From Polychytrium aggregatum (lineage: Eukaryota; Chytridiomycota; Chytridiomycetes; Polychytriales): a stretch of 64,000 nucleotides of DNA. Location of the stretch: NCBI RefSeq assembly GCF_025602895.1, contig NW_026516280.1:124001-188000 (forward strand), in the 5' to 3' direction. The notes beneath the pieces were generated by a model. It did not search any database. It was given only the letters and a program-made list of their open reading frames with translations, and was not told the DNA's origin. The position numbers were made by a program, and so were the translations under genes. Shown piece after piece: positions 1-64,000 of the stretch. Numbering within the stretch: the first letter of the stretch is position 1; every line of letters begins with the position of its first letter.

Positions 1-761
1 GGCGCATCGGCCACGCATCCGCACCACTGGAGCAACGGGTGCCTTGCGCCCAGAGCATCGAGTCGGTGTCGCCAGCACCACCATCGGCTGCAGCAGTGGT
101 TGCCTCGTCCAGTTCGCTGGGAACGTCGCACACACGGACTGCATTTTTGGGTGGGTCACGGGTCTTGGTCCTCGCTCCCTCTCCCTCACTCACTTTTTTC
201 TCCCCTGCATCGAACCCGCCAACCCCCCAGACCATCCGGCTTGGTCCTGCATCCACACCCGCCTGCTCCCGCTCTGCTCTGAAGTTCGTACCCCGCATAT
301 AGAATCCGACGAGGCCCCTTCGTAAAGGTCAGCACCCCTCCGGCGCCCGAGATCCCGGTCGCCTGGCCGACCGGCTGCAGCATTGCCGGTGCAATCACTT
401 CCCGGGCGGCAATCGAGCGCCGAGCCTGTCTATCGGCGTCGGCAACCAAGCATCTGGATTTCCCCGACGGTCCTGAGCCATCGAGCAGCCCATCTCTCAG
501 ACCCGACCGCAACTCCCTCCCCCCGATCTGGCGAGATTGGCTTGCGGCAGTGGGGCAGAGCATCGATCCTTTCGCTTCATCGGCCGATTCTCTCGCCGGC
601 CTGCATCTGCACACGTCTCTATCCCACCGAGCCCGCCAGTGCTGTCCTCACTGTCTCGTGTCCGTCTGCGCTGTGCTAATCCCCTGCACCCCTCTTCTCT
701 GCAGCCAGGCTTCCCTACGAGTGATCTCTCCCACCGCTAGCTATTGATTTCGTTTCCGACC
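1..761. other. Upstream region of the exportin gene, no gene seen
   Basis: Pyrimidine-rich, CT-tract-laden DNA typical of a fungal promoter and 5' UTR leading into the ATG at 762. The open frames here on both strands have no recognisable domain and overlap one another, so I read them as chance frames in GC-rich sequence. The tail of a gene lying left of the window cannot be excluded. Confidence 0.5.
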
Positions 762-3700
762 ATGGAGGATTTGGAAAGAGCCATCCTTGTCGCTTTGGAT
801 CCCTTTGCCGACCCAAATGTGAAGCTCCAAGCGAATCAATACTATGCGCAGGTCAAGGCGTCTCCCGATGCCTGCAATCTGGCTCTTGGTCTCTTTATGA
901 AGTCTCCTGCCAGGTAGGCAACCACTCGGCAATTATCGGTTTGCACGTCTGCTTGGATCGGGGCCGGGGGTCGGTTTGTCAGTGCCATTGCCCTGGTACA
1001 TTAACCGCACTCGGCCCGCTGGAATCGAGTCGCCAATTGCACATGCGGGTACCTGCCTCCCCCGGCTCCGACGTCGTTTACTCGCTGAGCGCTTATTCCT
1101 GCTGCCTGCGATACGGGAAAGACTGGACTCTTGCACGCTCGTCGAGCACCGAATGAGACGTTACAGCCGTGATTCGCCGATGCGATCACCCCTCCCCTCT
1201 CAATCGATTGATTTTTAACTCTATCGGAAACCCCACACGGCATCCCGCTGCGACGGTGACGCTGGCACCTTCCTTGCTTTCTCTTGCAATGCTCAGTGCC
1301 CCAGAGATTCGATTCATGGCATTACAGATGCTGGAAGAGGTGCTGCAGGCTAGCTATGAGGCACTTGAGCCCAACTTTCGGGTGCTGGTGCGCCAGCGCT
1401 TGTGGAAGTATCTCTCGGAGGAGATGCCGGAAACCGAAGTGATCTACATCAAGACGAAGCTGGTCGTTGTCCTTGTGATCCTGTTCAAAAACCAGTACTT
1501 GCAGGAGTGGCCTACCTTCTTTGACGAGCTGCTGTCTCTGCTGGAAACCACCAAGGGGACGCCAAAGTTCCCAACCATGGTCGACCTCTTTCTCCGGTTC
1601 TCGGTCACCATCGATACTGAGGTGGTTTCGCTCCTCATCGTCCGTTCTTCCAAAGAGACGGCACTGAATACGCTCATCAAGGACAAGATGAGAGAGCGGG
1701 ATGTGGCCCGTCTTGCTGCCGTCTGGTTCGACATCCTCGCCTCGCACCACCAGTCCAATCCCGAGATTGCCTGCGAGGCCCTGCACGTCATCGGCCTCTA
1801 TGTCTCGTGGATCGACGTCACCATCTTTGTGCATCCAACCTTCATGAACATGCTCTACCAGCTGCTCTCGGTGAACTCTGTGCGGTCCGCTGCTTGCCAG
1901 TGCCTCGTCGAGATCGTGGCCAAGGGGATGAAGCCCGCGGACAAGCTGCGGATGATCCATGAGCTGCAGCTGGTCAGCATTCTGGACCGTCTCCAGCTCG
2001 ACGACGAAGACTTTACCGACCACGTCGCCAAGCTCGTCAACATGATCGGCCTCGAGCTCTGCAAGTGCTGGGAGGAGTTTGACAACTTTTCGGACGCCCA
2101 GACCGTCACCTTCACACTGATCCAGCAGCTTTTCCCACACCTGACCCTCTTGCTCTCCAACGAGTACGACGACACGACCTTGATTGTCTTTGACTTCTTG
2201 GAGCACTATCTTGCGGTGCTCAAGAGACAGAAAAAGCTCGCAGGCGGCCAGATCTCAGAGCAGCTGCGCGACAATCTTGTTGCACTCCTGCGGGTGCTGG
2301 TCATGAAGATGAACTGTGATGAGGACTCCTTCCAGTTTGGCGAAGACGCTGGCGAGAGCGAGGCCCTCTTCCTGGATATGCGCAAAGTACGTGAACGCCG
2401 ATGTGTGGTTATGTGCTGTGTCGCTGAACGCAATTGTGGGTTTATAGCACGCCCATGAGAGCTGATGTGCTAATGTGCTGATGTGCTGATGTGCTGATGT
2501 GCTGATGTGGTGATGTGGTGATGTGGTGATGTGCTGATGTGCCGATTACCGTCTCATGGCCTACCTATGCGCACACCAGAGCTTGAAGCAATACGTCGAT
2601 GCCATTGCCGTGATCGACTACAACTTGTATCTCAACTTCCACGCCACTGAGATCTGCCAGCGGCTCGACGTCATTGCTGCTTCCCCGACCGCACACAGCT
2701 GGTCATATCCAGAACTGACTCTGCACTTGCTCTACCTTATTGGTGAGCCGATCAAAGGTGGGTGTGGGCCGGGCATACGAGCACTGTGCATAGCGATGAA
2801 GCGACAGGGCTGCACAGTCCACTCAGAGCCCGTGCGGCTGCCCTCACCCCAAATCACTCACTTAGTTTGCTTCTCTTATGAACAGGCCCCTTGCAGTTTG
2901 TGACTGTGGCCGAGAACGGCACATCGACGATGACCCTGTTTGGCACGATGCTGGAAAAGATGATTACGAGCAGTAAGTTGCCTGGCCTGTCAACTAGCAT
3001 ATCGCTTGACAAGCTGCTGCGCTTGGGCTTCTGGACTGCTCTCGCGAGATCACCACTGTCGCTTGAGCAGCCAGTTCGTCGCTAAGGATTTGTGCGAGCG
3101 TGAAAGTGAGCACCACAGCTACAAGTGTGCCACCTGGATTTCTAGTCGACTGATCCCAGCTTTGGCTTGCAGACATCTCCAGCTACCCTCATGAAAGCGT
3201 CGCGCCCATCTTTTTCGAAAATGTAGCAAGATACGCCGGATTCTTTGAATCGTGTCCGCAGTACATTCCCAATGTACTACAGGCGTTTGTTGATGTTAGG
3301 TGAGAGCTACAACCACCACTACCAACACTGCGGCGATCGAGAATCCCCCTCCCAATACCTGTTCTGATCTTCACCGTCTGTGATCTTGACATAGGGGACT
3401 GCATCACTCGAGCACCTCGGTCCGCTGCCGGGTCAACTACCTGTTCCTGCGGTTTGTCAAAACCATGCGGCTTCGTCTGTTGCCCTACGTCGAGCATGTC
3501 ATCACCAATGTGCAGGTTTGTTGAACCGACGTGCACTTGCAGACCGATTCGTGTGGCTGCTTGGATTGGAAGAGCAAGCCTCGACCATGCACCAGCTGCA
3601 TGGCAAACGCTCACCGGGTTGCGCTCGATGTTACAGGATCTTTTGCTCGTCGCTCGTCCTCCTCCTCCCCCAAACGATGCCAACAGCGATGTCTCCAGTA

Positions 3701-5851
3701 TCGCCAGCGAGTTTGACAGCCAGCTCTATCTCTTCGAGGCCATCGGCATGCTGATTTCCCTGGAAGGCATCGTACCAGTCAAACAAGAAGCCATGCTCCA
3801 GGTATGCGTCGCTTTCACTCTGCCACATGCAAGCGACACAGTCGCCTACGACTTGGCTGCCCGATCTCACCGCAGTCTCTGTATGGTCGCCTGCTTGTCC
3901 TGTCCTAGGCCATCCTTGCTCCCCTTCTGGTCAACATTCAGGATATCATGGAGAAAGAGTCCGAAAAACTTGGCGAAGAAGCTGTCATCTACCACCTCAA
4001 CCATCTCATAACAGCGATCGGATCTGTTGGAAAGGGTATGGCTCGGATTTCCTTGCGCTCCGCGTCCAAGCCCGCGCGCCAATGACGCTTGCATCGCTGC
4101 TCTACCCCAACACACTCAAACGGATTCACTGCTCCCAGGCTTCCCGGACCACGAGCAAGCTGCAAAGAACGCGCCTGTAGCACTCTGGCCGCACGTTTTC
4201 CAGCAAGCCATGAATGCAATTCTGGTTGTTCTGACTCAGCTCAACGCCAGCACCGTCATTCGCGAAGCTGTAAGTCGGAGTGGGTGCGCTCGCCATCGTG
4301 GCTCATCGGGTGTGCAGCTATGGTGGCGAACAACGGCAAGCTGCCCTGGTTCTATGTTCAGTAATGCCAGCGACAGCAGAGACGCAGATCAATACCAGGC
4401 GTATTGATCATCGCCACATCGCATTAACCGTCGCACCTCCGACCTGTTTCAGGCGCGCTTCACCTTCCAGCGTATGGTTGGCTGTATGGGCACCCTCAGC
4501 CTGCCCTACACGCACCACCTTCTCAAGGCTGGGCTCTTGGCCGGAGGTGTCGCCCGCGAAGTCATTGACTTCCTGCCCGTCATCAGCTTGATCATGCACA
4601 AATTCCAGGTAAGTCGTCAGCATTGCGCTCGTCTATCTTGGCAAGCTATGGCATCAAAGTTGCGTGGGTGATTTGTGGCTCACCAAGTGCTCACTGTGGC
4701 CCACTAACTCGTCCGTGACACGACTGGCAGCCCCACGAAATCCTGCAAGATATTCTAGGCCCCTTGATGGAGCGCATATTTTTCTTCTTGAACCAACCTG
4801 CCAACGGCACGGATGATCTAGTGATCCTCAACGACATGAGGAAGGCGTATCTCACCTTTATCGGCAATATCTTCAATGAGGATCTGGAGGCTGTGCTGGG
4901 TAAGTGAAACGCTGCGGAGTATAGTTTGGCGCAAGCCGCTGTCCTGTCTTGGCCGTCGGTTTGCTAAAAGTACCAACTTTGGAATCGCTCTGCTTGCCTT
5001 GTGGCAACTATTCAGTGAGCTCGCCACAGATGCAGCCCATGCTCCAGTCGGTCTTGGCCTATGCCAGCAATCTCTCTGATCCGATCTCGGCAAAGATTGC
5101 CCTCTCGGTGCTCTCCAAGACTGTTGTATCGTGGGGCGGCAACCCCAGCGAAGGCGATGACACAAACAGCAGCTCCTCGACTCTCTCAAGCAGCGCCGAT
5201 GCCCTCGCCGGTCAGGCAAACGGAGCGGCCAGCCCGGCCAACGGCGTTAGCTATGCCCGCACCAAGACTGGAAAGCGCGGCATGGTCGGCCTCAAGATCG
5301 AGAAGGCCAAGAGCGGCGACCTGGCTATTGGCGGCGGCGGCAAGGCGCCGATTCCCGGTTACTCCCAGTTTATCTATGCAAGCATTGTGCCCATTCTCTT
5401 CCAGCTGCCGGTGAGCCCCGAGTTCAACATGCAGAACGGCGACTTTATCCTGATCTTCACCGAGATTGCCACGCTCCACAAGGTCATTCTCGCAACACTC
5501 GGCCTCGAATACGTCGACTACTTGCTCAAGGTGTACTTTGTGGGCATCCAGTGCCCAGACGAGCTGGCGCGCGAGTTCACCATGGCCCTCCAGAAACTCG
5601 ACATCAAGCAGTTCAAGAAGTATCTGCAGGTAGGACACGCGCTGTTGCATCTGTTGCATCTGTCGACTTGAGTTGCTTTGGATCTAGCTGCATTCTCCCC
5701 TTGCAGCGGCATATTTCCGCAGCGGTCCCACATGCATCATCTGCACCTCTGTATCGCAACCTCGGCAGCGATCAAATAGCAAATGCTGAGCACGCTGTTC
5801 TGATCCTGTCCATACTTCCAGGATTTTGTTCGACGGGCAAGTGGCCGATAA
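762..5851 (+). CDS. XPOT: Exportin-T, nuclear tRNA exporter (XPOT/LOS1)
   Basis: Karyopherin that carries mature tRNA out of the nucleus with RanGTP. The spliced model has 13 exons: 762-913, 1297-2386, 2580-2757, 2886-2972, 3173-3299, 3395-3515, 3637-3801, 3909-4035, 4139-4269, 4453-4608, 4731-4899, 5016-5629 and 5822-5851. It closes in frame to 1048 residues (human XPOT about 960, yeast Los1 about 1100). All junctions are GT-AG and keep phase. The N-terminus (MEDLERAILVALDPFADP) matches the XPOT start. The motifs NTLIKDKMRE and YVSWIDVTIF and the RGLHHSSTSVRCRVNYLF segment are characteristic, and the C-terminus KYLQDFVRRASGR matches the family end. The whole length is HEAT-repeat-like helices. 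Intron 2 is filled by an 8-bp minisatellite. The last exon is only 30 nt. The assignment is secure; single boundaries may be off by a few bases. Confidence 0.95.
2459..2547. repeat. 8-bp minisatellite in XPOT intron 2
   Basis: About ten tandem copies of an octamer of the form GATGTGCT/GATGTGGT fill the centre of intron 2 (2387-2579). The variant T to G copies are clustered, showing unequal expansion. No effect on the flanking exons is visible. Confidence 0.9.
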
Positions 5852-7093
5852 GCAAGCGACCTTCTTTCGCGGCGTCGCAAGCCTCAACGAATCTCTGGCT
5901 TCTCCAAACCACCCTCCCGCGATCACCTTTGCTTTGGCACTTGCTTTTGTTCTCTCATCCCCTCTCGCCTCCTCTTGCCCGCTTCTTGGCTTCGGCCAGC
6001 TTCGCCCGTTCCTGTCTAGAACTCTCCTGCTGTCTTGCTTCGACCTTCCGCTACTATATCGTGCCGCACTCCATGCGTCCCCGCTCCTTTCCTTTGGTCC
6101 TGGCATCACCCAGCGACGACACATTATTCAAGCCCCTCGACTCGTGAGCGCTACTGCGCTCGCTTCCTCATCCCTTCCCCCTTTGCCTTCTGCCCTCTTG
6201 ATCCGCTCGCTGCTTGTACCCCTTCCTGACCGCTCTCCTTCATGCCTTTGTTCCGATCGTGACTCTCCCCCATATCTCTGCCCTCCTCCCGGCACCCTTC
6301 ACCTCCTGCTTCGACAAGGATAATGCCAAACCCCACCGCCTCCTGCAGGCAACCTGGGTTGTTGTTGTGTCAGCGTATTGCGGCTGCTCCCAGCGTCCGA
6401 CCCTGCCAACAGACCACCATCTCCCTCCCCACACACACACAAGCGTTTGTATTTCGATGATGTATACTTGGCGATGATATATGGCTGTATGGGCCGATGG
6501 CTGTGTGAACGTGAAATACAGCCCTTCTTAGGACACACAAGAGAAACGATATCCTCTCTTGCAGTCCTCATCGGATATCTTGACCACACTGCCGGGTCGC
6601 TGCTCGCCTGCCTCAACGAATACACAGCTGATTGGGCGGCCAGAGGCAACAATGACCGCTGCTTTGGGTCTCAGCTTCTTTTGTCATTTCGGCATAGCAC
6701 TTCCAAAGGAAATGGAGGCGGGTGATTCAATCCAGTGATTCGCGACAAGATAATCGCTGCTTGCCGCAAACGCCAAAGCATCTGCAGGCTGCTGAGCAGA
6801 TTGCCGACGAATACATTGTGTAGAGGAGGGGCAGGGCAACACCACGGGAGCCTTCCTCCTCCAAGACAGCATTTGCGTGGGCCGCTTCAGCCTGGCTTTC
6901 TCACCCGGATCTTCATCCGACAAGTAACGCCGAGAGAGTACATCGCTGGGATCGCTCCGATTACCCTGCAGACATTTCGGACTCGTTCGCCCTCGATCCT
7001 CCCACACTCTCGCTTCAAGGACCACAACCCACAAGGAGACCGACGGCATATCGTCTCGTCGCTGATTGTCCGAAATGTCTGTCGAGACAAAGT
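5852..7093. other. Intergenic region between XPOT and the RasGEF gene
   Basis: About 1.2 kb holding the XPOT 3' UTR, a strongly CT-rich stretch (about 5920-6330), a short (CA)n run near 6430-6442 and the presumed RasGEF promoter. No domain-bearing frame was found on either strand. Confidence 0.6.
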
Positions 7094-10000
7094 ATGAACA
7101 GACATCCCTACGGGCGCGGTTGTATTGGCGGGACAACGGACGGCGACGTTCGCACACAGCTATCACACAGAGCGCTCGAGCATTCTGCGACGCCCAGCTC
7201 GCGAAAACGGACTACGCTGCTTCTAACATCAGGCCCGTCACTCTTGCCGCTCAGTGTACAGAGCCTATTCACCCCGGATGGCAGCTCCGCGGTGACAAAA
7301 AGCAGCACCACGGTCCTGCTACGGGTGCAGCTTCCAGACTCAAGCACCACCGTCATCCAGCTGGACAAGGAGATGACCATGTGGGAGATTGTCAATGTGA
7401 TATGCGCAAAGAAAGGCCTCGCTCCGTCACGGCACGACATCAAGGTGCTTGTGGAAGGCAAGGAAGAAGCGGCCGATCTGGCTCGGTCGCTCATGTCATA
7501 TACCAAGCTCGAGAGAATCATCCTCATCTCGACCGACAAGGCAACAGGTAAAAGCAGGCACACTCACCATCGCCATCGCACTCGGCATCGCACTCGGCAT
7601 CGTACTCGGCATCGTACTCGGCATCGCCATCGGCAATACAGGCGTGTGAGACACTCCTTCCTCTCGTTTGCCTGGCTGGCACACGCAGCACCATCCACGA
7701 ACGAGTCTCATGGCTTGATGTCCATCTGACGGTTTGTGTTGTCGTCGGCTCTTCTGACCAAATCAGCGGCCAAGGACACTGCCATGAACCGTGCACCAAC
7801 AAGCTCTGTCAAGTCATCGCACTCTGGTAGCGATGTCCGTGAGAAACTGCTCAAAGAGATCGAGAGTACCCGCGGTAAGCCAAGTGCCTCGTCAGAAGCA
7901 GCGCCGGCCCCAGCCCCGGCACCAGCAGCAAATACTCTGCTATCTGTGGGGGTTTCTCACGGATAGCCGCCCAGATTATTGTTGACCCCTCGTGCATTCG
8001 CCGACAGCCGAAAAGACTCTCAGCATTCAGACATCCAGCCGTCGTCCATCCATAATGATGGACCGGTCCAAGAATCTGTCGGTTCGCACTGCTCCGTCCG
8101 AGTTTCCCAAGACCGTGATCCAGGCGGAAGAGGGACATGCCGGCCCCAAAAAGGGCAAGAGTCTGATGAGTCTCTCCAAGATGCTCTTCAAGCAAAAGTC
8201 CGAGATCTCCGAAGTCGGCAGCCTGAACAGCGCCAGCAGCCACGGGAGCCTGAACGAAACCGTGGAATTGAGTCTGCCCGCCTCCGAGTGCGGTAACAGC
8301 CGCATCAGTCTGTCCAGCATCGACGAACACGCCGAACACTCTGAGCTCAGTCTTGCCGAATCGTCGGTGCTTTCGTCGGCCAAGACAACAAACTTTCATG
8401 TTTTGGACTCCCCAATGAAGAGTCTCCTGGAAGATGGCGATGGTCGCCTGTCCCTCGCCAGCACCCATTTCGAGACTTCGGTAACGCCGGATACGCAGGG
8501 CTCGGTTCTGCTGCCGCATTCCGCAAGCAGCTACAGCCAGAACGGGACGGCGTTTGCGTCTGCATTTGCAGCAACATCGTCGGTGTCGTCGTTTTCTGTC
8601 GACAAAGACGAGGACAGCGACCACAAGCCCTCGTCTCACGAGTCGCTTGCCAGCCTGCCAGATATGCGGTTCTCCTGCGCCTCGGAAACGGATTTGCACA
8701 AGCCCCACAGCCCGTCCAGTTCCGGATTTCCTGCGCTCGATCATAAGGCCATGTAAGTCGGCTGCTCGGAGGGAAGCTGTAAAGATCAGTCAAAGTGGAT
8801 CTTCGCTTTGGAAACGTGCCGGTGGTGCTCGGGAGTATGGCGACGAGTATTGGCAGATGCACGCTCCTGCTCGAATCCTAGCACCCGGATCCCTGCAGAC
8901 CCGGCCAACTCCTTTCTGAGAGCCCCCTCCCATCACTAACTTGTTCGGCACTGGGCTTGCAGCCGCAAGCGCACGATATCAGCTGGCACCGCGCCCCATG
9001 GCGAAGCCAGCCTAAGCATCGGACGAAAGGCGACGACGCCGACGGGATCCAAGCACAGCGTCGATTCTATCTTTGCCAGAGAACTCGAGAATAGCGGATA
9101 CTTGGACCCCACGCTGCGGCGTGTCACCCTCAAGACCAAAGTCCAGGGCCAGGCCGACGAGGTTGTCGTTAAGATTCCGAGCGAGATCATGGTAGAATCG
9201 GCCCTGCAGCATATCTGCCAGAAGCGCGGCATTGATTTCGCCACCCACACCCTCGAAATCCTCCGGGGCGGCAAGCAAGAGTCGTGTGAACTGGACCGGA
9301 CCCTCCAGTCCTATTTAGACGAGGGTCAGTTCGAGGATGTAGTGCTTGTGCAGAAGCGCAAGGAGTACAGTACAGAAACATACAGCGACAACGGCGTGGA
9401 TGTGATGATCTGCCAGCGGGTCAACAAGAAGTAAGTGCATTGACGGATCACACCAGCGTGAGGTCCATCGTGGACTTCAATGGGGCTGTCGGGCTCTAGA
9501 TTGGGACAAACAGGATTATTGTGTGCCCTTTATGATCCTCAAGAATCTCCGGACGATGCCAGCCACGAGCGACTCTAACTGTATATACTGCATATTCGTT
9601 GTGTCTTGTGCTTCTAAACAGACTGATTGTTATGGCGGCGACCATGGACATGCTGCTCGACCGCTTGGTGAACGATGAAGAAAGAGGTAAACACAGTCCT
9701 CGCCCAGATCAAGCCCGAGGACTTGCATGGGGGAGGCTTTGGGTTTTGTACAGCACTTGGCGCACAAGACAAGTGCTTTGCGAGGGAATTTATTGTGCCA
9801 GAGCGCTTTCAAGCAGCATCCAACAAACGGCGGAATAGCCATTCCAACCCCGACACAGTTTGCCTGTACGCTGTTGACTCTTTTTTCCCACCCTCAACAC
9901 CTGCGATGATGCCGGGTGAATATCTTCTCACAGACCAGCAATTCCTGGATACGTTCATGATGACCTATCGCACCTTCATGACACCGACGGAGCTGATGGA

Positions 10001-12050
10001 GTTTCTTGTCAGCGCCTTCAACATCGAGGCGCCACAGCTGGCCTCCCAGGAGGAAACGGCCCGCTTCGACCAAATGCGCTCCACGATGCAGAAAAAGTAC
10101 GTGCCTGTCTGAGAGCACTAGGGCGACGGCTGTGAGACATGTCCCAGCCCAGAGACTCTCAGCCTACTCTGAGTGCTCAAGAGATCGATGACTTTGCCAC
10201 AAATCATCGGTGTCATACGGTCGATGATCCATTAACACCTGTGTCGCTGGATCGGCTCATTGTGGCAAAAAATAGAGTTCTGAACACCGCCACTTTCTGG
10301 GTCGAACACCACTGGCACGACTTTGCGCGCAACAGCGACCTGCGAAAGGGTCTGGAAGAGTTCATGCGCCTGGTGGTCATCAACCGCGACAAAGGAGGGA
10401 CGGATTTCACGATCCAGCTCTCGGACATCAACTATCTGATTGAAACCCAGGTAGGTGCATCACCAAATGCCGATGATGAAACCCGCCCCACGATGCGTCC
10501 ACCAAGACTGACCAGAACTCGGCCGCTTGGCGCTGGTCGAGGGCCCGTTCAGACCAAGAAGCACGAGGAGATATTCCTGTACTATAAAACGGTCGAGAAG
10601 AAGGGCAAGATGATGGAAAGCATGTTCACGGAGCTCACTCCCGAGGAGCTCGGCAAGCAAATGTGCATTCACAACTTCAAACTCTTCAAGAACATCCATC
10701 CAATTGAGTTCCTGAGCCAGATATGGAAGAAGCCCGAGGATGAGTCGACGCCGTGCCTCGACTTTTTCGTGTCTCGCTTCGACAAGGAGTCGTATTGGGT
10801 TGCCACCGAGATTGTACAGATCAAGGATGCCAAGAAGCGGTCTGCGGTGCTGAAGAACTTTATCATGACGGCCAAGGTGGGATGAGAGGGCTTTGAGGCA
10901 GCTATGATGGTTCGGAGCGGTTGATTCCAAAGGATGCATGGTCGACAATTGCGTTCAGTGTTTGACACGGCGCACGATCAACCGATTGGTTGGCAGGCAT
11001 GCAAAACGTACAATAATTACTTTAGCCTCTTCGCGCTGATCGCGGGTCTGGGGCTGACGCCCGTGACAAGACTGAAGAAGACCTGGGAGGTAAGCGTCTC
11101 TCTCACCCGTCAGCACCTGCGAAAGTAGCAGCGACATATACAACGATGTGCGCGATAGGGTTGATCCTGCTGCGAGGACAACTCAAGGACGGTACGGATT
11201 TATGCACTCATATCTTGCGACCCGATACCCCAATTTGCACAAGATGCTGCCGGACAAGACCAAGAAGACATATCAGGAGCTTGAGAAGATCAGCGACCCT
11301 TCACGGAACATGAAAAACTACCGCGATGCCCTCGCTGCCTCTGCGCCACCGATTGTCCCGTTTCTGCGTGAGTAGTGCAGCGGAGGGGTTGCGGAGATGC
11401 TATAATGGCGACCGTGGTGATGGTTGCTTGGTTGCTTGCGATGGTCAAGCATTCGATTGTGCTGCTCCGAGCTCGAATCGACTCTGATGGATAAGTCATT
11501 GCTCGTGGTGGGCGTGGCTCGATACTGCCGTTGTGCGCATGCTTTGTACAGAGTGCTAACCGCAGGACTGGTCATCAGCAATTTATCTCAAGGATCTGAC
11601 CTTCATGAACGACGGCAACCAGTCCAAGGTGCGCGAGATGATCAACTTTGACAAGCTGCGAATGATGGCCAATCGAGTCAAGGACATCTCGGCGCTCGTC
11701 GGAATAGAATACAAGGACTTTGTGCCCAATCCGATGATTCAGAACTACCTGGCCAAGCCACCGATCGAAAAGAGTATCACGAAGCTGAAGGAGATGTCGC
11801 TTGAGTGGTAAGCGGATGTCGAAGGCCACGTTTGCACTGGCTCGAGCGGAAAGTGTGCGAAGAGCGGTGCAAGTCGGGCTCAAGCAGTCCAGTCCGCGAC
11901 ATGGCGATTGCCAATTGCATGACGAATGCATAAAACGGCGATTGTTCCTGCGACCGCTTGCTGGTGCCGCCCCGGTTGAAAGGGTCGTTGATGGCAGTTA
12001 ACAGTCCTCTGCGTCTCAATTGATCGCCCCACAGTGAGAAGGCCGCTTGA
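7094..12050 (+). CDS. Ras guanine nucleotide exchange factor with tandem ubiquitin-fold (RBD/RA-like) segments
   Basis: Predicted activator of a Ras/Rap-type GTPase. The 12-exon model is 7094-7547, 7767-7874, 8008-8752, 8963-9430, 9622-9686, 9934-10096, 10276-10450, 10553-10876, 10997-11089, 11244-11367, 11579-11807 and 12035-12050, giving 987 residues in frame. In order it has: a ubiquitin-like segment (about residues 75-150), a long Ser-rich linker, a second similar segment (about 480-560), RasGEF-N (DTFMMTYRTFMTPTELMEF), and the CDC25-type catalytic domain (IHPIEFLSQIW, SRNMKNYRDAL, YLKDLTFMNDGN). The C-terminus SLECEKAA comes from a 16-nt last exon and resembles the usual SLKCEP end of RasGEFs. 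The least certain junction is the start of exon 6. The first Met could also lie in an unseen upstream exon. Which GTPase it acts on cannot be told. Confidence 0.88.
7566..7636. repeat. 12-bp tandem repeat in RasGEF intron 1
   Basis: Five to six copies of a dodecamer of the type CATCGCACTCGG, with CATCGTACTCGG variants, lie just downstream of the 5' splice site of intron 1. Confidence 0.8.
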
Positions 12051-12128
12051 TTTAAAGTGGACAAAGGCACCGACATCGAGAGCGGGTCGACCACGGTGCG
12101 GCGATTCCATAGAACCTGTCAGAAAATA

Positions 12129-12465
12129 CAGCCGATCCAATAAAAACGGGACACCCCGGGTTTTGGTCGTTGATGAATGTTATCACTCAACACATCGCGC
12201 TGGCCATGACCATTCAGTGATGGAATTCTGGATCTGAATCAAGGACGCTTTCTCGTTCAGATGGCTCCCGCAAGCGAAAGGCCGAGTATCTCGATATCGA
12301 TACACCATGGAGCTGTCCAGAGAATCGAGTGGATGCACCACACAAAGAGATTGCCAACCAGGATAGAAACAATCGTATGGCTTTGCCCACTGGAGCCTAC
12401 GATCAGCAGACCTGTGTCGCTGATGCCAGAGAAGGACTGTCCCGTTTCTCTCTGGATTGACTCTG
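12129..12465 (+). mobile_element. Fanzor-family element, copy C (337-bp deletion derivative)
   Basis: A TIR-bounded remnant. The left terminal repeat (12129-12153) and right terminal repeat (12438-12465) match each other in inverted orientation and match the ends of copies A and B. TA stands at 12127-12128 directly outside the left end; the right flank has decayed. Inside are short scraps of the same coding sequence as copy A: the RuvC-I-like piece LDLNQGR near 12230-12260, the SER/SPD segment, then a jump to the EYLDID stretch of the zinc-ribbon region. At least two internal deletions have therefore removed most of the nuclease. No usable reading frame is left. It lies in the gap between the convergent RasGEF gene and the minus-strand gene ending near 12.7 kb. 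Confidence 0.85.
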
Positions 12466-12659
12466 CCCCTCGGATTGGACCTGTGGCTGCAGTCGTCGTC
12501 AGCACTGCCACAAGCGCATCCGCTCCTCTGGTCAAGTGTCGATAGGCAACTATGATCTTGTGACGAGTGCAATTGGATGTATTGAGCCGAGGAAATGTGC
12601 TGCTCGATGATGACGCAGGCGCTGCAGGGCCGGTGTAGTGAGGGTGCTGGAGGGAAGTC

Positions 12660-13571
12660 AGAGGATACTTGGCCGACTGAAAAGTCGCCGCTCAGGCCTT
12701 GCCTTGACTGTGGAGAGCTGTGGCTTGTTGTCGCAGCTCTGGGGCCATGTGCAGGTAGATGCAGATGCAGATAGCCGAAGGCACCGTGGCATGCGCCGAT
12801 ACATGGATGGGCACAACAATCCAGCAGATCGCATGTCCGCAAAGGCAAAGTAATGAACATGATCGTCAGCAGACATCGGATGGACAGGGTGGCTCGCATC
12901 CAGCGTCGCTGCAGCGGACCCAGCCCGGTGCTCGATTTGCGACCCGCGGCATCGGCAAATGCTCACCTTCCTGGTCGTCTGGTGATAGCGAGAAAAACTC
13001 TTGCTTCTTCTGCTCGAAATACCGTCGGATCTGCGAGGTGGCGGCGATGCCGTCGGTCAGAAAGTACCCATGTCTAGCTTCAGCTGAATCGGGCAAAGCT
13101 GTCTTGATGCAGCACCAATATAAGAGGGGCAGTCTTCTCACTCCATCGCTTACCGGACGGAAGCAGTGATCGCCATCTCCCCAGTCCATCCAGAGAACAC
13201 TGTAGACGCCGAGGACTAGAGACGAGAGAGAAAACAAAGACAGCTGAGCACCGGGCGAGTAGAGAGGCCATTGATACGCAGTAAGGATGGCTGTGATTGG
13301 CCAAGTCGACGAAGCAGCACTTCGATGTCGCTCTTTGGACTCTCAGGAGAGATTGATCTGAAAGAGCCCCACAAGTTGCGGTCGATACAAGCCCATGAAC
13401 CAGAGACGTACCGGCCATGACCGCATAGGAGCCGCGCATGAAGAGCTGAACACCCGGGGTAACGGTGTTCTTTCTGGGGTGCAGCAGCCGCCTGCGGTAC
13501 TTGAGATACTTTGGGTTCGCCGAGATGGCCTTGGGGACACTGGACTCGTAGTGGGACATGGATGTGTTCAC
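12660..13571 (-). CDS. Putative small membrane protein, multi-exon, unrecognised
   Basis: I do not recognise this gene. A plausible first exon runs from 13571 (or the in-frame Met at 13559) down to a GTACGT donor near 13413 and encodes a basic N-terminus (NPKYLKYRRRLLHPRKN) followed by the start of a hydrophobic stretch. Using the acceptor near 13290, the next exon continues it (AILTAYQWPLYSPG, then SLSSLVLGVYSVLWMDWGDG), ending at a GTAAGC donor near 13155. A third coding piece (HGYFLTDGIAATSQIRRYF and a Lys/Glu-rich helix) ends at a GTGAGC donor near 12964. The C-terminal exon and stop cannot be fixed. One or two membrane helices are likely. The coding pieces share strand and phase, which argues for a real gene, but extent and start are uncertain. 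Confidence 0.45.
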
Positions 13572-14067
13572 AGGGCTGTGGGCTGCGGGTGGGTCGCTGT
13601 CGATACGATGTATTCACTCGGTCGGCTGGCTGGGTTCTCGAGAGGTGCGAGCGTCGGTGTGGGCACGGGCCAGCAACGACAGATCGACGGAATGAAGGGC
13701 AGCGAAGGACAGCGACCGAGAGAAGAAAAAAAATGGAGCGCAGGACAAAAGGGCGCCCCCGAGCCGCCGAACGGGTGCATGGGCACCGACAGCGAACATA
13801 TCGACCAGGACCAACTGTGGACATCGGCATCGGCATCTGCATGGATATCGGCATCGACATGGGTATCGACATGGATATCGACATGGATATCGACATGGAT
13901 ATCGATATCGCACCCGCAGCGCCGTCGGCCGGCTGGGTCGGCACCGCTTGTCAGCCCGCGCAAACGCGCTGCAGCAAAACTCGGCATTCGCCCGACCCCG
14001 ACTTGCTGCTGGCTTGCCCTTGATCTTGCCCTCCGCGCACTGCTCTCAAGCGCATCCCGGCCCAGCC
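13572..14067. other. Divergent promoter region with a CATGGATATCGA-type tandem repeat
   Basis: The shared 5' region of two divergent genes. Positions about 13820-13908 hold a tandem array of a 12-bp unit, (A/G)TCGACATGGAT with variants, flanked by shorter GGCATC units. It is open in several frames on both strands, which explains the low-complexity ORFs there. No gene is supported inside it. Confidence 0.75.
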
Positions 14068-17000
14068 ATGGTTCATCTGGAACGAGCAACACCGTCGTCT
14101 GCATCGTCCCTGAACAGCCACCCCCGCCATCGCTACCCCAACAGCGACTCGGGCTCGGACTCGGACGACTCCTCCACGCGACCGGCCCGACGACGCCTGT
14201 CGAACAGCTCCAAGCAGCGATCGGGCCTCAAGGTTAAGCCAACGGCCGTATCGTCTGGCCAATGGACCCCGCTGGTCCCGCAGAGCCAGTTGGGCGATAA
14301 CTCGGATCTAGCGCTGCTGTCGGTCCTGGATGATGTCGGCTCGCTCTCGAGCGAATCTTCCGATGCCGACGCTGGCCCCTTCTCGACCTCGCAGGAGCTG
14401 GGCTCGTCGCAGATGCAGCTGGACGGTTCGCTGTCAGATGGCTCGGAGCCCGGCGGCTCTCCGATGCTGCTCTCCCAGCCGTCGGGCGATCTGGTCGATC
14501 TTGAGTCTGAGATCGAACTCCCTATTATCGCTACCGCCGCCGCCGCCACCACCACCACCACTGCCGGTGCCGCTGCTGCTGCTGAAGCCCCCGCTGCGAT
14601 GCCCAAGCCCAGCCTGTCGAGCCCTGCAAGCCGCATGGACCCGGGCGAGACTGCCGCCAGCCAAACCGAGCCAGAAAGCAGCCTGGCAGGTATGTCCTTT
14701 CAGATACCCAAGGTATCGCCCAAGTGGGAATTTGACGGCTTTGAGGGCGGACCGTCGTCCCATCAAATCGTGCTGGACTGGCTCCTGGTCCCGCGCAACT
14801 ACGAGCGTTGGGCTGGACTAGAGAAGAACGCATCTGTCTCAAAAGTGGCCCTCTGTCGAGAGATCATCCGCCTCCTCAATGACGCCAAGATCTTCACCCG
14901 TCGAGAGAGCGATGTCACGAACCGCATCAACGGCTGGCTCAAGTCCTACAAGGAGGCATGTGCATGGCTTGAGACCGAGGGCGCCACCATCCGCACGAGC
15001 GGTGTTGACGACCCCGAGTCGGTCATCCGTTTCCATATCCTCACCACGCTCAAGTGCAAGCACTTTTACGAGTTCCATCCGATCTTTGAAGAGGCCAAGA
15101 GCCGCTATCGGGCGTCGTTCTCAAAGACCCCGAACGCCCGCACCCCGTCGGCCCCCAAGACCTCCCCGGCCCCTGAGCCCGCCCGTGCCTACTCTGTGCC
15201 GGTGACTGCTCATAAACCGGCCGCGAGCATCCAGACATTGCACTCCGACCCTGCGAGCGGCACCGATACCCCCCAAGATCGCACGAATGCCCCCGCCGCG
15301 AAATATCGGAGCAGCCGGGAAGCAGCCGAGAAGCCGCAACCGCCACAATTGCCGCCGACCACAAGCGCCTCCGCATCTGCCACAGCGAGCCCATCGCCGT
15401 CGATTCTCACAACACCCGTCCGGTCAGTTTCCAAACGACCTGATATTGTGCTGGCTGAATCGAGCCCAGCGGCTGTTCGGTCGGTCACAAAGACTACAAA
15501 GGTGGCAAAGACGGCACGGCCAACACCGACCTCGGCGCAGCCGACCCAGATCGAAATCAAGCTCAGCGATGTGCCCGAGCCCATCGTGTCGCCCGTGCTT
15601 ACTCCAACGGCCCGAGCCATGGATCGCGACTTGCAGAGCCAGGACCTCGCGGCGTCTGCTCTGAGCGGCACCGCCCTGTCCCTTGAGCTTAATGATGCTC
15701 CGAGCCCAAGCCAACGGCTGTTGACGACAAGCCTGGGTGTCAATGCCAGTGCCAGTGTCAGAGCCAGTGCCAGTGCCAGTGCTAGTGCTAGTGCCAGTGC
15801 CAGTGCCAGTGCCGCAAAGGACACCAGCTCGCTTGTCCGTAAGCGAGTACCGTCGCAAAAGCAACCGCAGTCGCAACCACAGCCCACCGCCGAGCCTCTG
15901 TCCCAAGTGTTGCTTGGCGTTGAGCCCAGGGAGCTCGCCCCAGAAGTTGAGGTGGAGATTGTTTACACTGGCCCTCTGAAACGATCAGGTTTGTACAAAG
16001 ACGAGATCCTGCAGGACGGCTTAGTGTTGGATTGGCTCCGTCTGGGGTCTGTGGCAGCTCCGTGTGGTGGCGGGGCTGTCGAAACATCTGTCGGACCGGC
16101 GACGATCAAATGCATGGAGCCCAAGGCAGTCTGTGAGCTGATCCATCTTGGGCCTACCGACTATGATTGCGATCGCTCATATCTACCCTCCTTCCCATCT
16201 GCCTTTCGAAATTGCTGCTCTATGCCTGTGGTTGTGGTGACCAGTGTCCGCCTCGCAAACGTCCGCTTCCAGAAAAGCCACCCAGTCCAAGCAGTCGCTG
16301 AAAAGCTCAAAGACTCCAACGCGAAAGCCCAAATCACTCTTGGACACGTTCGTTGTTGATCCCACCCAAATCATTCAGTCGACCCAGCCCTGCCCGACGA
16401 CGCCTCTCCAAAGCCGCGACATGGGGTCTGCTCCTGCTCCGCCGCAATACCAGCCTTCGTCTGAGATACTCGAGATCGGTTCACAGAATCTAAGCAGCGC
16501 ATCGGCAAAGTCCCGGTCCCGTGAGCAGTCTATCGTGTTGCATGATATCGAAATGAACGAAGATGATGCTGCAATGGCGCCGGCGCCGGCTCGATCTTGG
16601 ACGCAGTCTCTCACCTCAAAGTCGGAAGCCAAGCCACCGCCGTCCACGATGCCTTTTGGCCCGGGTGTGAGTCCAGTCCAGGCACTGGCCGACGGGCAGA
16701 CAGATTCCGCCAAGGGCAGCAGCGACAACAGTGCACCTAGTCACTCGACTGAGCCAAGGGATCCCCGCCCCATTCGCTCATACTCCAGGCAACGACAAGA
16801 AATCTCCTCGCAGAGCGACCTCTATGCGTCTCAGACGCGGGAGCCCGATTCCCCGCACGAAGCGTCGCAGCCTCCGGGATCCTATCGCACCGAGCCCAAG
16901 ACCCCAGCCACCACCGCCGTCAAGCGGAAGGAGGAGGCCTCGGCCGAGTCCCACGCAAGCAAGCGGCGCTACATCGATGGAAAGACGCCCGCAGATGCCC

Positions 17001-17815
17001 CACCAAATTTGCAAGATCGCCATGCCTCAGCGTCTTCCAGAAGCCTCGAGTCACAGGGACTTGCCGGCGCCGTTCGCGAGACAAGTCCAGGGCCTGCAGG
17101 TAACTCGACACCACCATCCCGCCGCCTTGGAGAACGAGATAAGGAAGCCACGCGGTATCGTCCGTCATACGAACGTCGACAAGATCCCGAGCACTCGTAT
17201 CGACCCAACTACTATCGCAACGAGCGACGACGCAGCCCCCCTCGGGATTGGCGACAGGAGCGCGAGGAGCCGCATCGATACGACAGGCAGGGCGACGCCT
17301 ACGGCGGCTCTTACGGCGGCTCTTACGGCGGCTCAGCAAGCCGCAACGACCGTGGCGGCTACGGCCTATCCGAGTATACAAAGCTGCGAGAGAACGGATA
17401 CCTCAGCGACCCCGAAGCCGCCAGCCGCAGCCACGCGTGGATCGACTCTGGGACTGCCGATCCGGACCGCCCGCGACGCTTGTCCACTTCGACGCCGCCT
17501 GACGCTCGATCCAAAAGCAAATACCCAACCGACCCTGCCCTGGTCGACCAGCTCTTCCTCCAGCGCGAGCTCGAGATCCATGAACTGACAATGGCCAGGC
17601 TGAAGGCGGACCTGCATGTCTCACAGCTCAAGGTCAAGTACGCACACGAGCTTCTCGACCGCGTGCGAAACGATGCCGAGAACGAGCGGCAGCAGTTGTC
17701 CAACAAGAAGCTCAAGATCGAGCTGTTTGTGGCCCGGAAGATGGCCGAACGGGGTATGCAGGAGCTGGGCATGTCGATCGATGAATTCGAGGCGGCTCTG
17801 GGGTCTATGAATTGA
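14068..17815 (+). CDS. Large disordered protein with SANT/Myb-like segment and C-terminal coiled coil
   Basis: Two exons (14068-15988 and 16245-17815, intron 256 nt, phase 1) give 1163 residues. The start at 14068 precedes a Ser/Asp-rich acidic region. Around residues 235-310 is a compact helical segment (VLDWLLVPRNYERWAG, then DVTNRINGWLKSYKEACAWL) of the Trp-rich SANT/Myb-like kind seen in fungal and oomycete putative DNA-binding proteins. It is followed by long Pro/Ser/Ala linkers, including an Ala-Ser dipeptide run, a GGSY triplet repeat near residue 1000 and an RS/RD-rich stretch. The last 90 residues (from about LVDQLFLQRELEIHELTMA) form a heptad-rich coiled coil. Together these suggest a chromatin or transcription role, but no catalytic motif is present and the function is unknown. 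Confidence 0.8.
15737..15818. repeat. GCCAGT hexamer array coding for an Ala-Ser run
   Basis: About a dozen copies of GCCAGT/GCTAGT in exon 1 of the SANT-like gene encode a long alternating Ala-Ser tract. Synonymous variants (GCTAGT, GTCAGA) show it is not perfectly homogenised. Confidence 0.85.
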
Positions 17816-18204
17816 CTCGAGGACGGAGAAGACGGGAGAAGAGAGGCGCAGGGCGGACACCATGATGCGGCTGCTGTTTCTGCCGACATGAATACATATG
17901 TTCCAGTATTATCGAAACCCAAACGCGAACACACTCAAGCTCCACGTCAAAGCGAGCCATCGCCAGCCAGCCTGGGCCGCTGATGGACTGGTCGACGATT
18001 CACTCATCAACGACATCCATTCCAGCACGGACACACCTTGATAGGCACATGCATGCCATACTCTCTCCGGTGGCGGAGGCGTCGCCCAATGAGAGGAGCC
18101 CTTGGACCGGGTGCGTCGTCTCCCTGCCCTGTCTCCAAGTGATAGATCGTCGCGTTATGGATGGCTGAAGTCCGTGCGTGCGCCGCGAAGGCCGAAGTGC
18201 TAAA
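17816..18204. other. 3' flank of the SANT-like gene
   Basis: 3' UTR and spacer before Fanzor-family copy B. Nothing gene-like was seen. Copy B begins at 18207 after a TA dinucleotide. Confidence 0.6.
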
Positions 18205-18246
18205 TACAGTCGGCCCAGAAAGAAACGGGACAGTTCCTTCCTGGCA

Positions 18247-18699
18247 TCAGATGTCTGAACCCCGCTGACTGACTGTAGGCCCAGCGGGCAAGCCATGGCA
18301 TTGCACTCCTGTCTTCGTCGGCAATCGAGTGGTTTTGGTTGGTTTGGGAAGCACAGTCTTGAATACACCCGGTCGATCTCCTGTGGCGATGATCGACTGG
18401 CATACCGAGATCATGTTCCTGGCTGCATTGATGTCTCGATCCCACAGCGTATGGCAGCTTGCACAGCTCCGGACAAAGTGTGGTTTCTCGATATCAAGAT
18501 GCTCGACCTTCTCGAGTCGCTTGGCTTCCCGACAATGTGAGCACACCTGGGATGTGTTGAACTCGTTCACCGAGCACACATGAATGAACTGCTCAAAATA
18601 CCGAGCGAACCTGAGTCTCCTGGGACTGGAAGCATATCCCTTCCCCTGTTTCCAGGATGCATTCCCAAAGGCAATCACCACTTCGGTCTCCTTGGACAT
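18247..18699 (-). pseudogene. Truncated Fanzor (TnpB-like) nuclease, C-terminal half only
   Basis: A 150-residue frame starting MSKETEVVIAFGNASW. It keeps the segment before the zinc ribbon (FGNASWKQGKGY), the conserved Glu in SVNEFNTSQVCSHC (the alternate RuvC-II glutamate of Fanzors), the zinc-ribbon Cys pairs CSHC and CASC, and the RuvC-III Asp in DRDINAARNM. RuvC-I and the whole N-terminal recognition part are missing. Compared with copy A it also lacks a 14-residue stretch just after FEQFIH (in frame). The frame has no internal stop, so it could be translated, but on its own it cannot form a complete RuvC site. I treat it as a deletion derivative. Confidence 0.85.
18261..18288 (-). ncRNA. 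Candidate guide-RNA (omega/fRNA-like) 3' hairpin of copy B
   Basis: A perfect 7-bp stem CCCGCTG/CAGCGGG encloses a 14-nt loop inside the 3' end of the coding frame, 29 bp inside the right terminal repeat. The same stem is in copy A. In TnpB and Fanzor elements the guide RNA is made from the 3' end of the gene up to the right end, so this hairpin is a reasonable part of its scaffold. Expression is inferred only. Confidence 0.4.
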
Positions 18700-18807
18700 A
18701 CTGAATAGCTATGAATGCGATGAGTGGGTGTGTGTATTCAGGTTCCAGAAATACACACTGTCCTGGCTCAAAACGGGGGTGTCCCATTTCATTTTGGAAA
18801 CGCTGTA

Positions 18808-19302
18808 GATGGAATGTGTGTGTATTCGGGGTCCAGAGAAAGAAGGGTAGCTTTTGTTTTGGCTCCAAAAAAGGGATAAATTAAGGGAGGTGCGTGTTCA
18901 AGAGGGTGGGATGAGCATAGTAGGTGGGAGGAGAAAGAGGAGAAAGAGGAGTAGCCAGAGGGTCGAGAGTAGACAGTTGCAAACGCCAAGGGAGCCAAAG
19001 GCGAGCGTCAGTCAGTGCGCCAGTCAGCGCCAGCAGTTTGCACGCAAGTGAGCCAAAGTTGAACAAGAAGCAAAGAGTATACATGGAAAATCGATCGAGG
19101 TGAGTCCCCGAACGAACAGAGTAAGCGGATAGGCGAAACTGACGGTCGCAACGAGACAGGGCCGCGAAAGGCAAGGCAAAGTAAGGGAGCAGAGGACAGG
19201 GTCCGAGACACCGGTGGTGGCCGCCAGAAAAGCCCGAGGGGCTGCCAATAGGGGATCCTGTAAAGCAGCAGCGCCCTCAGAGAAGCCCTCGGAAAGGGGG
19301 CT
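18808..19302. other. 3' flank of the glycosyltransferase gene
   Basis: AG-rich spacer and presumed 3' UTR of the minus-strand glycosyltransferase. GGAGAAAGA repeats occur near 18930-18950. No supported gene. Confidence 0.55.
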
Positions 19303-21708
19303 CTATGACTTGTCTTCGGATGAAGCCAAGGCAGCCGGCGCAGCCGTCATGACCAGCGTCACCGGGGCTTCTGGCGATGTTGACGCTGGTGCTGTTGCCA
19401 GCGATTCATTTTCCAACGAGCCTACGGGCAAGGCGATCGACGCAACGGGCTTGCCAGCGACCTTGTACTCGAGACTGTTGGTCCAAAAATGCGAAATGTT
19501 GGCTTGCAGGGCCGGCAGCACGCCGTAGAGAACACCGCTGACGGGAAGCGCGATCCAGTCCAGGAGATTGAGGAGGCTGCGAGTCGACACAAACTGGGAC
19601 CGCTTGCCGAGGTATTGGACGTTGCCGGTGGACTGGGCAGCGTGCTTCCAGCGGCCGATGGCGATCCAGTGGTGGTAGAACTCAAAGACGATGATGGTGA
19701 GGACGAAGGGCGCCATAGCAACGTTGCGCATCATCCCGGCAATGTTGACGCAGGTCATGACGTAGCTATCGAGGGTGGGTGGGTTGCTGAGGCGAGAGAA
19801 GAAGAGCGAACCGACTGTGCTGTTGGGCAGACTCACGCTTGTGATCAGCATCACCAGCACGATGTGGATCAAGAAGACGTGGAGCTCGAGGATGCGATAG
19901 ACCATGTCGAGGTAGGTGAGCAGGGGGAAATGCGACGGCGAGACTTGGTTTTCGATGTCGATGGCAATCTGTTTGCCGGTGAGGTAGCGATACATGTGGT
20001 TGAAGGTGCGCTCGAGGACATAGCCGGTGTCGAGCGATCCCCAAAGATGGCGACGGCTCTGGCCGTACCGGGCCCAGAGGGTCGAGAACCAGTGTTTGCC
20101 TTCGATATTGCACTGCGACGCCGGGGAGTAGACGCCGACAATCTCCAGCGAGCCACCCGTGGCAAAGAAGCACTTTGCGTACATGTGCATGTCCTCGCCG
20201 ATGGCTTCGGGACCGACGTCCCAGAAGTCGACCGACCGGGCGAGGTTCATCGAGACCGAGTAGGCCGAGGTGGGGATCTTTGTGCTCGAGCCTTGGTACA
20301 TATTGGAGATGCCGCCGATGGCCCACATGTTGTCGGCGGTTCGGACGATGAAGGGGATGTCCTTGGCGTTTCTGTGTGAGGAACAGGGGAGGCGGCGCGG
20401 TGAGTAAGCTGACGGCCACAGTTGCTTGGAAGGAGCATTCTGGGGTGCGGCTCCATCGACGAAGGGGAGGGCTGATGGTTGTGCGGAGGGTTACCTGTCA
20501 AAGACAACCGAGGTTGCAAACATCATGCGGTTCCGCTTCTCCTGGGGAGCGATGCCAAAGTGGTAGTTGATAGCCATGAAATAGTCTTGAGTGAAGCAGG
20601 TGTCGGCGTCCATGACGGTGTAGACATGGTCGTTGCGGTCTTCGATCTTGATGCTCATCTGGCGGGCGGCCCACGAAACATTGCTCGATTTGCCACGGAT
20701 TTCGCCGACAAGGCCCGAGGGATGCTGTGTAAAGTCGATAAACAGGAACTTGTTCCTGAAGGCCGCAATCAAATCGTTGGCCTTGAGTTCGCTCCCCGAC
20801 TCGCTGGCCTCCATGGCGAGGCAGATCTGGAGCAGGCGGACAGGACGAGGGGGGGGGAGGCGGCTTTGTGAGTACGAGAACCAGCAAGCCCAGCAAGCCT
20901 GGGCAGATAGCCAATCACATGCACAACAGGTGTGCTATGCGCAGGCGATGCGCAGGGCATGTGCAGGGGTGTCCGGACGACTCGGCAGCCCCGAGCAGCG
21001 CAGCCAGCCCGTTCGCCAAGAAACGACCCGTGACCTCCACCAGCTCGTGTGCAACAGGAATCTCGGGCAACAGCAGCGGCAGCAGGGCACGGCACGGCAT
21101 GGGGGGGGGAGGACAAATTATAGCAGCAGGTGTACCTTGTACTGAGCCTTAGCGATGGTGTGACTTGCCAAGACGTCGAGGGTCTCGGTCAGAGTACCAA
21201 TGTCCTCTTTGTAGTTCGGAATAATGATGACATGTCGCACTTGATAGAATCTGGAGTTGCGTTTGGAATCGACCAGAGTCACAGCCGAGCCGTCAGAGCT
21301 GGAGGCGTCGGAGTCGAGGTCCTTCTCGGGGAGAGCGGTACAGGGACTCGAGACAGAGGCGCTGGTGTCGACCAAGTCGGTCGAGTCGGGCTTCTGAGCA
21401 TCGGCCAAGACCAGAAGTGGCGGAGTAGGGCTGGGAGTCGGCGCGGGCTCGGGCGACTGGGGGGCATCGGCCAGATACTTCTGGTACCAGTCGGTCTTGG
21501 AGTGCTTGACCGAGGCAAAGTAGATTGCGATCATGGCCCAGGCGGTGCGGAGGCCGTTCAGGACAAAGATGACTTGCAGGAAGAGATAAATTGCAACAAA
21601 GAGTTGAGGGGTGAAGTAGGGACCGATCGAGGAGATGAGCAGGGTGCAGATGAGCCAGATGCCCGGCAGCCGCTGGAAGACATGTTTGGAGTATCCGCTG
21701 GGATTCAT
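19303..21708 (-). CDS. Membrane-bound family 2 glycosyltransferase (chitin/hyaluronan synthase-like fold)
   Basis: Three exons (21136-21708, 20495-20826, 19303-20371) give 657 residues. The N-terminus has two predicted membrane helices (WLICTLLISSIGPYF and FVAIYLFLQVIFVLNGL). The GT-A domain follows: VIIIPNYKED (nucleotide binding), VYTVMDADTCF (the D-x-D metal site), AIGEDMHMY (the ED acceptor site) and RYGQSRRHLWGSLDTG (the Q-x-x-R-W-like site of processive GT2 enzymes, here RRHLWG). Several C-terminal membrane helices follow and the tail is Ser/Ala-rich. It is likely a beta-glycan polymerase or transferase at the plasma membrane or Golgi. It is shorter than chitin synthases and lacks their QRRRW signature, so the substrate is open. 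A TATATATA box lies at about 22180-22187, upstream of the start. Confidence 0.85.
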
Positions 21709-23869
21709 GGTTGACCTTGTGGGTGGGATACTTGATGGACTGCGAGATGGAAAGTGCAAAGACGGGAGCAGGAGAAAAGGGAGAGAGGGGAGAGAGAAAA
21801 AAAAATGGAAGCACAAGGACCAAAGGGCCGGGGGATGGAGAGGCAGGTTAGCACGGGACTCGCGACAGCGGACAATCTCGACGGCGGAACGAGGGATGCC
21901 GACCAAGCGATGCCAGATATCGACGAACCAATGTCAGTGCGCCGGAACAGGAGGAGCGATGGGCAAAATGGTATGAGGACAGGCAGATGCAAGAGGGATG
22001 GGTTTGGATAGACGGGGCCGAGTGAGGCTTGATGCACAGCCCGACAGGCGGGAGTGTAAAAGGGGAGTGGATGGACTTTGAACTAACAAGAGGTTCTGGC
22101 AGGGATGAGGTCCAGGGCGCCAGGACAGCGAGAGAGAGCGACTTGCCTAATAACCGAGGGGCCGTTCCGAGGTGTGCGGATTATATATAGCGAGATGCGT
22201 TCCAGGAAGCATGCGGGGGGAGCGCGGAGATCGGCAGCGGCAGAGGCGTGCCCACAGGAATATATTGCGGGCTGGGCATGGAGTGAGCATCGCGAAGGAC
22301 GAGAGACGAGACGGCGGCGAGACGGGGGCGAGAGCGGCGATTGTGCGGTGCTCGGCGAGAGAGACGAGGGCGTGGCAGAGCACTCAGTCCCAGCGAGGCC
22401 GAGTGGGAAAACGGGCCATTGGCGGTGGCTGGGACCTTCGGCTTGTTGGGCCTTCGGGCCAGCGAGGTCCTCGGCCCCTGCACGCTTTTTTTCGCTTGCG
22501 CTCTGGCGAATGGCGGCCTGCAGCCAGACAAGGACAAGGCTGCGAGCCCCGAGGACCGGTGGTACGCGCTGCCCACATAACAAACCCGTGCGACGCGCAG
22601 GATCGCTGGCTGGAACAGCGGCCGGTGCCTGGGGACGACGAGGGCCGGTGGTGTTGGCGCTGATGTTGGATTGGTGTCGGTGCTGATGTTAGATTGGTGT
22701 CGGCGTCGGCGCGAATGTTAGATTGGTGCCGTGTTAATGTTAAGTTGGTGCCAGCGCAGTCGACCGTGGATGCACTTGCAATTGATGTCTGAACGTCTGC
22801 ATTGACCATCCCAAGCACGGATGACGAATCCACTCGGCCAACAAAGCGGCTGCTCGATGATCCCAAACTGCGCCAGCCAGACGACCAACACAAGCGGCTG
22901 CGCGCGGCCAGTCCGCCCCGTGGCAGCAGCTGCTGCCACAGTCGCGCCTGCAAAACGGCAAAACAGTGCCCGGCAAAACGGAGGACACGTCGGGGGTCGT
23001 CGTTGGCCTGCTGGCGCCCACGTCGACAAATCGATACGCAGTGATATGCAGCAGAGTGCGGCGGTGATATGCAGCAGCAGGCACGAAGCAGCAAGCAGCA
23101 CGCTTCTCGGCCTCTGCGCGACCTCCTCTAGGCCCACCCGCCATCCCGGCCGTCGAGAGGCCTCCGTGCCGACTCAATCCGAGTCATATCGACGTGGGGT
23201 CCACAGCCATGCATCGACAGCGGCACAGACATCGCGGTGACTCTTGGCAGTGGCTCTTGGCATGGACCCGGCAATCGTCCGCGTTCCTCTTGCCCTCGAT
23301 CAACCAATCCATCAGCCGGCGTGTGCTTCTCAGAACATGGAGCCCGCTGTGGGTGCCACTTCATCCCGCCGGTGTTGATGCCTCGGCGAGGCAAGGTTTC
23401 CAATCCGCAGGATATCCGGCGGCCAAAAGCTGACCACGCGCCGACTGCCTCGCGGGACACATGAGCCACCCTGCCCCACCGATATACTCCCGGTGCCCAA
23501 GACAGCATCCGGGCCAGCACGGTCGTCCGCAGGCGGCGGTCAGCAGTACTCTCGAGATGCCGAGATGCTGCCCGCCGTCTTGTGACGGCACAGAGTATAC
23601 CCGAGTCATCCCCGTGCTGAGAAAACAAAGCAACCTGATCCGCCCGACTCCTTATGCCCGCTGCATGTCCCAGAAATCCGGAGGTTCTGTTCATGATGGC
23701 CGCCATGATCTTGGTTGCATCGCACCCAACAGCCATGGCAAAGGTCCCAGACTCAAACTACTGGCAGACGATCGCGTCGCCGCAATAAGTATTCAACAAT
23801 AGTCATAGACAAGGACCGACATGCATTCATGGTGTCCTATCTCACTTGACCCTGCTCGCCCCTCCCCGT
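21709..23869. other. Intergenic region upstream of the glycosyltransferase, no gene accepted
   Basis: About 2.2 kb of GC-rich DNA. It contains a TATATATA run near 22182, mixed open frames on both strands without domains (22.1-23.2 kb), and an imperfect tandem array of a 20-30 bp TTAGATTGGTGTCGG-type unit at about 22660-22750. The C-terminal exon of the carbonic anhydrase gene lies just beyond. A short, rapidly evolving gene cannot be ruled out. Confidence 0.5.
22660..22752. repeat. Imperfect tandem repeat (TTAGATTGGTGTCGG type)
   Basis: Four to five diverged copies of GTTAGATTGGTG(T/C)CGG, separated by 6-16 bp of GCTGATG-like spacer. The copies differ by single bases and indels. Confidence 0.75.
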
Positions 23870-24879
23870 TTACATCGTGGAACGAGCGTTGTAGGGCATG
23901 GCATCGGTAAAGGCCTTGAGCTGGGCCGGAGTGATCGAGAGCGGCTGATCCATGACGTTCCATGCAACTCCTTCGGTGCAAGGCGGGGTCGTCAGCGAGC
24001 CCGAGTAGGTCCAATAGTGGTCGTACTCGATGCGGTTCTTCATCAAGTCGAGCCGAAGCGAGGGGATGGTGTTGTTGCCGTTCGCCTGCTTGGGGATCTT
24101 TACAACGAGTGACATCCCAGCAGTTGTTAGTCTGGTGTTTGCTCTCCCACTCTCCAGCCACAGGTGCTCGGTTGCTTACGTAGCGGACGAGCTGATCCAG
24201 GAAGGCGTTGGGCTGGCTGCCGAGCTCAAAGAAGACGCCGACAACAGCAAGCTTAGGAGGGAGGTCCGAAGTGGCATGGACAAAGTGAACCTCGAGCGGG
24301 TAGTCTGCACATGGAGATCATGAACAGGGGCTGTTAGCACCGCCAAACTTGCACCGCGTGTTGGGCTGCATGATGTCACCGACAGACGTTGTGCTGTGCC
24401 AGATTAAGGCTGCTGAACTCACACTTTTCGTGCTTGTGGTGCTCCGAGGGTGAGTGGAAGTGGAATTGCTTCAGCTGGTAGGTCTGGTTGCTGGCAAGCT
24501 TGATGGTCGATCCGGCAGGGATGTTCACCTGGATAGTGTGGCCGTTGTTGACAAAGCTAGCCTTCTGGACCGAGCTGGCCCAACCAAAGGACGGTCGGCT
24601 CTGGTCATACAGCTGCTCGTCCTCAAGATTGATGGGCGACTGGTTCTTTCCGGCGCTGCAAGTCGCAAAGGAGGGATCGAGCTCGCCCCAGTGGGCCGAG
24701 CCAGTCTTGCCCTCGTAGCTCCAGGTGCCGCTTCGCTTGTGCAAGTACTGGTGGGCGATGACATCCGCCAGGCAGTTGACCGGAGAACGGGCCTGCAGCC
24801 CAGACTCCTGAATCGGAGCAGAGCTAGCGAGAGAGGCAGTGGCAGCGAGTCCGACGAGAGTAGTGGCCAGGAACTTCAT
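23870..24879 (-). CDS. Secreted alpha-type carbonic anhydrase
   Basis: Interconverts CO2 and bicarbonate outside the cell. Three exons (24423-24879, 24180-24304, 23870-24097) give 269 residues. A clear signal peptide (MKFLATTLVGLAATASLASS) leads the protein. The family motifs are in order: WGELDP, NQSPINL, the proton-shuttle region FVNNGHTIQVN, the zinc ligands in QFHFHSPSEH, the third zinc histidine in LEVHFVHA, and the C-terminal YSGSLTTPPCTEGV. Length matches the alpha class. The start at 24879 was chosen because it opens the signal peptide; an in-frame Met 21 nt upstream does not. A TATA-like CATAAATG lies about 80 bp upstream. Confidence 0.93.
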
Positions 24880-25788
24880 TGTTGAGGTGGGAAGAGGCAC
24901 GCGAGAGCAGTCGATGTTGAACAGTTGATGTTGGATGGTCTGGACCGGGATGGGGATCGCCCATTTATGAAGGCCGCGGCTCGCAATGGCCGTGCCATTA
25001 AGTTTTTTCTCTGACTCATGAGTTCCAGTGATCGGGGATAGGGAGGAGGCACAGAGTTTGCCTGCTTCAGTAAGCTATGGCAGGCCATGGCAGGCTTCGG
25101 CTTCCCAGAGCACATGGGCGATCGAGCCTATGGTTGCACCGCCCCGCCGAGCTTCCTTTTCCTCGACCTACCGAGCTGACTGGCCATCTCTAGCGTCAAA
25201 GAATAGAGTTATCGTCATTGGGCACTGAGTGAGATCCGGCAAAACCTTGGGGCGACCGCATCGGGCCCACCGCACTGTAGGATCAGTCTGTGGGCTGATT
25301 CACACGGACGAATGAGACTCCTCTCCACTGCCACAGAGTTGTCAGAGTGCGGGCACATGACGCGGCAGGTCCTGTATACATAGCGAGCCCAACCTTGCCC
25401 CAGGCTTTCGGAGGCACTTCTCTGTCCTGCAAGGTTGGAACACGGATCGCCAGGCGGCACAGCAACGAAATGACAAACACCTGATGAGTGCCGCTCAAGT
25501 GGTTACCGCCCCGAGTGCCCTTGGGGAAGTGCCTTCTTTGCGGGCATCATCAGAGTTTCGGGATGCAGTCTTGCGTTTTCTCACCCCCACCTGGCCAACA
25601 CATGCTTGTGGAAGAGCAAGGGCGCCTCATTCCATTTCGCAACCATGTATGGCCTGTCCCGCTCCACCAACGCTGCAGCCGCAACCGGGCTGTGTATGTG
25701 CAGGGAAATGGTGTATTGGCGGTGCCAAAGGCCACCCCTGCTGACAGGCATGTGGGACCAGCCAGCGACAGCGACGGCAGCACAGAGC
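24880..25788. other. Intergenic region between carbonic anhydrase and LSG1
   Basis: Promoter of the carbonic anhydrase and 3' flank of LSG1. The open frames seen are short and lack domains. I see nothing else in it. Confidence 0.6.
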
Positions 25789-28700
25789 CTACTCGTCGAC
25801 CGTCCACTGGGTCCGCATCTTGACGTTCTTGGGGCCCTTCTTATGGCGCTTGTCGTTCTTGACAGAGTTGCCGATGAGTGCCTCGGCCGTCACGGCCCCA
25901 CGCGGCGCCCTTCTGCCTTTGCCTTTCAGCGGAGCTCGCTTCTCCTCGCCCACATCGTCCACGCGGTTCTGGTGCGGGAACATTTGATTGCGGTTAAAGT
26001 TGCCACGCGAGAACTTGCCAACAGTCTTGGCTTGGATGTGCTTGCTGTTGAAGAACTCCGAGTCCATTGTGCGTGAGGGTGCCTGTCCGCCAGGCAGGTG
26101 GTGGTGGGAAACAGAGGGCAAAGGGGAGGGGTTGAGCGGTACTGCCTCGCAATAACTCACACTTGAACCGCCTGCCGGCCGAGACCGTCAGCTGCTCATC
26201 CAGCTGCTGCCCCGCGCAGTTCGAGAGATCACTTACTTGAGATACAGGCGTGCCGTCGACATAGCCAGGTGTAGCAATGGTCTTGCGCTGGAAGCGCTCT
26301 TGCAGGTAGATCTCGGCGTTAAAGTGCTTGGCATCGTTGTTCCCAGGCGGCGGATGGCAGTACAGCAGCTTGCCCTGCATACAGCACCGGGTCAGAGCGA
26401 TGGTGTGAGTCAGGACACGAGCACCGGGTAGGTCTGACATGGGGTCCGTCTCCAGAATCGGCCACGACGGATCTACCTAAGCGATGCAACATCGCACACG
26501 AGAAGTGAGGCAGCTGGCTCGACAGTGGTCCCTAGACTTACGTTGACATAGTCCTTGAAAACATATCGCGACGCTCGGGCTTCATCCGGGTTGCCTTGGT
26601 ACGACTTTTTGAATCCTCTAGCAACTGTCAGAGGATGCGCGGGTCATGGCCAGTTAATGTACGTGGACAGCATCGATATCAAGATCATCACAAGTGCGAA
26701 CGATGATCAAGGCCAGCGGCAATCAAACCCCCGGCTTCGCATCTTGTCTTGACAACCGTCTCAGTCGAGTAGCATCGGCGCCGTCTCAATTATACTCACT
26801 TGCATAGGCAGAGAGAAGCTCCTCTCCAGTAGGTGCACGGTCAATTTCCAGGCCCTCGGCATCCCGTGTGCGGATGCGCAGACCGTAGATGCCCTCCAGT
26901 GCAACTTTGGGGATACGCTGGGTCAGCAAACCAGCCGGCCCAGTGTGCTCGCGGAGTTGGTCGATGGGCAGAACGCCGTTGAGGACCATGTCGGCTTTGG
27001 TGGTCGCAAAGGTGGGGAAGACGAGACCAGGGCAGTCGCACAGGATCATAGAGTCGGACAGATGGATGGTCTGATGCATGGACAGTCGATGAGCAAACTA
27101 GCGGTGCGATCCAGCAGCTGGCGGTGGCAGCAATGCACCCTGCATAACCACAGTCACAGTTGCAGCCACAGCTACAGACGAGAGGCAGAAGCGTATACTA
27201 GATGCGAGCTCCATGTTGGGATGCACTGGGTCTACTCCGGGGCAAGACATCATTGTTACCTGGAAGTGCTTGGTCTTGCCTGGGGTGGCGGCAACGGCGA
27301 CCTTCTTGGCGCCAACGAGGGCGTTCAGGGTGGAACTTTTACCGACGTTGGGGTAGCCCACGAATCCAATCGTGACCTTGTTTCCGTGCTCTGAGGACGA
27401 AGCAGCGAGGTATCCATCAGTGGGCGGTAGTCTTGGTCTGGGCCGGCCTGGCGACCGCTCTCGCCCGGGACACTCATACCCTCGTCTCGTACACGGGCTT
27501 TCTAAGCTCACCAGTGTTCAGGGGCTCGGGGCACTCTCGCTCGAGGAGCTCCAGCAGGTCGTCGGCGGAGAGAATGCGGACGCGCTCAGGGAGGCTTTCG
27601 TCCCGCTCGGCGTAAATCTCGACGACATCTTCGTCCCGGTCGCCGCCGGGCTCCTCTGGGGATTGGGCAGCCTCCTGATACGGCTCATCGGCTTCTGGGC
27701 TGGCATCGCCATCCTCCTGGACATCTTCCCCACCAGCCTCGTCCTCGGCCTCGTCTTCGGCCTCGACGGCTTCATCATCCTCCTCGTCGTCACTGTCGCC
27801 TTCGCCATCGACCATGTCCTCATCCTTGAAATTGCCCATCAACTCAAACAAGTTCTGCTTCCGAGCGGTTTTCAACGTTCGGTCCTGTGTACGCGATTCA
27901 GATCGTCGTTGGTGACGGTGCAGTGACATTCAGAAACATCAGTCCATGTTATTCTTGCAGAGGGGCAAGTCAAGGCCGTGTAGCTTATAATCGACAGCGC
28001 TGCAAGCAGTATGGCGACCGCTACCTTTTTCATGCGTTTCTCCAGTTCAGCCGCCTTTTGTTCCTCCAGCTCCCTTTCGTGCTGTTGACGAGCCATGGCG
28101 GCCGAAAAGAATGTATAGCGGATGCCTTCCTTCTCAAAAAAGTCTGCCCACAGAGTTCTGGCGAAGGGTGGGGGACGAAGGCGCGGATCAGAAGAGTGGC
28201 CTCAGCGAGCGCCAGTGCAACAGCCATGTGCGTTTGACACAGCCGCAGCTTCCACAAAAGATGTTCTGGCACACCTCTGGTTGAGAGTCAGCATATCGGC
28301 CTTGTTGACAAGCAGCAGGCGCTTCTTTCGGTCATCCACTTCGCCGACGTAGGTCTCCAGGTCCGTAGATCGGAAAAAGAGCGGGTTGCGCGCATCGACG
28401 ATCTGGACGATCAGGTCCGAGCGCTCAATAACTCGCCAGAGCTGCCGCCACACTTCAAGGTTGCGTTCGTAGGGAGTCAAAATGAGACCCTGCTCTTCTT
28501 CGAGCCTAAGCGGAGAATTGGAGCATTTCGATGAGATGTGCCGATAGCCAGAGACGAGGCGACGAGCAAAGAAGATCCGTCTTATCAGCCAGGACCATGG
28601 AGTCTGGGAAAAGGACTGTGCCTGCAGCACCAGACCTGACGAGTCCGATGACTCCAAATGCCGTCTACTTACTCAACCAGGCCACGGCGCCATTCGAGGA

Positions 28701-29681
28701 AAGACTCGCGCTCGGCAAGCTTCAGCTCCTCGCCGGTTGTGGTCGAATCCCACTCGGGTCTGGACGACGAGGGGCAGTCGGTGTCGGTTTGCGGATCAGC
28801 AATACACAAATAAATGATCTCAGTTCGAAGTCGAGTACATATGCACAGCCGAGGCAGGTCCAAGATGTTTGAGTGGGTATACATCCAGCAAACTTCTCCA
28901 AGCTGCTGCTGCTGTGCCTATGATCGCCAGTCATCACGATTGCATGTGCGCCAGAATGCGTGGGCATGGGCCGCATACCGTCTTGGGATCGTCAGACGCT
29001 TCTGGTGCTCCAGATGCCTTCGCAGGGTTTCCTTCTCCTTCTCGGGCGTCAGCAGGAACGGATTCACATAGGGATCGCTCACCACGGTGACATTGAGGCG
29101 CTCTGGTTGGTTGTATCGACGAACAGCAGCGGCAAAATAGCGCAACGAGATCAGGACCAGCACATTCGCACGTAATCCGGGGTGCCCAGAGTCTGACCAT
29201 CGGCCCTCGGCGGGCATCGCGAAGCATCGAGGAGTATCGGCGAGCATTTCAAATCGGCCAAGCAGCAGCGGCAACGCTACAGCGATATGTACCGGCGGCA
29301 AAGTTTGTGCCAGCCAAGGTGGCAGAGTTCAGGAAGGCTTCGAGGTCGTTCTCCTCAGTAATCGACTGCATGTTGGTCAGGTCATCGTCCTCGACCAGGG
29401 TTGTGTGCTGGGGAAGGTTGGTGGAAAGCAGGAAGGTGAAGGGTGGATGATGAGCGAAATGAACGAAACAGCACGCCCAAGATTATCCTGGGTGAGCCGG
29501 CGGCGAGGCGACACACGAGCATGTTGATTTCCTCTCCCTCCCACCGACTCTGCAGCGTGCGTGAGAGGGTGCGTACCCTCAGCGATCCATCAGGATTGAT
29601 TTTGGCATTTGGGTTCTTGCTGAACCGGCTCCGAATGAGAGACTTTCCCAGAGAGGTATTTCCTTTCTTGTTGTGGCTCAT
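25789..29681 (-). CDS. LSG1: Large-subunit GTPase 1, cytoplasmic 60S maturation factor (LSG1)
   Basis: Circularly permuted GTPase that releases the export adaptor NMD3 from pre-60S subunits. The 12 exons are 29577-29681, 29293-29407, 28979-29102, 28673-28759, 28275-28505, 28025-28157, 27512-27884, 27260-27390, 26800-27070, 26542-26624, 26237-26374 and 25789-26082, giving 694 residues in frame. Diagnostic stretches are LILTPYERNLEVWRQLWRVI, then QIVDARNPLFF, the G4 motif NKAD, the G1 motif GYPNVGKSS, G3 DCPGLV, and KLLYCHPPPG near the C-terminus. The G4-before-G1 order is normal for this family. Exon 7 encodes a long acidic Asp/Glu insert and the C-terminus is Lys/Arg-rich. The last intron (26083-26236) is the least certain boundary. 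Confidence 0.93.
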
Positions 29682-30472
29682 GGTCGCTACTGTGGCTCCG
29701 GTGGACTGGCAGGGTTGGAAGGCGGATGCGGCTGGACTCTGTCTGCACTGTTGCTCGGAGGTGCTTGATGGCAGCGGGAGCCGTTGATCCTGGCCGACAG
29801 TGCGATGGAGCCGATGCCAGTCCAGGATGGGACAGCCCAAAAAAAAAGCTGTCGGAGTCGCCGCCGGATCGAGCCAGGGACGCATCACGTGGCTCGCTGG
29901 AGGCATTGGCTTGGACTTGGTGGACTTGGTCTGGGTTGCGACAGTGCCGTCGGAGACGAGGGAGGCAAGTGCACAGTGGATATGCTCTCTGCTTTCTGAA
30001 TGGTCGCTCAAACGCAGATGGACTGCCGCACTCCATGCATCTCCCTGCTCACGCAGGACACCCAGGGAAATGACGACCCACTTGGCCGTTGCTTGCCAGG
30101 TGTGTGATATGATCCGACTACGGCGTATCTTTTGTCCGAACGAGACGATGTGTTCGATTGTTTATTCAGCAGCTGCAAACATTCCAGAGGTCTCGATCGG
30201 GTGTGTGTGGGCAGCGAGGGGAGGCAAGCGAGTCGACAGCCCGTCGAATCCCCCTGCACCTTCCCACGCGTCAACAAGCGAAATCGGACGGTGTCGGGAT
30301 GCTGCAGATGGGTTCCAGCGAGAAAATCTGGGATGCAAACAAGGCCCCGCTATGAGATCCCTCAATGGGTACCTATAAAGCAACTTGCACCGACGGTGGT
30401 GCTCCGCAGACGGACGGATGCTATCTTGGACCCTCAATTCGCTCCATCACCCTGCAATAGCTAATCGTCAGA
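29682..30472. other. Divergent promoter region between LSG1 and the GPI-anchored protein gene
   Basis: About 790 bp with no supported gene. It contains an A8 tract near 29830 and the start-proximal region of the plus-strand secreted gene. The open frames overlap on both strands and lack domains. Confidence 0.6.
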
Positions 30473-31482
30473 ATGAAGTGCTTGTCGAACCTACTCCTCA
30501 TCTACTTTCTGGTCGCAACAGTCCTTGCTCTCCCAGGCCGCCACCAGGTCAGCAGTGCGACTGCGGCTGCAGGAGCTGTTGATACGATTCAGGCGGCAAT
30601 ACCGCATCCGAGGGACGTCTGACCCATACTTACGCTCGGCTCGCATTGCGGCTCAACTGGTCATCAGCGCCGGGACGACAACGGCAATGGAGATGGCGGA
30701 GACGATCTCCAGACCAGCGACGACCCTGAAAGTGATTCAAACACTGCCACTACCAGCGTCATCTCACCCACCAGCGCCGTTCTTGCTCCCACCTCGTCGC
30801 ACGCCGCCCACGCAACAGCGACAAGCATCGGGGGCGGTCAGAAAGTGCCAACATGGAGTGGAAGCTACATGTGCTCCACCTACCAGCTTTGTACCAAGAG
30901 CAGCGGAAAGGTGGGTCAAGGCCAACAAGACGGAAGCGGTCATGAATGGCCAGGAGCAGCGCACGGCGTGCTCGATGCAGGTTGTTTGGAACCACTGCCG
31001 CTCACGCCGGTCCTTCTGTCTTCTCTTGTCGTCATCGCATGGGCATACGACCATCTTCCACACCACAGTACTGCTGGGACTATGCCCTCTCGCTTGCGGA
31101 TCGGCCCATTGGTGCCAAGGATCTGTGCGTCGACTGCACCAGGCTCCTCATCAACGACTATAATGCGCTGAGGGCAAACGAGACATCGTTCCCGCACCGG
31201 GTCCAGCGCTACATGTATAACCTGGCAAAGTCCACAAAGAGCATCTGCGGCTCGAGCTTTGTGGATGTGGGCCCGATCGTCTCGTCATCGGTTCTGTCCC
31301 CGACCGCTTCCGCTGGCGCTGGGACTAACCCAGGCACTGGCAGCAGCGGGGCCCCTGGGGGCTCGACCAACACAAACACCAATGCCACAGCCAAGCAGGG
31401 ATCAGCGGGGTTTGTCGCCAATGCTCAGTGGCCGCTTGCGGTATTCTGTCTTGCCCTGAGCGTGGCGGCTTTGACGCAGTAA
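30473..31482 (+). pseudogene. GPI-anchored secreted protein with an apparent one-base frameshift
   Basis: Exon 1 (30473-30547) encodes a strong signal peptide (MKCLSNLLLIYFLVATVLAL). Exon 2 (30668-30980) encodes a Ser/Thr/Asp-rich stretch followed by a Cys domain (SYMCSTYQLCTKSSGK). The reading frame then must shift by one base near 30910-30915 (GGAAAGGTGGG) to continue into the obviously coding WVKANKTEAVMNGQEQ. Exon 3 (31069-31482) carries more Cys (YCWDYALSLADRP, LCVDCTRLL), a Ser/Gly/Asn-rich stalk and a hydrophobic C-terminus (LAVFCLALSVAALTQ) typical of a GPI signal. Exon 2 length is 3n+1, consistent with one extra base. It may be a recent pseudogene, an assembly error in the G run, or an unusual splice. 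Function unknown; probably a wall or surface protein. Confidence 0.65.
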
Positions 31483-31761
31483 TATCATACTCGATTGGCA
31501 TATACAACCACCCCACGGAGCTCGAGGGGGGGGGGAACGAACCAAGCGAAATGTGCCGAGCCAGAGCATCGCTGCCACTGCCCACTGGCGCAAAGGCCGG
31601 GATAGGCCAGACGTCGTCTCTGGCTGGGAGAGAGTTGCCTCCGTTGCTCTCGCATTCGGCGGTAGGGAGGAGGCACCAAAGAGGGATGGTGTGCATCCTC
31701 CACAATTCCGATGCTTGGATGAGTGCAGATCGCAGACGGATCGCGCCGGGCCAAGGTTTTA
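31483..31761. other. 3' flank of the GPI-protein gene
   Basis: Spacer with a G9 run near 31527-31535. It leads directly into the left end of Fanzor-family copy A. No gene seen. Confidence 0.6.
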
Positions 31762-31883
31762 TAGTCAATCCCAGAAAAAAAAAAAAAGAGACACCCGTGA
31801 CCACAACCATTCGCCACACACTCGATTTCCGCATCGCTGCACTGAGAGCCATCGCTTGCATTCAGTGACCAGATGACCCACAA

Positions 31884-32816
31884 ATGGGCCACTTGTGCGA
31901 TGCGTTTCTGGATCTGAATCGAGGACGCCACTGTGCAGTATTTCTGCCAGCCCAAAAATGCGCTGGATTTGAGGAGATTCTTTCTTCCCCAAAGGCAGAA
32001 CCAACCATCGTCGCTATTTTCTCGCCAGATGGCTCCCCACAAGCGAAAGACACCAGCCAGGCGACCAAGTGGATCCAGAGCACCCACAAGATCCTTGGTC
32101 TGCAGGAATGGATGAGCACCACACCAAGTCCCAAGATCCCTGGGTTGGATCCCTTCCTGCAATACATTCGCCATGTGTTCGATGGAGACATGCTGGAGAA
32201 ACAGCTGTACTTCAGCCTGACTCGGCGACGGCGATTCAAGCGACTCGATCTCCACAGCAAGCGACAGCGCACTGTCCACGAGATGTGCAAGCAAGTCATC
32301 GACCAGGCACCAAAGGAGACCGAAGTGGTGATTGTCTTTGGGAATGCCTCCTGGAAGCAAGGGAAGGGATATGCATCCAGTCCCAGGAGGCTCAGGTTCG
32401 CCAAGTACTTTGAGCAATTCATCCACCACCAGAGACGACCACCAGACCGATCCGTCTCCAAGATCCATGTGTACTCGGTGAACGAGTTCAACACATCCCA
32501 GGTGTGCTCACATTGTCGGGAAGCCAAGCGACTTGAGTCACCCGAGTATCTTGATATCGAGAAACCACACTTTGTCCGGAGCTGTGCAAGCTGCCATACG
32601 CTGTGGGATCGAGACATCAATGCAGCCAGGAATATGATCTCGGTATGCCAGTCGATCATCGCCACAGGAGATCGACCGGGTGTATTCAAGACTGTGCTTC
32701 CCAAACCAACCAAAACCACTCGATTGCCGACGAAGACAGGAGTGCAATGCCATGGCTTGCCCGCTGGGCCTACAAGTCAGTCAGCGGGCTTCAGAAGCCA
32801 GGAAGGAACTGTCTGA
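31884..32816 (+). CDS. Fanzor (eukaryotic TnpB homologue), RuvC and zinc-ribbon part, N-terminally truncated
   Basis: The 310-residue frame is uninterrupted and preceded by an in-frame stop at 31866. The RuvC-I Asp is probably D10 in FLDLNRGRH. A basic helical segment (FSLTRRRRFKRLDLHSKRQR) follows, then VIVFGNASWKQGKGY, the alternate RuvC-II Glu in SVNEFNTSQVCSHC, the zinc-ribbon pairs CSHC and CASC, and the RuvC-III Asp in DRDINAARNM. These are the hallmarks of Fanzor/TnpB RNA-guided nucleases. Complete Fanzors carry a further N-terminal wedge/recognition part that is absent here. It may be an inert deletion derivative, or a domesticated minimal protein since the frame is intact. Its C-terminal coding sequence is nearly identical to that of copy B. 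Confidence 0.8.
   Translation: MGHLCDAFLDLNRGRHCAVFLPAQKCAGFEEILSSPKAEPTIVAIFSPDGSPQAKDTSQATKWIQSTHKILGLQEWMSTTPSPKIPGLDPFLQYIRHVFDGDMLEKQLYFSLTRRRRFKRLDLHSKRQRTVHEMCKQVIDQAPKETEVVIVFGNASWKQGKGYASSPRRLRFAKYFEQFIHHQRRPPDRSVSKIHVYSVNEFNTSQVCSHCREAKRLESPEYLDIEKPHFVRSCASCHTLWDRDINAARNMISVCQSIIATGDRPGVFKTVLPKPTKTTRLPTKTGVQCHGLPAGPTSQSAGFRSQEGTV
32760..32788 (+). ncRNA. Candidate guide-RNA (omega/fRNA-like) 3' hairpin of copy A
   Basis: The CCCGCTG/CAGCGGG stem, as in copy B but with a loop one base longer, overlaps the 3' end of the frame and stands 21 bp inside the right terminal repeat. Loop-length drift with an intact stem fits RNA-level constraint, but two copies cannot prove it. Confidence 0.4.
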
Positions 32817-33077
32817 TATAATATGACCGACTGCGCCACGCCCTGATCTGCATCCGCCCCGGCTGTGTTAGTGTTGGTGTTTGGTTTTGGTTGCTGGTCA
32901 GAGTGGTGGGGTGGGAAACAGTGTATCGTTGGAACGCAGCATCCGCACGATGCACCCATTCGATTTGCGGATGCGGGCAGCAGGTCGCGATGACAATCAG
33001 ATTTGTATTTCCCTTCTTGGTCCACCGCTGTGTGGATGGCCCAAAAGCCACTAGTGCACACCAACACGCTGATTCTG

Positions 33078-35492
33078 CTACTGCTTGGCGGCCTTCAGGA
33101 ACTCAGTGACGCTCTGCGGGTTCTTCTTGCCCTTGGACGCCTCTACGCCGCTGCTGACGTCGACCGCGAACGGCTTGCCGCTCTGGCGGATGGCTTCGAG
33201 GACATTCTGAGCAGTCAGGCCGCCAGCAACCCAGATCGGGATGCCAGCGTCGCTGCGGTCGTCTGCGGTGTGCTGGACATGGCTGGCGATCGCCCAGTCA
33301 AACGTGAGCCCGCTGCCGCCTTGCTGTTCCAGGCCTTTGACGCCCGTGTCGAGCAGAGCGCCGGCCAGGTACGATGAGCCTTGCTGGATTCGGGCGCGGA
33401 TGCTCTGCGGCGTGTCGTCCTTCATGACATGGTAGGCTTTGATGACAGGGACCGAGATCAGCCGAGCCAAGCTTGGGTCTTCGTTGCCGTGGAACTGAAC
33501 CAGATCCAGTCCAACCGCGGCGACAATTTCGTTGATGTAGTTGACGGCGTGGTTCGAGAAGACACCGACAAACAGCGGCCCTCTGCGGTTCGCACGCGAC
33601 ACTCGATCGCGAATTGCACCAGACGTGGCCTGGTACCAGAGCGAGGCACTCAGGCCGGGCAGGGGATATGGCATCTGAATGGCCTCTGTTGGGCCGGTCC
33701 CAAACTCGGCACAGACACGGCCGACAATCTCCCGGGCCGTTTCCAGCGTCACTTGGCGTGGGGAGGATGCAAAGATGAGTCCGATGAAGTCGGCGCCTTC
33801 CTTGGCGGCCAGCAGAGCATCCTCGACGTTGGTGATACCACAGATCTTGGCCAGAGTGCGAGGAAGCGGCCGGGAGCCATCGCTATCCTTATGGTCGTCG
33901 GGGAGTCCGCGCAGCTCGCGGATGAGGGCACCCTTGTCGTTGGCGCGCATCAGGGCCTCGCCCACGAGAACGGCTCGTGCGCCGTCGGCAACGTATTTTC
34001 GAACGTCGGCCCGGCCGGTGATGCCACTGAGGGCAATCAGCATTACATCCTTGGGGACCATGCCCGAGAGGCTGCTGGTGCGGTTCATGTCGACGTTGAA
34101 GGTGTTGAGATCGCGGTTGTTGACGCCGACGATCTTGGCGCCGACTGCGATGGCTCGCTCCATCTCGCGGACACTGGCAACTTCCACGAGAGGCTCCATG
34201 CCGAACACGCGCGAGTACTCGAGCAGATCCTTGAGCTTCTCGTCGTCCAGGATCGCAACGATCAGGAGCAGCGTGTCGGCGCCGTAGGCACGAGCTTCCA
34301 GCACCTGGAACCGGTCGACAACAAAGTCCTTGCGGAGAACCGCGGGTCGGTCTTCCACGCCTTCAAGTGCAACTCGGACTGCACGCATGTCCTCGAGATG
34401 GCCCTTGAACCATTTGGGCTCGGTCAAGACCGAGATGGCGGCGGCGCCACCGTGAGCGTACTGCAGCGCCTGAGTGGGTGCATGGGCGTTGATGTCGATC
34501 GGACCCTTGCTCGGGCTAGCTCGCTTGATCTCGGCAAGGACCGCGACGAGGTTGCCGCCGGTAGCGCGCTCGAGTCGCTCCTTGAAGTCGATCTGGCGGG
34601 GGGCAAGGCCGAGAGCGATCGTGCGCTGGAGGTGGTACTCGCTGTTGCCGGGTCGGGCACGGGCCTCCGAGACATCCAGCAGGCGCTGACGATAGATTGT
34701 CTGCAAGATCGAAGGAGCTGCGGCGGCAGACTCTCCGGGACGAGAGGTTGCCTCCTTCGAGCCACTGGCAGCAGCCCCGGTCGAGTTCATCTTGGAAGCC
34801 TTGGCCAGATCGATGCCGCCAGAGCCATATGCTCCGCCGCGCTTCCGAGCACCGACGTTGTCGAGCGGCTTGACGGCACCAGGGTTGACCTTCAGCGTGT
34901 TCCAGGTGCCGCCTTCCCACTTGAGGAAATTGGCAAACATGGTCTTGCCGGCTTCACTGGCGATACTCTCTGGATGGTACTGGACGCCCTCCATCACGTA
35001 GTGGCGATGGCGGACACCCATGACGAGGCCGTTGGCAGTCCAGCTCGTGATCTCGAGCTGGTCCTCAGGCAGGGTCTTGGGATCACCGGCCAGAGAGTGG
35101 TACCGGGTCACCTCAATGTTCTGCGGGACGCCCTCGTAAAGGCCCCGCCCGTCGTGGGTGATGGGCGAGGTCTTGCCGTGGACAATCTCGCCGGCATACG
35201 TAACTGTGCCGCCGTAGACCTCGTACATGCACTGCTCGCCGAGACAGACACCCAGGATCGGGACCTTGCCAGCAAAGGCTCGGATCACGTCCATGGAGAT
35301 GCCGGCGTCGACGGGCTTGCCCGGGCCAGGCGAGATGACGACGTTGCGGGGCTTCATGGCAAGGCACTCTTCCACCGTGACTTGGTCGTGGCGGAAGACC
35401 CGAACGTCAGCACCGAGCTCCGACAGGAACTGGTAGACGTTCCAGGTGAAGCTATCGTAGTTGTCGATCAGGAGAGTGATTCCGGACGACAT
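33078..35492 (-). CDS. TRPC: Trifunctional tryptophan enzyme: glutamine amidotransferase, IGP synthase, PRA isomerase
   Basis: Single-exon, 804 residues. In order: the class-I glutamine amidotransferase of anthranilate synthase (LLIDNYDSFTWN, nucleophile Cys83 in GVCLGEQCMYEVYGG, the His/Glu pair in VQYHPESIASE); a linker; indole-3-glycerol-phosphate synthase (VLAEIKRASPSKGPID, DALLLIV-like barrel strands, AEALM-type end seen as GEALMRAND); and phosphoribosylanthranilate isomerase (KICGITNVEDALLAA, DFIGLIFASSPRQV, VQFHGNE seen as LVQFHGNEDP). This is the filamentous-fungus architecture; yeast splits off the isomerase as TRP1. It lies 129 bp downstream of TRP2 on the same strand, so both subunits of anthranilate synthase are encoded together. 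Confidence 0.97.
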   Translation of the reverse strand: MSSGITLLIDNYDSFTWNVYQFLSELGADVRVFRHDQVTVEECLAMKPRNVVISPGPGKPVDAGISMDVIRAFAGKVPILGVCLGEQCMYEVYGGTVTYAGEIVHGKTSPITHDGRGLYEGVPQNIEVTRYHSLAGDPKTLPEDQLEITSWTANGLVMGVRHRHYVMEGVQYHPESIASEAGKTMFANFLKWEGGTWNTLKVNPGAVKPLDNVGARKRGGAYGSGGIDLAKASKMNSTGAAASGSKEATSRPGESAAAAPSILQTIYRQRLLDVSEARARPGNSEYHLQRTIALGLAPRQIDFKERLERATGGNLVAVLAEIKRASPSKGPIDINAHAPTQALQYAHGGAAAISVLTEPKWFKGHLEDMRAVRVALEGVEDRPAVLRKDFVVDRFQVLEARAYGADTLLLIVAILDDEKLKDLLEYSRVFGMEPLVEVASVREMERAIAVGAKIVGVNNRDLNTFNVDMNRTSSLSGMVPKDVMLIALSGITGRADVRKYVADGARAVLVGEALMRANDKGALIRELRGLPDDHKDSDGSRPLPRTLAKICGITNVEDALLAAKEGADFIGLIFASSPRQVTLETAREIVGRVCAEFGTGPTEAIQMPYPLPGLSASLWYQATSGAIRDRVSRANRRGPLFVGVFSNHAVNYINEIVAAVGLDLVQFHGNEDPSLARLISVPVIKAYHVMKDDTPQSIRARIQQGSSYLAGALLDTGVKGLEQQGGSGLTFDWAIASHVQHTADDRSDAGIPIWVAGGLTAQNVLEAIRQSGKPFAVDVSSGVEASKGKKNPQSVTEFLKAAKQ

Positions 35493-35621
35493 TGTGCTGG
35501 TTTTGAGTGATGACGGTAGAAAGAGATTGGGTTGTTGTTGTTGTTGTTGTTGTTAGGGTTTCTGGAAAGCTGTGGGATGTTGGGTTGATGATCTGTCGAT
35601 GTGAATCCAAGGACTGGGAGC
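35493..35621 (-). other. 129-bp spacer between TRP2 stop and TRPC start, with (AAC)n
   Basis: The whole TRP2 3' UTR and TRPC promoter must fit here, or the two are co-transcribed. It carries an (AAC) microsatellite, (GTT)8 on the plus strand at about 35531-35554, just upstream of the TRPC ATG. Confidence 0.8.
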
Positions 35622-37479
35622 TTAGTCAATGTAGATCTGCTGTTCGAGGAGCTGGGCAGTCTTCTTGAGTTGTTGGAGTTCCTGGTAGTGCATCTCGGCA
35701 CGCTGGAGGGAAAGCACGTTGCTCTTGAGCTTGGTGACGGTTTCTTCGTACTCGCTGGTGGGGACCGAGTCGTAAACAATGCCAGCGCCGGCTTGGAAAT
35801 GGACCATGCCGTCCTTGAAGAGCTGGGTTCGAATGGCGATACAGGTATCGAGGCCGCCAGAGTAGGCAAACCAGCCGACAGCACCGGCATAGATGCCGCG
35901 CTTCTCTTGCTCGAGATCGTAAATCAGCTGCATGGCTCGCACCTTGGGGGCGCCAGAGACGGTTCCGGCGGGAAAGATGGATCGGAATGCATCAAACCGG
36001 GTCTTGTCGCTGCGCAGCGTACCCGAGACGTTCGAAACAATGTGCATAACGTGGCTGTAGCGCTCAATATGCATGAGCGAGTCGACCTTGACGCTTCCGG
36101 GCTGGCAGACGCGGTTGACGTCGTTTCGACCGAGATCAACCAACATAATGTGCTCGGCACGCTCCTTGAGATCGCCAAGGAGATCGGCTGCAAGGGCGTC
36201 GTCTTCTTCGGGAGTGCGGCCGCGACGACGGGTACCGGCGATGGGGTGAGTGTAGACAACATTGTCCTCGACCTTGACGAGCATCTCAGGCGAGGCACCG
36301 ACCATCTGGAAGTCTTTGACATCGACGTAGAACATGTACGGGGATGGGTTAACGCTGCGCAAGTGACGGTACGCATTGAAGGGATGGATCGCGGTCTTCT
36401 TGGAGACGCGGCGCGAGGGCACAGCCTGGATGATGTCGCCTTCGTTGATGTAGTGCTTCAGCGTCCGAACAAAGCCCTCATAGGCCTCCTGGTCGACGTT
36501 GGTGGTAGGTTCATTGATGACAATGGGCTCCTGGTGGGGCACGGGAGTGTGGTCGCTCGAGAGCAGCTCGACGATACGGCGGATCTCGGAGGTGGCGCGG
36601 TGGTATTCCATCTCGATTTCGTGGTCAAACATCTCGCTGGTGTCGGTCTTGAAGTGGCTGGTGACCTTGACAACGTGGTGCAGGTGGTCGAAAATGACAA
36701 TAGAGTCGCACATCATCACGACGGCGTCGGGGAGATCAAGGACGTCCTTGAGGGGGCGGTTGGTTCGGGGCTCGAAGAAGCGGACGCAGTCGTATGAGAC
36801 ATAGCCGACGGCTCCACCAGTGAATTCGTGGAAGCCGGGAACGTACACGTATTTGACGTCTTCGAGTTCTTTTTCAATGGTGATCAAAGGATCGCCCTTG
36901 TGAGCGTATTTGTCACCAACATGGATGACTTTGTAGGGGTCTGCGGTGCAGTTTGAGGGCGGATCGAGCGTTAGTGGCCCACACTGGGCAGCACGCAGGG
37001 GGGACGCCTTTGTATGTGGCTACCGGGCAACTTGCACCAACGAGAGCAATCGAAGCAAAGTCCAACGGACACACCAACATCGCGCTTGCGGCGATGGCCT
37101 CAGCGAGATACCCAAGTGGCGAGAGCACGTACCGGCACCGATAAACGAATAGCGGCCAATCTTTTCTCCACCAGCGACGGACTCGAAGAGGAAAGAGTAA
37201 TCGGACTTTTCAGAGATTTTGAGGTACGCAGAGACAGGGGTCAGCAGATCGGCAGCAATTTCTTGCTGGATCGGGATGACGTTTCCTGCGCCAGAGGCGA
37301 CGAACTGCTTGATTTCGTCGAGGGAGGGCTTAAAGACGGCCTGGTTGAGATACGGAGAAGCGCAAGCAGTGGTGCGGTTAAGATATGCCCTCCATCGACA
37401 CGTCGATTAGACCGGGCGAGTCAACAAGAATACGACATTGCCCTCGGCGCGTTGGGCCAGAGCCAATACATACGGGCAT
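35622..37479 (-). CDS. TRP2: Anthranilate synthase component I
   Basis: Converts chorismate to anthranilate with the amidotransferase of TRPC. Three exons: a 6-nt first exon coding only Met-Pro (37474-37479, followed by a perfect GTATGT donor), then 37133-37340, then 35622-36940. This gives 510 residues (yeast Trp2 507). The Trp feedback-site region is [19 protein letters not shown]. The catalytic half shows [45 protein letters not shown] and [14 protein letters not shown]. The minimal first exon is inferred: no other Met fits upstream of [13 protein letters not shown], and the donor and acceptor phases agree. Confidence 0.95.
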
Positions 37480-37549
37480 TTTGGACAGATTCAACACTGA
37501 GAGATCGGTGACAGAGGGTGGGGTGCTTAAAGCAGCAGGGGGTCTGCCG

Positions 37550-38548
37550 AGGAGGCAAGAGAGGCGACAGAGGGGGAGTCCTACACCAACGCCAATAGCA
37601 AAGCAATAGCAAGTTAGCGGCCGTGGTATCATCAAGCACCGTTGCAGACAGACATGCTGCATTGCACATGCGATGGTCAGAGCCATTGGCTTTGCGGCAG
37701 GTACCCAGCGGAGCGAGTAGCGGGCCCAGGTGGGGATCAGCTGCACTGTGTGGCGGCTGGGATCGTTGACGAGATAGTCTCTGTTGAGATCGCGCGCAAT
37801 GTTCTTGCGGGAGTGGGTAGAGTAAGCCATGCTGTAGGGGATATAAATGGCGTCATCGTTAGACAGGACCAAGTAGCGGCGAGGAGACTGGTGTGCGGCG
37901 GACTGAGTGCATATTGCCCACAGTCCAAGTCAGCAACGCACCTCTTCTTGATGCTTGAGATGCGTCGGCGGCGGTCGCGACAGAGATCCACCAGGGGACG
38001 AGTGAGGGGCATGGACTGAGCCTTGGTCTTGGCACCAGCGGCAACGATGCTACGGGACATACAAGCGGCAACATGTCAGCGGGTCAGCGACCCGATTCGA
38101 TACGGCTGGAGGCTTTGCACGGTAGTTGTCGATGGGCAACAGTCCATCGTTGCGGCCTAGACCGGCCAAGGGTGATTCAAGGATGCAGCCGAGTTACAGA
38201 CCTCTTCGAAGCGGCAGTCTTTTGAGCAGCAGCAGCACGGATAAAGCGGCGTCGAGTGGCGTTCAGGATACGGGAATCCTGGGCAGGACGAGCAGGAACA
38301 ACAATGGGCACAACAGCCACGACAGGCGGAAGGCTGACGAGGGCGTCTCGGTACGAGAAGGTCTGGATGGCGTCGATAGAGGAGCCGACGGGAGTGTTCT
38401 GCGGTTGGCAAATCCGGTGATACGAGACGGCGGTGAGATGCGGTGAACAGGTCCAAAAATGCCAAGAGAGCGGCCCGCAGTGAAAACGACCAACGGTGAC
38501 AGGCCGGTCAGGACAAGACAGCGAGACAAACAGCGCATCCCTTACCAT
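37550..38548 (-). CDS. Unrecognised protein with an N-terminal mitochondrial-type presequence
   Basis: I do not recognise this gene. Coding pieces on the minus strand are: a first exon from 38548 (or a later Met) to a GTCTGT donor near 38208, whose end is Ala/Arg-rich (ILNATRRRFIRAAAAQKTAA); a second exon from the CCCGTAG acceptor near 38049 (IVAAGAKTKAQSMPLTRPLV, then LCRDRRRRISSIKK) to about 37941; and a third near 37872-37700 (SNDDAIYIPYSMAYSTHSRK, then NIARDLNRDYLV). Phase is kept at the first junction. The second junction and the stop are uncertain. The basic, Ala-rich start suggests import into mitochondria. It runs head-to-tail into TRP2, which starts at 37479. Confidence 0.5.
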
Positions 38549-39909
38549 GGTCTGAGCAGACAGGAAGGGGAATTCGTCCTTGGCAGAATCGCGAGCAAGG
38601 CGAGCAACATAAGTCCGGGATCGCTTGGCAGCGCGATGACGGATCTGTCTCTTACGAGAGTGGCCACCACCATTATGGAGGTCCTCAACGCTCTGGGAGG
38701 CGGAAACCGAAACATAGAATCAGATACGATGCCCTCAGCCAGGAGCACGGCTGGGGAGACGGGTTTGCTGAGCCGCTGCTGGGCAGTTGCTGGCAGTTGC
38801 TGGTCGGTGCTGGTCGGTGCTGGGGGTTGCTGGGGGTTGCTGGGGTGGCTGAGCAAACACGCGAGAGCGATGATGGATGTTTGCAGATCGCCCACCCAGC
38901 ATCGGCACCGAGGCAGGAACCAACTCCAGGAGCCAGAGCATCGACAGAGAACATACCGAGGCGGAGGACACTGCAACATTGATGTCGTCTCCGAACACGG
39001 TCAGGCTGAAGGACCGTGCAGAAGACGACAAACTGGTGGGGCAACACCAACCGAGGCTAAACGACGAAGCCAGGATTGCGTGCTGGGGAAGGAAAGAGGG
39101 AGGGGTATGGGAGACCAAAGACGGGCTTGATGCGTCTCGGCTGGGTAAACAAATAGAAGCGGAGGACAGGGAGCAGCAGTTGGCAGTCGGCGGTCGGCAG
39201 GTGGCAGGCAGATGGGACAGGCGTTGCAGAGCGGATGGATGCGATGCGGTGGAGGAGCAAGAAAGAGCAGGAGAAAAAGGCGATCGCTTGATCAGGACAT
39301 ATCCGAGGACGGCCCTGCGATTGGCCCGGGGACGGCGTGACTGCTGTTGGTCACCGCCAATCAGCGGCGCGCGCAGCACGGGCGGCGCAATCGGGGTGGT
39401 GGTGGTGGTGGTGGTGGAGGTGGTGGTGAGAAATGGGCACTTGGGCACATCGCTTGAAGTCGCTGCACATTGCTGCATGTCGCTACACATCGCTGCATGT
39501 CGCTGCATGCCGGTGCGATGCACGAATGGATATTGCGACGAACGAATCCTGCGACGAGTGAGCGGATAGACAGGGGAGGTGCAACAGGCCGATCCAGTGG
39601 GCATATCCGTTCGGCCCATCCCTGACAGATTCTCAGATCGAGGTCTGGTGCAAGGGCTCATGTGGCTCGGAAATCGAATGCAGCGACCGGAGCCGGGGAA
39701 TCGAGACAGCCAAGATGGCCAGATGGTGCCAGATCATCCCACGCCGTGCAGCAGTCCCCAGGTGCAGCCGAGATGCACTTGGGCTCGCAGGGCAGGGGTG
39801 GTTCGGCGCCGGTGCCCGCCATTCGCGGCGGGTGTCTGAAAAGGCGCCTCTGCCCATCGTCCTCCTCCTTGCCAGATCAGTGTCGATCCCCTCCGTCTGA
39901 CTGCCCACC
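38549..39909. other. Divergent intergenic region upstream of ALY/REF, with GGTTGCTG minisatellite
   Basis: About 1.35 kb. It includes a 10-bp tandem repeat (GTTGCTGGCA/GGTGCTGGTC/GTTGCTGGGG) at about 38776-38853, a (GGT)n run at 39401-39428, and CGCTGCATGT-type short repeats at about 39462-39512. The long frames on both strands (for example 38.7-39.6 kb) are low-complexity and lack domains, so I accept no gene. Confidence 0.55.
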
Positions 39910-41539
39910 ATGGAGAAAATGGATATGGTAACGCTTCTACCAGTGTCAGGCCGCATTCCACATCCTCTCGCCCTCCCCCAGGCAAGCCCACCACCGGACT
40001 TGTCGTTCGACGAGCCCATGCTCATGTCCTCGTATTCGTGCCCTTCCTTCCGCTGCCTCTGCTGCATCCATCTCCCAGTCGCTGGACGAGATCCGGAAGG
40101 TCGACCGCACCAAACCCGTCGCCAAGTCAACTGCTACCAAAGGGAGGAAGACCATCGGCTCCAGGAAATCCAAGACCTTCTGGGAGGTACGATCCCTGGC
40201 AGGATGCAGGGTGCCGGCGATCGAAAGCGAAATCCGCAGACTCTCAAAGCGGCCCGCTGTGGCGAACTGCTTAAAACGCCGACAGGCCGCAGGATCTGCT
40301 GAGGGTCTTCGGAGCGAGGCCAGATCTCCGGACGATGCCCTGTCTATCGTCGTATCCCTTGCTTCTCCAGTCTGATACACCCGATCACCTTCTTTGGCCG
40401 CTGTGATCGATCGTCAATGTCCTGTGCGGCTCTCTTCCATCCGAATCCCCCCTCGGCTGCAACTCCGCTCCCCCAACGACGTATGCTATGGACGATCGCA
40501 TTCCGAACGAACTCCTCGATCACCGTCCGGGCTCGCATCGACAGAGCGCCAAAGACAGAGACCCGGAAGGCACTTGGAAGCACGATCGATTCCACGAAGC
40601 CAACCCCTCCGAAAAGAAGCGGCGGGTCGTCAACCCAGCCTCCAGCCACTTTATCAGCATTCAGCGCATCGTTGCCAACGAGCAGTCTGCAGCCAAAGCG
40701 CAAAATGGCTCGGCAGCACCAAAGCTCGAGGATCTGAGGGTATCGCTGACGAGAGGAGGGGCCCGGGAAGTCAATCTCTCGAGCAAGTCTGGCGCTGTCC
40801 CAAGAATCACCATCACCCGCAACCTGAGACAGGCCGTGCTGGCCACCCCGGACGACTCGAAGAGCCGATCGAGTAACGCCCGCAACGGCCAATCGGCCAA
40901 CGGATATGGGATCCTTGTCGCCAATCTGCATCCCGCGGCCACGGCCAGCGATGTCAAGGTACATTCAAGAGCCGGCGTCGCCCGGTCTCATCCAATCCGT
41001 TGCATGGGTGCATCCAAAGCACTCGTCGATTCGAATCGAGCAGATCACGCCGATCCATGCAGATCCATGCAGATCCATGCAGATCCATGCATTCACAGCT
41101 TCTCGTGCTCTACTGACGCTCCTGCCCTCGGCTCCAGACCTGCTTCTCGACCTTTGGCCAGATTCTGCGATGTGCTTTGGTTGAAGACAGCCGCGGCCGA
41201 TCAACAGGCACGGCTGAGATTGTGTACCAGAGTCAGCAGAGCTGCAAGAAGGCTATCGCCGAGCTCCACGGCCAGCTTGCTGACGGTACGCCATCACAGA
41301 GCGGCAGCTCGCTGTCTGGTGATGCTGCATTCTTGAACCTGGCTAACGTTCGACCGGATGGCTTGCCTCTACCCAATGCAGGACAAATCCTCAACATCGA
41401 GGAGATCCAGCATCCCAGATCCATCGTTGGCTCGGCGCAGCCCCTTCCCCTCAGCACCATGTCCGTCAACCGCTCTGGGTATGTGCCTGCGATGCTGGAC
41501 ATGCATGTGATTGCAGCGAAAGAGAAGTACTCGCTCTGA
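39910..41539 (+). CDS. ALYREF: ALY/REF family mRNA export adaptor
   Basis: TREX-associated RNA-binding adaptor that hands mRNA to the export receptor. Exon 1 is only 18 nt (39910-39927, MEKMDM). Exon 2 is 40079-40186 and opens SLDEIRKVDRTK, so the join recreates the conserved UAP56-binding motif (human ALYREF begins with the near-identical DKMDMSLDDIIK). Exon 3 is taken as 40545-40958 and exon 4 as 41138-41539. The RRM spans exons 3 and 4: GILVANLHPAATASDV, then CFSTFGQILRCALVED, then GTAEIVYQSQQSCKKAIAEL. The model gives 313 residues, longer than most relatives. The exon 3 acceptor is uncertain, because several lie upstream in frame. No clear second UAP56-binding motif is seen at the C-terminus. 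Confidence 0.87.
41040..41096. repeat. 10-bp tandem repeat in ALY/REF intron 3
   Basis: Four to five copies of ATCCATGCAG lie in tandem (best at 41056-41094) within the intron 40959-41137. Confidence 0.9.
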
Positions 41540-42138
41540 GGCCATGGCACTATGTGTGCTATCGCCACTGCAGCAATCATGGAAGCTGACCGCACTGCCG
41601 TCTATCTTTGGCTGCATGGGATCAGATCGAACCGCGATTCCGTCCCGAGGCCGGCTGTTGCCGGTCTCTACTCTGACCGGATGTAAATCAAGCAGTTCAT
41701 TTTGCACTTAATTCCTGCGATACTGGGAGTGGTGAGGAAGGGGTCTCCCGCTGACTTGATGCGCTTATCCGGTAGCAATTCCGATGACTTGGACATGGCG
41801 GTCACTGCCATGGCAGTCTCATCCCGCTGCGGTAGAGATTGCGGCTCCATCTGTCGATGTTGCTCTGCTGGTGGCGTGCGCATATACAGTCATTTTCACG
41901 ATTGCATGGCTAATACATTTTGCGCTCGATGGGCTCCAGCCGAGAGCTCCGGCCGAGAGCTCCAGCCGAGAGCTTCGCCCAGCCCCATGGAGCTGTCGTT
42001 GAGTATGCGCGGACATGGCGTCGAAGCGGGTTGGAGGAGTCGCGATCGCCCTCTCTCAACGACCGAGGCGGTTCTCGCTCTCGACATTCTTGGTGGTTGA
42101 TCTCAGACCGACTCCCTGCCCCTCGCTCCAACGCCAGA
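41540..42138. other. Intergenic region between ALY/REF and the Pol III subunit gene
   Basis: 3' flank and promoter. A CCGAGAGCTC-type repeat (three copies of a 12-15 bp GCCGAGAGCTCC unit) lies at about 41938-41975. No gene seen. Confidence 0.6.
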
Positions 42139-42900
42139 ATGGAGGTCCTCGATCTGCGCTCAACAATGAGTAAGGTCCAGCCTCGATTCCGCACGCCAGT
42201 CGATCCTGCCGGGCAAAACTGCACTCGATCGTTGACATGCATTCTCCTGCCATCCCAGTCACCAACGCCGAGGTGATCGCCTTCATCAAGGAAGTGGACC
42301 AACAGCGCAAAGAAGATCCCCGGCTCAAATACCAGTCGTCGTCCGAGTTCCAGGATTTGAATACGGTCGAGTTTGAGGTGAGATCCGCAGCAACCAGCAA
42401 CCAGCAGCCAGCAGCCAGCAGCCAGCAGCCAGCAGCCAGCAAATGTCCCAGCTCCCCGAGCGATTGTCGCATTCCTCTGCGAATCTCCTGGGAACAGTCA
42501 TGCCTTGCCAAGTTGTACTAACGACATCTCGGTGGCAATGCTGCTATGACGGCGGTGGCGGCAACAGGTGCTCAAGTACGCCCAGAAGCATCCGATGTGC
42601 GATCCCTCTCAGATTCCTGCATTCGTGGCCGCTCTGGCAGAGAAGAGCTACCAGCTCACCAAGGCCGAGAAGCTGCAGCTGATCAACCAACGGCCAGTCA
42701 CCCAAGTCCATCTGTACCAGGCAAGTATCGGAGGCAGCGTCTCGTTTGTGCATACTTGGCTCGAGGGATCGGAATCGCTCGCAGCCTCGGCTCATGCTCC
42801 AAGCTCCCCGGAATCACAGATCATCGAGGAATGTGAAAAGCGCCTGAGCGATGAGGACCAAGCGAATGTGATGCACCTGGTTCGGTCGATGCTCAAGTAG
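42139..42900 (+). CDS. RPC17: RNA polymerase III subunit C17 (RPC9/CRCP)
   Basis: Stalk subunit of Pol III, partner of RPC8/C25, needed for tRNA and 5S transcription initiation. Exons 42139-42169, 42259-42377, 42568-42720 and 42820-42900 give 127 residues. The start MEVLDLRSTM matches the human CRCP N-terminus. The hallmark LTKAEKLQLINQRPVT is present, and the C-terminal helix reads IIEECEKRLSDEDQANVM. The third intron (42721-42819) begins with GC instead of GT (CAG/GCAAGT, otherwise a perfect donor). It is 99 nt and free of stops, so retention would insert 33 residues. The splice is supported because only removal aligns the C-terminus to the family. Intron 2 carries a CAGCCAGCAG repeat. Confidence 0.93.
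42386..42441. repeat. CAGCCAG/CAACCAG tandem repeat in RPC17 intron 2
   Basis: About eight copies of a 7-bp AGCAGCC/AGCAACC unit shortly after the intron 2 donor. Confidence 0.85.
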
Positions 42901-43573
42901 ATGCCCAGGCACATATGCTCGAGTGGAGCCAGCGAGTGTGTCCAATACAGCCTGTTTCTAATGAATCGCTCGCTGCAAGATCTTGCTCGGGCTCTTCAGC
43001 GGCTCGCTCCTCCCTCATACGATCGGATCCGCCTGCCTTGCGCTGCTGCTACTATAGGTACTGCTGCTGCGAACCGGTGTCTGCATTTTCGCATGCGGCA
43101 AGTACAGCCTGTTGAAGAACAATGGGACACATCGACTCATTCGACAAACACGGCGTAGTCGGATCAAATCACACACCCAGTCAAGTGGATCTAATCATTT
43201 CCCTGTGTGTTCCTGGGATGAGGGAGGAAGATGCGGGGCAAAGAGCAAAATCGCCGGAGAACCTCAGCGAGCGGATTATATATCAAAGTCGTCTGATTCA
43301 CACAACCCACACAGTCCACGCAAGGCATCCGTCTGTGAAGGTGTCCCGTTCGCTATAACGGTGTGCCGGCTGGATGCCCTTGCCCGTTCGATGGGCGAGC
43401 AGCCCTCCAATGCCGGCTCGAGGTGTGTTGCGCCCGGGTCATCCGGCCGAATGTGCTGGACCCAGTCGCCGAGCTCGGCGGCCCCATCCGCAACCACCGG
43501 GGCAACTCTGCTCGCTCTCAGGCGCTGGCTATTCTCGCTTCCATCCATCCGGGACCAGCCCAGACGGAGCACC
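42901..43573. other. Intergenic region between RPC17 and the ankyrin-like gene
   Basis: 3' flank of RPC17 and 5' region of the next plus-strand gene. A GGATTATATATC box lies near 43272-43283, about 290 bp upstream of the ATG at 43574. No gene seen. Confidence 0.6.
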
Positions 43574-45372
43574 ATGGATTTGCATGGATTGCTGTGGATC
43601 CTCCCGGCCAAAGCCCTCTTCAGGCATCTTTCCTTGCCCTCATACCTTCACCTCACCAGCCTCTCGCGCCGCCTCGCAAGATTCCGCACCCCATACCACT
43701 TCCTCATCCTGCTCGAATCGTGCCTGGATGGCGATTCCGTCCTGCAGGTGCTGCAACACTACCTTCGACCCATCCTGCCTTGGCGGAGCAGCGACTCGGG
43801 CCGCATAGGCTCGACCGAGTTCATCTCGACCCTGCTCGGCATGGCCATCCGCAAGCTGAACCGGTCGCGAGACAGTCTGGGAGTGCCCATTGTCATCGAC
43901 GTCAAGTCGGACTGGCTGCTGCTGGTCGTCCAGCACTTCGTTGCCGACTACGAGCAGCCAAGTCCTCTGGGCGAGTTCTATCTGCGGCTCATCGACGCTC
44001 TTTTGAGCGACCCGCTACCGGCGCACTTTCGAACGCGGACTCTGGAAATGTATTCGTGGACGAAGCATAGCGACGACCTCGACGGCATGCTGGCATCCAA
44101 GGTCTCGCAACACAGCGTCTTTGCGGCAGAGGCCAGTGGCCGGGATTATGCCCTGCATCATCTCTTTTTGCTCTTTGGCAACCGTATTTGCAGCGACTAT
44201 GAACTCGACCGGCAACTGGCACGCCTGCCCGAGCTTCCTGAGCTCGTCCGGCTGCTGGCAATGGGCGCCGATCCCCGGCTCTGCATCGACACCGAATACA
44301 ACCTCGAGGACGCTGAAATGATTCTCCGCGGATACATCATGATGGGGCCCGAGCGGCTGGACTGTGTGCGGCACCTCCTCGACGTCTTCTGGAACCGGGG
44401 GCTCATCAAACCGAGCAGCCTGGGGCCGCCCTACCAAGCGACGAGTTCGCTGGCCGTCGCCTGCCGACGAGGTAAGCAACGGAGCGTGCTGTGGATGGCA
44501 GGGTAAGCCTGGGACGGGGGGCATTCTGTCGGCAGCGATGGCGGAGCCAGATTCGCGATAACTGACTGTTCTGAATGGCTTCCTCGATGATTTCATGGTT
44601 TCATGGCGGCTCATCGCTCAACAAATGGTGCGCACACTCCAACGGCTTGAACGAATGCTCAACGGTTGGGGGCGTAACGACCCAAACTCTCCGCTGTGGA
44701 TTTTGTTCTTGGTTGTGCGGGCGCTCTGGACCTTCCATGAACTCGATGCCTTGGGACTCGACGGACCAAATGCCACTCTCAACCCTGTTCGCCATATACG
44801 ACGAACGCATGGCCCCAGGCTATCTCGATCATGTCAAGCTCATCCTCGCGTACATCGGCAGACTTTATATCCCATCGCATATCCTCATTTCACGGCACGG
44901 GCGGTATGCCTTTGACCTCATAGAAAGCACACCGCATCATCGCAGCATCAGCACGCATATCCCCGCCACCGCCATCGGCAAAACCCACACCAGCAACAGC
45001 AACGCCGACATCGGCAGCAGCACCAACAAGCAACAGCCTCCCAGCCGAGCACGACGGAAGGGCAAAGAACTCTCTGGGCCGATCATCGACCAGCGGTCGC
45101 TCTGGGAAGCCGTCTCGAATGGACACTGGCAGGTTGCGGACGAACTACTCTCATGCCGGTTTCTGGGACACACGCGCTGCTACGACTACCTCGGCACCGC
45201 CGTTCGCAACAATGACCCGCAGATGGTCCGGCTCTTACTGGAGAAGGGCGATGACTGGATCCTGAACTGGCAGCTGGAACGGGCTCTCAAGGTCAGCCAG
45301 CACAACCGCCAGACCGAGATCGCCCGCATGCTCTGCACCAAGCTGATCATTGTGAACTGCCGCGATTCGTGA
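43574..45372 (+). CDS. Ankyrin-repeat-like protein with F-box-like N-terminus
   Basis: Two exons (43574-44471 and 44819-45372, intron 347 nt, phase 1) give 483 residues. The N-terminus (LPAKALFRHLSLPSYLHLTS) resembles an F-box-like helix pair. The middle is alpha-helical with degenerate repeats. Joining the exons recreates a typical ankyrin helix (VACRRGYLDHVKLIL), and further units follow (LWEAVSNGHWQVADELL, then GTAVRNNDPQMVRLLLEKG). A Ser/Asn/Lys-rich insert separates them. This looks like the large class of chytrid ankyrin/F-box proteins of unknown role, possibly a ubiquitin-ligase adaptor. The join is well supported; the F-box call is weak. Confidence 0.8.
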
Positions 45373-45652
45373 GAGGGGCTCGCCAAATATAGAGGGAGCC
45401 CTCCTGCTGCTGCTTGTGATCAAATGAACCAACCCTGCCATTGGAGCGGGCGGCCTGGTGAGCGGACAGGGCAAAGGCGAGCAAGGGGGCATCGATGCTG
45501 GCAGTGTGCTATGGACAAAAATTGTATCAATAGGCGAGGCTCGCCGCTCGACCAAGATGCCGCTGGCAACCGTCAATGTTACAACGGGCCGGTCGGGCGG
45601 GGAAGTCGGTGCACAATCCCAGACCGGCTCTGCCTTTTCCTTCTTGGCAGAG

Positions 45653-48395
45653 CTACTCTATTCTCGTTGCATTGACGACGGCGTGGTAGTGTAACTCGAG
45701 CTGAGCCTTGACGCTGAGGGCATTGGCTCGCAGGGTTGCATAGTCGTCCTCCAGTTGCGTTTCCATTTCCAGAATCTGCGGCAGAGTATGGCTCATGAGC
45801 ATCACCAGTCGCCTCGAATCTGACATCACCACCATCACCATCACCATCACCATCACCATCACCATCACCATCACCATCACCATCACCATCACCATCACCA
45901 TCACCATCACCATCACCATCACCATCACCATCACCATCACCATCACCATCACCATCACCATCACCATCACCATCACCATCACCTTCTCCTGGATAGCAGC
46001 ATCGCGTTTGTTGTGCTCGTCGATCTTGGCCTGGATTGCATGGACCTCGCGCTGCGCCTGCGCATAGTCCTCCCGCAGCTTGAGGAGCTTGGACTCAGTC
46101 GATTCCTTCTTCATATCCATGTTGCGATGCAGCCGATTCAGCTTCTCGTTGGCATTTCGTAGCGCTCGATCCAGTTGCTTTAGAGGTGCGGGGATGGATA
46201 TCAAGGTTTCGGGCGAAGCAGGATCGTGACAGATATCCGGATGGGCGAATGGGATGCCAAGAGTGTGAATATATAATCGTTTCGCCCTCGACTTCCAGCA
46301 CCATACTTGAGCGCCGGAATATGTGCCATTGCACCAAATACCAAATATATAAAATCCATTTCGGCGGGCGGCCGGTGCAAACTCACCTGCTTTTGGATGG
46401 ACAGCCCCCGCTCGTCGGTCTTGCGCTTCTCGATTTGATTTTGGAGATCGGCAGCCGAGCGACACACCTCCTCGTACTTTTTGCGCTCCGATTCGATCTC
46501 GTCCTTGAGCTTGTTGATGTCGGAAATCTCCTGTAGACCGATTTGGTTATGGTCCGTGGCGATGGTCAGACAATTTACGTTCAGTCTGCCCGCAGGATCA
46601 CCCCCCCCCATCACCCTGGTAGCCCCACTCTCCTTGGTACTCCGTGAGCCGACCCGGCCGACCCACAGCTACTGTAGTCTCGATCACTGCCTGGTTTTGA
46701 CCTACCGTTTTGTTGGACTTGATGTATTCCATCCGGTACTGATAATCGTTGAAGTGCTTCTCCTGTGCGTCCAGTTTCTGCATGCTGTCCCGGACAGTTT
46801 GTTCCATCTCAAGCAGCGACTGCACGAGATCAAGATAAACGTGATGCGCGCATTATTACTAGCCGTAGTTCGCAATGAATCTGGCTACACCTACATACGC
46901 GGTATGCCATCATAAGCACGCGGCTTCCGTGGACAGCACTGGTATCGACATATGGGCTCTGCTATGCCGTTTGCCTTGGCTTGGTGGACCCAGGAGCCAC
47001 TGATGCCACGATGCTCCGCCTTACCCGCTTGAGCTCCTGTGGGTTTGAGATGATGCGGGGTCGTAGCCGCATCGACTCTTGGCGCACGTTATCGACTTTG
47101 AACGTCAGGTCGTCCTAGGCGCCATTGTTGGCGGTCGTGGTTTCGCATGCAAGCGTCAGTTGATTGCGGTGTGATTGCGGCGGACAAATCGAGTGGTAGC
47201 GACCATGGCCGTGGTGGTGGATGAATCCGAATCAATCGTGAGGACACAGCACAATGAGATGGCTGGATGTTCAACGCATGTGTCCATTCATCCGCTCACT
47301 CGTCCACTCTTCCTTCCTCCCTTCCCGCCGAGTGTCTCTGTCCAGCACGATCAGAGTCACGGGCCTTCCGGCGGCCTTACCAGGGCAGCATTGAGCTCGG
47401 CTTTCTCGCGCTTGACTTGCTCGTACTCGCCGCTTGCTGCCGACTCGGACTTGACGAGCTCGCGAACCTCGGATTTCAGTTGTGAGATTTCCTGGCGCTT
47501 GGCCTGGATGGCCGGCTCAGCGGCTGCCCGTTGGAGACGGATGTTGTTGACCCGCTCGGAGAGCTGAGCTTTCTTCTCGGCCAGGACTCGGCGCTTTTCT
47601 TCCAGCGACATCTGGGAGAGAGAACACACGATTGCCGAGCCGCGGGGTTCCATCGAGAAGCATTCAACAAGAAGAGATCCAATTCAAAAGGCCGGTGAGT
47701 ACCGCAGATATGCGAGACGGTCATCGGCTGGGCTTGACTGCTCTGCCGATCGGTCGGCCAGGTTGTCGCCGGACCGTCCCTCGCATCTATGCCCACCTTC
47801 TCTTCCTCGTGCCGATTGAACAGCTCGATCTTTGAGTGCCGGAATCGAGTAAAGTTGATGAGACAGCTGAGCAGGAACACGAATCGCTTGGCCGTGGGAC
47901 GGACAAAGTCGCTGTAGCTGAAGTCGACGGCACCGATGCTGACCATCAGCTTTTGTCTGCAGAGTCGAAGAGCCAGGAAGGCTGGGTGAGTCGTCTCGCC
48001 ATGCCGGGCAGTCGAATCAAGCGATGCGGCCACATATTGGCAGAAAAGCTACGCTGTGCCGCCGAGAGGGATCTGCCCCCGCACCGGGCAAGTGCAGCCG
48101 CATCATCGGCAGGGACTCACAGGTGCTTGAAGAAGGCGATGGTGGGCAGCGATTCTTGGTGAATATCGGGATAGTCCAGAAACTCCAGGGTCTCGTAGTT
48201 GGGCTGTGCGAACGAGTCCCGGTTGAGACCGGTCAGGTAAAAGGAGAAGCTCTCATAGATGGCTTGGGCACGGACGGCGGTGGGCTCGGTCAGGTCCCGT
48301 TGCTGGGCCTGGATCTTGAGTTCGCTGAGGCACTCGAGCAGCTCCTCCTGCGGCAGGGTGGGCCAGATAAACTGGTAGTTTGCGGCAGCGAGCAT
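45653..48395 (-). CDS. NUF2: Kinetochore protein NUF2
   Basis: Subunit of the NDC80 complex that binds microtubules. Eight exons (48121-48395, 47797-47956, 47381-47611, 47025-47114, 46706-46819, 46387-46530, 45983-46177, 45653-45775) give 443 residues in frame, the family length. The N-terminal calponin-homology-like head is NYQFIWPTLPQEELLECL and PTAKRFVFLLSCLINFTRF. The rest is heptad coiled coil with the NUF2-like segments RPRIISNPQELK and KLREDYAQAQREVHAIQ. Intron 7 (45776-45982) is almost entirely a (GTGATG)n microsatellite and is 207 nt, open in frame, so retention would add a Val-Met polymer. All junctions are GT-AG. Confidence 0.93.
45826..45982. repeat. (CATCAC)n hexanucleotide microsatellite inside NUF2 intron 7
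   Basis: About 26 nearly perfect copies of CATCAC run up to the 5' splice site of intron 7, whose donor GTGATG is itself the first repeat unit when read on the minus strand. Confidence 0.97.
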
Positions 48396-48942
48396 GTTGA
48401 GCAAACGACGGTGGTGGAGAGAGGGAAAGGCGAGGCAGCGGAAGTGAGCCCGATGGATATGTGCCGGCGATGGGGTCGATGGAGCTGGTTCGGGCGAGGG
48501 AGCGAAAAACGGCCGAACCAGTTCCCAGGCTGGCCACCAATTTGTCCGTATTAGGTCAGGACACACACACGTGGGAGATTGTGCCAGGACGGATTTCGAT
48601 TGTCGACAACGCCAGCCAAGCTGTGGAAGGATCAAGACTGGACCACCACTCGCTGTTGGAACTGCATGCAATCAACATGGGCGGACGACGAGCTAGAGGT
48701 ACACTCTTTTTATATTTCCATTCAACAGTGAAGTATTAAGGCGAGGGAGTATTCCCAGAGGAGTCTCGAGGCACCCCTTTTGAGACTCGAGGAAGCTATA
48801 TGGCATAGAATGGAGAGAGAGGTCTACGGCTCTCCACGACCGAGGGCAGAGACAAGCGCATCGCAGAGTATCACGCAGCCAGGCGGATGCGCTCCACAAG
48901 ACGCCACGGAGGCGCGGTAAGAGTTGTTCCCCGCTGAGACGT
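48396..48942. other. 5' region of NUF2 and 3' flank of the Thr-rich secreted gene
   Basis: Short spacer. A second in-frame stretch upstream of NUF2 (from 48671) has no support, so the ATG at 48395 before the conserved NYQF was chosen. Nothing else seen. Confidence 0.55.
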
Positions 48943-49653
48943 TTACTGACAGACGAAAGCGCCAGGCAGGCAGGAAGTGCCGGAGGGGCAGGTGCCAATG
49001 GTGATCCAGGTACCGGAGCAGACCAGGACAGTGTTGCCGGTACCGCAGGCGTAGCCGGAGGTGCAAGCTTGGCCGGGGCTGGGGAGCGAGCCGGTGGGAG
49101 AGGGCGAAGCCGAGGTGGCCGGTGTGGTCGACTTGGCGGGTGTGGTAGTCGACTTGGCGGGCGTGGTAGTCGGCTTGGTGGTAGTAGTAGTCGGCTTGGT
49201 GGTAGTAGTAGTCGGCTTGGTGGTAGTAGTGGTTGACTTGGCCGGGGTAGTGGTGGTAGTAGTAGTTGTGGTGGTGGTGGTGGTGGTGGTGGTAGTGGTA
49301 GTGGTAGTGGACGAGCTGGGGGCAGCGACGGTAGTGGTAGTGGTGGGAACAACCACGGTGGTCGAGCCGGTCTCACCGCCAACGCAGTAGCCAAACGATG
49401 CGATCATCTGGTTGGTCAGATCCAGGTTGTTGCACTCGCAGCGGTTGTAGACGCCGAGGGGCTGGGTGGCGTCCGGGTAGCAGGGGTTGAGCTGGATGTT
49501 GTAGTACTGGTTGTCCAGACAGTACTGCTGGCAGGTGTGCTTCATGTTCAGACAGAAGGTGGTGGGGTCGGCGACCGGGGTCTGAGGTGTGCAAGCCTCG
49601 GCGGTAGCGAGGAGAGCAGCGGCAGAGGCAACGGCAAAGGAGATAAACTTCAT
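48943..49653 (-). CDS. Secreted Cys-rich/Thr-rich wall protein with C-terminal six-Cys (CBM19-like) module
   Basis: Intronless, 236 residues from the ATG at 49653, which opens a clean signal peptide (MKFISFAVASAAALLATAEA). An N-terminal domain with eight cysteines follows (ADPTTFCLNMKHTCQQYCLD, then CECNNLDL). Next is a very long Thr/Lys/Pro stalk coded by GTGGTAGTA-type repeats on the plus strand. Last is a six-cysteine module (CTSGYACGTGNTVLVCSGTW, then IGTCPSGTSCLPG) spaced like CBM19 chitin-binding modules. The same module ends the LPMO gene at 51.6-53.2 kb. It is probably an O-mannosylated, chitin-associated surface protein. A TATA box (read TATAAAT on the minus strand) sits near 49768-49774, about 115 bp upstream. 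Confidence 0.85.
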   Translation of the reverse strand: MKFISFAVASAAALLATAEACTPQTPVADPTTFCLNMKHTCQQYCLDNQYYNIQLNPCYPDATQPLGVYNRCECNNLDLTNQMIASFGYCVGGETGSTTVVVPTTTTTVAAPSSSTTTTTTTTTTTTTTTTTTTTTPAKSTTTTTKPTTTTTKPTTTTTKPTTTPAKSTTTPAKSTTPATSASPSPTGSLPSPGQACTSGYACGTGNTVLVCSGTWITIGTCPSGTSCLPGAFVCQ

Positions 49654-51616
49654 GGTGTCGGAGCAGCAGAGATGCAGGTCTGGGGGGTCTGAGACGACGC
49701 GGCAGAGAGCGCAGATTGCGATGAGGCAGGCGGACGGCGAGAAAGAGGGGGTGGATCGACAGGCAGCATTTATATCGACGCACGGGCAGCCGGGTGTGGA
49801 AAGGACGATGGGAAGCTGATGCGGCGTGATTGCCCCATGGGGACGGCAATGCCCTTGGCGATCACACGGGCAGCGGCTTCCGCTGCTGCCGATTCGATTC
49901 TGCCCCATTCCCCTCTCCGCGTCACTTTCTGTCCTTTCTCACGCGAGCAGCGGTTTTCCCGCAGGAGGCTTCTGTGGGGGTCGGTCAGGCGAGGAGCACA
50001 AGCGGCCCAACGGGGGAGTGCAGCGACACTGGTGAGCAGACCGGCAGAAGCAGAAAGCGCATGGGCTGCCGAGCGACAGCCGACCGCAAGGACATGGGAA
50101 AGGCGAGGCGCAGGACACGCGACCAGAAGGATCCGAGCAAGCACACCCAAGAAGAAAGGTCCAGGTGCCCTGGGCGGCTGAAGGCCAGACACAAGCGGGC
50201 TGGCAGCACGGACATGCGACTGTGCCTGGAGCACAATCAGGCGAGGACCGCGACAGCAAGGCGCCAGGATCGCTGGCAGCCAGTCGACCGATGGGCTCAT
50301 GGGGAAAGGGCGAGGATGACTTTGGGCCGAGAGACAGCGCCGGTGGGGAGCAAACGGGAAAGAGACTGGTCAGGAGGTGCTCACATGCCCCGCGGCGAAG
50401 GCAACGGCCATGGTCGTCACAGAGGCCCGAGCCCCGGCTGAGGCGGCGACGGAGGGGGGTGGGTGCTGACCATGTCGGTCGCCAGGAGCGCAAAAGTTGC
50501 TCGGATAGGTGCCCCGGCACAGACGACCACGGCGGGCAAATGGGAAAGACGACGGATCGTTCCGACGGGGTCAGATGCGCGGGAGAGAACGGCTGGGACG
50601 CAATGCAATGCAATGCAACGCAATGTAATGTAATGCGATGCAATACGAAGCGACATGAGCCAGAGGATGTGGGGGGAGAGCTGGAGCGAGTGCAACCCCG
50701 AGAGCACCTTGGGCGAGGACAAAAACGTGACGGAGTGGCCCACCAAGCGGGCAAAGAGCGCACTGGCCACGAGGACGTGCTCACGAGACACGCGGACAAG
50801 CCCGTGCAGCCGGCGACACAGGTCTGTCTCGATGGACATACAGACATGTCTCGATGGACATACAGGCCTATGTCTGCCGAAGCATCGGGACATTGAGACT
50901 GACGATCCGCTGGCATGCATAGATGGATGCATAGATGGATGCGTTGCTTGGTGCATAGATGGATGCATTGTTTGATGCACTGCTTGATGCACATTCACTC
51001 GTCCCGCCCCAGTGCCCGTGCTGAGCAGATCTGCTGACAGCCAATTGCCCCCAACTTGCCCGCGATCCGCGCCAGGTTTCGGCGGCGCGCGATTTTTGCG
51101 AGCCAATCCCTCGGCGCTTTCATCCGCAACAAGACCCCGTGCCGCGTTCCCGGAGTGGGGACGGCGTGACCGCCGCGGTCACGAGGGCCCGGCCCGCCAG
51201 CCAAGGCTACCCACCCGCGTTCCCACGCCGGTCTGCCGGCCCAGCCCATACAGCCGCTGTGCATGTAAATGTATTCGCTGCGTGCAACCAGGTGCTGAGG
51301 GCCGCGCTGGCTTTGTCCGGGCCGTGATCCTGCTGCTTGCCTGGCAAACCTACCGGGAGGCAACGTTGGCTGCTCCATGGCTGCTTTGTTCGCCAGTCGT
51401 CGCTCTTTGCGCTTTCTGCAGTGTCCATTCGGACCATCCGTGGCCCCATAAATATCGCCGGTCGCCTCTCCGTCTTTCCCGGTGTGACTCTGGCCCTTTC
51501 GTTCTGCAATTCCATCGTCGTTGGCCGGTAGCTGGCTGCTGTCCCTTCCTCCCATCGTCCGAGTTTGCGCCAACCTTCCTTGCTCCTCTCCTCCATAACC
51601 GCTTTCGATCCACAAA
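49654..51616. other. 2-kb divergent promoter region of two secreted genes, with tandem repeats
   Basis: Shared upstream region of the wall protein (minus) and the LPMO (plus). It contains an (ATGCA)n-type cluster at about 50598-50648 (TGCAATGCAATGCAACGCAATG), a CATGTCTCGATGGACATACAG direct repeat at 50828-50868, and a GCATAGATGGATGCAT repeat cluster at about 50913-50990. A CATAAATATC box lies near 51447, about 170 bp before the LPMO start. The long frames on both strands lack domains and I reject them as genes. Confidence 0.6.
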
Positions 51617-51743
51617 ATGCAAGGCCTCGTTCCTATCGCCGCTCTCTTGGCCGCCGCTGCCTCGGCTGTCCACGGACATATGACCGTCAAGAGCCCACCT
51701 CCTCGCCAGCTGCCTCCCGTCTACGGCGGATATGTATGCACCC

Positions 51744-51826
<83 letters not shown>

Positions 51827-53237
51827 GCGCTTCATTGCGTCTGTTCGGGACCAGCATTTACTGCTCTCAGTCTACCTTGCCTTTGCATATCGCGTCGTGC
51901 TTATCCCGCCGTCACCCATTTCGTCCTTACATCCTCAGATTGAGCCCTATGACTACAACATCCTCAATCCCCTTGACTCCGCCAGCGGCCGCACCTTCCC
52001 CTGCCAGGGCAAGGCTCCCGGTCCGGTTCTCACCACCCTGAATGCCGGTGGCAACGTCACTGTTACTGTCGGTGGCAACTGGCCCAACCCCGCCTACCAC
52101 AGCGGCGGCCACGTCCAGATCGCCCTTTCCTACAGCACCTCTCTCAACTACAGTATGTCTCTGCTCGGCGAGCGTGCCAGTTTGATGCCGTTTCGCTCAC
52201 GCCATCGATGGAAGGTAGCCCCACTCCCCGGCTGATCGCGAGCCTCATCAACTAACCTTGCCTCTCGCGCCTCCAGATCCCTCCGACTGGGTTGCTCTGT
52301 TCACCGCCGCGCACGGCACTTGGGATCCCACGCCTGTCCAAGGTATTGCGGCTTTGGCAGCAGAATCCACCCCATCCGCATCTCTCTCTCTCGGTCACCG
52401 GTTCTGACGCCTTGGGCTCGTGTTCTGTTTATGATACGCCAGAGGGATATCATTTCAACGTTGCCATTCCCAGCGGCATCCCCAATGCAGCCAATGCGGT
52501 GCTTTCCTGGGTCTGGATCAACGCCGTCGGCAACCGCGAGCTATACAGTGAGTATCGAGACAGGTTCCCTTGGGCGACTGCCAGCAAAGCTGCAAGCATA
52601 ACCGCCGAACCAAGCCCCGCCGTTGCCTCAACCGGAACTGACAATAGACACTCCCCCCCTCCTCATCCACACTTTCTCAGCCTCCTGTGTCGACGTTGCC
52701 ATCACCGGCGGTAGTGACTCGTCCTCGGCCTCGCTCGTTGGCCCGCAGCTCTTCATTGCCAACTACCCCGGCTACCCAACCATTCCCGAGATGGTCGTTG
52801 GCGTTGATGATGGAACTCACTATTTGAACGACCGCCCAACCATCACGGTCCGACCTGGTCCCCAAACCGCCACCACGGGCGCTGCGAGCTCGACCGTCAA
52901 GCCAACCACCACCACCACTACTACTACTACCACCACTACCACCACTACCACTACCACTACTCCGGTCAAAACTACCACGACCACTACTACTCCCGCCAAA
53001 ACCACCACCACCACGACCTCGGCCAAAACAACTACTACCACGACCCCGGTCAAAACCACCACCACCACCACCACCCAGAGCCCTGCTCCCACCACGAGCA
53101 CCTGCACTACTCCGGGCTCGTACTCTTGCAGTGCCGCCGGTACCGCCATCCAGGTTTGCGACTGGAGCGGCAACTGGGTCACCATCGGAACGTGCTCCAG
53201 CGGCACCAAGTGCACCTCCAACTACATCTGCGCTTAA
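51617..53237 (+). CDS. AA11-like lytic polysaccharide monooxygenase with Thr-rich linker and six-Cys module
   Basis: Copper enzyme expected to cleave chitin oxidatively outside the cell. Exons 51617-51733, 51939-52152, 52277-52342, 52443-52547 and 52681-53237 give 352 residues. The signal peptide ends so that the mature protein starts with His (SAVHG then HMTVKSPPPRQLP), as needed for the copper histidine brace. The second His is in NPAYHSGGHVQIAL, in the position of the AA11 VHGGGSCQ motif. A DFPCK-like piece is seen as RTFPCQGK. After the catalytic domain come a Thr stalk and a six-Cys module (GSYSCSAAGTAIQVCDWSGN) like that of the neighbouring wall protein. Assignment to AA11 rather than a sister family is by motif only. 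Intron 1 contains a (TCGTTG)n array. Confidence 0.8.
51744..51827. repeat. (TCGTTG)n hexanucleotide microsatellite in LPMO intron 1
   Basis: About 14 perfect TCGTTG copies begin 10 bp after the GTATGC donor of intron 1. Confidence 0.97.
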
Positions 53238-54209
53238 GCGCCCGGGTGTGTCAATGGGGAGGAGCGACTGTATCCGCGGCTTATTGCCGTGGGGATGTGT
53301 GGATGATATCGCTCTGGGATGCCGCTTCCCCTACCCTTATGCTGTTCCCTCGTCTGCATTACAAAAAGATTCTTCCCCTGACTGATGGCTGCGACTCTTC
53401 CCTCCTTCCTTCCCGTGCCCTGGCTGCTCTGTAATCTTTGTAAATCGGTGTCGAGCGGCGGGTGGGGGCGTTCATTCTTGAGCCAGCCGAGTGCCTCTTT
53501 CTCTTTCTTTGCCCATCCGACCTCTGTGTATTCTTGTTTCTATCGCTTTCCAACGCTGCCGAATCTTCTAATATAGCCAAGTATCAAGTGTCTTCTATCC
53601 CATCTTTGCCTCGCCACATCGAGTCAGTCCACGGACTCACGAACGTGCAAACAACGTAGCTCAGGTTGTATTTCTCTTTTTACATAGCCATCAGGACAGC
53701 AGAGTCAAATGCAGACAGCAAATATCTCAATCTATAGCGCCATGCCCAATGCTGACGAATGTTGACGACGACGCATATCCAGACTTGCCCATGCATCCAT
53801 CTGGATATGGGACCTTGGTGCTCGCGATGCAGCAAAGATCACACATCGGCAAAGAGGCCGGGTGCTTTTCTTGAAGGTGTAGAAGCAAATCAAAGACGGT
53901 GTGTGTATAGGAGGGAGTGAGGGCAGGGGGCAGGCGCTGCTGCTGCTGCTGCTGGGACCTTGGACTCTGGGGCTGGGGCATTGGTTCGGCGCCATGGTTG
54001 GCCGAATTTTGCCGAATTTTGCCGAATTTTGCCGACATGATCGGATGAGGGCGAGCTAAGGTAATAAAATGCAGTGGCGGCACCGTGGTGGTTTCTTGTG
54101 GAGATAGAGCGAGGAAATCGGAATAAAGTGTGCAGCGGAAGAAATCGATAGAGGGCGAGAGGCTCGGTTCGCCACAGCCCTTGTCTTGGGAGAGAGGGGC
54201 AGCAGCCGC
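53238..54209. other. Convergent 3' region of LPMO and FZO1
   Basis: Both neighbours end here. It contains a (GCTGCT)n run near 53936-53954 and a 10-bp tandem repeat, three copies of GCCGAATTTT, at about 54001-54032. No gene seen. Confidence 0.65.
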
Positions 54210-57180
54210 TTACAACTTGTCCTCGAGATCGATTTGGTCCAGGGCCTCCTCGATTCGCTTGACGTGCTTGATGACCGAGTGGAAGAACGACACGGTCTCG
54301 TTGGCGGTCTCCTTGCGCTGGCGCTGCTGCGAGAGCTTCTGGGTGCGTTCCTCCAGATCCTTGAGGAACTGGTTCTGGAACTGGTACATGGCCAGACGCA
54401 GGACCCGTCTAAAGGTTTTGGCGATGCGGGTCTTGTTGGTCTCGGCAAAGCGGGTGCGCTCGAGGTGCTCGACCATCTTGGTGCGGACTTGATTCTGGAC
54501 GGTCGCCTTGACGTCCGAAAGGCTGTAGGCGATCAAGCCAACGCCTGTGGGTGGTGGCAAAGCAGGTTAGAATCAGCGAGTCGACAGGCTCAATGCAATG
54601 CTACCCCCGCGTGTGCCGCCGTCGGAGCCAACACATCCCCCGTAGCCAACATCAACAGTCACGTCATCCGATTGCCAACGTCAGCAGAAACGCCACCACG
54701 ACCACCGAGCCCACCCGACACCGACCTGCAACGCCAAGACCCGCAAACAGCAGCTTGGCCAGACTCGGGTTGCCCGCCAGCTTGAGGCCAGCCTTGTATC
54801 CGATCAGGCCACCGAGGGCCATGCCCACGCCGGGCACGTACGACTGGGCAATGTCCAGCTTGTCGCGCAGATCGAAAAAGTCGTCCAGCTCCAGCGGCAG
54901 GGTCTTGATCTTGTCGTCGTTCAGCTCGCCATCAAAGGCACTGGTGACGACGCCAAGATCGATCTTGGGCGGCTGGTCCATGCACTCGGCCGCCAGCTTC
55001 TGGATCTCCTGGATGCAGCTGAGGGCGCTCTTGCTGGCAAACTCCTCAGCCTTCTTGATGCGGTGGGTGGCGAGTTTGTAGATCATGTTGCGCAGGTCGC
55101 GGGCATACTGCCACATATACACGATGCCGTTCCACTCGAGCTCGTCGGTGTAGGACTCGAGGTCCTCGGCGAGGCCAGAGAGCTGCTTCTCGCAGTAGGC
55201 CTCGACCTGGCTGCCGGCGTCCTCGATCACCTTGTCGACGTCGTCAAAGTATTTTTCCTTGATACCCTTCATCATTTCGTACGACGGCAGATTGACGTCC
55301 ATCTCGTGGGCGAGCGAGTTGAAGGTCTCCTCGGCCTGATCGTTGTTGAAGGCCGAGATCTTGCGGACGTCGGCGAGGAGGTTATGCAGGTAGATCTTGG
55401 CCGGTGCCAGTTTGGAGCGCGCACGCTTGTCGAGAATGAAGGATCGGAGGCACTCTTCCAGACGCACAAAGTCGTCCAGGGATGTGTTCTTGTATTTGGC
55501 AGGCTCCGCGACGATCGGTTCATGGACCTTGCCCGAGGCAGCGTCCTCGAGCGCCTTCTGCTTCTCGAGATCGTGTTGCAGGGTCTGGCGGGCACTGACA
55601 AAGTGCACCAGCGACGAGGCGTCGCTGAAGGTGTTGGGGGAGATTTGGCGGATCTGCTCGAGGATTTCGCTTCGGCAGCGCTCGGCCCGACGGATGGTGT
55701 CGAACTTGTTGACGACGATGAAGATGTAGGCCTTTTCCTTGCCGGCGGTCTGCAGGAACTCGCGGCCCTGAGATCCACGATGATGCAGCAAAGGCAAGGC
55801 GATGCCAGATCATACCCACAGGATGTGGAGAGTCGAGGGAGCCGGGCAATCGCAGACGGTGTCCAGAGCAATTGCAGTGCGATCGAAAGGTTATGGAGAG
55901 AAATGGTGCGATTAGTCCCTGAAGCGGCGACTGAAAGGCAGCCCAGCAGCGATCGGTCGTTGCCGAGATGGACTGACTCGGTGTGTCGGAGATGATGCTC
56001 ATCCTGCAGCAGCCGTGCCAGGCAGCTTCCTCCCCAGGCAGCTGCACTCCTCTACACGTACCGAGAGCGTAAAGTGGTTTTCGGCATTAACGACAAAGAC
56101 GACAACGTCAATCTCCTCCTGCTGTGCAAACAGCGCCGTGGTCTTGGTGGTGTCGATGTTGAGGCCGGGCGAGTCGATCAGCGAAATGTCGACGATGCCG
56201 TTGTGGAGCAGGGTGTGGTCCTTGTGCCGGTTGTCGCGGCAGTAGACCTTGAGCAGCTCAAAGTTCTCCTCATTCTCCTCGACAGTGTCGCGCAGATGGC
56301 GAATGTCCAGGCGGGTAAAGGTGGTCGAGTCCAGGCGGTTGTAGCCTTCGGGATCGTGGATGCCGTGGACCTCCTCGATGCCGTCGTTCTGCTCTGCATC
56401 GACGACCTCGCAAAACAGGGCGGTGCAGGGCTGCTGGTCGTCCGGCACGACCTCGCGGCGCAGAACGGCGTTGACAAAGGTGCTCTTGCCGGCGTTGAGA
56501 TCGCCGGTGACCAGCACCTTGGAGCGAGTGTCGGTGATACGGTTGTGGAGCTTTTCGAGATGGGCGAGCGACTCCTTGAACTTGACGTCGAGCAGCTGCG
56601 AGATGAGGGTGATGTCGGCGGTGCTGAGCGAGTCGGGGTTGTACGAGTAATTCTTGAGGTCGAGCTGCAGCACTCGCAGGGGGTCCTTTGGAACCAGGAC
56701 TCGCGAGTGGGAGACCGACGCAGACATGGTCGGGGTCGGCGCCCGCTGCGGGGATGTCGACAGCGAAGGCGAGCCGCTGTCCACGATCATGGACGAGCGT
56801 CGGCTCGTCTCGGTCCTGGCGGGGAGCGAGGCGGTCGGATACCGGACGACATACGGGCTGGTGCTGGGCCGGACCTCCTCCAGAAGGAGCCTGGTCTCCT
56901 GGAGCAGGGACGAGAGCTTGGCCTTCTTCTCGCCGTAGAGCTGGGCCTTGACATGGGCGGCGACGTGATCGGCGTTGGAGGGGGCAGCCATGGAGGCGGT
57001 CAGGTCCACCTGGGTGAAGGACGACGACAGGTCCTTGAGGGAGCTCAGGGCCGAGGAGACGTTGGAGGAGATGGAGCTGGCCAGCGATGCAGTGTCGAAG
57101 AACTTGGAGTCGGCCTTATCGCCGGCATCAACATGGTGCTTGGCGACGGGAGGCTGGGGCAGTTCCGACTGCTGGTTCAT
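54210..57180 (-). CDS. FZO1: Mitofusin, outer-membrane dynamin-like GTPase (FZO1)
   Basis: Drives mitochondrial outer-membrane fusion. Exons 56062-57180, 54726-55767 and 54210-54544 give 831 residues (yeast Fzo1 855). Ser-rich N-terminal region and coiled coil; GTPase motifs G1 GDLNAGKSTFVN, G3 SLIDSPGLN, G4 IVVNKFD; helical HR domains; a Gly/Ala-rich membrane hairpin near residues 680-730 (GVGMALGGLIGYKAGLKLAG, then LLFAGLGVAGVGLIAYSL, created by the exon 2/3 join); and a C-terminal HR2-like coiled coil ending LDQIDLEDKL. The join TLS/GREF restores the family's HFTLS-EF sequence. The ATG at 57180 was chosen because upstream in-frame Mets lead only low-complexity sequence. Confidence 0.93.
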
Positions 57181-57878
57181 TGCGGCAGGGAGAGGACGGC
57201 GGCCTGGCGAGACAGAGACACACGGACAGAGGCAGACAGAGGCAGACGGCAGCAGGCCCGATCGAGGGAGGCCGAGAGCGCAGGCGGGGGAGAGCGACGG
57301 GGATGCGGATGGCGAGCGAGCGCAGGAAAAGGCATGCAAGCGCAGGAGATGGCATGCAAAGGCCGGGCTTGCCCGCAGGACAGGAGGATCGGCGACGCCA
57401 AAGGGCGGCGGGCGCGGAAGAAAAAAATAGCGTGGCTTGACCTTTGTGTGTGTGTGGTTGCGCCGCTGTCTGTGTGGCCGGCTCAAGCTGGCCGAGACGC
57501 CAACACCGCCGTGCGACGCTTGTGTCCGGTTGCACCAATACAGCCAATCAGCGCTCGTGTGTGTGTGTGTCAAGTCCGATTTCGGACAGTCGAGCCGGAT
57601 CGAGCCGTGTGGTTCTGTCTGCAGCGCCACGCTCCGGCATCGCCACGAGATCGACGAGTGCATTCGAGACCACGCTTCCCAACCAACTAAAACGAAGCAA
57701 TGATCAACCAGGACTAGAAACAGTCGCGCGACCAGCCACAGGGGCTGCTGGTACCAGAGATGACAGGCACTGTTCCGGGGTTTCTGGATTGACTGTATAT
57801 TCGCGATCCGCTCCATCCGGTCCGCCCCCATTCGCTATCGCTTTGCAGTGCGTCTGGTCGACTTGATCCATGCTCCGC
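57181..57878. other. 5' region of FZO1 and 3' flank of CFAP141
   Basis: Promoter-like DNA with GTGTGTGT runs near 57441-57453 and 57558-57570. The antisense frames through here extend from the FZO1 antisense and are not genes. Confidence 0.6.
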
Positions 57879-58851
57879 TCAGATGCGGTCGTGGTGGAAG
57901 GAGAGTTTGAGTGTATCCAACTCCTTGAGGTAGCTGTCGGTGCGTCAATGGGTGCAGTCGTCAGAGGTCACATCCACAATCACAGCCTTGGCGCGGCCTC
58001 GCCGTTGATATCGGGGCTCGCATGCACTCTCCTTACTCTTCACGATCGCGCTCCAGCAGCTCGCGCAGCTCAGCTCTGCGGAGATCGATCATTTCCTTGT
58101 TTGCCAACATGATCTCTTCTCGGGTTCTGTTTCGAGTGAGGACGGAGGTGGGAATGCAGGCCGATGCCGCGTGAGCATTTTCGGCATGGAGCTGCAAAAC
58201 ACGGACGAGGAAAGGAGGACCACTCCGTCGCGGATGCTTGAACGGATTTTCTCGCCCAGCGCCATTTGTGCCGATGTTTCCTAATCCCGCCATCCACGAC
58301 GACTTACTCTTCTTGCAGCCGGCGGATATCGCTCTTCCAGGATATCATCATGGCGTTGTCTTGCCACTTGGCGACAAAGGCAATCACTCGCTGCCTGCAT
58401 AGTATTGCAGTGAGCAACAGAGGCAGTGGAAGCAGCTTGTCGCAGACATGGTCGCGTTCGATGCCATCGGCTGCCATCAGGTGTCATTGGCTGCCAGCAC
58501 GACAGAAACTCGCAGAAGCAACCGTGACGAGCACACCCATCGTCGTCGCTGTGCCTGTCGATGTCTCGTCACAAATAGGTCCAGGTTTTGGACAGACCTG
58601 CGGTCAGCTTCTTTCTGATGCGACAAGCGATTTTCTTCCTGGATGGAAATCAGGAGCGGGAAGCAATGTGAGAGAGCAAGAGACTTGTCCGCGTGTTTGG
58701 GTCCATTTCTTTGGTGGCATCGCACTCGACAATGTTGCTTGGTTTCTGCTGGTCAGCTCCAGATTGTTACCTTGACGAGCCGCTCAAAAGCCTGCTCGGC
58801 TCGCTTGCTTGCGCTGCTCTGTGTGCTTCGGGGCTGGGTAGCTGCACTCAT
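57879..58851 (-). CDS. CFAP141: Cilia- and flagella-associated protein CFAP141 (C1orf189 homologue)
   Basis: Small axonemal protein known as a microtubule-doublet component in animals. Four exons (58771-58851, 58308-58390, 58037-58126, 57879-57933) splice in frame to 102 residues; human CFAP141 is 101. The N-terminal QAFERLVK aligns to ESFQKAMG, the centre RVIAFVAKWQDNAMMISWKS to the human RWRN...CLWQM region, and the end RRAELRELLERDREDYLKEL and LKLSFHHDRI to the human C-terminus (ending AFYVERF). No single exon is longer than 90 nt, so the gene is invisible to simple frame scanning. Its presence implies the organism builds motile flagella. The homology is my own reading by eye and should be checked by profile search. 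Confidence 0.75.
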
Positions 58852-59559
58852 TCTGCAAGTATCAAGGCTTCTTGGCGATTCGGGGGGGTTGTAGGGACGA
58901 AGAAGAGGAGGAGTGGGAGTGGGAGGGGGACTGAGGAATTGGATCCTTTGAAGGGTGAGAGGAACAAAGAGAGTGTGTGAGAAAGCGCGAGGGATCCCAG
59001 GTTGGCCTCTTGGATCTTCGCCAATCCTGGGATCGCAAGATTTTCAGAGGCAGCGCTGATTGAACCGTTTCTGGAGAGATTTCTCGATATCAGAATCACG
59101 ACCGAAACAGAATCATGCACATCGCCGCTGGAATCTCCACGCCACTGGGCCCCCTGCGAATGTCAATGCCAGGGCCAATGCAGCTGTATTCGATGGGATG
59201 ACTGAGAGCAGGGCAGTGGATACAGTAGACAAGTGCATGTGTGTGTGGATGTGGATGTGGATGTGGATGTGGATGTGGATGTGGATGTGTACAGGCAGAG
59301 GTTGGAGATCAAGGGAAGCAGAGACGATCCGATAGAGGATACTCGCTAGACAAACAGACATCGTTACAATATACATAGCGTGGGAGAAGGGCAGGGTGCG
59401 CAGGTGTGCGTAATGTGTGTAGGGCGAGAGAGTGGTGAGATTGGACCGTGGAACAGAGGAGTGGGAGACGGTTGAGCGAATGGCGCAGGCACAAAACGCA
59501 GTGCGGGAGAATCACGAGTGCTTGGGGGTCGGGCCATTTCTAGAGGCCAGGAAGAGCCG
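58852..59559. other. Upstream of CFAP141 and 3' flank of the LON/RING gene
   Basis: No gene seen. A (GTGGAT)n microsatellite, six to seven copies, lies at about 59245-59290. Confidence 0.6.
59245..59290. repeat. (GTGGAT)n hexanucleotide microsatellite
   Basis: Tandem GTGGAT units, seven copies with few changes, in intergenic DNA. Confidence 0.95.
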
Positions 59560-62229
59560 TTAGCCGTTGGCGGCCTGTTCGACGCATGCGACAATCATCG
59601 CCAGCCGCTTGAACGGCCGCTGGCAGGTGAGAAGGGTATACTTGATCTGCTGACTGAAGGGCATGATCTGGGTGATCCAAAAGGACAGATCGGCAATCTC
59701 GGAAGGGATTGGGCCATACTGACGGTCAAACTGCGCGAGTTGGCTCGGCGGTAGATACTGCCGCAGGTTCTGCACAAACGTGCGGGTCGTTTCGAGATGC
59801 AGGCGCACGATCTCGGCATCGTTGACATGTGAGGGCTGCCCGCCGTGCGCGCTCGAGTAGTTGCGCATCACCTGGGTCGTGACTGAGGGCGTGCCTGCCT
59901 CGGGCGATTCGCCTGCGATTTCGTCCTCAATGTCCAGGTCATCGAAGCGCTCGATGCGAGCCATGTGGTATCCATCAGGGTGGTTCACGCATTCAAGAAT
60001 ACGAAAGCGGTGGATGCCCGTGACCATGACGACCAGACGGGGCAGCGGTCCTTCTGGGGTTTGCGCCAGGTCAGATCCTTGCACGGGACGACAGTGGAGC
60101 ACGTCAACCAGGGTGCCGACATACGGCCGTGCCGACGGAGGAATGACGCCGAACTTTTTCGTGGTTTCCATCACGCGCTTGATCATGAGCTGAAGATGGG
60201 CGGGAATGGTGAGCGGTTGGGATGAGGAGCACAATACAAATAGCAGGAGTTAGGGCGAGTGCCGGTGCCACCCATTTGGAAATGATTGTGGTGCTGTCCC
60301 TGTTCTTGCCATATGCAGGCCGTGCCCCCATCACAAGTGGTGCGCCGATGAGCAAAATGGCATCGTGGTAGACTTGGCACATAGTGGTGGTGACGGTAAC
60401 ATTGTTACCGCCAGCAGTCTCTGCACTCGCCGAGTCCCGGCTGCATCTCCCAGACACTTACCCGGTACTTGGGCTCGTGGATATGCAGGCCCTGCCCCTC
60501 GCCGGGACAGAGAACCGTACACACAAAGATCGGGATGACTTCCTGTTCCTTCACGGCCTCGTGCGCCATGCGACGGCTCCGGTACTCTTCTGCGTGGTAC
60601 CTCTCCAGGATCTGGGTGAGGATGCTGTTGGACGGGCGGCCAGAAAAGTAGCTCCAGCCGGGCAAGTCGGTGCGGCAGAGCGGGCAGCTGAGGCGGTGGT
60701 CGACGGTCTGCAGCACGCACGACCGGCACCAGGTGTGGCCACATGGCGTCGTGACGGGCTCGAGCAGAGTGTTCATGCACAGCGAGCACTGCAATTCTGC
60801 GAGATCGGGGTCGATCGGCGGCGGCGGCTCCTGACGTGCCGCCAGGGCGGCATGGAGCTGGACTTGGGCTTCTGGGCACATCGGCCATGCCGAGAGATTG
60901 AGCTGCTCGAAGGCAGCCGGCAGAGTGACCGCACCCGTACCATCGCCGGATATTGCAGAGCGAGGCATGGTTTCGGTTGGCGGGGCCAGATTCTGGATTT
61001 CCGTCTTGGCATATCCAAGCGATGTGGGGTCGAACGACGCTGCTGTGTGCATGGACGAGACCTCGGTCCCGGTGGAGGCCAGTAGAGTGCTCTCCGAGTG
61101 TCGGTTGGTGAGATTGGGGGACGGGATGGGATTCTGGGACCGGAACTGCATTTGACTGCCGAGCTCGTTCAGCAGGGCATGGCCCCGGCCGTTAGCTGGG
61201 TTGAGGGCGATGGCCACCTGGATGTCGGCGAGGGCCTCCAGCAGTTGGTTGCGCATCATGTATAGCTGCGCCCGTTTCAGGTACAGGACCTGGAGGAACA
61301 GGCCCTGGGCAATGCATTCGGTGTAGATTTGCAGGAGCTTGAGAGCGGCTCCGGTGTTGGCCATGTCGGCAGGCAGAAAGGGCGATAGCTTCCACGAGGA
61401 GTAGGACAGCGGCAGCTCGGAGGTGTGCTCCGAGCCCGTGGCGGCTTTGTATACGCCGGCTTGTTTTGGATAGAGCTGGTGCAGATACTGATTGACGAGG
61501 ACATCGGGCTTTTCCCGGCGGTAGCAGTGGCGCCGTCCACATTCGGTGCAGGGGCACTGGTAAAACTGGAAGTTGGAGAGCACTTCTGAAGGGCTGGTTG
61601 AGGCGGAGGCTAGTTCCTGGTTGGAGGAAAGCGGTCCCATCCGAGGCGACACCAGGGGTTGGAGTACCGAGTCCGAGTTTGCCGATGGCAGCCAATGGCA
61701 GCCGATGGGAATGGTAGTTCGTTTACATAGGTCCATGATGGTTCACGTTGCCAAGTCGACGGAGAGACGTTCCAGAGGGAGGGAACTGCGGGTTAGCGGG
61801 GCTTACTGGACAATGGCGGTGCGAACTGGTGAGCGATTGGTCGCTCGAGATGGGTTGGTGGCCGAATGGCAGTGGATGTTTGTTGGACTACCAACGGGAC
61901 GAAAAGGAGACATCCCATCCAATGCAACGAGGCCAGTACAACGAGGTCGGTGCAGCGAGGCCGACAGATGGTGCTGATGTCGACCTCGGCCGAGGACGAG
62001 GGGCCTGGCTCCGATGCAGTCGGGGGGAGGGTGCTTCGGCTGCTGGACCCGTGCTTGGGCTGTGGCCAGGACATACCTGATCGCGGATTTCTTGGTGTGG
62101 TAGGCAGGTCAAGCAAATCGAGCGCCCACACGGCAGGGTCAGCGGGTCGCATAGGAGCTCGTTGCAGGCTGGGCAGGTGAAGAGAGGCTGGACGAACGAT
62201 GGAGCCGGCGGCGGCAACTCGGGTTGCAT
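59560..62229 (-). CDS. LONRF-type RING-TPR-RING-LON substrate-binding protein
   Basis: Predicted ubiquitin ligase of the LONRF class. Exons 62077-62229, 60462-61556 and 59560-60189 give 625 residues. The first RING (FTCPACNELLCDPLTLPCGR, ending LTC) is completed across intron 1 by CPCTECGRRHCYRREKPDVL. Helical TPR-like repeats follow (YLKRAQLYMMRNQLLEALAD). The second RING is classical (LQCSLCMNTLLEPVTTPCGH, then CPLCRTDLPG). The LON substrate-binding domain starts before the third exon (IPIFVCTVLCPGEGQGLHIH) and crosses the join at EPKYRLMIKRVMETTKKFG, which matches the human LONRF EPRYRLMIRR segment. The upstream frame to 62670 is probably 5' UTR; the start at 62229 precedes the first RING. 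Confidence 0.88.
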
Positions 62230-64000
62230 TTGGAGAGCGGAAGGCTGGTGCTGGATGGCCTGGGGAAAGGCGAGAGCGACGCAGCGGCCGGGGCTCGGTG
62301 GATGGACAGAGCCTGGGGCGTGGATATATGCAGCGGTCAGATTGAGGGTCCGAGAGTGGTTAAGCGGAGAGGGCGGCCGATAGCGGTAGCAGTCGAGGAC
62401 GATCGACGGCAAGAGACAGCAGAGGACGAGCGACGGCGACAAGAGCAGCGACAGTAACAAAAGCAGAGCGAACAGATGGGCTGGTGGGCAGCGAGGCAGC
62501 GAGCGAGCGAGGACGGCAGCGAGAGACACAAGGCGCTCATGACCAGCAGTTTCGCCGAAGGAGACAACGACTGCCGAGCAGGAGCGATCCAGGGCGAGGA
62601 CGATCCAGAGCGAGGACCTTCCAGAGAGGGCGATCCGGAGAAAGGATTGCCCAAGGCCATTGAGCCGCAATCATAAGCAGCACTAACTCCTGGCGGGTGA
62701 TGTCGTGGGTGGGTTGTGTCGGGGGTTGTGTCGGGAGTTGTGATTCGCACTCGATCGCCAAAGGCTTTTGCGGGGCTGTCTTTGGGCACTCGATCCGCCG
62801 TCGTCGCTCGATGCCGCTGCGATGCCGCTCAGGGCAATGGAAGGCACTGCGTGGGATGCTCGTCCTCTCGCTGGAGACGTACCAGTCCTCTCGCTGGAGA
62901 CGTACCGGTTTTCTCACTTGGATACTTACTCGTCAATGCCTCGCGGCCGCTGCGATTTCACCGGCAGAGTCGTTGCGCCGCCGAAATCGTCCGGTCGGGG
63001 TCGTCGAGTCGAGGAAAGGGGAGGAAATCCGATGGCCAGCAGGGAGAAATCGGTTCGGCGGATGAACCAGCGGATGGTCGTGGGCGGGTGCCCGCAGACT
63101 CGGTATGCTCTGCGGCTCTGTCTTGCAGCATCGGGCCACACAGTGCGGATCGCTCGCTGGCTTGGCTTGGCTGGCTGCTGGGATACCCGCGGCAGATTGA
63201 GGCAGACCGGGAGGGCGAGGGTGAGGGCGAGAGCAGCAGCAGAGACTGACCGATGAAGGACAAACTTATAAACAAGTCGGCCGAGCAGATACTCAAGCAC
63301 AGACGGATCAGCCGGATACGGGTGTTTTGGGCTTGCCTGCCTCGGCCAGCGATGCGCCGCCGGCTCTGCCCTTATCAACTGCTTACCGATGCTTATTCAA
63401 TTGCCGATACTTATCCCGCTGCTTTTGCCTTCTCAGTTGCTGCAACTTGCCAATGCGGAACGCCTTTGGTTTTGTGGCTCGTTCTGCGGAAGAATCCCCT
63501 CGCTCCGGACAAACTCGTCTCGGATGTGTTGCGTTCTGCCGATGGCGGGTCGATGGCGGCGACGTCTTGATGGCGAGAGGACGGAGGGATGTGGCTGCAG
63601 AGCATCCGACCCACAACCGTCGCCACCTGCAGCTGTCTGCATGGGCAACAGGCCCTGCAGATGGCCCTGCAGACGGCCCTGAGGTGCTTGGGAGGGGTGT
63701 TTTGGTGCATGTCCAGGGCGAAGGAGCGGGCGAGCTTTGGGCCCGCTTCGCGGAGAAACCAGCTGAGCGGAAAAAACGCTATGTGTGTGTGTGCATCCCG
63801 TGACCGGGCGAAGGCGCTGACTGCCCGAGCCGCATCCCAGCCAAGAGACACTCTGCATGTGCCGGGGTTGATACGGTTGGTTGGTTGGGCAGGGGTATGG
63901 CCTCGCCAGAGACCAGGCGGCCGGGACACCAGAGTCTGGGAGTGTGTGTGAAGGGAAGGGGACTCAACCCGCCGGAACTGAAACGAGACTCTGGATTGAA
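62230..64000. other. Upstream of the LONRF gene to the window end, no gene accepted
   Basis: About 1.8 kb, GC-rich. Direct repeats occur: GTACCAGTCCTCTCGCTGGAGAC-type at about 62862-62905 and GCCCTGCAGATG/GCCCTGCAGACG at 63650-63680. Open frames on both strands overlap and show no domain or splice-supported continuation. A gene starting just beyond the right edge may use part of this as promoter. Confidence 0.5.

Follow-up and report, generated by a model that had tools for sequence, protein, structure and literature searches.

Three related segments with Fanzor coding sequence lie within this stretch of DNA, and the question they raise is what kind of element left them behind and whether they are more than its relics. 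The window, by which we mean the whole 64,000-nucleotide stretch that was analysed, is C395:124001-188000 in a genome of 64.7 Mb and 418 contigs. Our data show that the segments, here called A, B and C, are genuine remnants of Fanzor1-carrying transposons, dead or non-autonomous. The fuller account given below, in which all three are deletion derivatives of Fanzor1-mariner elements, a second Fanzor lineage (FzII) was captured by a CACTA-like carrier and A is a mosaic, is in our view very probable as a whole.

Three different deletion products

Sequence comparison within the window located A, B and C where a sequence-only reading of this DNA had placed three Fanzor copies, with the ends shifting slightly once the sequence was read directly. 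Over 508 bp, A and B have 85.6% identity (E about 1e-179); what C shares with either of them is confined to short blocks (E 0.009 to 4e-7). The features are as follows, FzI and FzII being two full-length Fanzor lineages found elsewhere in the genome and L061 a locus with a long FzII frame.

31760 to 32813 (right end approximate), plus strand: copy A, an internal-deletion derivative of a Tc1/mariner-Fanzor element
31798 to 31847, plus strand: stub of the mariner transposase N-terminus in A, TTIRHTLDFRIAALRA (50 bp, matching the FzI element at 78% by BLAST)
31897 to 32054, plus strand: transposase 3′ end, spacer and first Fanzor codons (A 136-293 aligned to L061 714-869, 92%)
32051 to 32813, plus strand: Fanzor C-terminal coding part (A 290-1052 aligned to L061 2746-3508, 95.2%)
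31884 to 32816, plus strand: 310-residue frame of A, in the Fanzor frame only from about residue 58 to 310
32460 to 32636, plus strand: TNB or C4 zinc ribbon with the rearranged RuvC-II Glu and the RuvC-III Asp (PF07282, residues 193-251)
32037 to 32633, plus strand: mosaic patch, with 43 positions differing from contig C257 (32 substitutions, 11 gap positions)
18205 to 18807, minus strand: copy B, a shorter derivative with both mariner TIRs and a TA at each end
18247 to 18699, minus strand: 150-residue frame of B, containing Fanzor sequence that begins at the RuvC-II strand and has a TNB match
12127 to 12465, plus strand: copy C, ghost-like, mostly TIRs with short transposase and Fanzor stubs

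All three segments retain mariner ends, stubs and a 3′ Fanzor part. The sequence-only reading held that they share ends, which is true of B, with both TIRs and a TA on each side, but the right end of C is mutated and that of A incomplete. A begins with TATAGTCAATCCCAG..., its left TIR is worn, and its right TIR is broken off after ACTGTC. Alignment to full-length relatives and to the FzI element identifies B and C as further deletion products of the family of A and bears out the view that C is the most deleted of the three. A, B and C are thus three separate deletion products and do not represent copies of a single derivative. That they are non-autonomous derivatives of a full-length element, as had been proposed, agrees with the uninterrupted relatives present elsewhere in the genome.

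The 310-residue frame had been taken to keep the RuvC-I, alternate RuvC-II, zinc-ribbon and RuvC-III residues of a Fanzor. Relative to L061 (read as its reverse complement), A lacks 1,876 bp (870-2745), with a 4-bp overlap at the junction, and this deletion takes almost the whole N-terminal half of the protein plus the IDPG of RuvC-I. The REC/WED N-terminal half is likewise deleted relative to L062, a second full-length FzII locus, so that the Fanzor part of A runs from QATKWIQ to the right end with neither the N-terminal half nor RuvC-I. The native Fanzor ATG of A, at 32029, opens a frame that a stop ends after 28 codons. Up to about residue 57, the 310-residue frame is an out-of-frame translation of the transposase 3′ end, spacer and start of Fanzor, and the Asp of an ‘IFSPDG’ at residue 49, whose codon overlaps the native ATG in another frame, fits the loose spacing of the published motif. 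A motif search found no DPG or DxG (the RuvC-I catalytic Asp) in A or B. Hence the claim that A keeps RuvC-I was wrong, IDPG being deleted relative to L061 and DPG absent from A. The remaining residues are indeed there: E201, the rearranged RuvC-II Glu, stands six residues ahead of the first CxxC in the series CSHC...CASC...WDRD, and the TNB match covers this region. The frame itself exists at its proposed position and carries that match, but its first 57 or so residues are not in the Fanzor frame.

Relatives of A are numerous. At least 40 strong matches to its DNA, A itself included, were found in the genome (best 40 of 1,276 loose candidates), with 93-96% identity among the matches listed; C and a 186-bp part of B, used as queries, likewise each gave at least 40. 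The clustering of three copies was weighed as a signal and rejected, the Poisson probability of three or more in 64 kb being 0.08-0.24 for an assumed 1,000-1,700 relatives in the whole assembly; it is 0.014 for an assumed 500. Several contig pairs have almost identical flanks (C395 and C257, L014 and L015, L012 and L016, L017 and L022), which suggests that both haplotypes were kept apart in the assembly, so that repeat counts may be inflated up to twofold. A, B and C themselves are ordinary relics.

Host-type genes of the window include exportin-T/Xpo1, RasGEF, dynamin-like GTPase and RING finger genes (1169-2458, 10139-10885, 55999-57831 and 60405-61736). Beside A, a trifunctional tryptophan gene with GATase, IGPS and PRAI domains occupies 33078-35492 on the minus strand and ends about 265 bp from it; this domain order is typical of fungi.

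Full-length relatives in two kinds of carrier

A complete FzI element of about 3.64 kb lies beside one relative, at locus L009, with both TIRs at a TA. In this one element the left TIR reads TACAGGCAATCCAATA...ACGGGACA and the right TIR TGTCCCG...GTGTA, the transposase matches DDE_3 at 7.9e-21, and a Fanzor frame of 790 residues contains IGIDPG, TNEFNTSQVC and NRDVNAARNM. TIRs, a TA target site and a DDE transposase thus place it with Tc1/mariner. Across the genome the transposase has 147 matches, 133 of them free of stops, and FzI has 57, of which 46 are stop-free. A transposase lies within 1.5 kb upstream in at least 36 of the 57 FzI matches, a lower bound because the count was made against 77 of the 147 transposase matches. 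A 283-codon transposase frame recurs in 34 of the 147 beside the 325-codon frame; in the only such frame read, at L009, the last 42 or so residues are replaced relative to L060 (FFGVESPPIWG).

A full-length, mariner-ended relative, as the sequence-only reading required, exists. The parent foreseen there was incompletely described, however: full-length forms were found, but they come with a mariner transposase as well (FzI) or in a CACTA-like carrier (FzII). In this account the ancestor was a transposon of Tc1/mariner type, bounded by TA-flanked TIRs and containing a gene for a DDE_3 transposase with a Fanzor1 gene behind it, the arrangement of the one FzI element read. Deletions cost the derivatives the greater part of the transposase together with the N-terminal half of Fanzor, including RuvC-I in A as its alignment documents, and transposase from longer elements presumably copies such short forms in trans.

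The closest full-length relatives of A belong to the second lineage, FzII, which is 41% identical to FzI in alignment and has a stop-free frame of at least 768 codons in 23 of 128 genome matches. L062 has an 863-residue frame starting MAPKRK; the frame of L061 has 768 codons, its Fanzor N-terminus and start lying in another frame. L062 (reverse complement, about 543-908) also holds some 366 extra bp, placed behind the transposase 3′ remnant and ahead of the start of Fanzor, that are absent from L061. Both FzI and FzII have a long N-terminal part followed in order by DPG, alternate Glu, C4 zinc finger and RD, the zinc finger and NRD of FzI being read from the alignment because the motif pattern missed its finger. 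The DPG is at 539 in FzI and 554 in FzII, with the Glu 176 and 195 residues further on. These distances exceed the spacing printed as x(120160) in PMC10711439, taken as 120 to 160, and fit the range of 125-275 in PMC3627910. Judged by these features, full-length FzI and FzII are Fanzor1-type.

The surroundings of FzII are not those of FzI. From the 40 strong A matches listed, 20 were fetched with flanks, one being the homologue of A itself (L025). At the other 19, the ends of a carrier that begins CACTATCAATTTTTTCCGG and ends TTTTTTCATAGTG are both present in 14 cases, one is present in 4 and neither in 1 (L023). When homologous contig pairs are counted once, the 14 two-ended loci represent 11 sites. 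The CACTAT ends are of CACTA type, although the mutual similarity of the two carrier ends extends for only about 7-9 bp, and a 3-bp duplication is exact at 6 of the 11 sites and not at 5 (in one pair it is exact in one homologue only). L061 and L062 share the same carrier left end and were read to about 60 bp short of the right end. Inside the carrier, the Fanzor gene stands between the mariner transposase 3′ end, which precedes it, and the mariner right TIR, beyond which the sequence is again that of the carrier; the carrier copies read show no further long frame, a transposase included. FzII occurs in this setting both as a full gene and as a 1.6-kb deletion form.

At least 40 carrier left ends occur at 97-100% identity (best 40 of 327 candidates), and a listed left end lies upstream of at least 7 of the 23 stop-free FzII frames, L061 and L062 also having one when read directly. 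None of the best 40 of 327 candidates spans the joined flanks expected of a carrier lacking Fanzor, the mariner left breakpoint used for this search being uncertain. The CACTA transposase domain PF02992 (Transposase_21) has 29 matches in the genome, and at the one locus read, L063, an element with this domain has the ends CACTATGAAAAAAA and TTTTTTTCATCGTG, 5.68 kb apart, with no matching 3-bp duplication. FzII thus appears to have moved from a mariner element to a CACTA-like carrier. This sister lineage would have been captured with the mariner transposase 3′ end and right TIR still flanking it, and would have spread in the carrier in its full and deleted forms. The ends, the target-site duplications and the resident CACTA transposase suggest that such a transposase mobilises the carrier.

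Mobile units are also nested and adjoining. The complete mariner-FzI element at L009 (from 4234 on; L059, C90:331833-335469) sits at a TA inside the 3′ end of a CACTA-like carrier, and the carrier copy that it entered itself holds a truncated FzII, making three nested mobile units. At L028 a B-type derivative adjoins a carrier copy in the opposite orientation, and derivative types can thus sit side by side.

Mosaic structure, guide RNA and selection

A, C and the tested part of B recur, with almost unchanged offset, on contig C257, which is probably the other haplotype of C395. Over about 6 kb the flanks of A show 5 substitutions and one 2-base gap between the two contigs, an identity of about 99.9%. 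A and its homologue differ at 44 positions, one of which is a base in an A-run at 31775; the others make up the patch at 32037-32633, and the two copies have different Fanzor deletion junctions. A 201-bp query from the main part of the patch of A has 99% identity with two further copies (C413, L021), each of which its position assigns to a carrier. The corresponding patch and junction of C257 are unmatched elsewhere among the best 40 matches, the next being 88% over the full query and at most 95% beyond the junction. As assembled, A is a mosaic whose patch resembles carrier copies and not its own homologue, and overwriting of A by a carrier copy through ectopic gene conversion is the simplest interpretation. 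The reverse direction is a less simple but possible alternative.

The patch is confined to the repeat, between unique flanks that are almost identical, and is up to 99% like other copies, as might also be expected of an artefact of assembly or polishing in a high-copy repeat. An artefact accounts poorly for homologues with different junctions, the one in C257 recurring nowhere else among the best 40 candidates, and for the agreement of the same two contigs in C (99%) and in the tested 186 bp of B (100%). We therefore think it unlikely that the mosaic arose in this way, while giving the possibility real weight, and keep to gene conversion.

The derivatives could instead owe their survival to a guide RNA, with an omega RNA supplied in trans to full Fanzors in the manner of ghost Spu-1 copies. 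Guide-only relics have a precedent in Spizellomyces punctatus, where, according to PMC10432273, the omega RNA spans the right-end inverted repeat and 134 ghost elements without Fanzor retain their ends and a similar 75-nt right-end region. Here the Fanzor 3′ end and right TIR are kept, and the alignment of right ends from A-like carrier, B-type, C-type and full copies extends for about 100 nt into the element (24 aligned, out of 35 collected once homologous duplicates and unclear ends had been set aside). Such conservation is expected with an omega RNA, and equally if the TIR alone matters. Against a guide RNA, the alignment fold of these right ends gave no compensatory change in 7 predicted pairs, and Rfam had no match in the window at its own cut-offs. 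The right end is no more conserved than the remainder in 11 C-type copies, and in 11 carrier copies the right end plus the next 20 nt scores 0.86, lower than 18 of the 21 windows scored. The right TIR of A is, moreover, partly lost. With neither covariation, Rfam match nor conservation excess, a constrained guide RNA in the derivatives is unsupported, and we judge a role as guide donors improbable.

Pairwise dN/dS was calculated from one pair in each case: the transposase gives 0.022 over 258 codons, FzI 0.33 over 632 and FzII 0.34 over 765. The truncated copies in carriers also look constrained at first sight. In nineteen of them that share the truncation, 250 codons of the reference frame contain no stop and pN/pS is 0.32, although as the best DNA matches they are a sample that favours well-kept frames; relative to A, 7 of the 19 have a 1-base deletion and 1 has an indel pair. 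These values could be read as a sign that A is a working mini-Fanzor, or a regulatory C-terminal fragment, kept by selection. RuvC-I and the N-terminal half are nevertheless absent from A, and changes private to single truncated copies give a pN/pS of only 0.66, with no new stop. Between A and its C257 homologue the ratio is 0.81, in a pair confounded by the mosaic patch and with the homologue frameshifted. Furthermore, in a tree built from 21 truncated copies and 7 of full length, in which 6 of 25 inner branches are well supported, the two kinds are mixed, with 6 label changes against a mean of 6.4 for shuffled labels. The low pN/pS may thus come from exchange with full genes or repeated origin from them and is not proof that the truncated proteins work. 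A working truncated nuclease, for which 0.32 had looked positive, is therefore unsupported, and that A is functional in either sense seems to us very improbable.

Purifying selection on FzII might persist because its RNA-guided cuts drive ectopic copying from copy to copy, a homing-like drive for a transposase-less CACTA-like carrier in which it is the only gene. Were this so, it would account for the patch in A, for the mixing of full and truncated copies and for the failure to find Fanzor-free carriers among the best 40 of 327 candidates. We offer the idea as a speculative one that is rather improbable at present.

The assignment to the Fanzor family is well supported. The 310-residue frame of A matches the Pfam profile PF07282 (Cas12f1-like_TNB) at 3.4e-11, and the 150-residue frame of B does so at 3.1e-11; the profile search that the sequence-only reading had named as a check thus leaves A in the expected superfamily. 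A profile built from FzI, FzII, A and B had a single, modest match with E≤0.01 in the PDB, SpuFz1 (8gkh, E 0.0044), with a core stretch and then a zinc-finger stretch in order (i-Evalues 0.14 and 58, neither significant alone). Full FzII alone gave no PDB match at 0.01, and A alone gave weak phmmer matches to the PDB, the best at 0.015 (a Cas12m) with SpuFz1 not among the 11. The weakness of these last matches is the one point for a chance likeness, with A encoding an unrelated zinc-ribbon protein, and against a TNB match of 43.6 bits over a cut-off of 26.3, the ordered motifs of the full-length relatives and the recovery of SpuFz1 by profile we give it practically no credence.

Known Fanzor elements and the apparent change of carrier

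Mariner-Fanzors and ‘ghost’ elements are already published. As described by Bao and Jurka 2013 (PMC3627910), PGv-1 and PUl-1 are Fanzor1 elements of Tc1/mariner type that also have TA duplications, TIRs and a mariner-type transposase, and elements with Fanzor alone are described there too; unlike these two as described there, the present genome has dozens of stop-free FzI frames that are 94-95% identical, together with a variant transposase whose C-terminus is replaced and several kinds of deletion derivative. SPu-1 with SpuFz1 and its ghosts in S. punctatus (PMC10432273) are likewise TA-type Fanzor1 elements whose partial or Fanzor-less copies keep both ends and the right-end region. SPu-1 is an element of about 2.1 kb with Fanzor only, whereas the FzI element adds a transposase and FzII sits in another carrier. 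Fanzor1 in transposase-less carriers is known from the MuDR-like ROr-4, PBl-3 and MCi-4 and from the Helitrons CRe-1 to 3, all recognised by ends and duplications; in contrast to these, as PMC3627910 describes them, the carrier here has CACTA-like ends, and old mariner remains flank the gene.

What is unusual here is the apparent carrier switch of FzII. With CACTA/EnSpm elements (Transposase_21) the carrier shares CACTAT ends, 3-bp duplications at the sites counted above and a resident PF02992 element with similar ends at one locus; unlike them, the carrier copies read have no Transposase_21, and the mutual match of the ends is short. We found no report of a Fanzor in a CACTA/EnSpm carrier in the open-licence literature. 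One paper names both Fanzor and EnSpm, and the words refer there to unrelated repeats, not to such a combination.

The role of Fanzors for their hosts or carriers is, to our knowledge, unsettled. In the present genome a complete mariner-Fanzor element occurs together with many close relatives, a deletion series and an apparent change of carrier. Because the remains of the old carrier are still in place, the apparent capture of the gene by a new superfamily can be retraced stage by stage. The apparent selection on FzII in a setting with no transposase of its own, together with a mosaic allele, makes it testable within one organism whether Fanzor breaks spread or homogenise copies. If the homing-like idea were true, it would mean that a eukaryotic Fanzor drives a second transposon superfamily.
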